From Streptomyces sp. NBC_00659 (GTDB taxonomy: Bacteria; Actinomycetota; Actinomycetes; Streptomycetales; Streptomycetaceae), in contig NZ_CP109031.1 of the NCBI RefSeq assembly GCF_036226925.1, forward strand, positions 2,294,001 to 2,358,000: a DNA stretch of 64,000 bases, in the 5' to 3' direction. Positions 1 through 64,000 of this stretch are shown here, piece after piece. The notes under the pieces are model-generated. The model searched no databases, was not told the origin of the DNA, and was given only the letters and a program-made list of their open reading frames with translations. Made by a program: the position numbers and the translations under genes. Position 1 is the stretch's first letter. Each line of letters opens with the position of its first letter.

Positions 1-55
1 AGTGACCCTCATGAGGTGACCCATGGGATCCCCCCACAGGGGAGGAGGCGCAACG

Positions 56-289
56 TCAGCCGTTGAAGCAGGTGTTGCCGAAGGCGGGGTTCAGCAGCCC
101 GATCACGGAGACCGTGTTGCCGCAGACGTTCACCGGAACGTGGACGGGCACCTGAACGACGTTGCCGGAGGCGACGCCCGGGGACTGCACAGCGGCACCC
201 TGGGCGCCCGAGTCGGCGACGGCCAGACCCGCACCCGCGAGAACCAGGCCACCCGTGGCAGCGGCGGCGGCGACGATCTTCTTGATCAT
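56..289 (-). CDS. chpH: Short chaplin (ChpH-like)
   Basis: A 77-residue secreted chaplin, one of the small hydrophobic proteins that assemble into amyloid-like fibrils on Streptomyces aerial hyphae and spores and lower surface tension. It has a Sec signal peptide (MIKKIVAAAAATGG..., cleavage near AVA-DS, about residue 27) and one chaplin domain. The domain carries the family pattern SPGVASGNVVQVPVHVPVNVCGN and ends GLLNPAFGNTC; the two Cys give the disulphide typical of ChpF/G/H, whereas ChpE lacks them. The ATG at 289 is preceded by AGGAGG six bases upstream, so an upstream in-frame start (337) is rejected. A small CCCC-ACA-GGGG hairpin at 32-42 could end the transcript. Which short chaplin it is (ChpH or another) is inferred from memory of sequence and neighbours. 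Confidence 0.93.
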   Translation of the reverse strand: MIKKIVAAAAATGGLVLAGAGLAVADSGAQGAAVQSPGVASGNVVQVPVHVPVNVCGNTVSVIGLLNPAFGNTCFNG

Positions 290-504
290 TATTCCTCCTG
301 ATAGGCAAACGCGGTCCAATGCAGCGGATCGCAACACCTGTAACGAGGAGGAAGTAGTAGGGCTATGGGCTTATGGTCGCATTCACCCATCCCGGGCGAT
401 CCCCGCACGCGCGGGCGAATGCCGGCGTCAACACCCCGCACCTCCACGGCGGCGCGGCAGGTCAGCCCGCAGGCACCGTGCCGGGGCGTTCCGCCGGCGG
501 CACG

Positions 505-1830
505 TCACGACGCGTCGATGAATCGGTCCAGTACTCGGACGCCGAACTGGAGCGCGTCCACCGGCACCCGTTCGTCGACGCCGTGGAACATGCCCGCGAA
601 GTCCAGCTCCGGGGGCAGCTTCAGCGGGGCGAACCCGAAGCAGCGGATGCCGAGATCGGCGAAGGACTTGGCGTCGGTACCGGCCGAGAGCATGTAGGGA
701 ACGGCACGCGCGATCGGGTCCTCGGCGGAGAGCGCGGTCTGCATGGCGTCGACGAGGGCCCCGTCGAAGCCGGTCTCCAGCGCCTTGTCCGCGTGCACGT
801 CCTCGCGCTTGACCCGGGGGCCGAGGATCCGGTCGAGGTCGGCGAGGAACTCCTCCTCGTAGCCCGGCAGATAGCGGCCGTCGACATGCGCGGTGGCCTG
901 GCCCGGAATCACGTTGACCTTGTAGCCGGCGCCCAGCTGGGTCGGGTTGGCCGTGTTCTGCAGGGAGGCGCCGATGAGCTTGGCGATGCCGCCGAGCCTG
1001 GCGAGCGTCTCGTCCATGTTCTCCGGGTCGAGCTCGGTGCCCAGGGCGTCGCCGAGCTCGTCGAGGAAGTGCCGCAGGGTCTTCGTCACCCGCACCGGGA
1101 ACTTGTGCCTGCCGAGCCTCCCGACAGCCTCGGACAGCTCCGTGATCGCGTTGTCCTTGTGGATCATCGACCCGTGCCCGGCGGTGCCGTCCACGGTCAG
1201 CTTCATCCAGTGCATGCCCTTCTGCGCGGTCTCCACGAGGTACAGCCGCAGCTTCTCGTTGACCGTGAAGGAGAACCCGCCGACCTCGCCGATCGCCTCG
1301 GTGACGCCCTCGAAGAGATCGGGGTGCTTGTCGACCAGATGCCGGGCGCCCCACGTGCCGCCGGCCTCCTCGTCGGCGAGGAAGGCGAGGACGATGTCGC
1401 GCGGAGGCTTGCGGCCGGTGCGCATCCGCTCCCGCACGACCGCCAGGGTCATGGCGTCCATGTCCTTCATGTCGACCGCGCCGCGGCCCCAGACCATCCC
1501 GTCGGCGATCTCGCCCGAGAAGGGGTCGTGGGTCCAGTCCGCCGCGTTGGCCGGTACGACATCGGTGTGGCCGTGGATGAGGAGCGCGGGCCGCGAGGGG
1601 TCCTCGCCCTCGATGCGGGCCACGGTGGAGGCACGCCCCTTGTGCGACTCGAAGACGCGCGGCTCGAGGCCGACCTCGGCGAGCTTCTCGGCGACGTACT
1701 CCGCGGCCTTGCGCTCGCCGGGGCCCGAGTGGTCCCCGTAGTTGCTGGTGTCGATCCGGATCAGCTCACGACAGAGGTCCACGACCTCGTCCTCGCCCGT
1801 GACGTTCCTGGTCGTGCCGCTCTCGCTCAC
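505..1830 (-). CDS. M20/M25/M40 family metallopeptidase
   Basis: A 441-residue cytoplasmic zinc peptidase or deacylase of the M20 family, which removes amino acids or acyl groups from peptides or N-acyl amino acids using two metals. Visible metal and catalytic residues are HGHTDVV (H88, D90), the bridging Asp in GRGAVDMKD (D120) and the DEE pair (E154/E155). A dimerisation insert follows, containing GHGSMIH. The GTG at 1830 (VSESGTT) is chosen because GGAGG lies seven bases upstream; the upstream GTG at 1845 has no ribosome site. Substrate cannot be read from sequence: dipeptidase, carboxypeptidase or acylornithine-deacetylase-like are all possible. No signal peptide. It lies alone between the chaplin and a tRNA. 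Confidence 0.88.
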   Translation of the reverse strand: MSESGTTRNVTGEDEVVDLCRELIRIDTSNYGDHSGPGERKAAEYVAEKLAEVGLEPRVFESHKGRASTVARIEGEDPSRPALLIHGHTDVVPANAADWTHDPFSGEIADGMVWGRGAVDMKDMDAMTLAVVRERMRTGRKPPRDIVLAFLADEEAGGTWGARHLVDKHPDLFEGVTEAIGEVGGFSFTVNEKLRLYLVETAQKGMHWMKLTVDGTAGHGSMIHKDNAITELSEAVGRLGRHKFPVRVTKTLRHFLDELGDALGTELDPENMDETLARLGGIAKLIGASLQNTANPTQLGAGYKVNVIPGQATAHVDGRYLPGYEEEFLADLDRILGPRVKREDVHADKALETGFDGALVDAMQTALSAEDPIARAVPYMLSAGTDAKSFADLGIRCFGFAPLKLPPELDFAGMFHGVDERVPVDALQFGVRVLDRFIDAS

Positions 1831-2016
1831 GCTGGTTCCTCCCACTGTCGCCGCTGGTGGTCCCCCTCATCCTCTCCCCGACCCGCCTTCCCGCCCAAGA
1901 GCGGCCCCCACCCGTCACACGCAGTTCACGCCGCGACGGGGGGTGATCGGGGACCCTCGAAAGCCTGGTAATGTTTCACCTGTCGCCGCGAGGGAAACCC
2001 GCGCGACAAACACCTT

Positions 2017-2104
2017 GTCCGGGTGGCGGAATGGCAGACGCGCTAGCTTGAGGTGCTAGTGCCCTTTATCGGGCGTGGGGGTTCAAGTCCCCCCTCGGAC
2101 ACCA
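2017..2104 (+). tRNA. tRNA-Leu (anticodon GAG)
   Basis: A class II tRNA. The acceptor stem pairs GTCCGGG (2017-2023) with CTCGGAC (2094-2100) with one G-T pair, followed by A and an encoded CCA. The anticodon arm is CTAGC-TTGAGGT-GCTAG, giving anticodon GAG. A long variable arm (GTGCCCTTTATCGGGCGT) and the T arm GGGGG-TTCAAGT-CCCCC complete it. The long variable arm and GAG anticodon identify leucine. Confidence 0.96.
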
Positions 2105-2107
2105 GCG

Positions 2108-2133
2108 AGACCCCACTGCATGTGGGGTCTTTT
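2108..2133 (+). terminator. Rho-independent terminator of tRNA-Leu
   Basis: AGACCCCAC and GTGGGGTCT form a perfect 9-bp stem around TGCAT and are followed by TTT, directly after the tRNA CCA end. Confidence 0.85.
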
Positions 2134-2217
2134 GCATGTCCGGACCTCTTCGCGTCCACATGCCGGGAGATCTTCCGGTGCCCCGGCTCCTCCGCGCCAC
2201 CCGCCGGACGGTCGGGC

Positions 2218-2242
2218 GATTCTTCGAAACTTTCGAAGAATC
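2218..2242 (+). promoter_or_regulatory. Perfect palindrome upstream of xylanase gene (candidate xylan-response operator)
   Basis: Arms GATTCTTCGAAA and TTTCGAAGAATC flank a single C, a perfect 12-bp inverted repeat. Related half-sites follow: CGAATGTTTCG at 2356-2366 and TCGAAAG near 2376-2382. CGAAA/TTTCG inverted repeats are known upstream of Streptomyces xylanase genes, where a xylo-oligosaccharide-responsive repressor binds. Two TTGACA hexamers (2385-2390, 2392-2397) may supply a -35. The 330-nt stretch from the tRNA terminator to the xylanase start holds nothing else recognisable. Confidence 0.65.
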
Positions 2243-2464
2243 CATAACCTTTTCCGATCTTGGTCGATGCATCCCCGACAGGCACCCACCCCGAGGCGAG
2301 TCGCCTGATGCACTTGAGCAGGGATAACGCCACTCATCGACATTGCCATCTCCGACGAATGTTTCGGCTTGAGTGTCGAAAGTATTGACAGTTGACAGGG
2401 CCGGTTCAAAACTGTCGGCGATTCACAGCGCGCCACCTCACGAGAACGAGGAGGAAACACGCAC

Positions 2465-3493
2465 ATGATCGACGCACCCGCACCCCCTCCGGGCCGCCGC
2501 GGCGGCCGCTCAGGGGCGTTCCGTCACCTCAGGCTGCTCATCAGCGGTGTCTGCACCATGCTGCTCGTCGCCGTGGCCGCCATGACGCTGCCCGGCACCG
2601 CCCAGGCCGACACGGTCGTCACCTCGAACCAGACCGGCACCGACAACGGGTACTACTACTCGTTCTGGACCGACAGCAGCGGCACGGTGTCCATGAACCT
2701 GGGCTCCGGCGGCAACTACAGCACCTCGTGGAGCAACACCGGGAACTTCGTCGCCGGCAAGGGCTGGAGCAACGGCGGACGCAGGAGTGTGACCTACTCG
2801 GGCACCTTCAACCCGTCCGGCAACGCCTATCTGGCCCTCTACGGGTGGACGTCCAATCCGCTCGTCGAGTACTACATCGTCGACAACTGGGGCACCTACC
2901 GGCCCACGGGAACGTTCAAAGGCACGGTCACCAGCGACGGTGGCACGTACGACATCTACAGGACGACACGGACGAACGCGCCGTCCGTCGAGGGAACCCG
3001 CACCTTCGACCAGTACTGGAGCGTCCGGCAGTCGAAGCGGACGGGCGGGACCATCACCACCGGCAACCACTTCGACGCCTGGGCCCGCGCCGGAATGAGC
3101 CTGGGCAGCTTCAACTACTACATGATCCTCGCCACCGAGGGTTATCAGAGCAGCGGGAACTCCAACATCACGGTGGGCGACGCGGGATCGGGCGGCGGAA
3201 CCGGGGGCGGCTCCGGCGGCGGAACCGGCGGGTGCGCGGCGGCCCTGTCCGCGGGCCAGCAGTGGAACGACCGCTACAACCTCAACGTCGCCGTCACCGG
3301 ATCGAGCAACTGGACCGTGACGATGAACGTGCCCGCCCCGGCGAAGATCCTCTCGACCTGGAACATCAGCGCCAGTTACCCCAGCGCCCAGGTCCTGACG
3401 GCCAAACCCAACGGCAGCGGCAACACCTTCGGCGTCACCATCCAGACCAACGGCAACTGGACCTGGCCCACGGTCTCCTGCACCACGAGCTGA
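2465..3493 (+). CDS. xlnB: Secreted GH11 endo-1,4-beta-xylanase with CBM2 xylan-binding module
   Basis: A 342-residue extracellular xylanase that cuts internal beta-1,4 bonds of xylan. Order: a long signal peptide (R-rich start, hydrophobic LLVAVAAM, cleavage near AQA-DT at 48-49); the GH11 jelly roll (about 50-240) with nucleophile E135 in NPLVEYYIV and acid/base E225 in ILATEGYQS; a Gly/Ser/Thr linker; and a small CBM2 (from C257 to the end) with the conserved WNDRYN and final TWPTVSC Cys. This matches the architecture of S. lividans XlnB. GAGGAGG sits ten bases before the ATG. The esterase gene follows after 38 bases, so the two are probably co-transcribed and act together on acetylated xylan. 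Symbol by similarity. Confidence 0.95.
3233..3493 (+). repeat. CBM2 module, copy 1 of a direct repeat
   Basis: Nearly identical to 4279-4539, an offset of 1046 bases, from the first domain Cys codon through the stop codon. Long runs are base-for-base identical, including third positions. Confidence 0.9.
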
Positions 3494-3531
3494 GCCCTCC
3501 CCCCACCCCCGAGGCCGAAGGACCACTTCGC

Positions 3532-4539
3532 ATGACCTTCCGCACGAGAATCCGGACGGCGTCCGGACGACTTCGCTCGTTACGCTCGCTGATCACGGGG
3601 CTGGCCGTCGTCGCGACGGCCGTCGCGAGCCCCCTCGCCCTCGACGCCGGAGCCGCGCACGCCGCCACCTGCAACGGGTACGTCGGACTCACTTTCGACG
3701 ACGGGCCGTCCAGCACCACGTCGACCCTGCTCAACGCCCTCAAGCAGAACGGGCTGCGGGCCACGATGTTCAACGAGGGCCAGTACGCGGCGTCCAACCC
3801 CGCGCAGGTACGGGCCCAGGTCGACGCCGGCATGTGGGTGGGCAACCACAGCTACACCCACCCGCACCTCGTCCAGCAGAGCCAGGCGCAGATCGACTCG
3901 GAGATCTCCCGGACCCAGCAGGCCATCTCCGGCGCCGACGGCGGCACGCCGAAACTGTTCCGTCCGCCGTACGGAGAGACCAACACGACGGTGAAGGCGG
4001 TCGAGGCCAAGTACGGGCTGACCGAGATCATCTGGGACGTCGACTCGCAGGACTGGAACGGCGCGAGCACCGACGCGATCGTCCAGGCGGCCGGCCGGCT
4101 CACCAACGGCCAGATCATCCTCATGCACGACTGGCCGGCCAACACGATCGCCGCGATCCCGCGCATCGCGCAGGGACTGGCCGCCCGCGGCCTGTGCGCC
4201 GGGATGATCTCCCCGGGGACCGGCCGTGCCGTGGCACCCGACAGCGGCGGCTCAGGTGACGGCGGTGGCGGTGGCGGCTGCACCGCGACGCTGTCCGCGG
4301 GCCAGCAGTGGAGCGACCGCTACAACCTCAACGTCGCCGTCACCGGATCGAGCAACTGGACCGTGACGATGAACGTGCCCGCGCCCGAGAAGATCATCGC
4401 CACCTGGAACATCACGGCCGCCTACCCCAGTGCCCAGGTCCTGACGGCCAAACCCAACGGCAACGGCAACACCTTCGGCGTCACCGTTCAGACCAACGGC
4501 ACGTGGACGTGGCCGACGGTCTCCTGCACCACGAGCTGA
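3532..4539 (+). CDS. axeA: Secreted CE4 acetylxylan esterase with CBM2 module
   Basis: A 335-residue extracellular deacetylase, the same length as I recall for S. lividans AxeA. It removes O-acetyl groups from xylan so the neighbouring xylanase can act. Signal peptide ends near AHA-AT (44-45). The CE4 (NodB-like) fold shows TFDDGPS (metal/catalytic Asp pair, about 54-60), the metal His pair in [17 protein letters not shown], and the late ILMHDW histidine. A Gly/Ser linker precedes a CBM2 copy almost identical to the one in the xylanase. Start: ATG 3532 with GAAGGA nine bases before it. The same frame is open upstream across the xylanase gene but that part is antisense-like noise. A strong terminator follows. 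Confidence 0.95.
4279..4539 (+). repeat. CBM2 module, copy 2 of a direct repeat
   Basis: Partner of the copy at 3233-3493. Differences are few and cluster near the KII/KIL region and the start. This suggests recent duplication or gene conversion between the two xylanolytic genes. Confidence 0.9.
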
Positions 4540-4583
4540 CCCGGCGGGACCGCACCGAGGAACGGCGTCACCCGGCACGGCGG

Positions 4584-4617
4584 GCGAGGGCCCCGATCAT
4601 CGGATCGGGGCCCTCGC
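4584..4617 (+). terminator. Terminator after the xylanase-esterase pair
   Basis: GCGAGGGCCCCGATC and its exact complement form a 15-bp stem around ATCG. There is no T-run, as is usual in Streptomyces. Confidence 0.85.
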
Positions 4618-4867
4618 TCGCTGTGTTCACGGCGTCACGGAAAGATGTGGGGCAGATCTCGTCACGTTGACATATTCCCACGTCACAGTGTTGGAGGAGG
4701 GGGCGGGAAGCCCCCCTCGGGGACGCCTCGCATCGCTGATCCGCAGGTCCGAAGCTAGCGTCGTACTAAAATTGCAGGCTTGTTCGGAGCTGGACCGGAA
4801 TATCCCCAGGCGTACCTGCGGGCCCACCGGCTCCCCGGAGTATCCGGGAACAACACGTGAGGACCCG

Positions 4868-7800
4868 ATGGCAGCCCTCCAGCAAGGCCCCGCAGTCGCG
4901 TTGTCCGACGACGAGGTGCGTGCGGAGTTCGGTGACCAGGCGCGCTTCTCCGCCGCGTCGGCCGCCTCGCCGCGCACGCTCGTCGACATCTTCGACGCCT
5001 CCGTACGGGCGTACCCCGACGAGCCCGCTCTCGACGACGGCCGGCGCGCCCTCACCTACCGCGCCCTGGCCGCCGAGGTCGAGGCCGTCCGGTGGCGGCT
5101 CGCGGAGGCCGGGGTCGGACTGGGTGACCGGGTCGGCGTGCGGGTCCCGTCCGGTACGAACGAGCTGTACGTGGCGATCCTCGCCGTCCTCGCGGCCGGG
5201 GCCGCCTATGTCCCGGTGGACGCCGAGGACCCGGACGAACGGGCCGAGCTGGTGTTCGGCGAGGCCGGCGTGCGGGCGGTCGTCGGCGCGGAGCTCGAGC
5301 TGACCGTCGACGGACGCTCGGAGATTCCCGCCGGGCGGCCCGGTGTCGAGCACGACGCGTGGATCATCTTCACCTCCGGTTCCACCGGCAGGCCCAAGGG
5401 CGTCGCCGTGAGCCACCGCAGCGCCGCCGCCTTCGTCGACGCGGAGGCCGACCTCTTCCTGACCGAGGAGCCGATCGGCCCCGGTGACCGGGTCATGGCG
5501 GGCCTCTCCGTCGCCTTCGACGCCTCCTGCGAGGAGATGTGGCTGGCATGGCGGTACGGGGCCTGTCTGGTGCCCGTACCGCGCTCACAGGTGCGCAGCG
5601 GCGCCGACCTCGGGCCCTGGCTGGCGGAGCAGGACATCTCCGTCGTCTCCACCGTGCCCACGCTCGCCGCCCTGTGGGAGCCGGAGACCCTCAACGACGT
5701 CCGGCTGCTGATCTTCGGCGGTGAGGCCTGCCCGCCCGAGCTGACGCAGCGCCTGGTGACCGAGGGCCGGGAGGTCTGGAACACGTACGGACCGACCGAG
5801 GCGACGGTCGTGGCCTGTGCCTCGCTGCTGACCGGCGACGAGCCCATCCGTATCGGGCTGCCGCTCAACGGCTGGGAGCTGGCGGTCGTCGACGAGGCCG
5901 GCGAGCTGGTGCCGATGGGCGGCACCGGCCAGCTGGTGATCGGCGGGGTCGGGCTCGCCCGCTACCTCGACGCCGAGAAGGACGCCGAGAAGTACGCGCC
6001 GCTCGCCTCGCTGGGCTGGGAGCGGGCGTACCGCAGCGGCGACCTGGTCACGGCCGAACCCGAGGGGCTGATCTTCCTCGGGCGGGCCGACGAGCAGATC
6101 AAGCTCGGCGGACGCCGCATCGAGCTCGGCGAGGTGGACGCGGCGCTCCAGGCGCTGCCCGGTGTCGCGGGGGCCGCCGCCGCCGTGCGGACCGCGCGCG
6201 GCGGCAATCAGCTCCTCGTCGGCTATGTCGTCACCCAGGACGGCTGGGACCAGGCGGCCGCCGTCGAGAAGCTGCGCGCCGAGCTGCCCGCAGCGCTGGT
6301 GCCGCTGATCGCGCCGGTCGAGGACCTGCCGACCCGGACGTCCGGCAAGGTCGACCGGAACGCGCTGCCCTGGCCGCTGGAGGGTCTGGAGACCGGTGGT
6401 GCCAAGGAGCAGCTGTACGGCACCGAGGCCTGGCTCGCCGAGCAGTGGAGCGAGGTGCTGGGCATCCCCGTCGGCGGAGCCGGCGACGACTTCTTCGCGA
6501 TCGGCGGCAGCAGTCTCGCGGCCGCCCAGCTCACCACGAAGCTGCGCGCCCGTTACCCGAACGCCGCCGTGCTCGACATCTATCAGCAGCCCGTGCTGCG
6601 CAAGCTGGCCCGGCATCTGGAGAAGTCCGGCCAGGACGACGGTGCCGAGCGGATCGTCGCGCCGGTCCCGCTGCGCGCCAAGCTGGTCCAGCTGCTCGTG
6701 CTGATCCCGCTGTTCAGCCTGCTCGGGCTGCGCTGGACGGTGGCGCTGGCCGCGCTCGGCAACGTACTGCACTGGTTCGGCCCGTATCCGTGGGCGCCGG
6801 GCACCTCGTGGTGGCTGGTGGGCGCCGGTGCGCTGGTTCTCTACAGCCCGCCGGGGCGGCTCGCCGTCGCGGCGGGCGGCGCGCGGCTGCTGCTGCGCGG
6901 TGTGAGGCCCGGACGGTACCCGCGCGGTGGGAGTGTCCATCTGCGGCTGTGGACGGCCGAGCGGCTCGCCGGTTTCAGCGGCGCGACCTCGCTGACCGGG
7001 TCCTGGCTGGAGCGGTACGCCCGTGCGCTGGGCGCCAGGGTCGGCCCGGACGTGGATCTGCACTCGCTGCCGCCGGTGACCGGCATGCTCAAGATGGGCC
7101 GGGGTGCCGCCGTCGGGTCCGAGGTGGACCTGTCGGGGTACTGGCTGGACGGCGACCGGCTGGAGATCGGCCCGGTGAAGGTGGGCGCCGGTGCCGTGGT
7201 CGGGACGCGCAGCATCCTCTTCCCGGGGGCCCGGGTGGGCAAGCACGCCGAGGTGGCGCCGGGCTCCGCAGTGGCGGGCCAGATTCCGACCGGGCAGCGC
7301 TGGGCCGGGGCGCCCGCGGTCAAGCTCGGCAAGGCGAAGCACGCGTGGCCCAAGGACCGGCCGCAGCGCGGCACGTACTGGCGGGTGATGTACGGCGCGA
7401 CCGGGCTCGCACTGAGCGCGCTGCCCGTGCTGGCCGCCGTCCCGGCGCTGCTGGTGGCCCGGGTGTTCGTGAGCGCGGACGCCGGGCTCGGTGCGGCGCT
7501 GCGCGGTGCCGGGATCGCCCTGGTGCCGGCGACGCTCGCGTTCGGTCTCGCGTACGCGCTGCTGCTCCTGATCGCCGTACGGCTGCTGAGTCTCGGGCTG
7601 GACGAGGGCACGCATCCCACGCACAGCCGGATCGGCTGGCAGGCCTGGACGGTCACGCAGTTGATGGACCTCTCCCGGGAGACGCTGTTCCCACTGTACG
7701 CGGGGCTGATCACGCCGGTGTGGCTGCGGCTGCTCGGCATGCGGATCGGCCGGGGCGCCGAGGTGTCGACCGTTCTCGCGCTGCCGAGTCTGACGACGGT

Positions 7801-8743
7801 CGGCGAGGGCGCGTTCCTCGCCGACGACACGCTGACGGCGCCGTACGAGCTCGGGGGCGGCTGGATGCGCATCGGGCGGGCCGAGATCGGCCGCCGGGCC
7901 TTCCTCGGCAATTCCGGGATGACCGCTCCCGGCCGCAGTGTGCCGGACGGCGGTCTGGTCGGTGTGCTGTCGGCGACGCCGAAGAAGGCGAAGAAGGGCA
8001 GCTCCTATCTGGGGCTGCCGCCGATGAAGCTGCCGCGTGCGGCGCAGGGCGGCGATCAGAGCCGTACCTACGACCCGCCCGCCCGGCTGCTGTGGGCGCG
8101 CGGTCTGGTGGAGCTGTGCCGGCTGGTGCCGGTGTTCTGTTCGGCGGCGCTGGCCGTGCTGACGGTCGCCGCGCTGTGTGCGCTGGGGCCGTGGGCGTGG
8201 GCGTTCTCGGGGGCCGTGCTGCTCGCGGTGGGCGTGCTCGCAGGCCTCGTCTCCATCGTGGCGAAGTGGCTGCTGGTGGGCCGGCACCGTGCCGGTGAGC
8301 ACCCGCTGTGGAGCGGTTTCGTGTGGCGCAACGAGCTGGCCGACACGTTCGTGGAGGTCGTCGCGGTGCCGTGGCTGGCGGGATCCGTGCCGGGTACTCC
8401 GCTGATGACGGCGTGGCTGCGCGGCCTGGGCGCCCGGATCGGCCGGGGCACGTGGGTCGAGAGCTACTGGCTGCCCGAGACGGACCTCGTGACGCTCGGG
8501 GACGCGGTCACGGTCAACCGGGGCTGTGTCCTGCAGACCCACCTCTTCCACGACCGGATCTTGCGGACGGATACTGTGGTCCTCCGTGAGGGCGCAACTT
8601 TGGGTCCGGGCGGAATCGTCCTGCCCGGCAGCACCGTCGGGGCCCGCTCCACTCTGGGTCCCGCGTCGCTCGTGATGGCGGCGGAGTCCGTTCCCGACGA
8701 CACCCGCTGGCTGGGCAATCCGATCGAGGCCTGGCGTTCGTAG
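4868..8743 (+). CDS. Pls/PosA-type NRPS (epsilon-poly-L-lysine synthetase-like)
   Basis: A 1291-residue single-module membrane NRPS with the architecture of epsilon-poly-lysine synthetase (about 1319 residues). N-terminal adenylation domain (about 40-530): FTSGSTGRPKG (168-178), FDASCEEMW, NTYGPTEA, GRADEQIKLGG and the catalytic Lys motif TSGKVDRN. Thiolation domain: DDFFAIGGSS, with S549 as the phosphopantetheine site. Then alternating membrane segments (about six) and three tandem acetyltransferase-like terminal domains with left-handed hexapeptide character (VGAGAVVGTRSILFPGARVG; GEGAFLADDTLT; LREGATLGPGGIVLPG). In this family those three domains join monomers iteratively through the side-chain amine. 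No condensation or thioesterase domain. The acidic E in FDASCEE is compatible with a basic amino acid substrate (inference). ATG 4868 has GAGGA just upstream. The product is unknown; a cationic homo-poly-amino acid is likely. Confidence 0.88.
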   Translation: MAALQQGPAVALSDDEVRAEFGDQARFSAASAASPRTLVDIFDASVRAYPDEPALDDGRRALTYRALAAEVEAVRWRLAEAGVGLGDRVGVRVPSGTNELYVAILAVLAAGAAYVPVDAEDPDERAELVFGEAGVRAVVGAELELTVDGRSEIPAGRPGVEHDAWIIFTSGSTGRPKGVAVSHRSAAAFVDAEADLFLTEEPIGPGDRVMAGLSVAFDASCEEMWLAWRYGACLVPVPRSQVRSGADLGPWLAEQDISVVSTVPTLAALWEPETLNDVRLLIFGGEACPPELTQRLVTEGREVWNTYGPTEATVVACASLLTGDEPIRIGLPLNGWELAVVDEAGELVPMGGTGQLVIGGVGLARYLDAEKDAEKYAPLASLGWERAYRSGDLVTAEPEGLIFLGRADEQIKLGGRRIELGEVDAALQALPGVAGAAAAVRTARGGNQLLVGYVVTQDGWDQAAAVEKLRAELPAALVPLIAPVEDLPTRTSGKVDRNALPWPLEGLETGGAKEQLYGTEAWLAEQWSEVLGIPVGGAGDDFFAIGGSSLAAAQLTTKLRARYPNAAVLDIYQQPVLRKLARHLEKSGQDDGAERIVAPVPLRAKLVQLLVLIPLFSLLGLRWTVALAALGNVLHWFGPYPWAPGTSWWLVGAGALVLYSPPGRLAVAAGGARLLLRGVRPGRYPRGGSVHLRLWTAERLAGFSGATSLTGSWLERYARALGARVGPDVDLHSLPPVTGMLKMGRGAAVGSEVDLSGYWLDGDRLEIGPVKVGAGAVVGTRSILFPGARVGKHAEVAPGSAVAGQIPTGQRWAGAPAVKLGKAKHAWPKDRPQRGTYWRVMYGATGLALSALPVLAAVPALLVARVFVSADAGLGAALRGAGIALVPATLAFGLAYALLLLIAVRLLSLGLDEGTHPTHSRIGWQAWTVTQLMDLSRETLFPLYAGLITPVWLRLLGMRIGRGAEVSTVLALPSLTTVGEGAFLADDTLTAPYELGGGWMRIGRAEIGRRAFLGNSGMTAPGRSVPDGGLVGVLSATPKKAKKGSSYLGLPPMKLPRAAQGGDQSRTYDPPARLLWARGLVELCRLVPVFCSAALAVLTVAALCALGPWAWAFSGAVLLAVGVLAGLVSIVAKWLLVGRHRAGEHPLWSGFVWRNELADTFVEVVAVPWLAGSVPGTPLMTAWLRGLGARIGRGTWVESYWLPETDLVTLGDAVTVNRGCVLQTHLFHDRILRTDTVVLREGATLGPGGIVLPGSTVGARSTLGPASLVMAAESVPDDTRWLGNPIEAWRS

Positions 8744-8816
8744 CAGACTTGACCTGATCGGACACGAAGGGCGGTACAGCGGCACGTCGAGCACAGGGCA
8801 GGGAGCAGTCGCAGCG

Positions 8817-10223
8817 GTGAGCGTTCAGCAGACAGCGGGACCGGACCCCTATTTCCCGGCGAACGGAGATCCCCGTTACCGGGTGCACCGGTACGAGCTG
8901 GCGCTGGACTACCGCCCCGGCCCGAACCGGCTCTCCGGCACCGCGCGGATCAACGCCATAGCGGGCCGTTCCGCGCTGCCCGAGTTCCAGCTGAACCTGG
9001 CGGACTTCCGGATCGGCCGGGTCCGTGTCGACGGCAAGGCCCCGCACTACACGCACCGGGGCGGCAGGCTGCGTATCCGTCCGCCGAAGCCGATACGGGC
9101 CGGCGCCGCCTTCACCGTCGAGGTGCACTGGTCGGGCAACCCCAAGCCGGTCAACAGCCCCTGGGGCGGGATCGGCTGGGAGGAGCTGGAGGACGGGGCG
9201 CTGGTGGCGAGCCAGCCGATCGGTTCGCCGTCCTGGTATCCGTGCAACGACCGGCCGGCCGACAAGGCCGCGTACCAGATCTCGGTCACCACGCCGTCCG
9301 CGTACGCGGTGGTGGCCGGCGGGCGTCTGCTGACGCGGACGACGAAGGCGTCGACGACCACCTGGGTGTACGAGCAGTCGGCGCCGACCTCCAGCTATCT
9401 GGTGGGCCTGTCGATAGGCAAGTACCAGACGGTGCTGCTCGGCGACCCGGGCCTCGGGGGCGTACCGCAGTCCGGGCACCTGCCCGCGCAGCTGCTCCCG
9501 GAGTTCTCCCGGGACTTCGCGCGGCAGCCCGCGATGATGGAGCTGTTCCAGGGCCTCTTCGGGCCGTATCCCTTCGGCGAGTACGCGGTGGTGGTGACCG
9601 AGGAGGAGCTCGACGTCCCGGTCGAGGCGCAGGGTCTGTCGCTGTTCGGCGCCAACCATCTGGACGGGTCGCGGGGTTCGGAGCGGCTGATCGCGCACGA
9701 GCTGGCGCACCAGTGGTTCGGCAACAGCGTGACGATCGCGGACTGGCGGCACATCTGGCTGAACGAGGGGCTCGCGAAGTACGCCGAGTGGCTGTGGTCG
9801 GAGCGCTCCGGCGGCCGCCCGGCGCGTCAGCTGGCCGCCGCCGCGCACCGGAAGCTGTCCACGCTGCCGCAGGATCTGCTGCTGTCCGACCCGGGCCGCA
9901 AGCTGATGTTCGACGACCGGCTCTACGAGCGCGGCGGGCTCACCGTGCACGCGATCCGCTGCGCGATGGGCGACGAGGCCTTCTTCCGCATGCTGCGCGG
10001 CTGGGCGACGCTGCACCGGGGCGGCACGGTCACCACGTCCGTCTTCACCGCGCACGTCTCGCGCTACGCGGCCGAGCCGCTGGACGAGCTCTTCACGGCG
10101 TGGCTGTACGAGACGGCGCTGCCACCGTTGCCGGAGGCGGCCCCGCAGTTTCCCGCCCGGCCCGCCCATCCGCCGACCTTTCCGCCCCCGAGCACGGACC
10201 CGGCCCGGGTCCGGGGAGAATGA
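8817..10223 (+). CDS. M1 family zinc metallopeptidase
   Basis: A 468-residue gluzincin of the M1 aminopeptidase family. The zinc site is complete: HELAHQW (H294, E295, H298), then E317 in WLNEG exactly 18 residues on. The usual GAMEN exopeptidase motif is altered to VEAQG within VPVEAQGLSLFG. The protein is about half the length of full M1 enzymes, keeping the N-terminal beta domain and the catalytic domain but lacking the large C-terminal helical domain. No signal peptide is evident. GTG start, 73 bases after the Pls-like gene. Known epsilon-poly-lysine producers make membrane-associated zinc aminopeptidases that degrade the polymer; a matching role here is inference from position. Confidence 0.87.
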   Translation: MSVQQTAGPDPYFPANGDPRYRVHRYELALDYRPGPNRLSGTARINAIAGRSALPEFQLNLADFRIGRVRVDGKAPHYTHRGGRLRIRPPKPIRAGAAFTVEVHWSGNPKPVNSPWGGIGWEELEDGALVASQPIGSPSWYPCNDRPADKAAYQISVTTPSAYAVVAGGRLLTRTTKASTTTWVYEQSAPTSSYLVGLSIGKYQTVLLGDPGLGGVPQSGHLPAQLLPEFSRDFARQPAMMELFQGLFGPYPFGEYAVVVTEEELDVPVEAQGLSLFGANHLDGSRGSERLIAHELAHQWFGNSVTIADWRHIWLNEGLAKYAEWLWSERSGGRPARQLAAAAHRKLSTLPQDLLLSDPGRKLMFDDRLYERGGLTVHAIRCAMGDEAFFRMLRGWATLHRGGTVTTSVFTAHVSRYAAEPLDELFTAWLYETALPPLPEAAPQFPARPAHPPTFPPPSTDPARVRGE

Positions 10224-10227
10224 CGCG

Positions 10228-10602
10228 ATGACCAGCCGTTCCTGTCCCTGCGGGCTCGCCGAGCCGTACGCGCGCTGCTGCGGGCGCTTCCATCGCGGTG
10301 AGGCCGCGGCGCCGAGCGCCGAGGCGCTGATGCGGTCGCGTTACTGCGCCTTCGTCAAGGAGGACGAGGGGTATCTGCTGGTGACCTGGCATCCGCGGAC
10401 GCGGCCGGCCCGGGTGGACTTCGATCCCGGGATGCGGTGGACCGGCCTGGAGATCCTGGACACGGGTCAGGGTTCGGCGTTCCACACCACGGGGACCGTG
10501 ACCTTCCGGGCCTCCTACCGGGGCGGTTCGCTGCACGAGCGGAGCCGGTTCGAGCGGGTGGACGGGGCCTGGGTGTACGTGGACGGGGAGTTCCTCGACT
10601 GA
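10228..10602 (+). CDS. YchJ family protein with N-terminal SEC-C zinc motif
   Basis: A 124-residue protein. It starts with a SEC-C type zinc site, SCPCGLAEPYARCCGRFH (C6, C8, C17/C18, H22), followed by the YchJ NTF2-like domain (MRSRYCAFV..., TVTFRASYRGG, FERVDGAWVYVDG). Function is unknown; SEC-C motifs often mediate protein or ribosome/SecA-type contacts. It starts five bases after the peptidase stop and is probably co-transcribed with it. Convergent with the GntR regulator downstream. Confidence 0.88.
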   Translation: MTSRSCPCGLAEPYARCCGRFHRGEAAAPSAEALMRSRYCAFVKEDEGYLLVTWHPRTRPARVDFDPGMRWTGLEILDTGQGSAFHTTGTVTFRASYRGGSLHERSRFERVDGAWVYVDGEFLD

Positions 10603-10628
10603 CCCGGACCGGCCCCGGGGTGCTCCGG

Positions 10629-11330
10629 TCAGGGGGCCAGGACGTCCAGTTCCTGGAGCGCGCCGACCGTGATCTCGCGGGTGAGCTTCTCGGCGCGGAC
10701 GGCGTCGCCCTCGCGGACGGCCTCGGCGAGCTGGACGTGCAGGGTGACGGCGGCGGGGTCGGGGTCCTCGAACATGACCTCGTGATGGGTGCGGCCGGAC
10801 AGGACCTCCGCGACGACGTCTCCGAGGCGGGCGAACATCTCGTTGCCCGACGCCCTGAGAATCACCCGGTGGAAGGCGACGTCGTGGACGAGATACCCCT
10901 CCAGCTGGTGTCCGCGTGAGGTGGCGACCATGCCGAGCGCGCACTCGGTGAGCTCCGCGCACTGCTCCGCGGTGGCGTGCCGGGCGGCCAGTCCCGCGGC
11001 GACGGGTTCGATCGCCGAGCGCAGGACGGTGAGGGAACGCAGCTGGTGGGGACGGTCGGCGCCGGCCAGTCGCCAGCGGATGACCTGGGGATCGTAGACG
11101 TTCCACTCGGACTTGGGACGGACCGTCACGCCCACGCGGCGGCGGGACTCGACCAGGTACATGGATTCGAGCACCCGGACCGCCTCGCGCATCACGGAGC
11201 GTGACACCTCGAAGCGCTGTGCGAGTTCGTCGGTGCGCAGCACGCTGCCCGGCGGGTAGTCGCCCGCCGTGATCGCCGGTCCGAGGGTCTCCAGTACGTG
11301 TCCGTGCAGGCCCCGGCCCCGTGTGCTCAT
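10629..11330 (-). CDS. FadR/GntR family regulator (probable gluconate repressor)
   Basis: A 233-residue regulator with an N-terminal winged helix (about 8-75; ELAQRFEVSRSVMREAVRVLESM is the recognition region) and a C-terminal FCD ligand domain with the metal-type motif HDVAFHRVIL. In S. coelicolor the equivalent gene next to gluconokinase represses gluconate use (recalled, not checked). Start MSTRGRG at 11330 is preferred; the longer frame to 11384 runs through an AT-rich promoter-like stretch containing AAGTC-A-GACTT (11365-11375), a possible operator. Here a tnpB-like gene separates it from gluconokinase. Confidence 0.85.
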   Translation of the reverse strand: MSTRGRGLHGHVLETLGPAITAGDYPPGSVLRTDELAQRFEVSRSVMREAVRVLESMYLVESRRRVGVTVRPKSEWNVYDPQVIRWRLAGADRPHQLRSLTVLRSAIEPVAAGLAARHATAEQCAELTECALGMVATSRGHQLEGYLVHDVAFHRVILRASGNEMFARLGDVVAEVLSGRTHHEVMFEDPDPAAVTLHVQLAEAVREGDAVRAEKLTREITVGALQELDVLAP

Positions 11331-11364
11331 GGGGTCAGGGTACGAGGCATACACCACGAATAAA

Positions 11365-11375
11365 AAGTCAGACTT
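11365..11375 (-). promoter_or_regulatory. Candidate operator upstream of the gluconate regulator
   Basis: AAGTC-A-GACTT, an 11-base palindrome in an unusually AT-rich stretch (TAAAAAGTCAGACTTATATG). It lies 35-45 bases upstream of the GntR start. Autoregulation is inferred from position only. Confidence 0.35.
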
Positions 11376-11384
11376 ATATGTCAC

Positions 11385-11560
11385 ATACTCTTGAATTCGT
11401 CGTACCTAATGCGTTTCAGTATCGTCGGTATCAGATGTCGACGAAGACGCGATGCAGCACAGTCCCACCGTTCCTATGGGCTGAGCGGGAGTGAGTCCTG
11501 TTGCCAGAACCCATGCTCAGTCGAACGCCCCGGACGGTGTTGGGCGTTCTGGTTGCCCGT
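11385..11560 (-). ncRNA. Candidate TnpB guide (omega) RNA region and element right end
   Basis: In tnpB elements the guide RNA overlaps the 3' end of tnpB and runs past its stop to the element end. Here, on the minus strand, the stop codon (11476-11474) lies inside a hairpin: CAG-C-CCCA type arms at 11460-11483 (CAGCCCA, loop TAGGAACGG, TGGGACTG). The exact 3' boundary cannot be fixed from one copy. Coordinates are approximate. Confidence 0.3.
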
Positions 11561-13102
11561 GTTCGCTCCGCGTCCGGGCGGCACGGATCGTGTCCGTGGT
11601 CCGGGAATGCGGGGGCGGGGTCCCTCACGCCGTGGAGTGTCCGGTTCGGCCTGGACGGTCCGATGCCCGTGCCCATCGCTCTGGTGGGTACGGGGCGGTG
11701 CCGTCCGACGCCTGATCGGATGCCCCAGGGCGCGCCTTCCGATGGCCACGGCGGCAGCGTCGTGGCGGGTGGTGGTGCGTCTGCTGGTGGTGAGGGGTTT
11801 CTGCCAGTGCTGGGCGCCCCAGCGGGAGGTGTAGGCGGGATCGACCGCGACCAGCGGGATGCCGAGTTCGGTGGCCATGGACACCAGGCGGGCGCGCAGC
11901 CGGGCGACGGGCATGCCGGAGATCAGCTTGCGGAAGTGTTTGCGGTGGCCGTGTTTCTCCCGGCTGGTCTCGGCGGTGAAGTCGAGGTCTTCGACGGCGA
12001 TCGCGAGGTGGTGCCGTCTGACCCAGTGCAGGAGGCGGGTGAGGGCGTGGCGTACCTGGGCGTCGCGGTGCTGTGTGGTGCCGGACAGGATGTAGTCGAA
12101 GCGGCACGGGGCGCCGACCGGGTTGCCATGCTGGTCCAACCGCCAGGCCGCCAGGTGATCGGCGTTGGTGTCCACGCCGATCAGGCCACCGGCCCGCACA
12201 GCCGCCAGGGGCACGTTGGGGACAGGTGGGATGGTCCAGGAAGCGGTCAAATACCAGCGGGCTCGGCCGGTGTCCTCGTGGATGCGGTAGGCCACTGCCC
12301 GGTTGGCGTGGACGCGGTCGCGCCATGTCTCGCCCCGGTGGGCGAACGACACCCGCGCGGTGAAGACGTAGCGGCCGTGCGGGGCGTTGGCGAGATGGGC
12401 AAGCGGGGCCGGGAGCCGGATGCTGACCTGCCCGTCGGGGTTGACCCGGAGGGTCTCGTTGCCGTACCGCTTGCCGGACTCGCCGTCCGCCTGCAAAAAC
12501 CGGCGTGCCGCCTCCCACCGGGCTCGCCATACCGGCTCGGTAAGCTGGGCCTGTTCCAGATGGTGGCGAGAATTGAGCAGTCGTTTCCCGCCCCGCACCA
12601 CCCGCACCCGACCGGCCGCCCAGTCGGCCCGCGCCCGCTCCAGCCGGTCCTCCAGCACCCGCAGCCGACGCGCCTTGGCGTGCCACTCCCGCCGACTCCG
12701 GTAACCACCACCAGCGCGCCTCGAACCCTTCCCTCCGAGGGGGAGCGACAGCCGGTGCCGGATCGTCCGCACGCCGGTTTCCAACTGCTGAATATGCGCC
12801 TGCTGGCTACGCCTGGCCAGCGCCCACTGATCATGCGCGGCCTTCGTCAGCGACCCCGCCCACCGTGACGACGACTCCTCCGTCAGGACACGCTTACGCG
12901 ACGCCCACCCCTCGTTGTCGTGCTTCAGACCGGCCGTACACCGTGCTTTGAGATCCCGGGACGCCAGCGAACCCAGGTGGTCGCCGACCAGCTGCAGCAC
13001 CGACTCGTCCTCGACGGTGAGGCCCTTGAGCCGATCCCGGACCGCGACACCCGACGGACCGGGCACCACGAACGATGCCCCCACCACCCGCAACCCACTC
13101 AC
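11474..13102 (-). CDS. TnpB-related RNA-guided nuclease lacking the zinc finger
   Basis: A 542-residue protein of the IS200/IS605 TnpB-related group. The RuvC triad is intact: D311 (IGVDTNADH), E371 (IAVEDLDF) and D448 (TTTRHDAAAVA); the conserved YTS (425-427) is also present. The CxxC...CxxC zinc ribbon normally between the second and third RuvC motifs is absent: after C333 there is no cysteine at all, and the place is taken by SRWGAQHWQ. The N-terminal half is Arg-rich and helical, consistent with RNA binding; a roughly 80-residue Pro/Arg-rich tail ends the protein. GTG start with GGGGGTGA upstream. No tnpA or serine recombinase is beside it. It sits between the gluconate regulator and gluconokinase. 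It could be a domesticated or trans-mobilised element. Confidence 0.88.
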   Translation of the reverse strand: MSGLRVVGASFVVPGPSGVAVRDRLKGLTVEDESVLQLVGDHLGSLASRDLKARCTAGLKHDNEGWASRKRVLTEESSSRWAGSLTKAAHDQWALARRSQQAHIQQLETGVRTIRHRLSLPLGGKGSRRAGGGYRSRREWHAKARRLRVLEDRLERARADWAAGRVRVVRGGKRLLNSRHHLEQAQLTEPVWRARWEAARRFLQADGESGKRYGNETLRVNPDGQVSIRLPAPLAHLANAPHGRYVFTARVSFAHRGETWRDRVHANRAVAYRIHEDTGRARWYLTASWTIPPVPNVPLAAVRAGGLIGVDTNADHLAAWRLDQHGNPVGAPCRFDYILSGTTQHRDAQVRHALTRLLHWVRRHHLAIAVEDLDFTAETSREKHGHRKHFRKLISGMPVARLRARLVSMATELGIPLVAVDPAYTSRWGAQHWQKPLTTSRRTTTRHDAAAVAIGRRALGHPIRRRTAPPRTHQSDGHGHRTVQAEPDTPRREGPRPRIPGPRTRSVPPGRGANTGNQNAQHRPGRSTEHGFWQQDSLPLSP

Positions 13103-13268
13103 CCCCGGTCCGAAGATCCCGTCACCACAGCCAACGACCAGCTATACATAAAGGTCACGCATGCGAAACAAGAACTCTCGTTCAGTTTCCGGACCCGGCA
13201 TGGACGCAAGCCGCCGACACTCAAGCACCCGCACCAAAACACCCTCATACACACCCTAGGAGCAGCAG

Positions 13269-13787
13269 TTGCCGACCCCCTTTGTCGTCGTGGTCATGGG
13301 TGTCGCGGGCACCGGAAAGACCACCATCGGCCCGCTGCTCGCGGCCCGGCTCGGCGTGCCGTACGCCGAGGGCGACGACTTCCACCCGCAGGCGAACATC
13401 GCCAAGATGACGGCCGGGACGCCGCTGACCGACGACGACCGGTGGCCGTGGCTGGACGCCATCGGGCGCTGGGCGCACGACCGGGCCGGGCTCGGCGGTG
13501 TGGTCAGCGGCTCGGCGCTCAAGCGCGCCTACCGGGACCGGCTGCGGGCGGCGGCGCCCGGGATCGTCTTCGTCCATCTGACCGGTACCCGTGAACTCAT
13601 CGAAGACCGGATGTCGCACCGCACGGGGCACTTCATGCCTACAGTGCTCCTGGACTCGCAGTTCGCCACGCTCCAGCCGCTGACGGCGGACGAGGCGGGC
13701 GTCGAGGTGGACGTGTCCGGCGACCCCGCCGAGATCACCGAGCGGGCCGTGACTGCGCTCGACGACCTCACACCGCCACGGATGTGA
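13269..13787 (+). CDS. gntK: Gluconokinase
   Basis: A 172-residue cytosolic kinase that phosphorylates D-gluconate to 6-phosphogluconate for the pentose phosphate pathway. P-loop GVAGTGKTT (11-19), then EGDDFHPQANIAKM, LTDDDRWPWL and SALKRAYRDRLR, all typical of GntK. Length is normal for the family. Start is TTG at 13269, supported by AGGAG six bases upstream. A gluconate permease gene, usual next in other Streptomyces, is not present here. Confidence 0.93.
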   Translation: MPTPFVVVVMGVAGTGKTTIGPLLAARLGVPYAEGDDFHPQANIAKMTAGTPLTDDDRWPWLDAIGRWAHDRAGLGGVVSGSALKRAYRDRLRAAAPGIVFVHLTGTRELIEDRMSHRTGHFMPTVLLDSQFATLQPLTADEAGVEVDVSGDPAEITERAVTALDDLTPPRM

Positions 13788-13896
13788 CACCCTCCTCTGC
13801 CGCGCCCTGTATCGGCCTTCACCGCCATCGTCGGCCTGCCGGAGTGCCAAATCGACCGTCTCTGGCCGATGGGCCGATCGGCCCGTCAGCCTCTGC

Positions 13897-14532
13897 TCAC
13901 GGCCGCCACAGCGGATGTTCGCGGTCCGCCCACACCCGGCTCACCAATCCCGTGCGCAGGCCCCGCCGCGCCTCCGGGTCGCCCAGCGCCATACCGATGT
14001 GGCCCGCGAGGACGATGCCGACGGTGAGGGCCAGCCAGTCGTGGACGAAGGTCGCCGAGGTGCGCCACATCAGCGGGGCGAGGTGGGTGAACCACATCAG
14101 CAGACCGGTGCCCAGCATCACCAGGGTCGCCCCCGCGATCCAGGCCGCGTAGATCTTCTGCCCCGCGTTGAACTTGCCCGCCGGACGGGACTCCGGGTCC
14201 TTGTCTCGGCGCAGTGCCGCCCGCAGCCACACCCGGTCGTGCGGGCCGAAGCGGTTCAGGAAACCCAGGTCGCGGCGGAACGCCCGGGAGACGAGGCCCG
14301 CGAGGACCGGGACCGGCAGCATCAGACCGGCCCATTCGTGGACGCGGACGACGAGTTCGCGGCGGCCGACGAGTTCGGCGAACTGAGGGATGTACAGACA
14401 GGCCGCGGTGGCCACGCACACGCCCATCAGCGCGCCGGTGACCCGGTGCACCCAGTGCTCGGCCCGGGTGAAGCGCCGTACGCGGGAGGAGTGCACGGCT
14501 CCGGCCGGCGACGCGTCAGCTCGTGGGTTCAT
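13897..14532 (-). CDS. Cytochrome b561-type membrane subunit of a molybdo-oxidoreductase
   Basis: A 211-residue protein with four hydrophobic helices and His residues in and near them (EHWVHRVTG, RVHEWAGLM, HDWLALTVG, LAGHIGM) suited to two b hemes. It probably passes quinol electrons to the neighbouring Tat-exported Mo enzyme. It starts 17 bases inside the end of that gene, so translation is coupled. The start MNPRAD at 14532 fits the overlap; longer frames run deep into the Mo enzyme gene. Convergent with gntK. Confidence 0.85.
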   Translation of the reverse strand: MNPRADASPAGAVHSSRVRRFTRAEHWVHRVTGALMGVCVATAACLYIPQFAELVGRRELVVRVHEWAGLMLPVPVLAGLVSRAFRRDLGFLNRFGPHDRVWLRAALRRDKDPESRPAGKFNAGQKIYAAWIAGATLVMLGTGLLMWFTHLAPLMWRTSATFVHDWLALTVGIVLAGHIGMALGDPEARRGLRTGLVSRVWADREHPLWRP

Positions 14533-15427
14533 CGTCGCGTCCGTTCGAACGGCCGACCCAGGCGTCGACGTCGTACCCCCGGTCCTCCCAGTACCCGGGA
14601 CGGACGTCCTCGGTGACGGTGATGCCGGAGAGCCACTTGGCGGATTTGTAGAAGTACATCGGGGCCACATAGAGACGGACGGGACCGCCGTGGTTGTGGC
14701 CGACGGGCTTGTCCTGCATGCGCAGGGCCACCAGGACGTCCGGGCGCCGGGCCTGGCGCATGGTGAGGCTCTCCGTGTACGTCCCGTCGAAGCAGGTGAA
14801 GCGGATGGCGCCGGCCGAGTGGTGCACCCCGGCGGCGTCCAGGAGATGCGACAGGCGTACGCCCTCGAAGGGGGTGCTCGGAACCCGCCAGCCGGTGACG
14901 CACTGGACGTCGTGCACCAGCCGGGTCTGGGGCAGGGCGCGCAGGTCGGCGAGGGTGTAGCTGGTGGGTCGGTCGACCAGTCCGTCGACGGTGAGACGGT
15001 AGTTCGTCTCGTTCTTGTGGGGGACGGACGCCGCCACCGAGTAGTAGCGGAAGCCGCCGCCGTTGGGCAAGAGCCCCGTCAGGCCGGTGGGGTCCTTCTG
15101 GGAGGCACCGGCGAGGAAGGCGTCCATCGCGCGCTGGAGCGTGGGCGCGGTCACCAGGCCGAGGGCGCCGAGTCCGAGCGTGCCGAGCAGCACCCGGCGG
15201 CCGATGGGCCTGCCGCGCTCTCCGGACGCCTCGTGTTCCTCGTGTTCCTCGCGTCCCGTACGGACCTCACCGGCCTCGCGGACTTCACGGTCGTCGCGAG
15301 CCTCGAGTTCCTCGCGGTCTTCCGGTTCCCGTGGTTCGGGGCGTTCCGGCTCGCGGGGCTCCGGCCGCTCGGGTTCCCGTGGCCTCGGTCGCTCCGGGTC
15401 CGGTTCCCCGGGCCTTTCAGTGTTCAC
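14516..15427 (-). CDS. Tat-exported molybdopterin-dependent oxidoreductase (sulfite oxidase/MsrP-like fold)
   Basis: About 303 residues with a sulfite-oxidase-type Mo-cofactor domain. The Mo-ligand Cys is C176 in VHDVQCVTGWR, followed by FTCFDGTYTESLTM and GGPVRLYVAPMYFYKSAKWL. A Tat-like signal (RPIGRRVLLGTLGLGALGLV) is preceded by an unusual 75-residue charged leader built from repeats of REPERPEP. The enzyme should act outside the membrane with the cytochrome b subunit; substrate unknown (sulfoxides are one possibility for this fold). The start is uncertain: GTG 15427 is chosen, GTG 15505 is the alternative, and a start just before the Tat signal cannot be excluded. Confidence 0.82.
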   Translation of the reverse strand: MNTERPGEPDPERPRPREPERPEPREPERPEPREPEDREELEARDDREVREAGEVRTGREEHEEHEASGERGRPIGRRVLLGTLGLGALGLVTAPTLQRAMDAFLAGASQKDPTGLTGLLPNGGGFRYYSVAASVPHKNETNYRLTVDGLVDRPTSYTLADLRALPQTRLVHDVQCVTGWRVPSTPFEGVRLSHLLDAAGVHHSAGAIRFTCFDGTYTESLTMRQARRPDVLVALRMQDKPVGHNHGGPVRLYVAPMYFYKSAKWLSGITVTEDVRPGYWEDRGYDVDAWVGRSNGRDDEPTS

Positions 15428-15550
15428 CCCTTGATTCGAGCACCCGCGACCCCCAAAAGGCCAGCGGTGGCGGGTGCTCGTCAGCGTTCCGTCATCTCTT
15501 CTCACCCGCGGACCGGGAACATCGGCCCCTGAGAGGACGGCAGGGCCTCA

Positions 15551-17116
15551 TCAGGTGGCGGACTCGGCCGCCTTGTCCAACTGGAACGCCTCGTTGCCGA
15601 GGCCGATCCGGGCGTGCGCCTCGGGCTTGCGGGAGCGCAGCAGCAGCCCCTGGACGAGTCCGGCGACCAGCGCGACCCCGATGACGGCGGGCAGTAGCAC
15701 GTTCAGGACGGAGTCCGGCCCCGAGCCGACGAGTACGTCGAAGTCCTTGACCGTGTAGACCGCGATGCCGAGCAGGGAGACGCCCGCGACCGCGGTGGCG
15801 GCCAGCCGCCAGGCCTGGGCGCGGGCGGCGCCCCGGCGGACGAAGAACACGATGACCGAGAGCGAGGCGGACGCCATCAGAAGGATGACGCCGAGTGCTC
15901 CGATGTTGCCGCCCCAGGTGAAGAGCTGGAGCACGGGCGCGGTCGGGTCGCCGGCCGGCTTGTCGTCGGCCAGGGCGAAGCCGCCGACCACGATGAGCGA
16001 GACGACGGTGTGCAGGAGCGAGCCGGTGCCGGGGGCGCCGCTGGACTCGGAGGTACGGCCGAAGGCGGCGGGCAGCAGACCCTCGCGGCCCATGGCGAAG
16101 GCGTACCGCGCCACGACGTTGTGGAAGCTGAGCAGCGCGGCGAACATGCCGGTCACGAACAGCACGTGCAGAACGTCGCTGAACGTGGTGCCGAGCCGTG
16201 ACTCGGTGAGGAAGAACAGCAGCCCGACGCTCTGCTTCTGGGACGTCCCGATGATCTGGGAGGGGCCGGTGGCGACGGTGAGCGCCCAGGAACTGATCGC
16301 GAAGAAGACGGCGACGAAGCCGATGGCCACGAACATGACGCGCGGCACGAGGATGTGCGGGCGGCTGGTCTCCTCGGCGTACACCGGGGCCTGTTCGAAG
16401 CCGATGAAGGCGGCGATGCAGAAGCACAGCGCGGTGCCCAGGCCCGCTCCGGTGAGCGTGTCCGGGTTGAAGGCGTGCAGCGACAGACCCGCCTCGGCGG
16501 GATCGCCGACGGCCGCGATGTCGAAGACGACGACGAGTATCACCTCGACGACCAGCAGCACGCCGAGCACCCACGCGTTGACGTCGATCTTCAGCCAGGA
16601 CAGCGCGCCCACGATGAGCACGGCGACCAACGCCGGTATCCACCAGACGACTTCGAGGTCGAAGTAGGTGGCGAACAGCCCGGAGACCTCGAAGCCGAAG
16701 AGGCCGTAGATCCCGACCTGGAGCGCGCTGTAGGCGACGAGGGCGACCGCGGCCGCGCCCGCGCCCGGGGTGCCGCCGAGCCCGCGCGAGATGTACGCGT
16801 AGAAGGCGCCCGCGTTGTGGACGTGCCGGCTCATCTCGGCGTACCCGACGCTGAAGAGCACCAGGACGATGCCGAGGATGACGAAGAGCAGCGGCTGCCC
16901 GACGATCCCCATCACCGCGAATGTGGTGGGCATGACACCCGCGACCACCATGAGCGGGGCGGTGGCCGCGAGAACGGACAGCAGCAGACCCGCCGTGCCC
17001 AGCCGGCCGGCGCGCAAGGCCCGGTCCTGTCCCTTGAACGTGCTGATGCCGGCGCCGTCGGCGTCCGGTCTTCCCGTGCTCGACGTACTCGGTGTGCTCG
17101 AACTGCCCGTCGTCAT
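15551..17116 (-). CDS. APC superfamily amino acid permease
   Basis: A 521-residue inner-membrane transporter with about twelve helices. Signature regions include LLLSVLAATAPLMVVAGVMPTT in helix 1, GYAEMSRHVHNAGAFYAYISRGLG around helix 3, and GFEQAPVYAEETSRP after helix 6. This is the amino acid/polyamine/organocation pattern. The substrate is not readable. GAAAGGA lies upstream of ATG 17116. It follows the conserved unknown gene at 17157-18107 by 40 bases on the same strand, so the two may be one transcript. Confidence 0.88.
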   Translation of the reverse strand: MTTGSSSTPSTSSTGRPDADGAGISTFKGQDRALRAGRLGTAGLLLSVLAATAPLMVVAGVMPTTFAVMGIVGQPLLFVILGIVLVLFSVGYAEMSRHVHNAGAFYAYISRGLGGTPGAGAAAVALVAYSALQVGIYGLFGFEVSGLFATYFDLEVVWWIPALVAVLIVGALSWLKIDVNAWVLGVLLVVEVILVVVFDIAAVGDPAEAGLSLHAFNPDTLTGAGLGTALCFCIAAFIGFEQAPVYAEETSRPHILVPRVMFVAIGFVAVFFAISSWALTVATGPSQIIGTSQKQSVGLLFFLTESRLGTTFSDVLHVLFVTGMFAALLSFHNVVARYAFAMGREGLLPAAFGRTSESSGAPGTGSLLHTVVSLIVVGGFALADDKPAGDPTAPVLQLFTWGGNIGALGVILLMASASLSVIVFFVRRGAARAQAWRLAATAVAGVSLLGIAVYTVKDFDVLVGSGPDSVLNVLLPAVIGVALVAGLVQGLLLRSRKPEAHARIGLGNEAFQLDKAAESAT

Positions 17117-17156
17117 CGCGGGGTCGTCCTTTCGGATGTCAGATCATCGGGGGCGA

Positions 17157-18107
17157 TCACACCGTGCCGAGCACGCGGTCGCGCGCGGCACGGAAGGCTT
17201 GGTGTCCGTCGAGGTCCGGATACGACCACGGAGCCGCCGTCGGGTGGTCCGCGATCCGGAGGAACAGGGCGGCGGCCTCGCCGTCCCGGCCCTCGCAGAT
17301 CTTGGCGTGGGCAAGGAAGTTGAGGTCGACGAGGCGGCGCGGGTGATCGCCGTGCTCCCACTCCAGCCACCAGTCGAACGCGGCCTTCATCACCTGGCGG
17401 GCCCGGCGTCCGGCCCAGTGCCCGGAGGCGACCGGGTCGGCGGGCTCGCTGCCGGCGCCGGCGAGCACGCGGAAGCGCTCGGCGTGCGCGACGACCGGAA
17501 GGATCGCGAGCGGCGAGTCGGCGGGCGCCTGCTCGGCCGACCAGTTGGCGAAGTCGTAGACCTCGTGCAGCGGGTCCTGGCCCGCGGCGGCGCGGCGCTC
17601 GGCGAGCCGGGCGACCATCAGGTGGTGCGCGTGGTGATGGACGGCGTGCCGGTGGCGCACCTCGTCGAAGAGGCGGACCACGTCGTCCTCGGCTCCGAGC
17701 GAGCGCTCCAGGAGGAGGAGCCCGAGCCAGGGGGTGGGGTCGTCGGGGGCGAGGGCCGCCGCCCGCCGGCAGGCCTCGCGGGCGCTGTCGGGGCGCTCCT
17801 TGCCGTGCAGGGCGCGTTCCACGGTGGCACAGCCGAGGAGTACGGCGGCGTCGGCGGATTCCGGTTCGGCCAGCTGCCAGTCGCGGGCCCAGGCGAGCGT
17901 CGCCGGCTCCTGCGCGAGGACGGTGACACGGTGCCCGCGGCGGTCCCAGTCGTCGCCGGTCGCGGCGAGCAGCGTCCGGACGTCGGTCCACCGCCCCTGG
18001 TTCAACGCGGTGCGTGCGGTCGCGAGTTCGGCGTCGTCGAGGGCGGCGTCGAAGGCCTGGGACGTCCGCTTGCGGCCGCGGCCCAGGGGAGGTGGGGGTG
18101 GTGACAC
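17157..18107 (-). CDS. Conserved protein with TPR-like helical repeats, function unknown
   Basis: A 316-residue soluble protein, Ala/Arg/Trp-rich and almost entirely helical by composition, with paired-helix stretches resembling TPRs (for example SAREACRRAAALAPDDPTPW). It is also His-rich at RHRHAVHHHAHH. I do not recognise a catalytic motif. Start is GTG 18107; the ribosome site is weak (TGAGG about 13 bases off). Upstream of the APC permease gene, 40 bases apart. Confidence 0.75.
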   Translation of the reverse strand: MSPPPPPLGRGRKRTSQAFDAALDDAELATARTALNQGRWTDVRTLLAATGDDWDRRGHRVTVLAQEPATLAWARDWQLAEPESADAAVLLGCATVERALHGKERPDSAREACRRAAALAPDDPTPWLGLLLLERSLGAEDDVVRLFDEVRHRHAVHHHAHHLMVARLAERRAAAGQDPLHEVYDFANWSAEQAPADSPLAILPVVAHAERFRVLAGAGSEPADPVASGHWAGRRARQVMKAAFDWWLEWEHGDHPRRLVDLNFLAHAKICEGRDGEAAALFLRIADHPTAAPWSYPDLDGHQAFRAARDRVLGTV

Positions 18108-18422
18108 CGCTGCTCAACCTCACAGGCGCGGTTCGTCAAAGGGTGATCACGCACAGCAAACCCGGAGCCACGGGTTCAAGTCAAGCTCGGGCCCGGTCAC
18201 TACACGTGTCAACTGGCCACTTGTACACACCAGTTACCTGCACACCGTCCCGCAAAGTCCTGAACAGGCGCCTCGTCCAACCGACTTGGCGGGCTCTCTT
18301 GTCGCCGAGCCGCGGGCGGCCGTCACTGTCCTGATGACAACGGCCGCCCGGGTCGAGCGACTTGCAGATCGGCGCGATCAGAGCCGGGCCCGATCAGAGT
18401 CGGGCAGGACCGACGGACGCGA
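18108..18422 (+). other. Intergenic stretch without a gene
   Basis: 315 bases between the 5' end of the TPR-like gene and the 3' end of the FAD dehydrogenase gene. It holds a palindrome ACACGTGT (18203-18210), an inverted repeat at 18211-18235, a TTGACA on the minus strand beside it, and a short tRNA T-arm look-alike near 18171. No credible coding frame. Confidence 0.6.
18211..18235 (-). promoter_or_regulatory. Inverted repeat, possible operator of the TPR-like/APC transcript
   Basis: AACTGG and CCAGTT are separated by 13 bases. On the minus strand a TTGACA -35-like hexamer directly follows. Position suits control of the leftward gene pair; the regulator is unknown. Confidence 0.35.
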
Positions 18423-20078
<1,656 letters not shown>

Positions 20079-20141
20079 GGGCCCGTCCTCTCGGCAATTC
20101 CGACGGGTCTGATCGGGTCGGCGTCACGGGGGACGACCTGA

Positions 20142-20166
20142 TGACGTTTGTCACGAACCGATCGGT
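20142..20166 (-). promoter_or_regulatory. Two adjacent palindromes in the divergent FAD-dehydrogenase/transporter gap
   Basis: TGAC-GTTT-GTCA (20142-20153) and ACCGATCGGT (20157-20166) lie side by side, 64-88 bases upstream of the FAD dehydrogenase. They resemble TetR-type operators. The rest of the 302-base gap (20079-20380) shows no gene. Confidence 0.45.
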
Positions 20167-20380
20167 GGCGTCGCTGGTTGGGGAGACATCGATGCCGGTC
20201 GGCCACGCGGCCGACCAGCACTTGTTACTGATCGGTCCGAATCCTTCGGTACGAAAGGTGACCGAGTCAACTGCCTGGTTCCGGTTGTTCCCGGGGGCGG
20301 GCGCGCGGACCATGGCACTACAGTCGGCGGGATACGCAACACTGGCCCGCCCCGACTTCTGACGCATCGAGGTACCCAGC

Positions 20381-21274
20381 GTGTCGGTACTGGTTCTGGT
20401 CCTCGCCGTGAGCGCGGCCTGCTGCCTGGGATTCGGGTTCGTGCTCCAGCAGAACGCCGCCTCGCACGCCCCGCTCAGCGACTTCCTCTCGCCGCGCATC
20501 CTGCTCGACCTCATCCGGGTCCCCCGCTGGCTGGGCGGTATCGGGCTCATGGTGTGCGGCATGGTCCTCGGGGCGATCGCGCTCGGCAACGGCGAGGTCT
20601 CGCTGGTGGAACCGCTCCTCGCCACCAACCTGCTCTTCGCGCTGGCGCTCTCCCGACATCAGACCAAACAGCCGCTGGGCCGGCAGGGCTGGGCCGGGCT
20701 GCTGCTGCTCGCCGGCGGTGTCTCGGCGTTCATCGTGGCCGGGCAGCCACAGGGCGGCGACGCCGTCGACGACCCGCTGCGGCACTGGCTGATCATCGGG
20801 ATCGTGGTCGGGCTCGCCGTGCTGCTCACCACCTGTGCGAAACGGTCCCGGCTGAGCGCCGGACCCGTGCTGCTCGCCACCGCCGCCGGCCTGCTGTACG
20901 GCCTCCAGGACGCGCTCACCCGGGTCAGTGGCCAGCGGTTCAGTGCCGACGGGCTGGCCGAGCTGCTCACCAGCTGGCAGCCGTACGCGGTGCTCGTCCT
21001 CGGCGTGACGGGGCTGGTCCTCGTCCAGAGCGCCTTCGAGACCGCGCCGCTGCGGATGTCTCTGCCCGCGCTCACCGCCGCCCAGCCGCTGGCGGGCATC
21101 GTCTGCGGGGTGGGCTTCCTCGGGGACCAGCTGCGCACCGACGCGGGCGCCCTCGCCTGGCAGGCCGCGGGGCTCGCCGGCATCGTGACGGGGATCGTCC
21201 TGCTGGGCATGCACCCGGCGATGCCCTCGGGCACCGCGGAACCGGAACACTCCCGGGACCTCCAGCCGCACTGA
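20381..21274 (+). CDS. DMT (drug/metabolite transporter) family membrane protein
   Basis: A 297-residue protein with about nine or ten hydrophobic helices in an EamA/DMT-like duplicated arrangement (VSLVEPLLATNLLFALALS in the first half, QPLAGIVCGVGFLGDQLR in the second). Exporter or permease of unknown substrate. GTG 20381 has GAGG eight bases upstream. Its stop codon lies inside a 60-base tandem duplication that continues downstream. Confidence 0.83.
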   Translation: MSVLVLVLAVSAACCLGFGFVLQQNAASHAPLSDFLSPRILLDLIRVPRWLGGIGLMVCGMVLGAIALGNGEVSLVEPLLATNLLFALALSRHQTKQPLGRQGWAGLLLLAGGVSAFIVAGQPQGGDAVDDPLRHWLIIGIVVGLAVLLTTCAKRSRLSAGPVLLATAAGLLYGLQDALTRVSGQRFSADGLAELLTSWQPYAVLVLGVTGLVLVQSAFETAPLRMSLPALTAAQPLAGIVCGVGFLGDQLRTDAGALAWQAAGLAGIVTGIVLLGMHPAMPSGTAEPEHSRDLQPH

Positions 21275-21382
21275 GCGAGCCCCTGGACGGCCCGGGCCCT
21301 GACGCCGTACCCGGCAGCCGTCCAGCCGCACTGAGCGAGCCCCGGACCGCCCGGCCCCGTGATGCCGTACCCGGAGGCCGTC
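21261..21382 (+). repeat. 60-base tandem duplication across the transporter stop codon
   Basis: TCCAGCCGCACTGAGCGAGC occurs at 21261 and again at 21321. The second part of the unit (ccgtacccgg block) repeats at 21301 and 21361 with a few changes. Copy 1 contains the stop codon of the DMT gene; copy 2 is non-coding. A shorter GACGCCGTCGAGGC-type echo follows. Confidence 0.85.
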
Positions 21383-21533
21383 GAGGCACCGGACGCCGTC
21401 GAGGCCGCGCACTACGCCATCCGGCACACGCCCCGGCCGGATGCGCCGGCTCGCCACCCCGACGGGCCCGCAGACCACCCCGACGGCCGCGAGGACCGCC
21501 GCCGCGGAGCCCGGAGCTGCTTGGATGGAACCC

Positions 21534-22049
21534 ATGAGTGCTGCTGACGAGATCCTCGACATCGTGGACGAGAACGACGAGATCATCGGGCAGTCCCCGC
21601 GCGGGGAGGCGTACGCGCGCGGGCTGCGCCACCGGGCCGTGTTCATCGAGGCGCGGGACGCCCGGGGCCGGCTCTTCGTCCATCGGCGCACCCCCACCAA
21701 ACTGGTGTTCCCCTCGTTCTACGACATGTTCGTGGGCGGGGTCGTCGGCGCCGGCGAGTCCTACGACGACGCGGCGCTCCGCGAGGCCGAGGAGGAACTC
21801 GGCGTCTCGGGGCTCCCCCGGCCGACTCCGCTGTTCAAGTTCCTGTACGACGACGGGGCCGGCGCGAGCTGGTGGTCGGCCGTGTACGAGGTCCGCTGCG
21901 AGCTTCCGGTGAACCCGCAGGCGGAGGAGGTCGCCTGGCACGACTTCCTCACCGAGGACGAGGTGGAGCGCCGGCTGGAGGAGTGGACGTGGGTGCCGGA
22001 CGGGCTGGCGGCCTACGAGCGGCTCACGGACTACCGGGCGATGGACTGA
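21534..22049 (+). CDS. NUDIX hydrolase
   Basis: A 171-residue pyrophosphohydrolase. The full NUDIX box is present: G-x5-E-x7-REUxEExGU as GGVVGAGESYDDAAL...REAEEELGV. It acts on a nucleoside diphosphate linked to some moiety; the substrate is not readable, though the N-terminal DEILDIVDENDEIIG resembles YfcD/Idi-like NUDIX proteins. Start at ATG 21534: a -10-like TTGGAT at 21521-21526 lies seven bases before it and there is no ribosome site, so a leaderless mRNA is likely. Confidence 0.88.
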   Translation: MSAADEILDIVDENDEIIGQSPRGEAYARGLRHRAVFIEARDARGRLFVHRRTPTKLVFPSFYDMFVGGVVGAGESYDDAALREAEEELGVSGLPRPTPLFKFLYDDGAGASWWSAVYEVRCELPVNPQAEEVAWHDFLTEDEVERRLEEWTWVPDGLAAYERLTDYRAMD

Positions 22050-22067
22050 TCGGCGATGGACTGATCC
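22038..22067 (+). repeat. 15-base perfect tandem duplication across the NUDIX stop codon
   Basis: GGCGATGGACTGATC is present twice back to back (22038-22052, 22053-22067). The first copy contains the stop codon (22047-22049). Confidence 0.9.
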
Positions 22068-22136
22068 GCCCGGCCGAACGCGGTCGGTTCAGCACCGGAG
22101 GAGCCCGTCGTAAGGCTCCCCGGTAGGGTCCTGGGC

Positions 22137-22529
22137 GTGATCGAACTCGTGCGCAATGTCCGGTTGTGGTTCGCGCCGCAGGAGATCCGGTCCGAGGGCA
22201 AGACCCCGGACTACCGGTTCTCGCTGGCCAATGAGCGGACTTTTCTGGCCTGGCTGCGCACCGCGCTCGCACTCATCGGCGGCGGCTTCGCCGTGGACCA
22301 GTTCCTGCCGGACCTGCGCTGGGCCTGGCGCGCGGGTCTGGCCCTGGCGCTGCTGGCGGCGGGCGTGCTCTGCGCGCTGCGGGCCGTCAATCACTGGGTG
22401 CGCTGCGAGCGGGCGATGCGGCGGGACGAGGACCTGCCGGTGTCGCGCTTCCCGGCGCTGCTGAGCATCGTCGTCGCGGTCGTCGCGGTCGCGATGATCG
22501 TCGTCGTCCTCGTCGGCTGGGCGGGATGA
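22137..22529 (+). CDS. YidH/DUF202 family membrane protein
   Basis: A 130-residue inner-membrane protein with three helices and the DUF202 signature FSLANERTFLAWLRTALALIGGG. Function is unknown in bacteria. The GTG at 22137 is seven bases after a TAGGGT -10-like box (22124-22129) with no ribosome site, so it is probably leaderless. Overlaps the next DUF202 gene by four bases (ATGA). Confidence 0.88.
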   Translation: MIELVRNVRLWFAPQEIRSEGKTPDYRFSLANERTFLAWLRTALALIGGGFAVDQFLPDLRWAWRAGLALALLAAGVLCALRAVNHWVRCERAMRRDEDLPVSRFPALLSIVVAVVAVAMIVVVLVGWAG

Positions 22530-22855
22530 CCACCCCTCTCCGGGAGGAGCGCGATCCGGGCCTCCAGCCGGAACGCACGCGGCTGGCCTGGCGCCGTACG
22601 ACCCTCTCCTGCACCGTCGCCGCGGTGCTCGCCGCGAAGGCGGCCCTGCACGAGCGGGACTCGGCCGCCGGGATCCTGGCGTTCTCGTTCTGCTGCGTCG
22701 CCTGGCTCGCGTTCCTGGCTCTCGCCCACCGTCGCATCCGGACGCTGGCGGCCGCGGGCCCGGCGGGTCCGGCCGCACTCGCGCCCCGGCTGGCCGCGGC
22801 GACGGCACTGTGCACGGTGGCGCTGGCCGTGTTCGCCGTGGCACTGGTGTTCTAG
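22526..22855 (+). CDS. Second DUF202 family membrane protein
   Basis: A 109-residue protein with three helices and a divergent DUF202 signature, LQPERTRLAWRRTTLSC. It starts within the stop of the first DUF202 gene (ATGA), so the two are translationally coupled and probably work as a pair. Function unknown. Confidence 0.85.
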   Translation: MTTPLREERDPGLQPERTRLAWRRTTLSCTVAAVLAAKAALHERDSAAGILAFSFCCVAWLAFLALAHRRIRTLAAAGPAGPAALAPRLAAATALCTVALAVFAVALVF

Positions 22856-22856
22856 G

Positions 22857-22940
22857 CGTCGGGTCTTCCCGGCGTCGGCTCCAGGTGTCAGGTCTTCCGG
22901 CTGTCGGGTCCGGGCGTCGGGTCCTCCAGGTGCCGGCTGC
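22857..22940 (+). repeat. Degenerate ~15-base tandem repeats after the DUF202 pair
   Basis: About six imperfect copies of GGCGTCGGGTCTTCC begin two bases after the stop codon (22853-22855) and run to about 22940. Confidence 0.65.
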
Positions 22941-22999
22941 CCCCGAGCGGCGCTCGTCCGGGGGAGACGCCGATCACGTTTGACGCAGCGGCTGGACGA

Positions 23000-23019
23000 C
23001 ATACCGACTGGTCGGCATC
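23000..23019 (+). promoter_or_regulatory. TetR-type operator, site 1 of a shared set
   Basis: CATACCGACTGGTCGGCATC, close to the palindrome CATACCGACCGGTCGGTATG. It lies 40 bases before the phosphotransferase-acyl-CoA dehydrogenase operon. Related sites stand at 28576 and 50527. Confidence 0.65.
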
Positions 23020-23058
23020 ATGGTCATGTCCCGATACCCGTGTGCTGAGGAGCGACAG

Positions 23059-24081
23059 ATGAGCCCGGACCACCCGCCAGGTCTCGATCTCGACCGGCTG
23101 CGCGGCCTGCTCGACCGCGAGCGGCCCGGACTGGTGAACGGCCCGCTGAGCGGCCGGCTGATCGAGGGCGGACGGTCGAACCTCACGTACGCGGTCACCG
23201 ACGGCACCGCCCGGTGGGTCGTACGACGGCCTCCGCTGGGCCATGTGCTGGCCACGGCGCACGACATGAGGCGTGAGCACCGGGTGATCAGCGCCCTGCA
23301 CCCGACAGCCGTGCCGGTCCCGGACCCCGTGCTGCTGTGCGAGGACGAGTCGGTGCTCGGCGCCCCGTTCTACGTCATGGAGTTCGTGGAGGGCACCCCC
23401 TTCCGCACGGCCGACCAGCTCGCCCCGCTCGGCCCGCAGCGCACCCGCGACGCCGTGCTCGGCCTGGTGGACACCCTGGTCGAACTGCACGCGGTGGACC
23501 CCGCCGCGGTCGGCCTCGCCGACTTCGGCCGCCCCGAGGGCTTCCTCGACCGGCAACTGCGGCGCTGGGGCAAGCAGCTGGCCGCCTCCCGCAACCGTGA
23601 GCTCGCAGGCATCGACGAGCTGCACGCCGCCCTGGGCCGCGAACTGCCCACCTCCCCCGCACCCACCGTCGTGCACGGCGACTACCGCCTGGACAACGTG
23701 CTGATCGGACCCGACGACCGGATCATGGCGATCCTGGACTGGGAGATGTCCACCCTCGGCGATCCGCTCACCGACCTGGGACTGCTCGTCATGTACAGCA
23801 CGCCCCTGGACCTGCCCAACTCCCCCATCAGCACGACCGCTTCGGCCGCCGGGCACCCGGCGGCAGCCGAGATCGTCGAGCGGTACGCCGCGCGCTCGGG
23901 GCGCGACGTCTCCGCGGTCTCCTGGTACACGGCCTTCGCCTGGTTCAAGCTCGCCGTGATCCTGGAGGGCATCCACTACCGCTACACCAAGGGCCAGACG
24001 GTCGGCGCGGGCTTCGACCGCATCGGCGAGCTGGTTCCCGTCTTCATCGAGCACGGCCTGACCACCCTTCAGGAAGGCTGA
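23059..24081 (+). CDS. Phosphotransferase (APH) family protein, acyl-CoA-dehydrogenase-associated
   Basis: A 340-residue kinase-like protein with the aminoglycoside-phosphotransferase fold. Catalytic loop VVHGDYRLDNVLIG and metal motif ILDWEMSTLGDP are intact. In animals and many bacteria this family is fused to, or encoded beside, acyl-CoA dehydrogenases (ACAD10/11-like) and phosphorylates 4-hydroxy acids or their CoA esters; the pairing with the next gene supports that role here. ATG 23059 with AGGAG six bases before it. The 3' end is seven bases from the dehydrogenase start. Confidence 0.88.
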   Translation: MSPDHPPGLDLDRLRGLLDRERPGLVNGPLSGRLIEGGRSNLTYAVTDGTARWVVRRPPLGHVLATAHDMRREHRVISALHPTAVPVPDPVLLCEDESVLGAPFYVMEFVEGTPFRTADQLAPLGPQRTRDAVLGLVDTLVELHAVDPAAVGLADFGRPEGFLDRQLRRWGKQLAASRNRELAGIDELHAALGRELPTSPAPTVVHGDYRLDNVLIGPDDRIMAILDWEMSTLGDPLTDLGLLVMYSTPLDLPNSPISTTASAAGHPAAAEIVERYAARSGRDVSAVSWYTAFAWFKLAVILEGIHYRYTKGQTVGAGFDRIGELVPVFIEHGLTTLQEG

Positions 24082-24087
24082 TCCGCC

Positions 24088-25302
24088 ATGGACTTCGCAT
24101 TCGACGCGCGCACCGAAGAGCTGCGCGGGAAGCTGCTCGCCTTCATGGACGAGTACGTGTATCCGGCGGAGGCCGTCGCGGAGGAGCAGCGCGCCCTGCT
24201 GGCCTCGCCGTGGGACACGCCCGCCGTGGTCGGTGAGCTGAAGGCCGAGGCCCGCAGGCAGGGTCTGTGGAACCTCTTCCTTCCGGACTCCGAGTACGGT
24301 GCCGGGCTGACCAACCTCCAGTACGCGCCGCTCGCCGAAATCACCGGCCGCAGCCCGCACCTGGCGCCCACCGCGCTGAACTGCGCCGCTCCGGACACCG
24401 GGAACATGGAGGTGCTCACCCAGTTCGGTGACGAGGCGCAGCGCAAGCAGTGGCTGGAGCCGCTGCTCGCCGGGGAGATCCGTTCCGCGTTCGCGATGAC
24501 GGAGCCCGAGGTCGCCTCCTCGGACGCGACGAACATCACCACGCTCATCGAGCGGGACGGCGACGAGTACGTCGTCACCGGCCGCAAGTGGTACATCTCA
24601 GGGGCGATGAACCCCGACTGCAAGATCTTCATCGTGATGGGCAAGACGGATCCGGACGGCGCCGACATCCGCCGCCAGCAGTCGATGATCCTGGTCCCGC
24701 GTGACACCCCGGGCCTGGAGGTCCGGCGCGCGATGCAGGTGTACGGCTACGAGGACCACTCCCACGGCGGCCACGCGGAGGTCGTCTTCGATCACGTCCG
24801 CGTCCCGGCGAGCAACCTGATCGGCCAGGAGGGCGGCGGGTTCGCCATCGCGCAGGCGCGGCTCGGTCCGGGCCGGATCCACCACTGCATGAGGCTGATC
24901 GGCATGGCGGAGCGGGCCATCGAGCTGATGTGCCGCCGGGCGGTGTCCCGTACGGCGTTCGGCAAGCCGCTGGCCCAGCAGGGTGTCGTGCAGAACTGGA
25001 TCGCCGACGCCCGGGTCACCGTCGAGCAGCTTCGTCTGCTGGTCCTGAAGACCGCCTGGATGATGGACACCGTCGGCAACAAGGGCGCCCACACCGAGAT
25101 CCAGGCCATCAAGATCGCCACTCCGCGCGCGGTCGTGGACATCCTCGACAAGGCGGTCCAGCTGCACGGTGCCGGCGGCGTCAGCCAGGACTTCCCGCTG
25201 GCCGAGCTGTGGGCCGCCGCGCGGACGCTGAAGCTCGCCGACGGTCCCGACGAGGTCCACCAGCGCTCGCTGGCGTACCGGGAGATCAAGAAGTACGCGT
25301 GA
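24088..25302 (+). CDS. Acyl-CoA dehydrogenase (ACAD10/11-like partner)
   Basis: A 404-residue flavoenzyme with the usual ACAD order: N-terminal helical domain, middle beta domain with AFAMTEPEVASSDATNI and GRKWYISGAMNP, and C-terminal helical domain ending VHQRSLAYREIKKY. The second half contains RTAFGKPLAQQGVVQ and LHGAGGVSQDFPLA. Together with the preceding kinase it probably handles 4-hydroxyacyl or other odd acyl-CoAs. Convergent with the TetR gene, separated by a strong composite hairpin. Confidence 0.9.
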   Translation: MDFAFDARTEELRGKLLAFMDEYVYPAEAVAEEQRALLASPWDTPAVVGELKAEARRQGLWNLFLPDSEYGAGLTNLQYAPLAEITGRSPHLAPTALNCAAPDTGNMEVLTQFGDEAQRKQWLEPLLAGEIRSAFAMTEPEVASSDATNITTLIERDGDEYVVTGRKWYISGAMNPDCKIFIVMGKTDPDGADIRRQQSMILVPRDTPGLEVRRAMQVYGYEDHSHGGHAEVVFDHVRVPASNLIGQEGGGFAIAQARLGPGRIHHCMRLIGMAERAIELMCRRAVSRTAFGKPLAQQGVVQNWIADARVTVEQLRLLVLKTAWMMDTVGNKGAHTEIQAIKIATPRAVVDILDKAVQLHGAGGVSQDFPLAELWAAARTLKLADGPDEVHQRSLAYREIKKYA

Positions 25303-25356
25303 CGCCCGGCGGGGCGGGGGACTTTCTCGCCCCCTCCGCCCCTTCTCGTCCCGTAC

Positions 25357-25432
25357 CCGGGGGCGCTGCCCCCGGCCCCCCGCTCCTCAAACGCCGGAGG
25401 GGCTGATTCTTCAGCCCCTCCGGCGTTTGAGG
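25357..25432 (+). terminator. Bidirectional terminator made of two hairpins (Streptomyces REP-like element)
   Basis: First hairpin: CCGGGGGC-GCT-GCCCCCGG (25357-25375). Second: 22-base perfect arms (25385-25406 and 25411-25432) around TTCT, built on CCTCAAACGCCGGAGGGGCT. It lies between convergent genes. The same CTCAAACGCCGG motif is, as I recall, a common intergenic repeat in Streptomyces genomes. Confidence 0.88.
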
Positions 25433-25443
25433 ACGAGACGTCG

Positions 25444-26046
25444 TCAGGGGCGCAGGGCGCGCAAGAGCAGGTCCGCCAGGTGGTCGGCGACCTCCTGGGG
25501 GGCCAGGGGGCCGTCGGGGCGGTACCACGTGGACAGGTGGTGGACCGAGCCGAAGTGGTAGTCGACGACCAGGTCGGCGGGGGTGGCCGTGGAGAAGACG
25601 CCCTTCTTCTGGCCCTCCTCGACCAGGGCGCGGAAGCGCTCGTGGTAGCGGCGCCGCTCGGACCGCACCTGCTTGAGCTTCTCGGGGCCCAGGTGGTGCA
25701 TCGACCGGAAGAAGATCGAGGCGTCGTCGAGATTGTCGATGGTCGTGACGACCACGTCGGCCGCCGCGCGCCGCAGCCGCTCCTCGACCGGCGCGTCGGC
25801 GTCCGCGAAGGCGTCCAGCCGCTCCTGCTGGAGGCGCAGCACGCGCGCGTAGACCTCGTGCAGGAGGTCGTCCTTGGAGCCGAAGTAGTGGTACAGCGCC
25901 CCCTTGGTGACGCCCGCGGCCTCGACGATCTCCTGCACCGAGGTGCGGTCGTAGCCCTGCTCGGCGAAGAGCCGGGTGGCGGCGGCAAGGAGCCGCTGCG
26001 GGACGGGCGTACCGTCACCGTCCGTCGTCCTGGGCACTGCCGCCAC
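25444..26046 (-). CDS. TetR/AcrR family regulator
   Basis: A 200-residue repressor. HTH at the N-terminus (about 15-60): TRLFAEQGYDRTSVQEIVEAAGVTKGALYHYFGSKDDLL. The C-terminal ligand-binding domain is of the fatty-acid-regulator type. GTG 26046 with AAGG five bases upstream. It lies just upstream of the acyl-CoA ligase/SDR genes' 3' end and convergent to the acyl-CoA dehydrogenase operon. It is the best-placed candidate to bind the shared palindromes at 23000 and 28576 (inference). Confidence 0.9.
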   Translation of the reverse strand: MAAVPRTTDGDGTPVPQRLLAAATRLFAEQGYDRTSVQEIVEAAGVTKGALYHYFGSKDDLLHEVYARVLRLQQERLDAFADADAPVEERLRRAAADVVVTTIDNLDDASIFFRSMHHLGPEKLKQVRSERRRYHERFRALVEEGQKKGVFSTATPADLVVDYHFGSVHHLSTWYRPDGPLAPQEVADHLADLLLRALRP

Positions 26047-26082
26047 CTGCCTTTCGTGCGTTCACATCGATGTCCGTCGTCC

Positions 26083-26122
26083 GCGAGGAGTCTGCGAGGA
26101 GTCCTGGAGACTACGGGGAGTC
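26083..26122 (-). repeat. 11-base tandem repeats at the stop codon of the acyl-CoA ligase gene
   Basis: GCGAGGAGTCT and GCGAGGAGTCC (26083-26104) plus a degenerate copy, GGGGAGTCC, that abuts the stop codon (26111-26113) of the leftward gene. Confidence 0.6.
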
Positions 26123-27772
26123 CTCGGACCGGGAACGCAGTTCCCGACGAAGGATCTTCCCACTCGCCGTCTTCGGCAGTTCGGGCAGGATCTCCACCCG
26201 CCGCGGATACTTGTAGGCGGCCAGTCTCTCCTTGCAGTACGCGGCCAGCGCGTCGGGGTCCTCGACGGCTCCGGGCCGCAGGCTGATGTACGCCATGACG
26301 GTCTCCCCGCGGTAGCCGTCCGGGATCCCGACGACGGCCGCCTCCCGGACCGCCGGGTGGGTGTGCAGGACGTCCTCGACCTCGCGCGGCCACACCTTGA
26401 AGCCGGACGCGTTGATCATGTCCTTCTTCCGGTCGACGACGTAGAGCCAGCCGTTCTCGTCCATGAAGCCGATGTCGCCGGTGTGCAGTTCGCCGTCCGG
26501 GAAGGTCTCGGCGGTGGCTTCGGGGCGGCGCCAGTAGCCGGGCACCACCTGCGGGCCGCGGACGAGGATCTCGCCCTGTTCTCCGAAGGGAACCTCCTGG
26601 CCGAGGTCGTCGACGATACGTACGACCGACTCCGGGCCGGGAACGCCCACGGCCAGGGTGCCGGAGGCCGGGTCCACCGGTGCCTCCAGGCCGGGCGGCA
26701 CGGAGGCGCAGGGCGCGGTGCACTCGGTGAGCCCGTAACCGTTGCGGATGTACGGCCCGAAGCCGGCCCGGAACCGTTCGACGAGGGCGGGCGGCAGCGG
26801 GGCCCCGCCGGAGGAGATGTTCACGAAGGAGGAGAAGTGGTCCGGCGTGACGTCCGGGTGGGCGGCCAGCGCCATGAAGGCGGTCGAGGGGCCGACGGTG
26901 TAGAGCGGCCGGTGTTCGGCGAAGGCGTCGAGGACGACCCCGGCCTCGAAGCGGTAGGCGAGGACCAGCGTGCCCGCGCTGTCGAGGCAGGCGGCGAGCT
27001 CGCAGACCATCCCGGTGATGTGGAACAGCGGTGCCATCGCGAAGTACACGGGCGCCTCGGGCAGCGCGAGGCCGGTCCGCTGCCGCTCGGCGTTGTACAT
27101 GATGTTGCCGTGCGTGTTGGTGGCTCCCTTGGGGGTGCCGCTGGTGCCCGAGGTGTAGCTGATCAGCGCGATGTCGGACGGGCCGAGGGCGCGGTCGCCG
27201 GGTGCCTTGTGCCCGTGCCGGGCGACGGCGAGGAGGTCGTCGGCCGCCTCGTCCACGGGCAGTCGCCCGAAGGCCAGCACGCGTTCGTCATCGCGGGTCT
27301 GGAGGTCCCGTTCGCAGGCCGTCAGGACGACGCGTACGGGCGAGTCTGCGGCGGCCTCGCGCAGATACGCGTCCCAGGCGCGGTCGGAGCAGACGAGGGC
27401 GACCGTCTCGGCGTCGTGCAGGACGTGCCGGACCTCGCCGGACTTGTACATCGGGTTGACCGGCACGACCGTCGCGCCGGCCTTCCACGCGCCGAGCAGG
27501 GCGAACACGAAGTGCGGGGAGTTCTGGAGCATGATCGCCACGCGGTCGCCGCGTTCCACGCCCCGGGCGGCGAGGTGCCCGGCCACGGAGTCGCTCAGCT
27601 CGTCGAGTTCGCGGTAGCTCAGCCGTCCGTCGAAGTAGGCGAGCGCGGTGCGGTCCGGGGTGTGCGCGACGACGTCCGCGAGGGCGTGCACCAGGGTGTC
27701 GGCGGGGTTCACCGGACCGCGCTGCGCCTCGCTGAGCAGGGCCGTCCAGGGCCTGTCGGAGTAGCGGGTCAC
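26111..27772 (-). CDS. Long/medium-chain acyl-CoA ligase (AMP-forming)
   Basis: A 553-residue ANL-superfamily enzyme that activates a carboxylic acid to its CoA thioester. Motifs in order: YTSGTSGTPKGATNTH (P-loop), NGYGLTEC, GELHTGDIGFMDENGWLYVVDRKKDMI, and the C-terminal PKTASGKILRRELR with the catalytic Lys. The chain length of the acid is not readable. GTG start at 27772 overlaps the SDR stop by four bases (GTGA), so the two are coupled and share the site-2 operator. Confidence 0.92.
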   Translation of the reverse strand: MTRYSDRPWTALLSEAQRGPVNPADTLVHALADVVAHTPDRTALAYFDGRLSYRELDELSDSVAGHLAARGVERGDRVAIMLQNSPHFVFALLGAWKAGATVVPVNPMYKSGEVRHVLHDAETVALVCSDRAWDAYLREAAADSPVRVVLTACERDLQTRDDERVLAFGRLPVDEAADDLLAVARHGHKAPGDRALGPSDIALISYTSGTSGTPKGATNTHGNIMYNAERQRTGLALPEAPVYFAMAPLFHITGMVCELAACLDSAGTLVLAYRFEAGVVLDAFAEHRPLYTVGPSTAFMALAAHPDVTPDHFSSFVNISSGGAPLPPALVERFRAGFGPYIRNGYGLTECTAPCASVPPGLEAPVDPASGTLAVGVPGPESVVRIVDDLGQEVPFGEQGEILVRGPQVVPGYWRRPEATAETFPDGELHTGDIGFMDENGWLYVVDRKKDMINASGFKVWPREVEDVLHTHPAVREAAVVGIPDGYRGETVMAYISLRPGAVEDPDALAAYCKERLAAYKYPRRVEILPELPKTASGKILRRELRSRSEDSP

Positions 27773-28530
27773 TCGGCGGTCTCCCACTTCTGCTGGAGGT
27801 GGTTCATGTTCGTCATCCAGCGGTCGGGGTCGGCGGCCCGCGCCTGGTAGTACCCGGCGACCTCGGGGTGCGGCAGGACCAGGAAGCGGTCCTCCTCGAT
27901 GCCCTTCATGAGCGCGTCGGCGACGGCCTCGGGCTCGATGGCGGTGGGCTGGAGCACCAGGTCGCCCGCGCTGCCGGTGGCCTCCAGCATGTCGGTGCGC
28001 ACGCCCTGGGGGCAGATCGCGTGCACCTTCACACCGCGGTGGCGGTACGTCAGGGACAGCCACTCGGCGAACGCGTACGCGCCGTGCTTGGTGACGCTGT
28101 ACGGCGCGGCGCCGATCATCGTGAGCAGTCCGGCGGCCGAGACGGTCGAGACGAACCGGCCGCTGCCGCGCTCCAGCCAGTCCGGGAGCAGCGCGTGGGC
28201 GGCGCGCACATGGGCCATCACGTTGACGTCCCAGGCCAGGGCCCACACGCTCGCGTCGGCCGCCTCGGAGCCGCCCGAGGCGACTCCCGCGTTCGCGCAG
28301 TAGACGTCGACGGAGCCGTCGAGGGCGTCGCGGGCCTCGGCCACTATCGCGGAGGCGTCGCCCACGACCGCGATGCCGCCGATCTCGTCGGCCACGGCCT
28401 TCACCTTGGCCGCGTCGAGGTCGTTGACCACGACCCGAGCTCCCTCGGCGGCGAAACGGCGGGCCAGCGCGGCCCCGATCCCGCCCCCCGCTCCGGTGAC
28501 GACGACTCCCGCACCCTGCATGGCTTCCAC
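27769..28530 (-). CDS. SDR family oxidoreductase
   Basis: A 253-residue NAD(P)-dependent short-chain dehydrogenase: TGAGGGIG cofactor loop, CANAG, and the catalytic S-Y-K (STVSAAG ... YSVTKHG). It ends with a Trp/Asn-rich tail seen in actinobacterial SDRs linked to fatty acid metabolism. GTG 28530 is chosen, seven bases after AAGGAG; an adjacent GTG at 28533 is also possible. First gene of a two-gene operon with the acyl-CoA ligase. Confidence 0.9.
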   Translation of the reverse strand: MEAMQGAGVVVTGAGGGIGAALARRFAAEGARVVVNDLDAAKVKAVADEIGGIAVVGDASAIVAEARDALDGSVDVYCANAGVASGGSEAADASVWALAWDVNVMAHVRAAHALLPDWLERGSGRFVSTVSAAGLLTMIGAAPYSVTKHGAYAFAEWLSLTYRHRGVKVHAICPQGVRTDMLEATGSAGDLVLQPTAIEPEAVADALMKGIEEDRFLVLPHPEVAGYYQARAADPDRWMTNMNHLQQKWETAE

Positions 28531-28575
28531 CACGGGTCTCCTTCGACGCGACGTGACACGGCTCTGCTGCGACGC

Positions 28576-28595
28576 CAGACTAACCGGTCGGTATG
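28576..28595 (-). promoter_or_regulatory. TetR-type operator, site 2 of a shared set
   Basis: CAGACTAACCGGTCGGTATG, matching the palindrome CATACCGACCGGTCGGTATG at 16 of 20 positions. It stands 46 bases before the SDR-acyl-CoA ligase operon. Confidence 0.6.
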
Positions 28596-28737
28596 TGGCT
28601 AGGGAAGGGTTCTCTGCCGCCGCGCGGACGGCGCCGTGACGAGCCACGACAGGCCGGTCGGGTCCGCGCCCTACGAACTTCCCCCGCAAGCCCTTAGCGT
28701 GCCTGTGCCAGCCTTCCGCGATCACGGAGGTCCCACC

Positions 28738-29985
28738 ATGCGCATGTCCCGACGGTCACTGCTCGCGGCCGGCACCGCCGCGACCGCCCTGACCCCCCTG
28801 CCCGCCGAAGCGGCGGCGCGTACCGCGAGCCCCGGCACCCGGCTGCGCACCGGCTTCGAGCGTCTGGCCGGGGACGGGTACGCCCTCCTGGGCGGCGGAC
28901 GCGTCGGCATGGTCACCAACCCCACGGGCGTCACCCGCGACGTCCGGCACATCGTCGACGTCATGCACGCCGACGCCCGGGTGGACCTGACCGCCGTCTT
29001 CGGCCCCGAGCACGGTTTCCGGGGCACCGCGCAGGCGGGCGGGTCCGAGGGACGCTACGACGATCCGGCGACCGGACTGCCCGTCTACGACACGTACGTG
29101 AAGAGCGGTCAGGCCCTCGCCGACATCTTCACCGCGTCCGGCGTGGACACCGTCGTCTTCGACATCCAGGACGTGGGGGCACGCTTCTACACGTACATCT
29201 GGACGCTGTACGACTGCATGGAGGCGGCGCGGCTCGCCGGGAAACGGTTCGTGGTCCTCGACCGGCCGAACCCGGTCACCGGGCGCTCGGCCCAAGGGCC
29301 CGTCCTGCACAAGGAGTTCGCGACGTTCGTCGGGCGGCAGCCGATCGCGCAGGCGCACGGGATGACGGTGGCGGAGCTGGCCCGGCTCTTCAACGGGGAG
29401 TTCCTGGCGGCACCCGTGGAACTGGACACCGTGCTCATGTCGGGCTGGAGACGCGACCGGTTCTACGACACGTCCGGGCTGCCCTGGGTGCCGCCGAGCC
29501 CCAACATGCCGACGCCGGACACCGCGCTGGTGTACTCCGGGACCTGTCTCTTCGAGGGGACGAACCTGTCGGAGGGACGGGGTACGACACGCCCCTTCGA
29601 GCTGCTCGGCGCGGAGGGCATCGACGGGCGCTGGGCCGCTGCGGCCGGTGAACTGCGGCTGCCCGGCGTGCACTTCAGAGAGGCCTACTTCGCTCCCACC
29701 TTCTCCAAGTTCCAGGGAAAGACCATCGGGGGCGTCCAGATCCATGTGCACGACCGGGCGGCGTTCGAACCCGTCCGTACCGGGATCGCCCTGCTGGTGA
29801 CAGCGAAGAAGGTGTGGAGCGGCTTCGCCTGGCGCTCCGACAACTGGATCGACAAACTGACGGGCTCGACGCTGGTGCGCACGATGATCGACGCGGGTGC
29901 CGGCACCGACGAGGTCGTGGCGGCCTGGCAGGACGAGTTGGAGGCCTTCCGCAGGGTCCGGAAGCACTACCTCATCTACAAGTAG
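28738..29985 (+). CDS. NamZ-like exo-beta-N-acetylmuramidase (DUF1343), Tat-exported
   Basis: A 415-residue exported enzyme. Tat signal MRMSRRSLLAAGTAATALT with cleavage near AEA-AA. The DUF1343 domain shows GMVTNPTGVTRD, FGPEHGFRG, FDIQDVGARFYTY, VLDRPNP, CLFEGTNLSEGRGT and the C-terminal HYLIYK. Family members (GH171) remove terminal MurNAc from muropeptide sugar chains, so a role in cell-wall recycling or scavenging is likely. ATG 28738 with GGAGG seven bases upstream. The usual NagZ/AmiE partners are not nearby. Confidence 0.9.
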   Translation: MRMSRRSLLAAGTAATALTPLPAEAAARTASPGTRLRTGFERLAGDGYALLGGGRVGMVTNPTGVTRDVRHIVDVMHADARVDLTAVFGPEHGFRGTAQAGGSEGRYDDPATGLPVYDTYVKSGQALADIFTASGVDTVVFDIQDVGARFYTYIWTLYDCMEAARLAGKRFVVLDRPNPVTGRSAQGPVLHKEFATFVGRQPIAQAHGMTVAELARLFNGEFLAAPVELDTVLMSGWRRDRFYDTSGLPWVPPSPNMPTPDTALVYSGTCLFEGTNLSEGRGTTRPFELLGAEGIDGRWAAAAGELRLPGVHFREAYFAPTFSKFQGKTIGGVQIHVHDRAAFEPVRTGIALLVTAKKVWSGFAWRSDNWIDKLTGSTLVRTMIDAGAGTDEVVAAWQDELEAFRRVRKHYLIYK

Positions 29986-30110
29986 GGCAGAGCACGCTTC
30001 CACGAACGAGTGAGTCTGCGTGACGGATAGGTCGTCATGTATGGCCAACTTTCCCCGCCGGGTGGACGATGCGCCCATATCGCACCGCCCGCGGGGTCAG
30101 GGGGCCTGAC

Positions 30111-31433
30111 ATGACGGAACCGGCAGTGAGCGTTTCTCCCTACTGGGAACTGACCTTCGACGCGGACGGGGACGTGGACGGCCGCCGACGGGACCGGTGG
30201 CTCGAGGAGGTACCGCGGCGAAAGGTCCGCGACCTGATCGTCTTCGCGCACGGGTGGAACAACGACCGTTCGGCGGCCACCCGCCTGTTCAGCCAGTTCC
30301 TCGAACCCGTCCCCGGTCTCGCGCCCACCGCTCGGCTCGGATACGTGGGGGTGGTCTGGCCCTCCATGCGGTTCTCGGACGAACCGGTCCCGGACTTCTC
30401 CCCGTCCGTGGCCCCCGATGTCACCGGGGACAGCGCCTCGCCGCTCGGCAAGAACACCCGGCACGCCCTTCTGGAGGTGTTCCCCGGCCGCGCCACCGTG
30501 GTCGAACAGATCGCCCGGCTGCTCGACCAACAGCCTGACGAGGGAGCCTCGTTGGAGGAGTTCGGCCGGCTCGTACGGCTGCTCGTCGAGGTCCGGCCGG
30601 GGGGTCCGGGGGCCTCCTTCGCGGCAGACACCCTCGCCGAGGGCGTACCGGAGAGCGATCCCGAGATGCTCTTCGGGAACACCGCGACGGTGTGCGCCGA
30701 GTTCGCGCAGGCGCTCGCCGGGACCGGGACCCCCGGTGCCGAGACGTTCGCGCTGCCCCGGCTGTGGGACGGAGCGCTCGAACTGCTGCGCCAGGCGACG
30801 TACTACGCGATGAAGAGACGCGCGGGCACGGTCGGCGAGCGCGGGCTCGGCCGGGCGGTCGGCCAGCTCGCGGCGGCGGCACCTGACGTGCGGGTGCATC
30901 TGGTCGGGCACAGCTTCGGCGCCCGGCTGGTCTCCTTCGCGCTGCGCGGACTGCCGCCCGGGGTGCGCGCGGTGAAGTCGGTGACGCTGCTCCAAGGAGC
31001 CTTCTCGCACTACGCGTTCGCCCCGCGGCTGCCCCACGATCCGCGCGCGAGCGGTGTGCTGGACGGCCAGTACCACCGGATAGACGGCCCGCTGGTGTGC
31101 TGCTACTCCCGCTTCGACTCGGCGCTCGGCACGGTCTACCCGCTGGCCTCGCGGATGGCGGGGGACGGCCGGTCCGTCGTGGCGGACTTCGGCATCGGCC
31201 GTGCGCTCGGCGCGCAGTGGGGCGCGATGGGCCACGACGGGGTGCAGGCGGTGCCGGGGACGAGGTCGTTCACGCTCGCCGAGGCGCTGCGCACCCGGCT
31301 CCCGGTCTCGGGGTGCGTGAACGTCGACGCCGCCTCGGTGGTGCGCCGGGGCGGCGCCCCGTCGGGTGCGCACAGCGACATCTGTCATCGCGAACTGGCC
31401 CAGGTGGTGCTGGCGGCGGGCCGCGTCAGGTGA
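30111..31433 (+). CDS. Alpha/beta-hydrolase-like protein, function unknown
   Basis: A 440-residue cytoplasmic protein. Hydrolase-fold landmarks are visible: an oxyanion-type strand LIVFAHGWNND (about 45-55), the nucleophile elbow HLVGHSFGARLV (GHSFG), and a late His-containing segment GAHSDICHREL. The fold predicts an esterase, lipase or peptidase, but the large middle insertion (about 75-260) is not familiar. ATG 30111; the ribosome site is only GGGGG. Convergent with the penicillin acylase gene. Confidence 0.75.
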   Translation: MTEPAVSVSPYWELTFDADGDVDGRRRDRWLEEVPRRKVRDLIVFAHGWNNDRSAATRLFSQFLEPVPGLAPTARLGYVGVVWPSMRFSDEPVPDFSPSVAPDVTGDSASPLGKNTRHALLEVFPGRATVVEQIARLLDQQPDEGASLEEFGRLVRLLVEVRPGGPGASFAADTLAEGVPESDPEMLFGNTATVCAEFAQALAGTGTPGAETFALPRLWDGALELLRQATYYAMKRRAGTVGERGLGRAVGQLAAAAPDVRVHLVGHSFGARLVSFALRGLPPGVRAVKSVTLLQGAFSHYAFAPRLPHDPRASGVLDGQYHRIDGPLVCCYSRFDSALGTVYPLASRMAGDGRSVVADFGIGRALGAQWGAMGHDGVQAVPGTRSFTLAEALRTRLPVSGCVNVDAASVVRRGGAPSGAHSDICHRELAQVVLAAGRVR

Positions 31434-31444
31434 CCCGCCGCCGT

Positions 31445-31483
31445 TCAGGGCCTGACCGGCGGATCACGCCGGACAGGCCCTGA
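31445..31483 (+). terminator. Bidirectional terminator between convergent genes
   Basis: Ten-base arms TCAGGGCCTG/CAGGCCCTGA, an A-A mismatch, then CCGGCG/CGCCGG around GATCA. A second palindrome, CGCCCCTAGGGGCG, follows at 31492-31505. Confidence 0.85.
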
Positions 31484-31528
31484 GCGCCGATCGCCCCTAG
31501 GGGCGGTCCCGGCGGCGCCGCTCGGCGC

Positions 31529-34321
31529 TCACCGGTGCGAGGTGTACTCGACGACCTGCTGGAAGGTCGGCCGGTTCTGCCAGGTGATCTTGCCGTGCTT
31601 GATGCCGCCGAGCGTCCGCTGGACGATCGAGTCGGCGCACCACTGGTCACCCGCCGAGCACTGGTCGTCGCCGGGGTACACGGTCGACGCGCTCTTGCCG
31701 GCCGCCTCCTTCAGCGAGCCGATCAGGGCGTCCCGGCAGGCGGTGAGGCTGCCCCCGCCGCAGTACGTCTGCGGCAGGCCGCCCTGCACGGACTCCCCGA
31801 GCACTGCCCGGATGTCCTTGTCGACATAGCTCCACCAGCCGTACTGGAAGGAGCTTCCGGCGTGCGAGCCGGTCGGTCCGTGCCCGGCGGACGGTGCTTC
31901 GTCGACGGGGAGGTTGTTGCCGAACGCGGTGTACAGGTCGCTGCCGAGCCCCGGCTGGAACTCCGCCTTCACCAGCAGCGGCCACCAGGCGTCCAGGATG
32001 CGGATCGCGTCGGCGTCGGCGTAGGTGTGCGAACCCGCGGAGGTCTCCTTGCGCCTGGCGCCCGCCGTCACCCAGGCGGACAGCTTGCTCACGGCCGCGG
32101 CGGCCGTGGAGTCCGTGACCGGGGAGCTGTTGACGACCTTGAGCAGGTCGGGGAGCACGTCCTCGGCGCGCAGATCGGCGAGTGCCGCGTCGGCCATCGC
32201 CTTCACCAGCGCGGACCTGGTCACTCCGCCCGCCGCGACCAGCTTGGACACCCGGTCCTCCAGCAGGTCGCCGCGGTGCACCGAGCCGTCGCCCCAGGAG
32301 GCCGTGGTGTAGTCCTTGGCCTGCTTGTTGTTCCAGGAGATGTAGTAGTCCTGGTCCACCGAGTTGGGGTGCGCGGACGCCGGGGTGTAGGAGGCGGTGT
32401 TGGTGGCCGGGTCCCAGTTCTGCCACTCGTACGCGGCCTGCGCCCACACCGGGAACTCAGCGTCGACGCCGCCCGCCCGCACCGGGTTGTCACCGCTGTT
32501 GTAGTAGGCGGTGTGCGCCGAGTCGGCGTAGAACCAGTTGAAGGTGTAGTTGATGTTCTGGACCGCGCTCTGGAAGGTGGCCGGACTCTTCACGAAGTCG
32601 GGGTCGTTGAGCATCTGGAAGCCGATGATCGAGTCGGCCTCGTGCATGTAGGAGGAGCGCAGGGTGGTGTACGCGACCTTCTTGCCGCCCACGGTCGCAC
32701 GGTAGGCCACGGGACCGTACTTGGTGCGGTAGACCTGCATCCGGTACGACCCGGCGGCGGTGCCGTCGGCGGTGGTCGGCTTCCAGGAGTTGGTCCGCTC
32801 GACCTTGTCCATCGCCGTGCAGGTGCCGTGGTACAGGTAGTGGTAGTCGTCCTGGCACAGTTCGACGGCGTAGGTGTCGATGATGTCCTGGCCGGAGGTC
32901 GTCGCGCTCCAGGAATAGTCCTGGCCGCGGCCGAGTTCGACGTACATGCTCAGGCCCGCGAAGGAGGCGCCGCGGGCGCTCAGGCCCGGGCCCTGGATCT
33001 CCTGGAGCATGAGGAGCTGTGGCGCGAAGTAACCGGTCTGGGGGCCGAAGACGGCGATCGGGTGGCCGCTCGCCGTGTGCTTGCCGCTGACCACGAGGGC
33101 GTTGGACATGCCGCGCCTGGCGGAGGTGAGCGCGGTCGTGGCGGCCGCGGCCGAGGTGCTGGTGGCACTCGCGCCGGCCGCGCTGCCGGTACGGTCGTAG
33201 ACCAGCGGCTCCTGGGCCACCGAGCCGGCGTCGGGCAGGGCCTGGCCCTGCGCGCTGTCGGGCTTGGAGGCGTACGGGAAGCTCTCGCCGTTGTGCACGG
33301 TGAGCGCGGCTTCGGGGTCGTTGCGCTCGCGGAAGGACTCCCAGACCTTGGTGCCCTCGGTGACGCCGTACTTGGACTGGGCGGCGAGCAGCGAGATGGC
33401 GTTGTTGACCTCTCCGCCGCCTCCCGAGCCGAACAGCGAGCCGATGACGGAGGCCAGCGCGACCAGGTCGGTGAGCTTGAAGTGGTCGATGGTGCCGGCG
33501 TTGGTGATGGAGTCCTTGTGGCCGGTCAGGACGTATTCGCCGGGGAAGTAGCGGCCGCTGTCCGAGGCGTCGATGTAGGCGTTGACGCCGTCGATGTAGG
33601 CGTTGGCGTCGGCGAGGGCCTGGACCCCGCGGGCTCCGGCCTTGCTGGTCGCGCTGTCGATCTGGGCCTGCAGATCGGCCTCGGTGTAGGGCGCGTTGCG
33701 CCAGAACTCCTGCTCCAGTCCCTGGTTGGAGGCCGCGCCGCCGGCGAAGCTGGTGAGCTGGCCGCGTCCGACGTGCCGGAAGACGTCCATGAGCCACAGC
33801 CGGTCCTGGGCCGCCGCGTACCCGGCGCCGTACTCGGTGCCGTAGCGGGTGGTGCCGGTGATGTGCGGGACGCCCTTCTTCTTGTCGCGGACGATCGTCA
33901 CGTCGGTGCGGCCGCCGGGCTTGGTGGTCGACTCGACCTGGTTGGAAGCGACGCCGAAGGAGGCGTCGTTGAAGAAGTCGTTGATCTTGGCGTCGGTGAG
34001 CGCGGAGTAGCCGGAGGGCAGGCTGCCGTAGGGGCCGAGCTGGTCCTCGGCGTGAGCGGGCTGGGTTCCGAAGGCCTGGTTGAGCAGGATCTGGGCGAGG
34101 GTGGCGTTGCCGTTCTCACCGGGCGGCAGGATGTCGGAGCACTGACCGCCGCAGTAGTCGTTCGCGGCGGCCTCGGCCGAGGTGTCGGCGGCGGCCGCAG
34201 GGGAAAGCGGCGACAAAAGACCGGCAATGAGCACGCATAGGGATGCCGCCTTGAGGAACTTGGGGAATCTGCGGGGAGTTCTCAGTCTGTCCAAGGTGGT
34301 GCGTGGGGTGCTCGGTGGCAT
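31529..34321 (-). CDS. Secreted penicillin acylase family (S45) Ntn-hydrolase
   Basis: A 930-residue exported amidase precursor. Signal peptide at 1-45 (FLKAASLCVLIAGLLSPLSPAAAA). Alpha-chain part, spacer, then the autoprocessing site with nucleophile S406 in RRGMSNALVVSG, followed by the beta chain. Family members cleave side chains of beta-lactams, acyl-homoserine lactones or lipopeptides such as aculeacin; the substrate here is open. It is longer than typical PvdQ/aculeacin acylases (about 780) and has extra Cys residues near the mature N-terminus (YCGGQCSD), suggesting disulphides. GGAG upstream of ATG 34321. Confidence 0.9.
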   Translation of the reverse strand: MPPSTPRTTLDRLRTPRRFPKFLKAASLCVLIAGLLSPLSPAAAADTSAEAAANDYCGGQCSDILPPGENGNATLAQILLNQAFGTQPAHAEDQLGPYGSLPSGYSALTDAKINDFFNDASFGVASNQVESTTKPGGRTDVTIVRDKKKGVPHITGTTRYGTEYGAGYAAAQDRLWLMDVFRHVGRGQLTSFAGGAASNQGLEQEFWRNAPYTEADLQAQIDSATSKAGARGVQALADANAYIDGVNAYIDASDSGRYFPGEYVLTGHKDSITNAGTIDHFKLTDLVALASVIGSLFGSGGGGEVNNAISLLAAQSKYGVTEGTKVWESFRERNDPEAALTVHNGESFPYASKPDSAQGQALPDAGSVAQEPLVYDRTGSAAGASATSTSAAAATTALTSARRGMSNALVVSGKHTASGHPIAVFGPQTGYFAPQLLMLQEIQGPGLSARGASFAGLSMYVELGRGQDYSWSATTSGQDIIDTYAVELCQDDYHYLYHGTCTAMDKVERTNSWKPTTADGTAAGSYRMQVYRTKYGPVAYRATVGGKKVAYTTLRSSYMHEADSIIGFQMLNDPDFVKSPATFQSAVQNINYTFNWFYADSAHTAYYNSGDNPVRAGGVDAEFPVWAQAAYEWQNWDPATNTASYTPASAHPNSVDQDYYISWNNKQAKDYTTASWGDGSVHRGDLLEDRVSKLVAAGGVTRSALVKAMADAALADLRAEDVLPDLLKVVNSSPVTDSTAAAAVSKLSAWVTAGARRKETSAGSHTYADADAIRILDAWWPLLVKAEFQPGLGSDLYTAFGNNLPVDEAPSAGHGPTGSHAGSSFQYGWWSYVDKDIRAVLGESVQGGLPQTYCGGGSLTACRDALIGSLKEAAGKSASTVYPGDDQCSAGDQWCADSIVQRTLGGIKHGKITWQNRPTFQQVVEYTSHR

Positions 34322-34620
34322 GTCAGCTCCTACCGACGGGGGGTGGGCCGGACGTTACCGCCGGTATCCCCGAGTTTGAAGATGAACATGCGTCAGTTTT
34401 TGGGATTCACAGCGAGTGAGGGCGTACCGGCGGTCCGGCGGACGGACGGCCGGCGGCGACGGGAGGCGTGGTCGGGACACTCGGCGGGTGGCTCGCGGGG
34501 GGTCGTCGAAAAATTGGATGGAGCCGAATCGCTTGTCGATACGTCTACTCGACGACGTCCGTACGGGACGGCGCCGAAGTGACCGGAGTACAGGTGCAGG
34601 TGTGACGGAGGTGCAGGACG
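34322..34620 (+). other. Divergent intergenic region without a gene
   Basis: 299 bases between the penicillin acylase and the zinc-ribbon protein. It has locally lower GC around 34376-34410 and 34505-34550. I see no clear operator and no credible small gene. Confidence 0.5.
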
Positions 34621-35223
34621 ATGGCCGGTTTCCGGAGTCTGGCGAGACAGGCGCGAGATCCGAGGTGTGATCTGGCGCTGCGGCGGTACTCACTGCGCAA
34701 GTGCCTGGAGCGGTTCGCCCCTTACGGGCATCGGGCGACCTGGGACCATCTGTGTTCCCGGGCCGGGTTCGACCCGGAGGACCGCTCCCCCGATCCGGCG
34801 CGGCTCGTGGCCGCACTGGACGAACTGGAGGAGGCCCGCTCCGTCTGGCTCGCCTACGAGGTCGCGTTCGCGCAGCGTCGCAAGAAGGAGAAGCACGACG
34901 GGCTGCGCAGGCCGGGCAGTGTCGACGACTGGCACCGGCTGACCTGGGGCGGCTTCGGTGTCGCCTGGTGCGACGACCCCCGTGTCCACCCCCATGAACC
35001 ACTGGCCGAGGTGCTGCGCCGGCTGATCGCGGCACTGGAGCGCGAACCGGGCACCGTCTGCCCCGTGTGCGCCGGTGAGCGCCTTGTCTGGATGTACGAA
35101 CTGGCCCACGAACCGTCGTCGGGTCCCGTCTGCACGAGCTGCGGAATCGTGGTGCCGCGGCCCGTCCTGACCCCGGAGGCGCTGGCCGACGCCAGGCGCG
35201 GCCGGCTGCTCGTGTCCGCGTGA
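34621..35223 (+). CDS. Conserved protein with C-terminal zinc ribbon, function unknown
   Basis: A 200-residue soluble protein. The C-terminal third has a treble-clef or ribbon-like set, CPVC...CTSCG (four Cys about 40 residues apart), which should bind zinc. The N-terminal part is helical, with a basic stretch AFAQRRKKEKHDG and WHRLTWGGFGVAW. No known family recognised. ATG 34621 with GGAGG nine bases upstream. It lies about 480 bases ahead of the RNA ligase gene on the same strand; a link is possible but unproven. Confidence 0.75.
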   Translation: MAGFRSLARQARDPRCDLALRRYSLRKCLERFAPYGHRATWDHLCSRAGFDPEDRSPDPARLVAALDELEEARSVWLAYEVAFAQRRKKEKHDGLRRPGSVDDWHRLTWGGFGVAWCDDPRVHPHEPLAEVLRRLIAALEREPGTVCPVCAGERLVWMYELAHEPSSGPVCTSCGIVVPRPVLTPEALADARRGRLLVSA

Positions 35224-35702
35224 GTGCCCCGTCCGGCCGAGCCGGGCCGGGCGGCGGACCCAGGGGGTGAGCCGCCGGCCGCGGAAGGTCCGTGGCCTGG
35301 CGCGTACTTGCCGCAGCACCGGGTCGGCCGGGAGTGTCCCGCGCCGACGGGGGACTCGGTGCGGCTCCGTGCGGACGGAGCCCGGACCGGCACGGCGCCA
35401 CCGTCGTGCCGATGCCGCCCGGACGACGGTCCGGCCGACGGCCGGTGCTCTCTTCGTCCGGGCCGCGGCCGAGGCGGTGGTCCGCCCCCGTGCGCTACGA
35501 CGCCGGATCCGGACCGGGCTGCGAGGTGTCCTCTGTCGCCCACGAGGACCGCACCCGACTGATGCCGACGGCCGCCCGACTGGCGCGGGCGTGCGCCGGG
35601 ATCGCGGTGACGGTACCAGCCGTAAAACCGCTGGCTCCAGCCGTTTCTCCCGCGGACAGTTGGGGGCGATGAAGAACCCCTGAGCGACCCCTGGAGTCCC
35701 CC
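35224..35702 (+). other. 479-base gap without a recognisable gene
   Basis: Both strands are open in several frames but the predicted peptides are Arg/Pro-rich noise with no start signals. A short CCAGC/GCTGG hairpin with extra CCAGCCG repeats stands near 35617-35648. It may be a long leader of the RNA ligase gene. Confidence 0.5.
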
Positions 35703-36809
35703 ATGTCGACGCTGCGCGTCACCGCCGAAGTGCTGACCGTCCACGAGCATCCGAACGCCGACGCGCTCGAACTGGCCCAGGTGGGTCTGTACCGGGCCGT
35801 GGTCGCCAAGGGCGCGTACCGCACCGGCGAGTGGGCGCTCTACATCCCGGAGCAGTCGGTGCTGCCGGCCCCGCTGATCGAGGAGCTGGGGCTGACCGGA
35901 CGTCTGGCGGGCAGCTCGTCGGACCGGGTCAGGGCGGTGCGGCTGCGCGGCGAGCTGTCGCAGGGGATCGTGTGCCGCCCGAAGGCGCTGGCGGACGTGG
36001 ACCTGGCGCGGGCCGCCGAGGACGGCACGGACTTCGCGGAGTTCCTCGGCATCGTGAAATGGGTGCCTCCGATCCCGCCCACGATGAACGGCGATGTCGA
36101 GGCGGCGCCCGATCTGCTGCCCTGGGTCGACATCGAGAACATCCAGCGGTACCCGGACATCTTCACGCCGGGCGAGCCCGTCGTCGTGACGGAGAAGCTG
36201 CACGGCTCGGCCTGTCTGCTGACCTACCTCGCCGACGAGGGCCGCGTCCATGTGTCCTCGAAGGGCTTCGGCTCCAAGTCCCTGGCGCTGAAGGAGGATC
36301 CACGCAATCTGTACTGGCGCGCGGTGCGCGGGCACGGTGTCGCGGAGGCGGCCGCCGGGATCGCCGAACGGCTGGGCGCACGCCGTGTCGGCATCTTCGG
36401 CGAGGTGTACGGGGCCGGTGTGCAGGACCTGTCGTACGGCGCCGACGGCCGCCGCGAGACGATCGGTTACGCCGTGTTCGACGTGTCCGCGGAGATCGAC
36501 GGCGAGGTCCGCTGGCTGGACGCGCAGGAGCTGCTGGCGGGCGAACTCCCCCTCGCACCAAGGCTGTACGAGGGGCCGTACGACGTCGAGCGCGTCCTGG
36601 AGACCGCCTCCGGCCGGGAGACCGTGTCCGGGCGCGGGCTGCATCTGCGCGAGGGGGTCGTGATCCGGCCCGGGGCTCCGGCTCCCGGCGGACCGGAGGG
36701 GACCTTCGTCGCCGCCGAGCGGTACAGCCCGGTGACGGGAGGACGGGCGATAGCGAAGGCGGTCAGCCCGGCCTATCTGACCCGCAAGGGCGGCACGGAG
36801 TACGAGTGA
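35703..36809 (+). CDS. ATP-dependent RNA ligase, DraRnl (Rnl5) family
   Basis: A 368-residue nick-sealing RNA ligase. N-terminal OB-like domain (HPNADALELAQVG, about 1-115), then a nucleotidyltransferase domain with motif I EKLHGSA. The AMP-accepting Lys is K165, the same number I recall for Deinococcus DraRnl. Motif III-type GIFGEVYG, motif IV-type EGVVIRPG, and a basic end (AIAKAVSPAYLTRKGG, motif V-like) follow. Family members reseal 3'-OH/5'-PO4 nicks in duplex RNA. ATG 35703 with GGAG seven bases upstream. It suggests RNA repair capacity; no Hen1/Pnkp-type partner is adjacent. Confidence 0.92.
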   Translation: MSTLRVTAEVLTVHEHPNADALELAQVGLYRAVVAKGAYRTGEWALYIPEQSVLPAPLIEELGLTGRLAGSSSDRVRAVRLRGELSQGIVCRPKALADVDLARAAEDGTDFAEFLGIVKWVPPIPPTMNGDVEAAPDLLPWVDIENIQRYPDIFTPGEPVVVTEKLHGSACLLTYLADEGRVHVSSKGFGSKSLALKEDPRNLYWRAVRGHGVAEAAAGIAERLGARRVGIFGEVYGAGVQDLSYGADGRRETIGYAVFDVSAEIDGEVRWLDAQELLAGELPLAPRLYEGPYDVERVLETASGRETVSGRGLHLREGVVIRPGAPAPGGPEGTFVAAERYSPVTGGRAIAKAVSPAYLTRKGGTEYE

Positions 36810-36871
36810 CGTGCTCGCGGGCAGGGCGAGGCGGCTGACGCGTCGGGGGCGGGGCTGTCGAGGACCACGCG

Positions 36872-37423
36872 TCAGCGGCAGTCCCCCGCCGCCGGTTCCC
36901 GGCGCGGCCCGGGTTCGCACGCGGCCGCCGGCCCACGCTCCCGGGGAGCCGGCGCCGGCTGCGTTCCGGCCCGCTCCACCATGAGGCGGGAGCCGGCCCG
37001 GCGCTCGCCGAGGACGTCGTCGGGGTTGGAGAGCACACAGGTCTCCAGGGAGAGGCAGCCGCAGCCGATGCAGTCCGTGAGGTGGTCGCGCAGCCGGCCG
37101 AGCTGTTTGATGCGCTCGTCCAGTTCGGAGCGCCAGGCCCGGGACAGCCGGGCCCAGTCCTCCCGCGTCGGGGTGCGCTCCTCGGGGAGCTCGGCGAGCG
37201 CCTCGCGGATGGTGGCCAGCGGGATGCCGACGCGCTGGGCGGCCCGGACGAAGGCGACCCGGCGCAGCGCGTCACGGTGGTAGCGGCGCTGGTTGCCCGT
37301 GGTGCGGCGGCTGCTGATCAAGCCCTTGGACTCGTAGAAGTGCAGGGCGGAGACGGCCGCGCCGCTGCGGGCCGACAACTGTCCGACGGTCAGCTCGTGG
37401 ACCGTCTCGGGGATCTGGGGCAC
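36872..37423 (-). CDS. soxR: SoxR redox-sensing MerR-family activator
   Basis: A 183-residue [2Fe-2S] regulator. MerR HTH (ELTVGQLSARSGAAVSALHFYESKGLI), dimerisation helix, then the cluster motif C-x2-C-x-C-x5-C as C118, C121, C123 and C129 (CIGCGCLSLETC). In Streptomyces SoxR responds to redox-active secondary metabolites rather than to superoxide generally. A 50-residue Pro/Arg-rich tail follows the cluster. GTG 37423 lies unusually tight to the GGAGGA site. No SoxR box is seen in this window, so its targets are probably elsewhere. Confidence 0.93.
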   Translation of the reverse strand: MPQIPETVHELTVGQLSARSGAAVSALHFYESKGLISSRRTTGNQRRYHRDALRRVAFVRAAQRVGIPLATIREALAELPEERTPTREDWARLSRAWRSELDERIKQLGRLRDHLTDCIGCGCLSLETCVLSNPDDVLGERRAGSRLMVERAGTQPAPAPRERGPAAACEPGPRREPAAGDCR

Positions 37424-37487
37424 TCCTCCAACCTACCCACCGCGCCACGTGTCCGGTCCGTTGACATGCGCCGCCCGGCCGACCATG

Positions 37488-37503
37488 CTAAGCAGTCGCT
37501 TAG
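37488..37503 (+). promoter_or_regulatory. Palindromic operator over the MaoC promoter
   Basis: CTAAGC-AGTC-GCTTAG, perfect 6-4-6. A TTGACA stands at 37461-37466 with CATGCT 17 bases later, so the palindrome overlaps the -10. The same motif stands upstream of the TetR gene at 38800. Confidence 0.75.
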
Positions 37504-37529
37504 ACTATGAGATGCGGGAGGCCAGGGAC

Positions 37530-37991
37530 ATGGCAGAGCCGAGGACGTTCGCGACGGTCGACGAACTGCGGGGCGCCGTGGGCGAGCAGCTGGGACACAC
37601 GGACTGGGTCGAGATCGAGCAGAAGCGCATCGACCTCTTCGCGGAGGCCACCGGCGACCACCAGTGGATCCACGTCGACCCCGAGAAGGCCGCGACGGGT
37701 CCGTTCGGCACCACGATCGCCCACGGCTATCTCACCCTGTCGCTGCTGCCGCTCTTCGGCCCGCAGCTGATCAGCGTCGAAGGCGTGAAGATGGGCGTCA
37801 ACTACGGGACGAACAAGGTCCGTTTCCCCGCCCCCGTTCCGGTCGGCTCGCGGCTGCGTGCCACCGGGACGATCACCGCGGTGGACGACGTGCCCGGTGG
37901 CGTGCAGGTCTCCCTGGCCTTCACCGTGGAGCGCGAGGGCGGCGACAAGCCGGTCTGCGTCGCGGAGTCGGTCTCTCGTTACTACCTCTGA
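37530..37991 (+). CDS. MaoC-like (R)-enoyl-CoA hydratase
   Basis: A 153-residue hot-dog-fold hydratase acting on enoyl-CoA. Hydratase-2 motif: DLFAEATGDHQWIHVDPEKA (catalytic Asp/His), followed by GPFGTTIAHGYLTLSLLP. MAEPRTF at 37530 is chosen, with GGGAGG nine bases before it. The gene is monocistronic, followed by GC-rich direct repeats, and its promoter carries the palindrome shared with the TetR gene. It is probably part of fatty acid breakdown. Confidence 0.92.
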   Translation: MAEPRTFATVDELRGAVGEQLGHTDWVEIEQKRIDLFAEATGDHQWIHVDPEKAATGPFGTTIAHGYLTLSLLPLFGPQLISVEGVKMGVNYGTNKVRFPAPVPVGSRLRATGTITAVDDVPGGVQVSLAFTVEREGGDKPVCVAESVSRYYL

Positions 37992-37994
37992 ACC

Positions 37995-38057
37995 GCGTGC
38001 GGGTCGGGCCCGGCACCGGCGCGTGCGGGTCGGGCCCTGCGCATGCGGGTCGGACCC
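37995..38057 (+). repeat. Three direct copies of GCGTGCGGGTCGG after the MaoC stop codon
   Basis: Copies begin at 37995, 38021 and 38041 (the last with GCATGCGGGTCGGACCC). They start just four bases after the MaoC stop. Confidence 0.7.
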
Positions 38058-38123
38058 GGCGTGTACGCGTCCGCCGGCCCGGCCCCGGCCGAGTCCGGGG
38101 ACGGGCACAGGACCGGCCGGGCC

Positions 38124-38750
38124 CTACTCCTTGAATCCCACCATCCGCCGGACCAGGTCGGCGTAGAGCGCGCCGACCTCGTCGGGCGTGCGGGGGCCCT
38201 CGACGTTGAACCAGCGGGCCACGTCGATGCACAGGGACAGTACGGCGACGGTGGTGCCGGGGACGTCCGGGACGTCGAACTCGCCGGTCGCGACACCGTC
38301 CTGGATGATGCCGCGGACCTCCGCGTCGACCTGCCGGCGCAGCGCGATGATCTCCGCGCGGGCGTCGGGGCCGAGGGCCTCCAGCTCGTACTGGACGACG
38401 CGGGCCGTGGTGTGCTGGCCCGCGTGCCACCGTACGAAGGAGCGCACGGCGTCGGAGAGCCGTTCGGCCGCCGTGCCCTCGGCCTCGGCGGCGGTGCGCA
38501 CGATGTCGAGCGCCTTGTCGTGGCCGATCCGGCTGATCCGGTGGAGCAGCTCTTCCTTGGTCTTGTAGTGGATGTACAGCGCGGCCGGGCTCATGCCCGC
38601 GCGGCCCGCGATGTCCCGGGTCGTCGTCGCGTGGTACCCGCGCTCGGCGAAGGCCTCCACCGCGGCCACGAGCAGCCGCCGCGCCGCGTCAGGGGTCACC
38701 TCGGACCACGGCTGCATCTCGCCGCCGGTCGTCTCCTGCGCCGCACTCAT
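38124..38750 (-). CDS. TetR family regulator (probable repressor of MaoC and itself)
   Basis: A 208-residue repressor with N-terminal HTH VEAFAERGYHATTTRDIAGRAGMSPAALYIHYKTKEELL and a TetR C-terminal domain. Start MSAAQETT at 38750 is chosen; the operator CTGAGCGAGCGCTTAG lies 50 bases upstream and a near-identical site sits on the convergent MaoC promoter. The pairing of one regulator with two copies of the same palindrome is strong local evidence for its targets. A fatty-acyl-type ligand is inferred. Confidence 0.9.
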   Translation of the reverse strand: MSAAQETTGGEMQPWSEVTPDAARRLLVAAVEAFAERGYHATTTRDIAGRAGMSPAALYIHYKTKEELLHRISRIGHDKALDIVRTAAEAEGTAAERLSDAVRSFVRWHAGQHTTARVVQYELEALGPDARAEIIALRRQVDAEVRGIIQDGVATGEFDVPDVPGTTVAVLSLCIDVARWFNVEGPRTPDEVGALYADLVRRMVGFKE

Positions 38751-38799
38751 CGCTGTTCGCCCCTTCTTCACTGACAGGGTGAACACCATACCCCCGAAC

Positions 38800-38815
38800 C
38801 TGAGCGAGCGCTTAG
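38800..38815 (-). promoter_or_regulatory. Palindromic operator upstream of the TetR gene
   Basis: CTGAGC-GAGC-GCTTAG, matching the MaoC site CTAAGC-N4-GCTTAG except for one base. Confidence 0.75.
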
Positions 38816-38846
38816 CGCCTTCGGCCAGGTCATGGCCGCGCGGGGA

Positions 38847-39101
38847 TCAGAGCTTCTCGAACGGGTCGTACACCCGGGTGCCGGGACGGCCCCCGTCCTG
38901 GCGGTCGCGGATCACCTTGGCGAGCGTGAAGGAGGACGTCACCAGATAGAGGACGGCGATGGCCAGGAAGCCCCGTACCCACGCGTCGGCCTGGAGCTTG
39001 AAGATGCCGAGCGCGGTGGCGGCCATCGCGACGGAGAAGGAGGCCACGGCCTGTCCGTAGAAGGCGGCCGTGTTCTGCTGTTTGACGGGTGTCTCGGTCA
39101 T
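38847..39101 (-). CDS. YiaA/YiaB-family small membrane protein
   Basis: An 84-residue protein with two transmembrane helices (AAFYGQAVASFSVAMAATALGI and VRGFLAIAVLYLVTSSFTLAKVI) in the YiaAB two-helix pattern. The basic loop and C-terminus (RDRQDGGRPGTRVYDPFEKL) are on one side. Function unknown. ATG 39101 without a clear ribosome site. It follows the acyl-CoA dehydrogenase gene by 65 bases on the same strand. Confidence 0.8.
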   Translation of the reverse strand: MTETPVKQQNTAAFYGQAVASFSVAMAATALGIFKLQADAWVRGFLAIAVLYLVTSSFTLAKVIRDRQDGGRPGTRVYDPFEKL

Positions 39102-39166
39102 GGGACAAGGGTCGGCGGATGCGGCCGCCGCCACATCCGCCCTCGTACTCAGGCACGTACTCAGAG

Positions 39167-40318
39167 TCAGAACGCCGAGACACCCGTCAGGGCGCGCCCG
39201 ATGACCAGTTTCTGTATCTGGCTGGTGCCTTCGTAGAGGGTCATCACCCGGGCGTCGCGCAGGAGTTTGCCGACCGGGTACTCGTCGATGTAGCCGTAGC
39301 CGCCGTAGACCTGGAGGGCGTTGTTCGCCGCGCGCACGGCGGCCTCGGAGGCGAAGAGCTTGGCCTTGGAGGACTCGGTCGCGAACGGCAGTCCGCGGTC
39401 GACGAGGTCGGCGACCCGCCAGGTCAGCAGCCGCGCCGCGTCCACGTCGACGGCGATGTCGCTGATCAGTTCCTGGACGAGCTGGTGGTGGGCGATCGTC
39501 TTGCCGAACTGCTCCCGCTCGGTCGCGTACGTCACCGCCGCTTCCAGGGCGGCCTGGGCGATGCCGACGCAGCCCGCGGCCACCGACATCCGGCCCTTCG
39601 CGAGTGCCGACATGGCCACCGTGAAGCCCTTGCCCTCGGGGGCCAGCATGGCGCTCGCCGGCACGCGTACGTCCTCGAAGGCGAGTTCGGCGGTGGCCTG
39701 GCCGCGCAGCCCGAGCTTGCCGTGGATGGTGCGGCGGGTCAGACCGGGGGTGTCGGTGGGCACCAGGAAGGCGGAGACGCCCTTGTGGCCCGGGCCGTCG
39801 GTGGAACGGGCGAAGAGCAGCACGACATCGGCCCAGGTGCCGTTCGTGATGAACATCTTGCTGCCGTTGATCACATAGTCGTCACCGTCGCGCACGGCCC
39901 GCGTCGACAACTGGCCCGCGTCGGAGCCGGTGCCCGGCTCGGTGAGCCCGAAGCAGCCGACGTACTCGCCGGAGGTCAGCCCCGGCAGCCAGCGCCGCTT
40001 CTGCTCCTCGCTCCCCCAGGCGGCGATCGACTTGGCGACAAGCCCGAGCGAGACGGAGACGATCCCGCGCACGGAGGAGTCACCGCGCCCGAGTTCCTCG
40101 GTGACCAGACAGTACGCGAGGTGGTCGCCGCCGCTGCCGCCGTACTCCTCGTCGATGGTGAGGCCGAGGAAGCCGACCTCGCCGAGCTTCTTCACGATGG
40201 ACCGGTCCACGTCCTCCGCGCGGTCCCACGCGACGACGTGCGGGGTGATCTCGCGGTGCACGAAGTCCTTGGCGAGCTGCCGGACGGCGGTCTGCTCATC
40301 GCTGAGCCCAAGGTTCAT
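39167..40318 (-). CDS. Acyl-CoA dehydrogenase
   Basis: A 383-residue FAD enzyme of the short/medium-chain type. Signatures: CFGLTEPGTGSDAGQL, YVINGSKMFITNG, and YATEREQFGKTIAHHQLVQ; the C-terminal signature ALQVYGGYGYIDEYPVGKLLRDARV leads to the catalytic Glu-region YEGTSQIQ. It oxidises acyl-CoA to trans-2-enoyl-CoA. It is divergent from the TetR gene at 40422 and shares the gap containing the operator at 40377. Confidence 0.93.
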   Translation of the reverse strand: MNLGLSDEQTAVRQLAKDFVHREITPHVVAWDRAEDVDRSIVKKLGEVGFLGLTIDEEYGGSGGDHLAYCLVTEELGRGDSSVRGIVSVSLGLVAKSIAAWGSEEQKRRWLPGLTSGEYVGCFGLTEPGTGSDAGQLSTRAVRDGDDYVINGSKMFITNGTWADVVLLFARSTDGPGHKGVSAFLVPTDTPGLTRRTIHGKLGLRGQATAELAFEDVRVPASAMLAPEGKGFTVAMSALAKGRMSVAAGCVGIAQAALEAAVTYATEREQFGKTIAHHQLVQELISDIAVDVDAARLLTWRVADLVDRGLPFATESSKAKLFASEAAVRAANNALQVYGGYGYIDEYPVGKLLRDARVMTLYEGTSQIQKLVIGRALTGVSAF

Positions 40319-40376
40319 GCCGGGTCACCCCACAGGTAGCTGACATCGGATAGCGGACTTTGAAAGCCGTACATTT

Positions 40377-40395
40377 AAATTAGCACTGCTAGTTT
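40377..40395 (+). promoter_or_regulatory. Operator between acyl-CoA dehydrogenase and TetR genes
   Basis: AAATTAGCACTGCTAGTTT, a 19-base palindrome with one mismatch. It overlaps the -35 region of the TetR promoter (-10 TACTAT at 40409-40414). The motif recurs at 44825 before the aldehyde dehydrogenase operon. Confidence 0.7.
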
Positions 40396-40421
40396 GTTGG
40401 CGCAGCCCTACTATGTGCGCC

Positions 40422-41063
40422 ATGGCCCGACCGCGCAAGCCCCTCCTCAGCACCGACCGCATCGTCGAGGCGGCACGGTCGCTGGTGGACGCCGAGGGTC
40501 TGGCGGCCGTCTCGACCCGCCGGCTCGCGGCGGAACTCGGGGTGAGCGGGCCCTCCCTCTACAACCACTTCCGCACCAAGGACCAGATCCTGGAGGCGGT
40601 CGCGGACTCGGTGAGCGCCCAGGTCGAGCTGTCGATGTTCCAGGACGGCCGCGACTGGCGGACCGCGCTGCACGACTGGGCCGTCTCCTACCGCGCCGCC
40701 CTGCGCGACCACCCGAACATCGTCCCGGTCCTCGCGCGCGGACCGGGCCGCAGGCCGGCCGGGCTCCGGCTCGCCGACGCCGTCTTCGGCGCCATGGTCG
40801 AGGCGGGCTGGCCGCCGGCCCAGGCCACCTCGATCGGGGCGCTGATGCGGTACTTCATCATGGGGTCCGCGCTGGGTTCCTTCGCCGGCGGCTTCGTGGA
40901 CGACGAGAGCGCCTACGACCCGGACGACTATCCGCACCTGGGGCAGGCGCACCTCCTCGCCGAACAGCAGGAGAAGATCGACGAGCGGGCCTTCGAGACG
41001 GGACTCGGCGCGCTGCTGGACGGCCTCGCCGTGCAGTACGCGAGGCTGGTCCGGGAGGGCTGA
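40422..41063 (+). CDS. TetR family regulator (TetR_C type)
   Basis: A 213-residue repressor: HTH TRRLAAELGVSGPSLYNHFRTKDQILEAV, then a TetR-class C-terminal domain. TACTAT (40409-40414) is seven bases before ATG 40422 and no ribosome site is present, so a leaderless mRNA is likely and the ATG at 40413 would lie inside the promoter. The palindrome over its -35 region implies autorepression; the same site occurs before the ALDH-ADH operon and in the shared gap with acyl-CoA dehydrogenase. Confidence 0.9.
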   Translation: MARPRKPLLSTDRIVEAARSLVDAEGLAAVSTRRLAAELGVSGPSLYNHFRTKDQILEAVADSVSAQVELSMFQDGRDWRTALHDWAVSYRAALRDHPNIVPVLARGPGRRPAGLRLADAVFGAMVEAGWPPAQATSIGALMRYFIMGSALGSFAGGFVDDESAYDPDDYPHLGQAHLLAEQQEKIDERAFETGLGALLDGLAVQYARLVREG

Positions 41064-41186
41064 GCGGGCCGGTCCCCGGCACGGCACCGGGCTCGGCTCC
41101 ACACGCGACGCCGGGCTCGGACGTGCGCCGACCTGCGCGTCCGAAATCCGCGCGACCCACGGCCGCGGCCCGCCTAGCCTCGGGGC

Positions 41187-42230
41187 ATGATGAACACCTT
41201 CCCTGTCGCACCGCCCGGTCGGCGTGCGCAGTTGCTCGCCGCCGGTGCGGCGGCCGTCACCGTCGGCCTGTGGGCCTCCGCGTTCGTCTCGATCCGCAGC
41301 GCGGGCGCCGCGTACTCGCCCGGCGCGCTGGCACTGGGGCGACTGCTCGCGGGAGCCCTCGTACTCGGAGCCGTGTGCGTGGCGCGCGGCGAGGGGCTGC
41401 CGCCGCGCGGCGCCTGGCGCGGGATCGCGATATCCGGGGTGCTGTGGTTCGGCTTCTACATGGTGGCTCTGAACTGGGGCGAGCAGCAGGTGGACGCCGG
41501 TACGGCGGCGCTGGTGGTGAACATCGGCCCGATCCTGATCGCCCTGCTCGGCGCGCGGCTGCTGGGGGACGCGATGCCGCCGCGACTGCTGGCCGGTATG
41601 GCGGTGTCGTTCGCGGGCGCGGTCGCGGTGGGGCTGTCGATGTCCGGTGGCGGTGGTTCCTCGGTGCTCGGTGTCGTGCTGTGCCTGCTCGCCGCCGTCG
41701 CGTACGCCGGCGGGGTCGTCGCGCAGAAGCCCGCGCTCGGGCGCGCGAGTGTGCTCCAGGTGACGACCTTCGGCTGTCTGGTCGGGGCCGTGATGTGTCT
41801 GCCGTTCGCGGGTCAGCTCGTCCACGACGCGGCCGACGCACCCGTCTCCGCGACCCTCAACATGGTGTACCTGGGCGTCTTCCCGACCGCGCTGGCTTTC
41901 ACGACGTGGGCGTACGCCCTCGCCCGGACGAGCGCCAGCCGCATGGGCGCGACGACGTACGCGGTGCCCGCCCTCGTGGTGCTGATGTCCTGGCTGTTCC
42001 TCGACGAGGTCCCGGGGCTGCTGACGCTGGCGGGCGGGGTGCTGTGCCTGGCGGGTGTGGCGGTCTCGCGCTCCCGGCCGCGCCGGGGGCAGGCGTCGGC
42101 GGAGCCGCCCGTACCGGGTGCCGCCGCCGGACCGGCCGCCGTGCCCGATGCGGCACCCGCGCCGGCCCCGACGGCGGCTCCGGCGCCCACGACGGCCCCG
42201 GGGACGGGGAACCGGACCGGACAGGGCTGA
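41187..42230 (+). CDS. EamA/DMT family transporter
   Basis: A 347-residue membrane protein with ten helices in two EamA repeats (for example ALVVNIGPILIALLGARLLGD and TYAVPALVVLMSWLFLDEVPG), likely a metabolite exporter. A 60-residue Ala/Pro/Thr-rich tail extends beyond the membrane part. TAGCCT (41175-41180) is six bases before ATG 41187 with no ribosome site, suggesting a leaderless mRNA. Substrate unknown. Confidence 0.88.
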   Translation: MMNTFPVAPPGRRAQLLAAGAAAVTVGLWASAFVSIRSAGAAYSPGALALGRLLAGALVLGAVCVARGEGLPPRGAWRGIAISGVLWFGFYMVALNWGEQQVDAGTAALVVNIGPILIALLGARLLGDAMPPRLLAGMAVSFAGAVAVGLSMSGGGGSSVLGVVLCLLAAVAYAGGVVAQKPALGRASVLQVTTFGCLVGAVMCLPFAGQLVHDAADAPVSATLNMVYLGVFPTALAFTTWAYALARTSASRMGATTYAVPALVVLMSWLFLDEVPGLLTLAGGVLCLAGVAVSRSRPRRGQASAEPPVPGAAAGPAAVPDAAPAPAPTAAPAPTTAPGTGNRTGQG

Positions 42231-42303
42231 CACCGGGCCGCCTCGGGACCCGGACTCCCGTCCGCCCGAGGCGGCCCGCAGGTGCCGGCCGCGGCGGGTG
42301 GCT

Positions 42304-43386
42304 CTAGAAGACCACCAGGGCCCGGCCCCCCTTGCCCGCGATCATGTTGTCGAAGGCCGCGGGGATACCGTCCAGGGCGATGTGGTCGGTGACCAGGCCC
42401 CCGAGGTCGAGACGGCCCGCGCGTACGTGCTCGGCGAGCACCGGGAGATCGCGGGCCGGGTCGGAGTTGCCGTACACGCAGCCGGCGAGGGTCCTGCCCC
42501 AGTGGAAGATCTCCAGGGCGTTGAAGGTGACCTGCTGGTCCTTGCCGCCGATGCCGACGACGGTGGTGCGGCCACCGCGCCGGGTCGACTCCCAGGCGGT
42601 CCGGATGGTGACGGCGCGGCCGACGCACTCGACGGCGACGTCGACGCCCTGCTTGCCGGTGAGGGCGCGGATCTCGCGGGCGGTGGTGTCGGAGGCGACG
42701 ACGTAGTCGGTGGCGCCCGCCTCACGGGCGAGTGACTCCTTCTCGGGCGAGACGTCGACCGCGACGATCTTCGAGGCGCCCGCGATCCGGGCGGCCTGGA
42801 GGGCGGCGAGCCCGACCCCGCCGGCCCCGAACACGGCGACGGTCTCGCCGGGCCGGACCTTCGCCGAGTTGTGGACGGCGCCGTATCCGGTGAGGACCGC
42901 GCAGCCGAGCAGGGCGGCGTCGGTGAGCGGGATGCCGTCGGGGACGGGCAGGAGGCAGGACACCGGGACGACCGTCTCCTCCGCGAACGCGGCGACGTTC
43001 AGGCCGGGGTACAGATCGCTGCCGTCGGAGGCGCGGCGGGCGTACACGGTGCCGGCGCCGGTGAGCGCGTCGGCGCACAGCCACACCTCGCCCAGCGAGC
43101 AGGCGTGACAACTCCCGCAGGATGGAGCCCAGTTGAGGACGACACGGGAGCCCGGGGCGACCTGGGTGACACCCTCGCCGACGGCGACGACGGTGCCGGC
43201 ACCCTCATGGCCGAGCACGGCGGGTACCGGCACCCGCATGGTGCCGTTGGACAGGGACAGATCGGAGTGACAGACCCCGGCGGCGGCGAGTCTCACCCGG
43301 ACCCGGCCCGGCCCGGGGTCGGGGAGTTCGATCTCGGCGATCTCCAGCGGGGCACCCACGGCGGGAAGGACGGCGGCGCGAACCAC
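42304..43386 (-). CDS. Zinc-dependent alcohol dehydrogenase
   Basis: A 360-residue MDR-family enzyme. Catalytic zinc ligands C39 (GVCHSD) and H60/E61 (GHEGAG); structural zinc C90, C93, C96, C104 ([15 protein letters not shown]). Cofactor loop [17 protein letters not shown] with D after beta-2 (VAVDVS) favours NAD. GTG 43386 is chosen, with AGGAG seven bases upstream; longer frames lack a site. Follows the aldehyde dehydrogenase by ten bases, so they form one operon oxidising an alcohol through the aldehyde to the acid. Confidence 0.92.
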
Positions 43387-43396
43387 GTGAACGCTC

Positions 43397-44785
43397 CTAG
43401 AACTGGAGGGACTTGGTCTGGAGGTACTCGGACAGTCCGTGGGCACCGAGTTCGCGCCCCACGCCCGACTGCTTGTAACCCCCGAAGGGGGCCAGGGGGT
43501 TGAAGCGTCCCCCGTTGATGTCGACCTGGCCGGTGTCGAGCCGCCGCGCGAAGGCGACCGCCTCGGACTCCTCGCCCGCCCACACCGCGCCCGCGAGCCC
43601 GTAGACGGTGCCGTTGGCGATCCGCAGGGCGTCCTCGGTGTCCTCGTAACGCAGGATCGACAGGACGGGGCCGAAGATCTCCTCCTGGGCGATCGTCATC
43701 CGCTCGGTGACGTCGGCGAAGACGGTGGGGCTGACGAAGTAGCCCTGTTCGCGGGGGGATTCGGGGCCGCCCGCGACGAGCCGCGCGCCCTCGGCGACGC
43801 CCTTCTCTATGTAACCGCGCACCCGGTCACGCTGCTTGGCGTTGACGACGGGGCCGATGCGGTCGCCGTACTTCGCGGCGGCGGCCGCGGCCAGCTCGAC
43901 CGCCTCGTCGTAACGCTCGGCGGGGACCAGCATGCGGGTCCACGCGCTGCACGTCTGGCCGGAGTTGGACATCACGTTGGCGACGCCGACGTTCACGGCC
44001 TTGGCGAGGTCGGCGCTCGGCAGGATGACGTTCGCGGACTTGCCGCCGAGTTCGAGGGCGACGCGCTTGACCGCGGCGCCCGCGGTCGCGCCGATGCGCC
44101 GGCCGACGGCCGTGGAGCCGGTGAAGGAGACGAGGTCGACGTCCGGGTGCTCGGCGAGCGCCTGGCCGGCGACCGGGCCGAGGCCGGTGACGAGGTTGAA
44201 GACACCCGCCGGGACGCCCGCCTCGGCCACGGCTTCGGCGAAGAGCTGGGCGGTGAGCGGGGTGTCCTCGGCGGGCTTCAGCACCACCGTGCAGCCCGCG
44301 GCGAGCGCGGGGGCGACCTTGGCGACGATCTGGTGCAGCGGGTAATTCCAGGGCGTGATCGCGCCGACGACGCCGACGGGCTCCTGGTAGACGGTCGAGT
44401 TGCCGACCTTCTCCTCGAAGGCGTACGTCGCCGCGAGCTCGGCGTAGGAGCCGGCGACCAGCACCGGGACGCCCGCGTGCACCGCCTGGGAGAACGCGAG
44501 CGGCGCTCCCAGCTCGGCGGTGACGGTCTCGGCGATCTCGTCCTTGCGGGCGGCCAGCACGTCCCTCAGGGCGGACAGGCGGGCGGCGCGTTCGGCGGGC
44601 GGGGTGGCGGCCCAGCCGGGGAACGCGGCACGCGCGGCGCGCACGGCGGTGTCGACGTCCAGGGCCGTGCCCGCCGGGACCTGGCCGATCACCTGCTCGT
44701 CGACCGGGTTCACGACCTCGATCGTGTCCCGTCCGGCCGCGGGGCGCCACGCCCCGTCGATGTACATGCCGTCATGTGCCTTCAT
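43397..44785 (-). CDS. Aldehyde dehydrogenase
   Basis: A 462-residue NAD(P)-dependent aldehyde dehydrogenase. Landmarks: PWNYPLHQ (147-152 region), general base E245 in ALELGGKS, nucleophile C279 in NSGQTCSAW, and [14 protein letters not shown] near the end. Substrate not readable. ATG 44785 with GGAGGAA upstream. First gene of the ALDH-ADH operon; an operator shared with the TetR gene at 40422 lies 40 bases upstream, between a probable -35 and the -10 TAGGGT. Confidence 0.93.
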
Positions 44786-44824
44786 CGTGTTCCTCCCGGG
44801 CGGGGGCAGCGTCGTCCGGACCCT

Positions 44825-44843
44825 AAACTAGCGATGATAGTTT
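44825..44843 (-). promoter_or_regulatory. Operator upstream of the ALDH-ADH operon
   Basis: AAACTAGCGATGATAGTTT, matching the 40377 site around AAACTAGC-N3-GCTAGTTT. On the minus strand it lies directly before the -10-like TAGGGT. Confidence 0.7.
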
Positions 44844-44934
44844 TGCGGCGCCAGGGTGACCTTCCGCACCGCAGGTCACGGGCACCGGCCCCGCGCGGAG
44901 TCCGCACCCCGCACACCCCGCGCACCCCGGGGAG

Positions 44935-46281
44935 TCACTCCTCCAGGTCGGGAAGCCGCTCCGGTGCCGGGCAGATCCGTTCGCCGCTCCGGTCGAAGAC
45001 GAACAGGTGGGCGAGGTCCACGAGGAGCGGGATCTGCATGCCGTGGCGGAGTTCGATGTCGGGCGTGGTGCGGACGACGAGATCGCCGGGCAGCCGCCCC
45101 TCGGGTGGTGTCTGCCCGGGGTGATCGGCCTCGTCGTCCGAGGGGTGGTCGAGGACGACGACCGGTCCGGCCCGCAGCGCCCCGGCGCGCCCCCGCAGCC
45201 GGTCCAGGACGGTGCCGGCGTCACGGCGCCGTCGTCGCGTCGGGCGGGACGGGCGCGGCGACTCCAGGTCGGGCACGACGGCCGGCCGGGAGCCCGTGTT
45301 GAAGTGGACGAGGACCTCGTGCCCCTGGAACTCCACATGCTCGACCAGACCGGTGATCGCCACCTCGCCCGGTCGGGCATCGGACGCCCTGGCGAGCCGT
45401 ATGGCCTCGGAGCGCAGCCCGACGATCACCTCACGGCCCTGCTGCACCCGGAGCAACTGGTGGTCCAGACAGAGGGGTTCGGGCAGCCGTAGGTACTGCT
45501 TGCCGAGACTGATCGTCATGGCGCCGTCGAGCGGGGCCCGGACCAGGCCGCGCAGCAGGTTGATCCGCGGGGTGCCGATGAAGGCGGCGACGAAGACGTT
45601 CGCGGGCAGCCCGTAGACCGTGCGGGGCGTGCCCAGTTGCTGGAGGACTCCGCCGCGCATCACGGCGACGCGGTCACCGAGCGACATGGCCTCGGCCTGG
45701 TCGTGGGTGACGTAGACCGTGGTCGCGCCGAGGTCCCTGGTGAGCTGGGAGATCTCGGCCCGCAGGTGGTTGCGGAGTTTGGCGTCGAGATTGGACAGCG
45801 GTTCGTCCATCAGGAAGGTGGAGGGGTGGCGCGCTATCGCCCGGCCCATCGCGACGCGCTGCCGCTCGCCGCCGGAGAGCTGGCTGGGGAAGCGGTCGAG
45901 GAGGTCCTGGATACCGAGCATCCGGGCGGTGGCGTCCACCCGGGCCCGGGGATCCTCGCCGGGTGTCTCGATCCGCAGCGGGAAGCCGATGTTGTCGCGG
46001 CTGGTCATGCTCGGATAGAGGGCGAAGTTCTGGAACACCATCGCCATGTTCCGCTCGGAGGGCGGCAGGTCGTTGGCGTACTCGCCGTCCAGGCGCACCT
46101 CGCCCTCGGTGACCTCCTCCAGTCCCGCGATCATCCTGAGCACGGTCGACTTGCCGCAGCCGGAGGGACCGAGCAGCACGAGGAATTCGCCGGGCCGGAT
46201 GTCCAGCGAGAACCGTTCCACGGCACGGGGCCCGCGGGCGTACGACTTGCTGACGTGGTGCAGGGAGATGGCGCGTGTCAT
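44935..46281 (-). CDS. Sugar-type ABC transporter ATPase (MsiK/UgpC-like), orphan
   Basis: A 448-residue ATPase of the CUT1 class. Walker A GPSGCGKST, Q-loop VFQNFALYP, signature LSGGERQRVAMGRA, Walker B TFLMDEPLSNLD and the switch His in YVTHDQAE are intact, followed by the OB/TOBE regulatory domain. In that domain an Arg/Pro/Asp-rich insertion of about 55 residues (around 335-390) is unusual. No permease or binding protein genes are adjacent; it may serve several sugar importers as MsiK does. Length exceeds MsiK (about 378) because of the insertion. Confidence 0.9.
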   Translation of the reverse strand: MTRAISLHHVSKSYARGPRAVERFSLDIRPGEFLVLLGPSGCGKSTVLRMIAGLEEVTEGEVRLDGEYANDLPPSERNMAMVFQNFALYPSMTSRDNIGFPLRIETPGEDPRARVDATARMLGIQDLLDRFPSQLSGGERQRVAMGRAIARHPSTFLMDEPLSNLDAKLRNHLRAEISQLTRDLGATTVYVTHDQAEAMSLGDRVAVMRGGVLQQLGTPRTVYGLPANVFVAAFIGTPRINLLRGLVRAPLDGAMTISLGKQYLRLPEPLCLDHQLLRVQQGREVIVGLRSEAIRLARASDARPGEVAITGLVEHVEFQGHEVLVHFNTGSRPAVVPDLESPRPSRPTRRRRRDAGTVLDRLRGRAGALRAGPVVVLDHPSDDEADHPGQTPPEGRLPGDLVVRTTPDIELRHGMQIPLLVDLAHLFVFDRSGERICPAPERLPDLEE

Positions 46282-46521
46282 GACAGGTGCCCCCGGGGGC
46301 GTGCAAGGCGCTGGTGCTCCGCGGCCGGTCGTCCCGCACGGGTCGTACGGGACCTTGAGTCACGGAAGCTAACGGACCGCACACGTCCGGGGGAAGACAC
46401 GTGGCGGTATCGGACGGGCGGGTTCGGTACGGGCGGAAACGGACGATCGGATACCGGTCGGGCCGGGACCGGGCACGGGAATCCTTCGCCGCAACTCCGG
46501 TCCGCCGCACCGCGGTTCGCC

Positions 46522-47301
46522 TCACCGGGGGCCGGCCCGCCCCAGGATCTGCGTGAGGTGGGCGAAGGCGATGACGTTGGCGGCGTATCCGGACCTGTGG
46601 TCGTAGGCGCCGCCGCAGGTGATCAGCCGCAGTTCGGGGCGCCCCCGGCTGCCGTACACCTCCTGGTCGGGGAACTGCGCCTTCGCGTACGTACGTACGA
46701 CGTCCACCGTATAGACGGCGGTCCGCCCGTCCACGCGCCGCGCCTCGACGCGCGCGCCGGGACGGATCCGTTCGAGCGGGGCGAAGACGGCGGGTCCCGT
46801 CCGGGTGTCGCGGTGGCCGACGACGAGGGCCGTACCGCGTTCGCCCGGCGTGGGACCGTCCGTGTACCAGCCGACGGGCTTCGGATCGTCCACGGGCGGC
46901 GCGGCGAGCCGTCTTCGGCGGTCCAGCCCGAGACCGATGACCTGTGCGTCGACGCCGAGGGAGGCAATGCGCAGGCGGACGGCCCGGGAGCGGGGCAGCG
47001 GTGCGGGCGGGGACGCGGGCCGGGCCGCCCGGCGGGCGGGCGGGGACGGATGCCGCCGCGCTCCGCGCGCGCCGCCGCCGGGGCGGGCGTCCGGCGTGTG
47101 CCGGGTGCCCGCCTTGCCGGCCGGAGCCCGGGAGGCGGCGCCGTCGTCGCGTACGGCGCCGGACGCCACCGTCCCGGCGGGCTCACCGTCCCCCGCCCAC
47201 CAGACGCCGCCCGCCACCAGTGCGACGGTGACCACCAGGGTCCGCGTCAGGCGGTAGGCGCGCGTCCGGTACCAGGGCCTCCGTCGTCTACGCGGCGCCA
47301 T
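46522..47301 (-). CDS. Class F sortase
   Basis: A 259-residue membrane-anchored transpeptidase: basic start, one N-terminal helix (TLVVTVALVAGGVWWAG), a Pro/Arg/Ala-rich spacer, then the sortase barrel. Catalytic residues: His in VVGHRDT, Cys in LRLITCGG, Arg in the DHRSGYAANV end. ATG 47301 overlaps the end of the preceding gene by 14 bases, so they are translationally coupled. Class F sortases are typical of actinobacteria; the physiological substrate is mostly unknown. Confidence 0.9.
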   Translation of the reverse strand: MAPRRRRRPWYRTRAYRLTRTLVVTVALVAGGVWWAGDGEPAGTVASGAVRDDGAASRAPAGKAGTRHTPDARPGGGARGARRHPSPPARRAARPASPPAPLPRSRAVRLRIASLGVDAQVIGLGLDRRRRLAAPPVDDPKPVGWYTDGPTPGERGTALVVGHRDTRTGPAVFAPLERIRPGARVEARRVDGRTAVYTVDVVRTYAKAQFPDQEVYGSRGRPELRLITCGGAYDHRSGYAANVIAFAHLTQILGRAGPR

Positions 47302-47992
47302 TGCCGCGTCGGCGCAGCCGCAGGAACACGACTCCCCCGGCCACGACGAGACCCGCGGCCGCCGCACCGGCCACCGGCGAGAAGTCCCGCTCGTGAGCGA
47401 GTCCGCCGCCGCCCGCCGGAGGTCCTCCGTTGGGGCCGCCGGGGTGTCCACCCTGGTGTCCGCCCGGGTATCCGCCCGGGTGGGTGGGTGTCGCGCTCGG
47501 CGTCGTGCTCGGCGTCGTGGACGGGGACGTGGACGGGGACGTGGACGGGGACGGGGACGGACTGCCGGGGGGGCAGTCGACCCTGAAGACCTTGCTCTTG
47601 CCCGCGCCGTTCTCGCCCTGGAAATTCCAGGTCAGCTTGTACTGGCCGTCGGGCAGCGTGAGGTCCCCTGTCCAGCCGTGCCCGGACGCGGGCACGATCA
47701 GGTTGCCCGAGAGGGTGGCACCATCGGCGACAGGAGGCTGGGTCACGATGGACCAGGTGATCTGCTGTGCCCCGTCGAAGTTGAAGCCATCGAGGTAGAA
47801 AACGCAGACCTTCGGATCGTCCCGCTGGTCGTCGACCGCGGTGTTCTCGTCGTGGACCTTGACGTCGCCGTTGTCACCGGGGGCGGCGACGGCCGGGGCA
47901 CCCAGGAGGGTGGTGCCCGCGACCGCGAGGGCCACGAGGGCACCGGCGCCGCGACGTGGGCCGGAGCGGTGCGAGAGGGACGAGATGGACAT
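47288..47992 (-). CDS. Secreted membrane-anchored protein with Ser/Pro/Thr repeats, sortase partner
   Basis: A 234-residue protein: signal peptide (1-37, cleavage near AVA-AP), a compact extracellular domain with two Cys (KVCVFYLDGFNFDG and RVDCPPG), a wall-spanning linker of SPSTSPST repeats then Gly/His/Pro repeats, and a C-terminal helix with a basic tail (VAGGVVFLRLRRRGNGAA). It resembles a cell-wall protein, but no LPxTG-type motif is present before the helix. It is encoded directly ahead of class F sortase. Function unknown. Confidence 0.82.
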   Translation of the reverse strand: MSISSLSHRSGPRRGAGALVALAVAGTTLLGAPAVAAPGDNGDVKVHDENTAVDDQRDDPKVCVFYLDGFNFDGAQQITWSIVTQPPVADGATLSGNLIVPASGHGWTGDLTLPDGQYKLTWNFQGENGAGKSKVFRVDCPPGSPSPSPSTSPSTSPSTTPSTTPSATPTHPGGYPGGHQGGHPGGPNGGPPAGGGGLAHERDFSPVAGAAAAGLVVAGGVVFLRLRRRGNGAA

Positions 47993-48220
47993 GCGAGTTC
48001 CTCCGAGTCAGATGATTTTCATACAAATCCCACTTCATCTGACTACCTTTCACATCCGCCCCGGAAAAGATCGCAACTGCGCCTGGCACCCCGCCAGGTA
48101 TCGCTCTTCCGGCGCAAGGGCACCCCGGTCCGCCGCGGCTCGTCGCGCACCCGCTCCGGCTTCGCCGGGGACCTCGGTGCGATCCCCGGCGACAGCAGCG
48201 ACAGCGCGCCCGGTGACGTC

Positions 48221-50476
48221 TCAGGGGCAGACCGCCAGTTCCACCGGCACCCCGTTGAGGACCGCCGTTCCGGACAGCGGGTCGAGAAGCGAGCCGTCGA
48301 GGAGCTGGTTGACGTTGACTCCCGGATCCAGGGCGGCATGGTTCATCCGGGTGCCGGGGCGGTCGTGGCCCCAGCCGTGCGGAAGGCTCACCACCCCGCG
48401 CCGTACGGTGTCGGTGACCTCCGCCGGGGCGATCACCTCGCCCCCGGCGCCCCTGACCCGCACCGCCGCCCCGTCGGCGAGCCCCAGCCGGGCGGCGTCG
48501 TCGGGGTGGATGTGCAGGGTGCAGCGGTTGGAACCGCCGGTGAGCGCGGGGATGTTGTGCATCCAGCTGTTGTTGGAGCGCAGATGACGGCGGCCGACGA
48601 GGACGATCGCCGCCGGGCGCTCGCGCAGCGCCTCGCGCAGGCGCGGCAGATCGGCGGCGATCGGCTCCGGAAGCAGCTCGACCTTCCCGCTGCGGGTCTT
48701 CAGCCGGCGCGGCAGGCTGGAGGAGAGCGGTCCGAGGTCGATGCCGTGCGGGTGCGCCAGCAGCTTGCCCAGGGTCAGGCCGTCGGAGCGGGCGCCGAAG
48801 CCGTCGCCGTACGGGCCGAGGCGCAGCATCATGTCGAGCCGGCGTTCGGGGCCGTTCTCGCCGGTGAGGGCGGCGGCGAGTTCACGCGGGTCGCGCCCGT
48901 GCACCGGGGACGCACTGTCCCCGGCCGCCTTGGCGAGGGTGCCCTCGATGACCATGGTGTCCACGGCGGACGGGTCGGCTCCGTGCATGCCGGTCGCGGC
49001 GAGGACGAGCCGGGCGAGGATCTCGGTCTCCGCCATCCGGCCCTCCTCCAGGGGGACGGCGGGGCGGTTGTAGCGGACCTGGTTGCGGACGGCGAGGGTG
49101 TTGAACGCGAAGTCGTGGTGCGCGCTCCGGGAGGGCGGGGGCGGCGGGAGCACGACGTGGGCGTGGCGCGAGGTCTCGTTCAGGTAGGGGTCGACGCTGA
49201 CCATGAAGTCCAGCGATTCGAGCGCCTTGTCGAGCCGGAGGCCGTCGGGTGCGGAGAGGACGGGGTTGGCGGCGACGGCGATGACCGCGCGGACCGGGCT
49301 GCCGTCCTCGGTCGGGGTGTCGATCTCCTCGGCCAGGGCGGCCAGGGGCAGTTCGCCCTTGGCCTCCGGGTGCCGGCTCACCCGGCTGTGCCAGCGGCCG
49401 AGGGCGAAGCCGTGGCCGGGGCCCGCCGGGCGTGTCCGGTCGGTGGCGGCCGTCGGGAAGAGGGCGCCGCCGGGCCGGTCGAGGTTGCCGGTGAGGATGT
49501 TGAGGACGTCCACCAGCCAGCTGGCCAGGGTGCCGTGCGGAACGGTGCAGCTGCCGATGCGGCCGTAGACGGCGGCGGTGGGTGCGGCGGCCAGCTCGCG
49601 CGCCAGCTCCCGGATGGTGACGGCGTCCACGTCGCAGGCCGCGCTCGCCGCCTCGGGGGTGAAGTCCCGCAGCGCGTCCGGGAGTTCGTCGACACCTTGG
49701 ACGTTCGGGGCGAGTGCGCCGAGGTCGACGAGCTTCTCCTCGAACAGGACGTACGCCATCGCCGCGAGGAGCATCGCGTCGGTGCCGGGGCGGATGGCCA
49801 CGTGGCGGTCGGCGAGCTTGGCCGTGCGGGTGCGGCGCGGGTCGATGACGGTCAGCGTGCCGCCGCGGGCCCGCAGCGCCCGGAGCTTGCCGGGGAAGTC
49901 GGGGGCCGTGCACAGACTCCCGTTGGACTCCAGCGGGTTGGCGCCGATGAGCAGCAGGTGGTCGGTGTGGTCCAGGTCCGGCACGGGGATCGCGTTGGCG
50001 TCGCCGAACAGCAGTCCGCTCGACACGTGCTTGGGCATCTGGTCGAGCGTGGAGGCGGTGAAGACGCTGTGCGTGCGCAGGGCGCCGAGCAGGACGGTCG
50101 GATACAGGGCGCCGGCCATGGTGTGCACGTTCGGGTTGCCGAGGACGACCCCGAGGGCGTGCGGCCCGTACCGCTCGACGACCGGGCGCAGTCCGGCGGC
50201 CACCGCGTCGAAGGCCTCCTCCCAGGTGGCCTCGCGCAGGACGCCGTCCTCACGGACGAGGGGGGTGCGCAGTCGGTCGGGGTCGCCGTCGGCGGCGCCG
50301 AAGGAGGCACCCTTCGGACAGATGAAGCCCTTGCTGAACACGTCGTCCCGGTCACCCCGGGCACCGGTCACCCGGGTGCCCTCGATGGTCAGGGTCAGCC
50401 CGCAGGTGGCCTCGCACAGGGGGCAGACGCGCAGCGCGGTTCGGGAGTCGGGGGTGGTACCGGAGGTACGGGACAC
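48221..50476 (-). CDS. Molybdopterin bis-MGD oxidoreductase
   Basis: A 751-residue enzyme of the formate dehydrogenase/assimilatory nitrate reductase/BisC superfamily. N-terminal [4Fe-4S] site C18, C21, C25, C53 (CPLCEATCG ... FICPKG), Mo-cofactor regions LLLIGANPLESNGSLC and VIDPRRTRTAKLADRHVAIRPGTDAM, and a C-terminal MopB barrel (LVGRRHLRSNNSWMHNIPALT). No Tat signal, so cytoplasmic. GTG 50476 with GGAGG seven bases upstream is chosen; the longer frame to 50587 would include the operator. No accessory subunits adjacent. Substrate unknown. Confidence 0.9.
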   Translation of the reverse strand: MSRTSGTTPDSRTALRVCPLCEATCGLTLTIEGTRVTGARGDRDDVFSKGFICPKGASFGAADGDPDRLRTPLVREDGVLREATWEEAFDAVAAGLRPVVERYGPHALGVVLGNPNVHTMAGALYPTVLLGALRTHSVFTASTLDQMPKHVSSGLLFGDANAIPVPDLDHTDHLLLIGANPLESNGSLCTAPDFPGKLRALRARGGTLTVIDPRRTRTAKLADRHVAIRPGTDAMLLAAMAYVLFEEKLVDLGALAPNVQGVDELPDALRDFTPEAASAACDVDAVTIRELARELAAAPTAAVYGRIGSCTVPHGTLASWLVDVLNILTGNLDRPGGALFPTAATDRTRPAGPGHGFALGRWHSRVSRHPEAKGELPLAALAEEIDTPTEDGSPVRAVIAVAANPVLSAPDGLRLDKALESLDFMVSVDPYLNETSRHAHVVLPPPPPSRSAHHDFAFNTLAVRNQVRYNRPAVPLEEGRMAETEILARLVLAATGMHGADPSAVDTMVIEGTLAKAAGDSASPVHGRDPRELAAALTGENGPERRLDMMLRLGPYGDGFGARSDGLTLGKLLAHPHGIDLGPLSSSLPRRLKTRSGKVELLPEPIAADLPRLREALRERPAAIVLVGRRHLRSNNSWMHNIPALTGGSNRCTLHIHPDDAARLGLADGAAVRVRGAGGEVIAPAEVTDTVRRGVVSLPHGWGHDRPGTRMNHAALDPGVNVNQLLDGSLLDPLSGTAVLNGVPVELAVCP

Positions 50477-50526
50477 GGGGTCCTCCCGGAGGGCGGTGGC
50501 TTGGGTGGCACACGGACGCGAGTGAG

Positions 50527-50546
50527 CATACCGACCGGTACGCATG
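50527..50546 (-). promoter_or_regulatory. TetR-type operator, site 3 of a shared set
   Basis: CATACCGACCGGTACGCATG, matching CATACCGACCGGTCGGTATG at 17 of 20 positions. It lies 50 bases before the molybdoenzyme start. Confidence 0.6.
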
Positions 50547-50644
50547 ACGGCGAGGGCCCTCCGGGCGTCCGTCGGAATTCCGCGCACCGGGTTCCCGCGC
50601 CCCGCGAGCGACGCGCCACGGACATCGCCACCCTGAGAAAGGGA

Positions 50645-50845
50645 CGGGGATCGGGGGAGTCCGAGAGATCCGGGGGCGAGAGGTGGTCAGGGGGGCCGAG
50701 AGGTCGGGGCGAGAAGTCCGGGGTCGAAAGATCCGGGGAGTCCGAGAGATCCGGGGGGGCCGGGGGGCCGGGGGGCCGAGAGATCCGGAGGGGGTCGAGA
50801 GGTCCGGGAAATCCGGAGAATTCGGGGAGTCCGAGAACTCCCGGG
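50645..50845 (+). repeat. Purine-rich degenerate tandem repeats with G-quadruplex potential
   Basis: About ten imperfect copies of a unit near GGGGAGTCCGAGAGATCC (for example from 50655 and 50736). In the middle, runs of seven, six and six G (50753-50759, 50762-50767, 50770-50775) are separated only by CC. Non-coding, filling most of the gap between the TetR gene's 3' end and the molybdoenzyme promoter (50477-50877). Confidence 0.8.
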
Positions 50846-50877
50846 GACTCCCCCTTGCACGCGCCGGACGTCGGCCG

Positions 50878-51495
50878 TCAGTCGAGAACCCTGGCCAGAT
50901 ACGCCCGCAGCAGCTCACGGGTCTCCGCGATGATCCGCTCGTCCCCCTCGGGATCGACCCGGAAGGCGAGGTGGACCAGGGTGTCGGCGCTCTCCACGGC
51001 GACCAGGAAGCAGCGGCGGAGGTCGTCGTCAGGTTCGCGGTCCAGGTAGCCGGAGAGCAGGTCGGTCAGGCGGTCGGCGACGCGGGTGTTGGGCTCGGCG
51101 TAACGGGCGCCGACGGGAATCTGGTTGCCGAAGTCGACGAGGGAGAAGCCCGGCGCGGTGCGCTTCATGGCGAGGTATTCGTCGAGCACCGCGTCCATCG
51201 CGGCCCGCCAGCCTCCCCCGCCCGCCTCGCGCAGACTCTCGGTGACGCGCTCGCTGTAGAGCTCCAGGTTGCGCTGGGCGAGCGCGTCGGCCATCGCCCG
51301 CTTGTTGCCGAAGAAGCGGTAGACGGAGCCGATGGGCACACCGGCCCGCTGGGCCACGGCCCGTGTGCTCAGCCCGTCGTAGCCCACCTCGTCGAGGAGG
51401 TCGGCGCAGGCGTCGAGGATTCTGGTCAGTCGTTCTGCGCTACGCCGTTGTACGGGCGCTCTGCGGAGCGAGGTCGCGTGGGGCACGGTCTTCAT
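50878..51495 (-). CDS. TetR family regulator
   Basis: A 205-residue repressor with HTH LLDEVGYDGLSTRAVAQRAGVPIGSVYRFFGNKRAMADAL and a C-terminal domain of a common actinobacterial TetR type. ATG 51495 with GGAAAGG upstream. Same strand as, and upstream of, the molybdoenzyme gene, separated by the repeat tract; it could regulate that gene. A pair of TCCGTGCCATGACCAC/TCCGTGCCGTGACCAC direct repeats (51544 and 51578, 34 apart) lies just upstream of it. Confidence 0.9.
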   Translation of the reverse strand: MKTVPHATSLRRAPVQRRSAERLTRILDACADLLDEVGYDGLSTRAVAQRAGVPIGSVYRFFGNKRAMADALAQRNLELYSERVTESLREAGGGGWRAAMDAVLDEYLAMKRTAPGFSLVDFGNQIPVGARYAEPNTRVADRLTDLLSGYLDREPDDDLRRCFLVAVESADTLVHLAFRVDPEGDERIIAETRELLRAYLARVLD

Positions 51496-51642
51496 GATGC
51501 CTTTCCGACGGGGTCCGGTGAACCTCGCCCATCAGTACGCACCTCCGTGCCATGACCACTCATTTTCGGCGGGCACATCCGTGCCGTGACCACGCGTCAC
51601 GCCTCGGGCCCGCCACCTGGGAGGTCCCCGGGGCCGACGGCG

Positions 51643-52215
51643 TCAGCCCGCCGCGGGCGACGCCGTCGAGGCGGCGGCCTCGGCCTCCGGTGTCCGCGAT
51701 TCCGGGCCGGGTATCGCGCCGGAGCCCGAGGCGGTGATGTCGGCCGTGCTCTCCACGGGCTTGCCGTGGACGGCCCAGACGGTGCCGTCGTCCGCGTACA
51801 GCCGCGCGGTGATGTGGTGGGTGCCGCGCGGCACGAGGTGCCCGGCCAGGTGGTACTCGGTGGCGCGCAGCCGGGCGACGGTCCGGCCGTCGACATAGAG
51901 GTGCGCGATGCCGTGCCCGGCGACCGGAACGGCGCGCGTGCCCTCGGGCGAGAAGCGGAAGTCGCGGACGGTCAGCCGCACGTCCCAGCCGTCGGCGGAG
52001 TCCGGCTGGATCTCGATCGCGACCTCGGGTGCCCCCTTCTTGTCCACCGCACGGTAGAGCCGTCCCTCCTCGTCCGTCTCGTCGAGCAACGTGCCCACGG
52101 GCGAGGCGGAGACCGCGGTCCCCCGCTCGTGCGCATCACCGGCGCCGCAGCCCGCGGTTCCGCCGCACAGGGCGCAGACCACGAGCGCGGTGAGCAGTCC
52201 ACACATCCACCGCAT
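51643..52215 (-). CDS. Putative lipoprotein, function unknown
   Basis: A 190-residue exported protein. Signal MRWMCGLLTALVVCALCGGTAGC with a lipobox-like TAGC gives a lipidated Cys near 23. The mature part is beta-rich (DGWDVRLTVRDFRFSPEG, HLYVDGRTVARL, THHITARLYADDGTVWA), suggesting an immunoglobulin-like fold. Ends in an Ala/Ser/Pro tail. Start ATG 52215 without a clear ribosome site. Divergent from hmgA. Confidence 0.78.
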   Translation of the reverse strand: MRWMCGLLTALVVCALCGGTAGCGAGDAHERGTAVSASPVGTLLDETDEEGRLYRAVDKKGAPEVAIEIQPDSADGWDVRLTVRDFRFSPEGTRAVPVAGHGIAHLYVDGRTVARLRATEYHLAGHLVPRGTHHITARLYADDGTVWAVHGKPVESTADITASGSGAIPGPESRTPEAEAAASTASPAAG

Positions 52216-52293
52216 GTCCGGGAGCGTAGAACAAGGCCCCTTACGGCCGGATCCCCCTGAAGTCGGGTTCTTGGAGCGGCCGCACACCCTTGA

Positions 52294-52325
52294 GGACTAG
52301 GACCTGACCGGAGAGGTCCTAGTCC
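52294..52325 (+). promoter_or_regulatory. Perfect long inverted repeat upstream of hmgA
   Basis: GGACTAGGACCT and AGGTCCTAGTCC, a perfect 12-base inverted repeat with an 8-base spacer, in the divergent gap between the lipoprotein and hmgA. Divergent placement argues for an operator rather than a terminator. The UTRA-type GntR gene just downstream of hmgA is a likely binder. Confidence 0.65.
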
Positions 52326-52430
52326 CCTGGCACATTCCGGCCAACCCTCGACCTGCCCCGGCCGGCCTCTTGCGCGGGGCGGGAGGGAATCCTACGGTGA
52401 TGCATAGGAATCAGGCGCGAGGGAGCGATC

Positions 52431-53771
52431 ATGAGCGGGGACGCGAGGAAGACGGCCGAGGGGCTGGCCTACCTCTCCGGATTCGGCAACGAACACAGCT
52501 CGGAGGCGGTCCCGGGGGCCCTGCCGCACGGCCGCAACGCGCCGCAGCGAGCACCCCTCGGCCTGTACGCGGAGCAGCTGAGCGGTTCGGCGTTCACCGA
52601 GCCGCGAGCGTCCAACCGGCGTTCGTGGCTCTACCGGATCCGGCCGTCGGCCGCGCACCCCGCGTTCACCCGCACCGACAACGGCACGCTGCGGACGGCG
52701 CCGTTCACCGAGACGGTGCCCGACCCGAACCGGCTGCGCTGGAACCCGCTCCCCGAGCCTCCCGCCGGGACGGACTTCCTCGCGGGCCTGTGGACGCTCG
52801 GCGGCAACGGCGACGCCGGTCAGCGCACCGGGATCGCGGTGCACCTCTACCACGCCAACGCGTCGATGGAGCGGGTGTTCAGCGACGCCGACGGCGAGCT
52901 GCTCATCGTCCCGGAGCGCGGCGGCCTGCTGCTGCGCACCGAGTTCGGGCTGCTGCACGTGGAACCGGGCCAGATGGCGCTGATCCCCCGGGGGGTGCGT
53001 TTCCGGGTGGAGCTTCTGGACACGGCACCGGAGGGCGGGCGCGGCCGCGGCGCCCGGGGTTATGTGTGCGAGAACTACGGGGCGCCCTTCCAGCTGCCCG
53101 ACCTCGGCCCGATCGGCGCCAACGGCCTCGCCAACGCCCGCGACTTCCTGGCCCCGGTCGCCGCCTACGAGGACGTCGAGGGTCCCGTCGAGGTGGTGAA
53201 CAAGTTCTGCGGCAACCTCTGGACGGCGACGTACGACCACTCGCCGCTGGACGTCGTCGCCTGGCACGGCAACCATGTGCCGTACGTCTACGACCTGCAT
53301 CGTTTCAATGTGATCGGCTCCATCAGCTACGACCACCCGGACCCCTCGATCTTCACGGTGCTGACCTCGCCGTCCGACACCCCGGGTCTGGCCGGTGTCG
53401 ACTTCGTCGTGTTCGCGCCGCGCTGGCTGGTGGGCGAGGACACGTTCCGGCCCCCGTACTTCCACCGGAACGTGATGAGCGAGTACATGGGCCTCGTCGA
53501 GGGCGCCTACGACGCGAAGGCGGAGGGCTTCGTGCCGGGCGGCGGCTCGCTGCACAACATGATGTCGGCGCACGGTCCGGACCAGGAGACCTTCGACCGT
53601 GCCAGCGCCGCCGAGCTGAAGCCCCAGAAGATCGACGACGGTCTGGCGTTCATGTTCGAGACCCGCTGGCCGATGACCGCGACGGCCCAGGCGGCCGGGG
53701 CGGAACATCTCCAGCAGGGCTACGACGACGTGTGGAAGGGGCTCGGAAGGCACTTCCGTCCGGCCGGCTGA
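52431..53771 (+). CDS. hmgA: Homogentisate 1,2-dioxygenase
   Basis: A 446-residue non-heme iron enzyme that opens the ring of homogentisate to maleylacetoacetate in tyrosine and phenylalanine breakdown. Conserved stretches: [13 protein letters not shown] at the start, [27 protein letters not shown], and the iron-binding [15 protein letters not shown]. Length fits the family. GAGGGAG six bases before ATG 52431. Loss in other organisms gives brown pyomelanin. The GntR gene follows after 48 bases. Confidence 0.97.
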
Positions 53772-53819
53772 CCTTCACCGGCCGTTGCCTTCCACGCCCG
53801 CGACCTGTACGGATACCTC

Positions 53820-54569
53820 GTGACCTCCTTTGCTCCGGACTCGATCGTCCTGAACCGCAAGCTGCCGCTGTGGTATCAGGTGTCGCAGTCCCTGCGTGCC
53901 TCGATACTCGGCCGCGCTCCCCGGGATCCCCTGCGCCTGCCCACCGAGGAGCAGCTCGCGGGGCACTACGGCGTGAGCGTGCTGACCATGCGGCAGGCGC
54001 TCAAGGAGCTGGAGGTCGAGGGGCTCATCACCCGGCACCGCCGGCGGGGCACGTTCATCGAGCCGAGTGCGCGGCGCGGCGCGCCCGTGCGGCTGCTCGG
54101 CTCGGTGGACGCGATCGTGGCCCAGCAGTCGGGCATGACGACCGAGCTGCTGGATCAGGGGAAGGCACCCGTTTCCGGCGAACTGGCGGAATTCTTCCCG
54201 GATGTGGCCGAGGTGGCGACGTACCACCGGCTGCGCAGCGACGAGACGACGGGCGAGCCGACCAACCACGCGCGCAACTACCTCCGGCAGGAACTGGCCG
54301 ACCGTATCGACCGGGAGGATCTGATCCGCTGGCCGATGACCAAGGTGCTGCGGGACGTGCTCGGGGTCGGCATCAGCCGGATCACCGACACGGTGGAGGC
54401 CACGCTCGCGGACCCGGAGACGGCGCGTCTGCTCCAAGTGCCGCTGCTCAGCCCGATCCTGCGCTACACGGGCGTCATCCACGGCACGGACGGGCAGGCG
54501 CTGGACGTGGCGGTCATCCACTACCGGGGCGACCGCTTCTCGTTCACGGTCACCCTCGACGCGCACTGA
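53820..54569 (+). CDS. GntR/HutC family regulator with UTRA domain
   Basis: A 249-residue regulator: N-terminal winged helix (LRLPTEEQLAGHYGVSVLTMRQALKELEVEGLITRHRRRGTFI) and C-terminal UTRA effector domain (about 90-248; ending SFTVTLDAH). A TACGGAT box stands just before GTG 53820 and no ribosome site is seen, so the transcript may be leaderless. Its place next to hmgA, with the perfect inverted repeat ahead of hmgA, suggests control by an aromatic catabolite. Confidence 0.9.
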   Translation: MTSFAPDSIVLNRKLPLWYQVSQSLRASILGRAPRDPLRLPTEEQLAGHYGVSVLTMRQALKELEVEGLITRHRRRGTFIEPSARRGAPVRLLGSVDAIVAQQSGMTTELLDQGKAPVSGELAEFFPDVAEVATYHRLRSDETTGEPTNHARNYLRQELADRIDREDLIRWPMTKVLRDVLGVGISRITDTVEATLADPETARLLQVPLLSPILRYTGVIHGTDGQALDVAVIHYRGDRFSFTVTLDAH

Positions 54570-54619
54570 CGATGGCGTACGGGGGCGGCGCGCGGCGCCC
54601 GCGTCGTACGATGCCGGGC

Positions 54620-55825
54620 GTGACGCCCGACGCCGCTCCGCTGCTCGCGGACCTCATGCCGTGGTCCGTCGCACCGCCGAGGCTGGGCCGGAGGTGGCCG
54701 ACGGCACCCGACCCGGCCTCCCTGAAAGCCCGCTGGGACGCCCTCGTGCGGGCCGTAGGGGAGGACCGCGAGACGCTGTTCGGGCCGACGCGGGCGCGCA
54801 CGACGCACTCCGCGGTCGCCCAGCTTCCGGGCCAGTCCAGCGGGACGGGCCGCCTCGCCCGGGCGTCGGACTCCTGCCCGGCGCCGGTCCGCGTGCTGAG
54901 CGCCCCCTTCGACGAGCAGTGGCTGATTCCCGATCACCGGCTGATCGACTCGGCCCGCCCCGAACTGTGGCGGGTGGCGGACGAGGAGCAGGTGTTCACG
55001 GTCGAACAGAGCCCGGTGCCCGAGGCCTCCGGTCCGGCTCTGCTGGCCGCGTCCGTGCTGCCGTTGAGCGCGGGCCGCGGCGGGCGGGTGCGTCCGCTCT
55101 ACCGGCGCCCCGGTGGCCGTGAACCGAACCTGGCCCCGGGCCTGCTGGAGCATCTGGGCTCCCGCCTCGGCGACACTCCCGCTCCCTTCGACGTCCTCGC
55201 CTGGACGATGGCGGTCGCGCGGCACGGCCGCGACGGATGCGCGGTCCCGCTCACCGCCGACCCCGAAGTATGGTCGTACGGCGTCGAGTTGGGCCGGCGC
55301 ATGCTGCGGCTGATGCGCCGGGAGGGCGAGCGCCCCAAACTCCCCGGCGGCCGGCGGCCGTACGTCCGCGCGCCGCTGTCCGCCCTCCCCCAGGGCCCCC
55401 GGCCGGCCGCGGGCCCCCCGTTCACCGACCCGTACTACGACCGCGCCGAGGAGTCCCTGCACCTCGGCGACGGCAGGATCTCGCCCGTGCCGCCCGAGGC
55501 CTGGGACTTCGAGGTCGGCGGCGTACGCGTGCTGGAACAGTGGTTCGCGGCGAGGACGGGGGTGGCGGAGCCGGGCACGCTGGAGGCGATCGGCCCCGTC
55601 GGCTGGCCCCAGGCGTGGACGTCCGAACTCCTCGAACTCATCACGGTGCTCGCACTCCTCGCGGAACTGCGCCCCCAGCAGGCCGCGTTGGAACCGCGGT
55701 CACCGATCACCCGGACGGAGCTGCGCACGGCCGGGGTGCTCCCGGTCCCGGACGCGGCGCGCCGCCCGGCCTCGGTGCTCGACCACCACGAAGAGGGCCC
55801 GGAAGGCCAGTTCGCGCTGATCTAG
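54620..55825 (+). CDS. Orphan type ISP restriction-modification specificity-like protein
   Basis: A 401-residue protein resembling the C-terminal target-recognition part of type ISP enzymes (LlaGI/LlaBIII-like). Key regions: APFDEQWLIPDHRLID near the start and SLHLGDGRISPVPPEAWDFEVGGVRVLEQWFAARTG near the end. The helicase, nuclease and methyltransferase parts (no NPPY, no DEAD) are absent. Streptomyces genomes often carry such stand-alone forms. Start GTG 54620 is chosen because TACGAT (54607-54612) is seven bases upstream, fitting a leaderless mRNA; ATG 54572 and 54611 are alternatives. Confidence 0.75.
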   Translation: MTPDAAPLLADLMPWSVAPPRLGRRWPTAPDPASLKARWDALVRAVGEDRETLFGPTRARTTHSAVAQLPGQSSGTGRLARASDSCPAPVRVLSAPFDEQWLIPDHRLIDSARPELWRVADEEQVFTVEQSPVPEASGPALLAASVLPLSAGRGGRVRPLYRRPGGREPNLAPGLLEHLGSRLGDTPAPFDVLAWTMAVARHGRDGCAVPLTADPEVWSYGVELGRRMLRLMRREGERPKLPGGRRPYVRAPLSALPQGPRPAAGPPFTDPYYDRAEESLHLGDGRISPVPPEAWDFEVGGVRVLEQWFAARTGVAEPGTLEAIGPVGWPQAWTSELLELITVLALLAELRPQQAALEPRSPITRTELRTAGVLPVPDAARRPASVLDHHEEGPEGQFALI

Positions 55826-55895
55826 GGCCTGTCTTCAGTTGTCGGTGGCAATCAGTGCATGACAAAAGTATTGCCGGGGGGCCATGATCCATCGC

Positions 55896-57092
55896 ATGCA
55901 GCCAGAGCCCCTGCCCCTCGAAGGCATCACCGTCGTCGCCGTCGAACAAGCCGTCGCCGCGCCCTTCGCGACCCGGCAGCTCGCCGATCTCGGCGCCCGG
56001 GTCGTCAAGGTCGAGCGGATCGACGGCGGGGACTTCGCGCGTGGCTACGACACCGCGGCCCAGGGCCTGGCCTCGCATTTCGTGTGGTGCAACCGGGGCA
56101 AGGAGTCCATCGCCCTCGATCTGAAGGACCCGCGCGGGCTCGACGTCGTCCGCCGGCTCGTCGCGGACGCGGATGTGTTCGTGCAGAACCTCGCCCAGGG
56201 CGCGGCTGCGCGGCTGGGCCTGGACGCGGCGACCCTGTGTGCCGAGCATCCCCGGCTGATCGCCGTGGACATCTCCGGATACGGGCCGTCGGGGCCGTAC
56301 GCCGGCAAACGGGCGTACGACATGCTCGTGCAGTGCGAGGCGGGGCTCGTGTCGGTGACCGGGACCCCCGGGCAGCCGGTGAAGGCGGGCATCCCGGCCG
56401 CGGACATCGCGGCGGCCATGTACGCCTTCTCGGGGGTCCTCGCGGCCCTGGTCCGGCGCGGCACGACCGGGCGCGGGGGCCCGGTCGAGGTGTCGATGCT
56501 GGACGCGCTCGCGGAGTGGATGGGGCATCCGCTGCACCACGCGATGCACGACGGGACCGCACCGGCTCGCACCGGCCTCGCCCATGCCGTCATCGTTCCC
56601 TACGACGCCTATTCGACGGCGGACGGCGGGCGCGTGCTGTTGTCGGTGCAGAACGACCGGGAGTGGCGGCGGCTCGCCCAACAGGTTCTGGGGCGGCCCG
56701 AGACGGCGGACGATCCTCGTTTCGCGACGAACGCGGCGCGGGTGGCGGACCGGGAGCGCGTGGACGCGCTGGTCGCCGAGGCGCTGGGCGCGCTGGGCAC
56801 CGACGAGGCGGTGGCCCGCCTGGAGGCCGCGGGCATCGCCTGCGCGCGGCTGCGGGACGTAGGGGAGGTGGCGGAGCATCCACAGCTGGCGGCCAGGAAC
56901 AGATGGCGGGAGGTGGGATCGCCGGCCGGGCCGCTGCGGGCCCTGCTGCCTCCGATCACCCTGCCGGGCGGGGCGGAGGCGCGGATGGGGTCCGTCCCGC
57001 GGCTCGGCGAGCACACAGGGGTGGTGTTGCGGGCGCTGGGCATGACGGACGCGGACGTCGCCGAGCTGCGGCGGGACGGAGTGGTGCGCTGA
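55896..57092 (+). CDS. CaiB/BaiF family CoA transferase
   Basis: A 398-residue class III CoA transferase moving CoA between carboxylic acids. N-terminal LEGITVVAVEQAVAAPFATRQLADLGARVVKVE; catalytic Asp in the segment KRAYDMLVQCEAGL; later GRGGPVEVSMLDALAEWM. Substrate not readable. ATG 55896 is preferred: CATGAT (55883-55888) lies seven bases upstream, TGACAA a further 17 bases before it, and no ribosome site is present (leaderless). ATG 55884 would lie in this promoter. Confidence 0.9.
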   Translation: MQPEPLPLEGITVVAVEQAVAAPFATRQLADLGARVVKVERIDGGDFARGYDTAAQGLASHFVWCNRGKESIALDLKDPRGLDVVRRLVADADVFVQNLAQGAAARLGLDAATLCAEHPRLIAVDISGYGPSGPYAGKRAYDMLVQCEAGLVSVTGTPGQPVKAGIPAADIAAAMYAFSGVLAALVRRGTTGRGGPVEVSMLDALAEWMGHPLHHAMHDGTAPARTGLAHAVIVPYDAYSTADGGRVLLSVQNDREWRRLAQQVLGRPETADDPRFATNAARVADRERVDALVAEALGALGTDEAVARLEAAGIACARLRDVGEVAEHPQLAARNRWREVGSPAGPLRALLPPITLPGGAEARMGSVPRLGEHTGVVLRALGMTDADVAELRRDGVVR

Positions 57093-57248
57093 GCCTCACG
57101 GCCCGGTGATGGTGGTGACCCGCGCTCCGGATGTGGTGATCACCGGGGCCGCTGCCCGCCGTGGGGATGACGGACGCGGAAGGGCAGCGTTGCGCCGGTT
57201 CGGTGGAGTCGCCGGAGCGCGGGTCGAGAAGGCCGGTACCGACAGCGG

Positions 57249-57518
57249 TCAGCGGTCGCCGAACAGCGAGCGGCGCAGCCGCCTGAGCGGTGCGAACAGC
57301 GAGACCCGCCGCACGCGCGCACCCATGGAGCCGCTGTCGTGCGCGTGGTCACGGGTCGTGAGCTCACGCATCAGCGACGTCGCCTCGACCGTCTCGCGCT
57401 GCGGTATGGCAGGGCCACCGAGCACCGCGAGATGTCGGTCGAGGCGCGAACTGGTCGCGCTGCTCCCGCACGTGATCGCAGGGACACGCGCCCTGCTGTG
57501 CACCGTTATCTGTTCCAT
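57249..57518 (-). CDS. Small conserved protein next to the anti-sigma gene, function unknown
   Basis: An 89-residue protein: MEQITVHSRARVPAITCGSS, SRLDRHLAVLGGPAIPQRETVEATSLMREL, and a basic amphipathic end RVRRVSLFAPLRRLRRSLFGDR. Codon pattern and a good ribosome site (GGGGAG before ATG 57518) support a real gene. No signal peptide. The basic tail could bind membrane or nucleic acid. Same strand as, and downstream of, the anti-sigma gene by 115 bases. Confidence 0.7.
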   Translation of the reverse strand: MEQITVHSRARVPAITCGSSATSSRLDRHLAVLGGPAIPQRETVEATSLMRELTTRDHAHDSGSMGARVRRVSLFAPLRRLRRSLFGDR

Positions 57519-57633
57519 GTCACTCCCCACCCGTACAAGTCCACCCGGCCCGGGCAGACTAACCCTATCGCCCCCTCATGGCGCGCGTGTATCTCGGACA
57601 AAGGATTCACCTTCCCCATAAGGGGGTTGACGG

Positions 57634-58422
57634 TTACTCTCCGAATCCAACCGTTTCCAGGGCGAGTTGGACAACCGGCGAGGTAGTGGGCTGTTCTGAG
57701 CCCCCGTGAGGCTCGACGGTCACTGCGAGTGACGTCGCGTTCGCGTTCAGCCCGTCGGCCACGAGGGGCGTGTCGCCGTCGAAGAGACCGAGAGAACGCG
57801 GTTTCTCGTTGGGGCGCATGAGCCACAGCTGACGGACGCGTCCGCCGGAGGGCTCGCCGAGTCCGCTGAGTGTCACGACGGCGCGCCGCTCCGACGCGGA
57901 GGCCACTACTCCGATTCCGCGGCCCCGCGCGTCCCGTTCACCGGTCGCCCGCGCGTCCGGTGCCGCGAGAACGTGGGCGATCTCACGCGCCTGGGCGCGC
58001 TCCTGGTTCAGCTCGTCGCGCGCCTGGGTCGCCTGCACCGCGAAGAGCGCGGCGACGACGAGGGCCGCGGCGGCCGTGGCGGTGGCGAGCGGGGCGAACA
58101 GCGGGCGGAGCCGGGGGGCACGCGCACGGGCGGGCTGATGGGCCGGCCGCGCACGGGGCAGGTCCCGGGCCGTGTGTTCCTGCGGTGTCGTCCGTACGGC
58201 GGTCAGCACCCGCGCGCGCAGCGCGGCCGGCGGGGCCGCCGCCGTGGACCAGGCGAGCCGTACGGCGTCCTCGGTCAGCGCCCGCACCTCCTCGGCACAG
58301 CGGTCACAGCCCTTCAGATGACGTTCGAAGCGGCGCCTCTCGTCGCTCTCCAGCGCGTCGAGGGCGTAGGGGGCGGCGAGCGAGTGAAGATCGCGGCCCA
58401 GCAGACGGTCGAGGACGCTCAT
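57634..58422 (-). CDS. RskA-type anti-sigma factor
   Basis: A 262-residue single-pass membrane anti-sigma. The cytosolic N-terminus holds the zinc-type H-x3-C-x2-C (H35, C39, C42 in FERHLKGCDRCAEEV), then a helix (ATATAAAALVVAALFAVQ, about 110-130) and an extracellular RskA domain (AVVTLSGLGEPSGGRVRQLWLM, ANATSLAVTVEPHGGS). It should hold the neighbouring sigma factor until regulated proteolysis releases it. Starts 55 bases after the sigma gene. Confidence 0.92.
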   Translation of the reverse strand: MSVLDRLLGRDLHSLAAPYALDALESDERRRFERHLKGCDRCAEEVRALTEDAVRLAWSTAAAPPAALRARVLTAVRTTPQEHTARDLPRARPAHQPARARAPRLRPLFAPLATATAAAALVVAALFAVQATQARDELNQERAQAREIAHVLAAPDARATGERDARGRGIGVVASASERRAVVTLSGLGEPSGGRVRQLWLMRPNEKPRSLGLFDGDTPLVADGLNANATSLAVTVEPHGGSEQPTTSPVVQLALETVGFGE

Positions 58423-58477
58423 GCGGCACCCCCCTCTCTTCCGTTCGGATCACGGCCCGGCAGGCGGTCGTCGGCGT

Positions 58478-59020
58478 TCACGCGACTCCTCCCAGGCAAT
58501 CGCGCAGGCGGGTGAGCCCGTCGCGCATACGGGTCTTGACGGTGCCCAGCGGCAGGGAGAGCCGCTCGGCGACTTCTCGGTAGGTGTAGCCGTCGTAGTA
58601 GGCGAGGGTGACGGACTGCCGCTGAAGGGCGGTGAGCCGGTCGAGGCAGCGGCGGACCCACTCGCGTTCGAGCCCCGCCTCGACCTCCTCGGCGACCTGG
58701 TCGAAGGCGGGGTGGTGGTTGCGCTGCCCCTCGCGCTGCTCACGTTCGGTGGCCGCGCGGGCGCTGCGCACCCTGTCGACGGCACGGCGGTGCGCGAGCG
58801 TGAGGATCCAGGACAGTGCGCTGCCGCGTCCGGGGTCGAACCGCGGCGCGGAGCGCCAGAGTTCGAGCAGCACCTCCTGCGACACCTCCTCCGACTGCGC
58901 CGGGTCCCGCACCACGCGGCGCACCAGTCCGAACACCGGCCCGGACACCAGTCCGTACAGCTCCTCGAACGCCTTCTGGTCGCCTCCGGCCACCAGTACC
59001 AGTAGCTCGTCAGCCTCCAC
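58478..59020 (-). CDS. ECF19 (SigK-like) sigma factor
   Basis: A 180-residue ECF sigma factor. Region 2 with DPAQSEEVSQEVLLELW, region 4 with LTALQRQSVTLAYYDGYTYREVAERLSLPLGTVKTRMRDGLTRLR. Sequence and the RskA partner place it near mycobacterial SigK (ECF19). GTG 59020 (VEADELL) is chosen with GAGGGGGA upstream; GTG 59044 is the alternative. A SigK-like promoter (CCATCC-N15-GCGAAG) precedes it on the minus strand, implying autoregulation. Confidence 0.92.
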   Translation of the reverse strand: MEADELLVLVAGGDQKAFEELYGLVSGPVFGLVRRVVRDPAQSEEVSQEVLLELWRSAPRFDPGRGSALSWILTLAHRRAVDRVRSARAATEREQREGQRNHHPAFDQVAEEVEAGLEREWVRRCLDRLTALQRQSVTLAYYDGYTYREVAERLSLPLGTVKTRMRDGLTRLRDCLGGVA

Positions 59021-59065
59021 CCGTCCCCCTCTCCGGCCGTGCACGGCCCGTCCTTTCCTCTACTT

Positions 59066-59092
59066 CTTCGCAGCGAACCTGTCTACGGATGG
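59066..59092 (-). promoter_or_regulatory. Candidate ECF19 promoter of the sigma gene
   Basis: On the minus strand: CCATCC (59092-59087), 15 bases, GCGAAG (59071-59066). The -35 matches the mycobacterial SigK consensus CCATCC exactly and the -10 keeps the CGAA core of CCGAAT. Confidence 0.5.
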
Positions 59093-59098
59093 GTTACG

Positions 59099-59134
59099 GA
59101 TCAGCGAGCCGAAAACGCGCGTCCACCGCTGATC
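59099..59134 (+). promoter_or_regulatory. Inverted repeat in the sigma/DUF4331 divergent gap
   Basis: GATCAGCG and CGCTGATC, perfect 8-base arms 20 bases apart, between the two candidate ECF promoters. It may be an extra operator. The remainder of the 351-base gap (59021-59371) shows no gene. Confidence 0.4.
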
Positions 59135-59306
59135 AGTTCCTGTCTCCGAGGCCTGTTCGTCCCCTGTCCGCCGGTGACCGTCCCCCTGTCCGCGACCGGC
59201 ACTGTCGCACGTCCCGCGCCGACCGGTTCGGGCGGGCGCCGGGAAAGAAGCCGGCCCGTCGATGAAACAAGCTGGGATAACCGCCGTAAAGACGTTTGGG
59301 ATTCGA

Positions 59307-59334
59307 CCAATCCACCCGGGCGACCGCTCCGAAT
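59307..59334 (+). promoter_or_regulatory. Candidate ECF19 promoter of the DUF4331 operon
   Basis: CCAATCC (59307-59313) and CCGAAT (59329-59334) are 15 bases apart. The -10 equals the mycobacterial SigK consensus CCGAAT; the -35 is CCATCC with one extra A. It lies 38 bases before the DUF4331 start. Confidence 0.6.
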
Positions 59335-59371
59335 GGCGTGCGTCAGGCAAGTTGGACAGAGGACGGACGGC

Positions 59372-60913
59372 ATGACACCTATCTCCAGGAGCGGCGCGGG
59401 TCGAAGGACTCTCGCGACCCTCGTATGCGGTGCGCTGGCTGCCGGGGGGCTCGCGGCCGCCGGTGCGACGGCGCTGGCGCCGGGGGCGGCCTCCGCCTCC
59501 AGCCACCGGGAGGCCCCGCTGATCTCGGGCACTCCCCAGTACGACAACACGGACGTGTACGCGTTCGTCAGCCCGGACAAGCCGGACACGACGACGATCG
59601 TGGCGAACTGGATTCCCTTCGAGGAGCCCGCGGGCGGTCCGAACTTCTACACGTTCGCCGACGACGCCCAGTACGACCTCCACATCGACAACAACGGTGA
59701 CGCACAAGGTGAGTTGATCTACCGCTACACCTTCAAGACGCACCGCAAGAACGGCGACACGTTCCTGTACAACACGGGTCCGGTCACCAGCCTCGACGAC
59801 CCCGACCTGAACATCACGCAGACGTACGACATCGAGCTGCTGCGGCTGCACAACCAGCAGCTGGTGTCGAAGACCAAGGTCGCGGACGACGTTCCGGTCG
59901 CCCCGTCCAACGTCGGCAAGGCGTCGATGCCGGACTACGCGAAGCTGCGCCACCACGCGATCTCCAAGCTCGCGGGCGGCACGACGACGTTCGCCGGCCA
60001 GGCGGACGACCCGTTCTTCCTGGACCTGCGCGTCTTCGACCTGCTGTACGGCGGGAACCTGACCGAGGTCGGACGGGACACCCTCAAGGGCTACAACGTC
60101 AACTCCATAGCCCTTCAGGTACCGAACGACATGATCCGCGAGTCGGCCGGACAGCCGGTCGTCGGCATCTGGTCCACCACGCAGCGCAAGGACGCCCGCG
60201 GCCAGTACCGCCAGGTCTCGCGTCTCGGCATGCCGCTGGTCAACGAGGTCGTCAACCCGCAGAAGGACAAGGACAAGTTCAACGCGTCCGCGCCCTGGGA
60301 AGACGCCCAGTTCCTGAAGAACGTGACCAACCCGGAGCTCCCGAAGCTCATCGAGGGGATCTACAAGATCAAGGCCCCGGCCGAGCCCCGCAACGACCTG
60401 GTCGACGTGTTCCTGAAGGGTGTGAAGGGCCTCAACCAGCCGCCGCACGTGCGTCCGGCGGAGGAGCTGCGGCTCAACACCTCGATCAAGCCGGCCATGC
60501 ACCCCAAGCGGCTCGGTGTCCTCGACGGCGACAACGCGGGCTTCCCGAACGGACGCCGGCTCACGGACGACGTGATCGACGCCTCGCTCCAGGTGGTCGA
60601 GGGTGAACTCGTCGGCTCCAAGAACGACTTGGGTGACGCGGTCGACAAGAACGACAAGAAGTTCGAGAAGTACTTCCCGTACGTGGCCGAGCCGACCTCG
60701 GGTTCGCGCGGCGCGCTCGCCAAGGGCACGACCAGCGGGACCGATGTGCGCAGCCAGCTCGGCGACGCGCTCCAGCCGGCCGGCTCCGGCTCCGGCAGCG
60801 GGACCGACACCATGCTGATCGCGGGCTCCGCCGCGGCGGGTGCCGCCGGCATCCTGCTCATCGGCTCCGGTCTGCTGTGGTGGCGCCGACGGATGTACAA
60901 CCGGGCCTACTGA
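59372..60913 (+). CDS. DUF4331 domain protein, exported and membrane-anchored
   Basis: A 513-residue exported protein. Signal peptide (RTLATLVCGALAAGGLAAAGATALA, cleavage near ASA-SS), then the DUF4331 domain opening with the diagnostic SHREAPLISGTPQYDNTDVYAFVSPD and FADDAQYDLHIDN. A Gly/Ser linker (SGSGSGTD), a C-terminal helix (AAAGAAGILLIGSGLLWW) and a basic tail anchor it outside the membrane. Function unknown. ATG 59372 with AGAGGA nine bases before it. First gene of a three-gene run under the candidate ECF19 promoter. Confidence 0.92.
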   Translation: MTPISRSGAGRRTLATLVCGALAAGGLAAAGATALAPGAASASSHREAPLISGTPQYDNTDVYAFVSPDKPDTTTIVANWIPFEEPAGGPNFYTFADDAQYDLHIDNNGDAQGELIYRYTFKTHRKNGDTFLYNTGPVTSLDDPDLNITQTYDIELLRLHNQQLVSKTKVADDVPVAPSNVGKASMPDYAKLRHHAISKLAGGTTTFAGQADDPFFLDLRVFDLLYGGNLTEVGRDTLKGYNVNSIALQVPNDMIRESAGQPVVGIWSTTQRKDARGQYRQVSRLGMPLVNEVVNPQKDKDKFNASAPWEDAQFLKNVTNPELPKLIEGIYKIKAPAEPRNDLVDVFLKGVKGLNQPPHVRPAEELRLNTSIKPAMHPKRLGVLDGDNAGFPNGRRLTDDVIDASLQVVEGELVGSKNDLGDAVDKNDKKFEKYFPYVAEPTSGSRGALAKGTTSGTDVRSQLGDALQPAGSGSGSGTDTMLIAGSAAAGAAGILLIGSGLLWWRRRMYNRAY

Positions 60914-61024
60914 CCCGGCTCACCGACTGGCGCGGCCCGCACGCAGTTCACCCCCCACGGTGCGGGCCGCGCCGCCCCCCACCCCCCACAACGACCGTTT
61001 CGCCAAGGACTTTGAGGAGAGGGC

Positions 61025-62608
61025 ATGTCCCCGCGTACGAACGACAACGCGACGCCGGACGCCGAAAGGGCCACGCCCGCCGAGGTCACCCCGGAAGCCG
61101 CCATCACCGAGGTCGCCGCCGAAGTCTCCCCTGCCGAGGCCACCTCCGACGTCGCCCCCGCCGAGGCCGCCTCCGAGGCCGCCTCCGCCGAGGCCGCCTC
61201 CGATGGCCCGTCCGGTGAGAACAGCGCGGACGGGGCCGACGAGCGGGTGACCGCCGTACGCCGGCTGTCGCAGTCGCAGCGGCGCTGGCGGGCGGCTCAA
61301 CTCGGTTTCTGCGCGACCGCGTTGGCAGTCGCCATGACGGCGGGCGCGGTGGTGCTCGGCGCCCTGAGGGACAACGGAACGACTCCCGCCGTCGCGGCCG
61401 TGTCCAACGGTGTGTCGCCCCAGCTGCTCGCGAGCGGCGACCTCGACGCGAGCGTCCTCTCCCTCCAGGCCCATCTCCGCTCCCAGCCCAAGGACTTCGG
61501 CGGCTGGGCCACGCTCGGCCTCGCCTATGTCGAACAGGCCCGCACCAAGGGCGACCCCTCGCGCTATCCGCAGGCGCAGGAAGCGTTCGACCGGTCCCTC
61601 AGGCTGCGCCCCGACTACGATCCGGCGCTCGCCGGACGGGCCGCCCTCGCGGCCGCCCGGCACGACTTCACCGGCGCCCTGAAGTACGCGGACCTCGCGC
61701 TGAGGCAGAACCCCTACAGCGAACGCGCCCTGTCCTCCCGCATCGACGCTCTCGTCGAACTCGGCCGCTACGACGACGCGTCCGAGGCGGCCGACCTGGC
61801 GGACTCGCGGCGCCCGGGCGTACCGGTCTTCACCCGGTTCGCCTACGTCCACGAGCTGCGCGGCGACGTGAAGACCGCCCGCCGGGTCCTGGAGCAGGCG
61901 CTCACGACGGCGACCGGCCGCGGCGACATCTCGTACGTGACGTCCGCGCTCGGCCAACTCGCCTGGAACCAGGGCGACTACCACTCCGCCCTCACCTACT
62001 ACGCGCGGGCGCTCGCCGCCGACGACAGCTATCTCCCCGCCCTCGAAGGCCGGGCCCGCACCCAGGCCGCGCTGGGCGACCGCGCGGCGGCGATCAAGGG
62101 GATGGAACAGATCGTGCAGCGTTTTCCGCTGCCCCAGCCTCTCGTCGAGCTCGGCGAGTTGTACGAGGCCCGTGGCGCGGCGGGCGACGCGGAGAAGGCC
62201 CGCGACCAGTACACGCTGGTCGACGCCTGGATCTCCCTCGCCCACGCCTACGGCGTCAACGCCGACCTCGACACCGCGCTGGCGGCCGCCGACCACGGCG
62301 ACCACAAGGCGGCGCTGGCGGCGGCCCGCGCCGAGTGGGCCCGTCGGCACACGGTGCACACCGCGGACGCGCTCGGCTGGGCCCTGCATGTGTCGGGCCG
62401 CGACGCGGAGGCCCTGCGGTACGCGCGCCAGGCCACGGCGACCGGCTACCGCAACGCGTCCTTCCTCTACCACCTCGGTGTGATCGAGAAGGCCACCGGC
62501 CACACCGACAGGTCCCGCACCGCGCTCAAGGCGGCCCTGGACCTGAACCCGGGCTTCTCGCCGCTGGGCGCCCGCGCGGCCCGTAAGGCACTGGAGGCCT
62601 CGCAGTGA
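61025..62608 (+). CDS. TPR membrane protein
   Basis: A 527-residue protein. Cytosolic N-terminus of about 75 residues, rich in Ala/Glu/Thr (three EAAS-type repeats encoded by GAGGCCGCCTCC around 61160-61205), one helix (FCATALAVAMTAGAVVLGAL), then outside about ten TPR-like repeats (for example YPQAQEAFDRSLRLRPDYDPALAGRAALAAARHD). It is likely a scaffold for the two neighbours. GGAGAGG just before ATG 61025; the stop overlaps the next gene by four bases. Confidence 0.9.
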   Translation: MSPRTNDNATPDAERATPAEVTPEAAITEVAAEVSPAEATSDVAPAEAASEAASAEAASDGPSGENSADGADERVTAVRRLSQSQRRWRAAQLGFCATALAVAMTAGAVVLGALRDNGTTPAVAAVSNGVSPQLLASGDLDASVLSLQAHLRSQPKDFGGWATLGLAYVEQARTKGDPSRYPQAQEAFDRSLRLRPDYDPALAGRAALAAARHDFTGALKYADLALRQNPYSERALSSRIDALVELGRYDDASEAADLADSRRPGVPVFTRFAYVHELRGDVKTARRVLEQALTTATGRGDISYVTSALGQLAWNQGDYHSALTYYARALAADDSYLPALEGRARTQAALGDRAAAIKGMEQIVQRFPLPQPLVELGELYEARGAAGDAEKARDQYTLVDAWISLAHAYGVNADLDTALAAADHGDHKAALAAARAEWARRHTVHTADALGWALHVSGRDAEALRYARQATATGYRNASFLYHLGVIEKATGHTDRSRTALKAALDLNPGFSPLGARAARKALEASQ

Positions 62609-64000
62609 GGGCGCCCCGGTTCCTCGCCCTGTGCGGCACGGTCCTGACCGCGGCCTGCGCGCTCGTGCTGGTCCCCTCGGTGCAGGCGAGCGCGCATCCG
62701 CTCGGCAACTTCACCGTCAACCGCTACGACGGACTCGTCGCCGCCCCCGGGCAGTTGCGCGTCGATCACGTCGAGGACCTGGCCGAGATCCCCGCCACCC
62801 AGGCGAAGCCGGACATCAAGAGGCTCGGCATGGCCGGCTGGGCCCGGCAGCGGTGCGAGACCGCCGCGCAGGGCAGCGAGGTCACGGTGAACGGGCGAGC
62901 GGTGACACTGACCGCGGGCGCGAGCAGGGCACACCTGCGGCCGGGGCAGGCGGGACTCGACACCCTGCGCGTGGAGTGCCGGCTGACGGCTCCGCTGTCC
63001 GGCAAGGGCACGCTCACCGTGGGCTTCCGGGGCGCGGGCGCCGACCGCGGCCCCGGCTGGCGCGAGATCACCGCCCGTGGCGACCGGATGACGCTCGCCT
63101 CCTCGGACGTACCGCGGAAGTCCGTCTCGGCGGAGCTGACCCAGTACCCCAAGGCGCTGCTCTCCTCGCCCGCCGACACCGCCGGCGCGTCGCTGCGGAT
63201 CCGCCCCGGCGGCCCCGCCCTCGTCGAGGAACGGCGCGACGCTCCGGCCGCCTCCGTGCTCCCGCGCGGCGCCGACCGCTGGACCCAGGCCCTGAACAAC
63301 CTGGTGGCCCGTCATGACCTCACCTTCGGCTTCGCCTCCCTGGCCCTGCTCATCGCGGTGGGCCTGGGGGCGATGCACGCGCTCGCGCCCGGCCACGGCA
63401 AGACCCTGATGGCCGCGACGGCGGCGGCGCGCGGGGGCCGGGCCCGGTTCAAGGACGTACTGCCCCTGGCCGCTTCGGTGACGGTCACCCACACCCTCGG
63501 CGTCGTCGCGCTCGGCCTGCTGGTCACCGCGGGCTCGGCGGCGGCCCCCTCCGTGATCGCCTGGCTGGGCGTGTCCAGCGGTGTCCTCGTCACGGGGGCG
63601 GGCGCCACGCTCCTGCGGCGAGCCTGGCGCAACCGGCCCTCCGCACACGGACACGACCACGACCACGGGCACAGCCACGAGCACGGTCACGGGCATGACC
63701 ACGCGCACGACCACGGGCAGCCGCACGACCACACCCACGCGTCCGCCCACGGGCACGAGCACGAGCACGGTCAGGACCGGGACCGGGACCGGGACCCGGC
63801 CACCGGCCACACGCACGACGCCGAACCCGGCCACACGCACGACCACGAGCACCCGCCCGTCCCTTCGCACACGCACGACCACGACCACATGGACGCTCCG
63901 CACCGGCATGCCGGTCACACCGCGCGCCCCCTGGTACTGGCCCACGCCACCGCGTCCGGCACCCCCACCGCGACGACCACGGCGACGGCGACGGCCACCC
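62605..64000 (+). CDS. NicO/RcnA-type nickel-cobalt exporter with His-rich loop (cut by window end)
   Basis: Reads open from GTG 62605 to the end of the window (465 codons, no stop). N-terminal signal (LTAACALVLVPSVQA-SA), an extracellular domain beginning HPLGNFTVNRYDG, then NicO transporter helices with the metal motif LGAMHALAPGHGKTLMAA and ASVTVTHTLGVVALG. A cytosolic or periplasmic loop from about residue 349 holds some 30 His in HDHDHGHSHEHGH-type runs, then an Ala/Thr repeat. It exports or imports Ni/Co in the NicO family. GTGA overlap couples it to the TPR gene. The remaining helices lie beyond the window. Confidence 0.9.
   Translation, partial: MRAPRFLALCGTVLTAACALVLVPSVQASAHPLGNFTVNRYDGLVAAPGQLRVDHVEDLAEIPATQAKPDIKRLGMAGWARQRCETAAQGSEVTVNGRAVTLTAGASRAHLRPGQAGLDTLRVECRLTAPLSGKGTLTVGFRGAGADRGPGWREITARGDRMTLASSDVPRKSVSAELTQYPKALLSSPADTAGASLRIRPGGPALVEERRDAPAASVLPRGADRWTQALNNLVARHDLTFGFASLALLIAVGLGAMHALAPGHGKTLMAATAAARGGRARFKDVLPLAASVTVTHTLGVVALGLLVTAGSAAAPSVIAWLGVSSGVLVTGAGATLLRRAWRNRPSAHGHDHDHGHSHEHGHGHDHAHDHGQPHDHTHASAHGHEHEHGQDRDRDRDPATGHTHDAEPGHTHDHEHPPVPSHTHDHDHMDAPHRHAGHTARPLVLAHATASGTPTATTTATATAT

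Follow-up and report, generated by a model that had tools for sequence, protein, structure and literature searches.

What does a single-module synthetase with a zinc peptidase encoded directly behind it make, and where in the cell would the peptidase act? The question is raised by a locus of Streptomyces sp. NBC_00659, whose 9.66-Mb genome is a single contig; the stretch analyzed here, 64,000 nucleotides long, is called the window. Three open reading frames follow one another there on the plus strand. The first (4868..8743, +) encodes Pls, a 1,291-aa NRPS-like enzyme of the epsilon-poly-L-lysine (epsilon-PL) synthetase type, and the second (8817..10223, +; GTG start) a short M1 zinc metallopeptidase of 468 aa, which is of the PldII type by homology to protein P0029 and by a tree, and in which hydropathy showed no leader. 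The third (10228..10602, +) encodes a 124-aa YchJ-like protein (Pfam PF17775). A spacer of 73 bases (8744..8816, +) separates pls from the peptidase gene, and 4 bases separate the latter from the YchJ-like gene; the list of open reading frames thus reproduces the frames, gene order, and 73-base gap given in the initial annotation. For substrate, polymer, activity, and location taken jointly, we infer with considerable confidence a pls-pldII type operon, in which an epsilon-PL synthetase is paired with an epsilon-PL-cutting zinc peptidase that is most likely cytoplasmic.

According to this proposal, Pls would activate L-lysine with ATP, as its identical binding pocket predicts, and load it on its own carrier domain. 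By the mechanism of the characterized S. albulus enzyme, the membrane part would then join the monomers via the epsilon-amino group into epsilon-PL, to be released outside. The adjoining gene encodes a PldII-clade zinc peptidase, which would by homology cut this polymer and, being apparently leaderless, would most likely do so in the cytoplasm; its task would be to clear retained or returning polymer and regain the lysine, not to shorten what has been secreted.

The architecture of Pls agrees with the synthetase part of this proposal. An adenylation (A) domain (residues 23 to 505; 4934..6382, +; alignment with PDB entry 7wew) is followed by a carrier (thiolation, T) domain with a GGSS motif (residues 522 to 584; 6431..6619, +; PF00550, 38.8 bits) and by a membrane terminal domain of the Pls/PosA type (residues 607 to 1286; 6686..8725, +), delimited by hydropathy and by the TIGR02353 match, which scores 859.5 bits against an NCBIfam cut-off of 423.1. 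Pfam reports AMP-binding, PP-binding, AMP-binding_C (24.1 bits, just below the cut-off of 24.5), and Hexapep; at 1e-3 it detects neither a condensation nor a thioesterase family in Pls. Hydrophobic stretches lie near residues 595 to 631, 840 to 915, and 1079 to 1139, as judged by hydropathy, a rough guide that also flags residues 97 to 120 inside the soluble A-domain. No second full Pls is encoded in the genome, where three further TIGR02353 matches score 21.9 to 26.7 bits. The single-module A-T-membrane enzyme without condensation or thioesterase domain that the initial annotation described is therefore confirmed by TIGR02353, Pfam, and hydropathy, and with this Pls architecture a cationic isopeptide homopolymer is the most likely product.

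We compared the locus with named relatives (the best 80 of 567 confirmed loci, which lean to close relatives), with a sample of 150 genomes of the genus, with a class sample, and with further loci of the genus. TIGR02353 matches occur in 81 of the 150 genus genomes and in 59 of 246 class genomes. Twelve named loci repeat loci of the sampled sets, and L009 repeats the window; counts of distinct loci exclude repeats. The genus sample gave 117 TIGR02353 rows, 53 of them with frames of only 812 to 1,144 aa, of which 13 were taken in, and left out two partial rows (genome G139); the class search excluded G200 and G230, the partial matches in G151, and additional short frames from genomes of the genus. 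In the short-frame rows the Pls/PosA terminal domain is present (e.g., L028:1417-4140 and L156:3942-7154), and Pfam scans of two of them, one adjoining a separate A-T-TE module, revealed no adenylation domain beside the carrier and hexapeptide parts. In L166 (G140), where either the gene is broken or the sequence contains an error, pls is split into two open frames of 447 and 1,272 aa, and the locus was counted with its A-domain part. Five loci have no typed pocket: L019, L028, L030 (no A-domain), L125 (contig end), and L116 (multi-module frame). Where the pocket could be aligned, it reads exactly as in the window, DAESIGTVVK (Lys code), in 181 loci and carries a DFE code in eight.

The initial annotation had described the peptidase as an M1 enzyme with an intact zinc site but without its C-terminal domain and with VEAQG in place of GAMEN. 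The zinc site HELAHQ...E (H294, H298, and E317; 9696..9767, +; by alignment) is indeed intact, and Y370 presumably plays the role of the M1 tyrosine. The zinc ligands are complete in all 181 linked M1s, 177 of which are linked to Lys-code and 4 to DFE-code synthetases. The C-terminal domain is missing when the enzyme is compared with those of the PepN type, but this is no oddity, since the enzyme aligns over residues 8 to 441 with the 474-aa M1 structures of Deinococcus (6a8z and 6iff), its best solved relatives, and thus has the ordinary short form; the idea of a truncated peptidase was rejected on this basis. The motif VEAQG (residues 269 to 273; 9621..9635, +; by alignment) does stand at the GAMEN site. 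It was likewise dismissed as an unusual change, because its Glu is kept in 181/181 linked M1s, ExQ occurs in 177 of them (the exceptions are L084, L092, L218, and L228), and all four further short M1s tested from the same genome carry LETQT or LEVQS. In that genome, which has 11 M1 matches (three further short ones stand outside the motif comparison), GAMEN is present in three M1s of 854 to 868 aa. The Deinococcus enzymes carry LETAG by our reading of the alignment, as against VEAQG in the window.

The peptidase is 45% identical to P0029 of S. noursei, which we take to be the S. albulus PldII because it carries each of the six PldII residues given numbers in PMC9223678, a match made by only 3 of 120 candidates (the others being P0024 and P0056). 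The same paper models two PldII zinc ions at D44/T45 and D173/K174; the P0029 sequence has a HEXXH..E site elsewhere. In a tree of 58 sequences, made by a quick method without bootstrap and holding 51 of the 177 Lys-linked M1s, hand-picked for spread, these 51 and P0029 form one clade (node value 100) that excludes four further short M1s from the window's genome. Together with the presence of a PldII-type M1 gene beside pls, the tree upholds the earlier view that the peptidase belongs with the polymer-degrading PldII. The clade splits in two, one branch holding 6 rows with a Tat leader (node value 100) and the other 46 rows without one (97), and the leader label switches once over the 58 rows, which suggests a single loss of the leader if the tree is rooted on exported paralogs, the count of changes itself having no direction.

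To call a leader, hydropathy was averaged in stretches of 14 residues along the in-frame peptide that precedes the peptidase domain, with a cut-off of 1.4 that was chosen after the values had been seen. This peptide peaks at 0.71 in the window, and hydropathy revealed no hydrophobic stretch in frame upstream of the GTG start. Likewise, 172 of the 177 Lys-linked M1s (160/165 without repeats) fall below the cut-off, six of the Lys-linked M1s lying near it, at 1.0 to 1.34. Among the other short M1s of the genome, used as a control, four of seven reach 2.17 to 2.67 in their first 110 residues. The measure is not sharp, since over the same length the long PepN-type L168, expected to be cytoplasmic, reaches 1.52 (the other two long M1s reach 1.33 and 1.01), and the absence of a leader is therefore to be read as a rough call from hydropathy and start-codon choice. 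P0029 begins with a Tat-like leader, as do the M1s of five S. albulus-type loci (L119 to L123), in contrast to the window's peptidase. The S. virginiae pair (L089) is of the leaderless kind, at 0.15; its strain is, we assume, the S. virginiae strain assayed, and the activity of that strain may come from an enzyme other than the L089 peptidase. Among the papers listed on PldII and degradation, no report of the leaderless type was found, a listing too limited to establish the type as new.

Because an export signal is undetectable here, as in most related loci examined, the peptidase would most likely act in the cytoplasm, and the usual partner peptidase may, to judge from the sequences, act inside the cell. 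An exported enzyme working on the cell surface, where PldII activity is reported in S. albulus (PMC9205021), would have to use a non-classical route or an upstream start that was missed; it has a parallel in the hydrophobic N termini of four other short M1s of the genome. Two observations make it unlikely: the in-frame peptide ahead of the domain holds no hydrophobic stretch, and in many of the relatives inspected no more than about 40 bases lie between the pls stop and the domain. A second alternative is that the peptidase trims the nascent polymer and so sets its chain length, a role on which two papers disagree. Whereas repression of pldII in S. albulus gave longer chains and a shifted mass distribution (PMC9223678), production and polymer length are stated to stay the same when Pld and PldII are inactivated, the length being set by Pls itself (PMC8506220), and we regard such control as improbable in the window. 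A cytoplasmic peptidase that clears and recycles polymer inside the cell is our preferred reading.

The initial annotation had further expected an undescribed polymer and had proposed comparing the A-domain pocket with those of characterized enzymes. The best solved relative of the synthetase is 7wew, the S. albulus epsilon-poly-L-lysine synthetase (649.6 bits; 399.6 for the next chain), with 322 of 480 A-domain residues identical. Pocket residues 218, 219, 222, 261, 282, 284, 306, 314, 315, and 494, which we took as the Stachelhaus positions on the basis of the GrsA motifs, read DAESIGTVVK and equal those of 7wew at 10/10 positions in the alignment. The window's Pls also shares 1,024 of 1,279 aligned residues (80%) with the K. 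kifunensis Pls (P0135), and we note no difference between these two synthetases; epsilon-PL production is reported for this species, spelled Kitasatospora kifunense, in PMC8506220. Because the pocket is that of 7wew and Pls is so close to that of a reported producer species, the enzyme is predicted to activate L-lysine, and its product is probably epsilon-poly-L-lysine, a known polymer.

Family members with other substrates do exist, and according to PMC10522769 pocket Asp 1 and Glu 3 are conserved, while position 2 is Ala in the Lys type, Met in the Orn type, Phe in the Dap and Dab types, and Gly in the beta-lysine type. The window has Ala219 at position 2, and thus neither the Met nor the Phe of PosA or the Dap/Dab synthetases. 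PosA, the delta-poly-L-ornithine synthetase of Acinetobacter baumannii, belongs to the same family with the same domain layout, but it has the pocket DMEHNGTVSK and a single-gene operon (PMC10522769). The eight DFE-code loci are only 37 to 41% identical to the A-domain of 7wew. Although prediction of substrates from pocket codes is imperfect, it is thus very unlikely that the synthetase joins a different basic amino acid into an undescribed isopeptide polymer. The undescribed polymer was rejected on the pocket comparison, and the pls-pldII operon of S. albulus is itself already described (PMC4361855 and PMC8117764).

That operon has the same two genes in the same order as the window, with the same pocket and architecture, and S. 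albulus-type Pls proteins (L119 to L123) are 55 to 58% identical to the window's. It differs in that pldII overlaps pls by 4 bp (PMC4361855), whereas the window has its 73-base spacer. In the Kitasatospora loci L058 and L070, an M1 gene follows pls and no leader was found, as in the window. Counting an M1 gene as paired when it lies at most 400 bases downstream of pls on the same strand, we found the pair in 177 of the 181 Lys-code loci (165/169 without repeats), from several actinobacterial families: 80/80 named loci (best 80 of 567), 55/56 in the genus sample, 36/38 among class-sample loci from other genera, and 6/7 among additional loci of the genus, or 97/101 in the sampled sets alone without repeats. 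Since four Lys-code loci (L115, L209, L226, and L240) lack an adjoining M1, the peptidase is not indispensable. In two of these, a 4'-phosphopantetheinyl transferase gene takes the peptidase's place directly after pls (L226:4734-5513), and a convergent M20 peptidase gene adjoins an S. albulus-type pls (L115:4863-6101).

The conservation of the pair across actinobacteria excludes chance for the locus observed, and even with 11 M1 matches in the genome, an unrelated housekeeping aminopeptidase lying beside pls by accident is hardly credible against pairing in nearly all Lys-code loci and the separate clade of the Lys-linked M1s. Among DFE-code loci, no M1 was found nearby in the three from the genus, and four of the five from the class sample (L242 to L245) have one about 950 bases downstream, with a Sec-like N terminus and, for the two placed in the tree (L242 and L244), in an M1 branch other than that of PldII. 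The L242 enzyme is 51% identical to L172, a paralog in the window's genome, versus 36 to 38% to the window's M1, and the gene between pls and the M1 gene in L242 matches BPL_N.

The closest named loci (best 80 of 567) are those of Streptomyces aureus NRRL B-1941 (94% in the best segment) and S. populi (93%), and a YchJ gene lies downstream in only 24 of the 80 named relatives, 3 to 3,794 bases from the M1 gene; of the 56 without it, two have less than 2 kb of sequence to search. YchJ, which the initial annotation had placed in the locus, was accordingly rejected as a third component and is probably a neighbor by local synteny. Elsewhere in the window, a GH11 xylanase and a polysaccharide deacetylase (2465-3493 and 3520-4539; Pfam) have almost identical C-terminal tails of about 85 residues, which by their sequence are likely a binding module common to both. 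A 542-aa frame at 11474-13102 on the minus strand looks like a TnpB-type protein by eye, and Pfam gave no match to it at 1e-3.

The locus is thus an ordinary member of a known synthetase-peptidase gene pair, and epsilon-PL, with 730 cases, ranks with the known clusters that recur most often in a pangenome study of Streptomyces (PMC11734326). The leaderless peptidase is its one unexpected point. That most actinobacterial epsilon-PL operons have a cytoplasmic, leaderless peptidase, the exported S. albulus PldII being a minority form, is a proposition on which we stand evenly divided. The mechanism by which producers protect themselves is called largely unknown in the review PMC9205021, and no description of intracellular clearance as self-protection in epsilon-PL producers was found in the literature searched. 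If the leaderless partner is indeed cytoplasmic, its usual role would be the clearance and recycling of intracellular polymer, a route of self-protection. The difference in leader therefore bears on how producers survive their own polycation, and locating the leaderless peptidase would make one answer directly testable.
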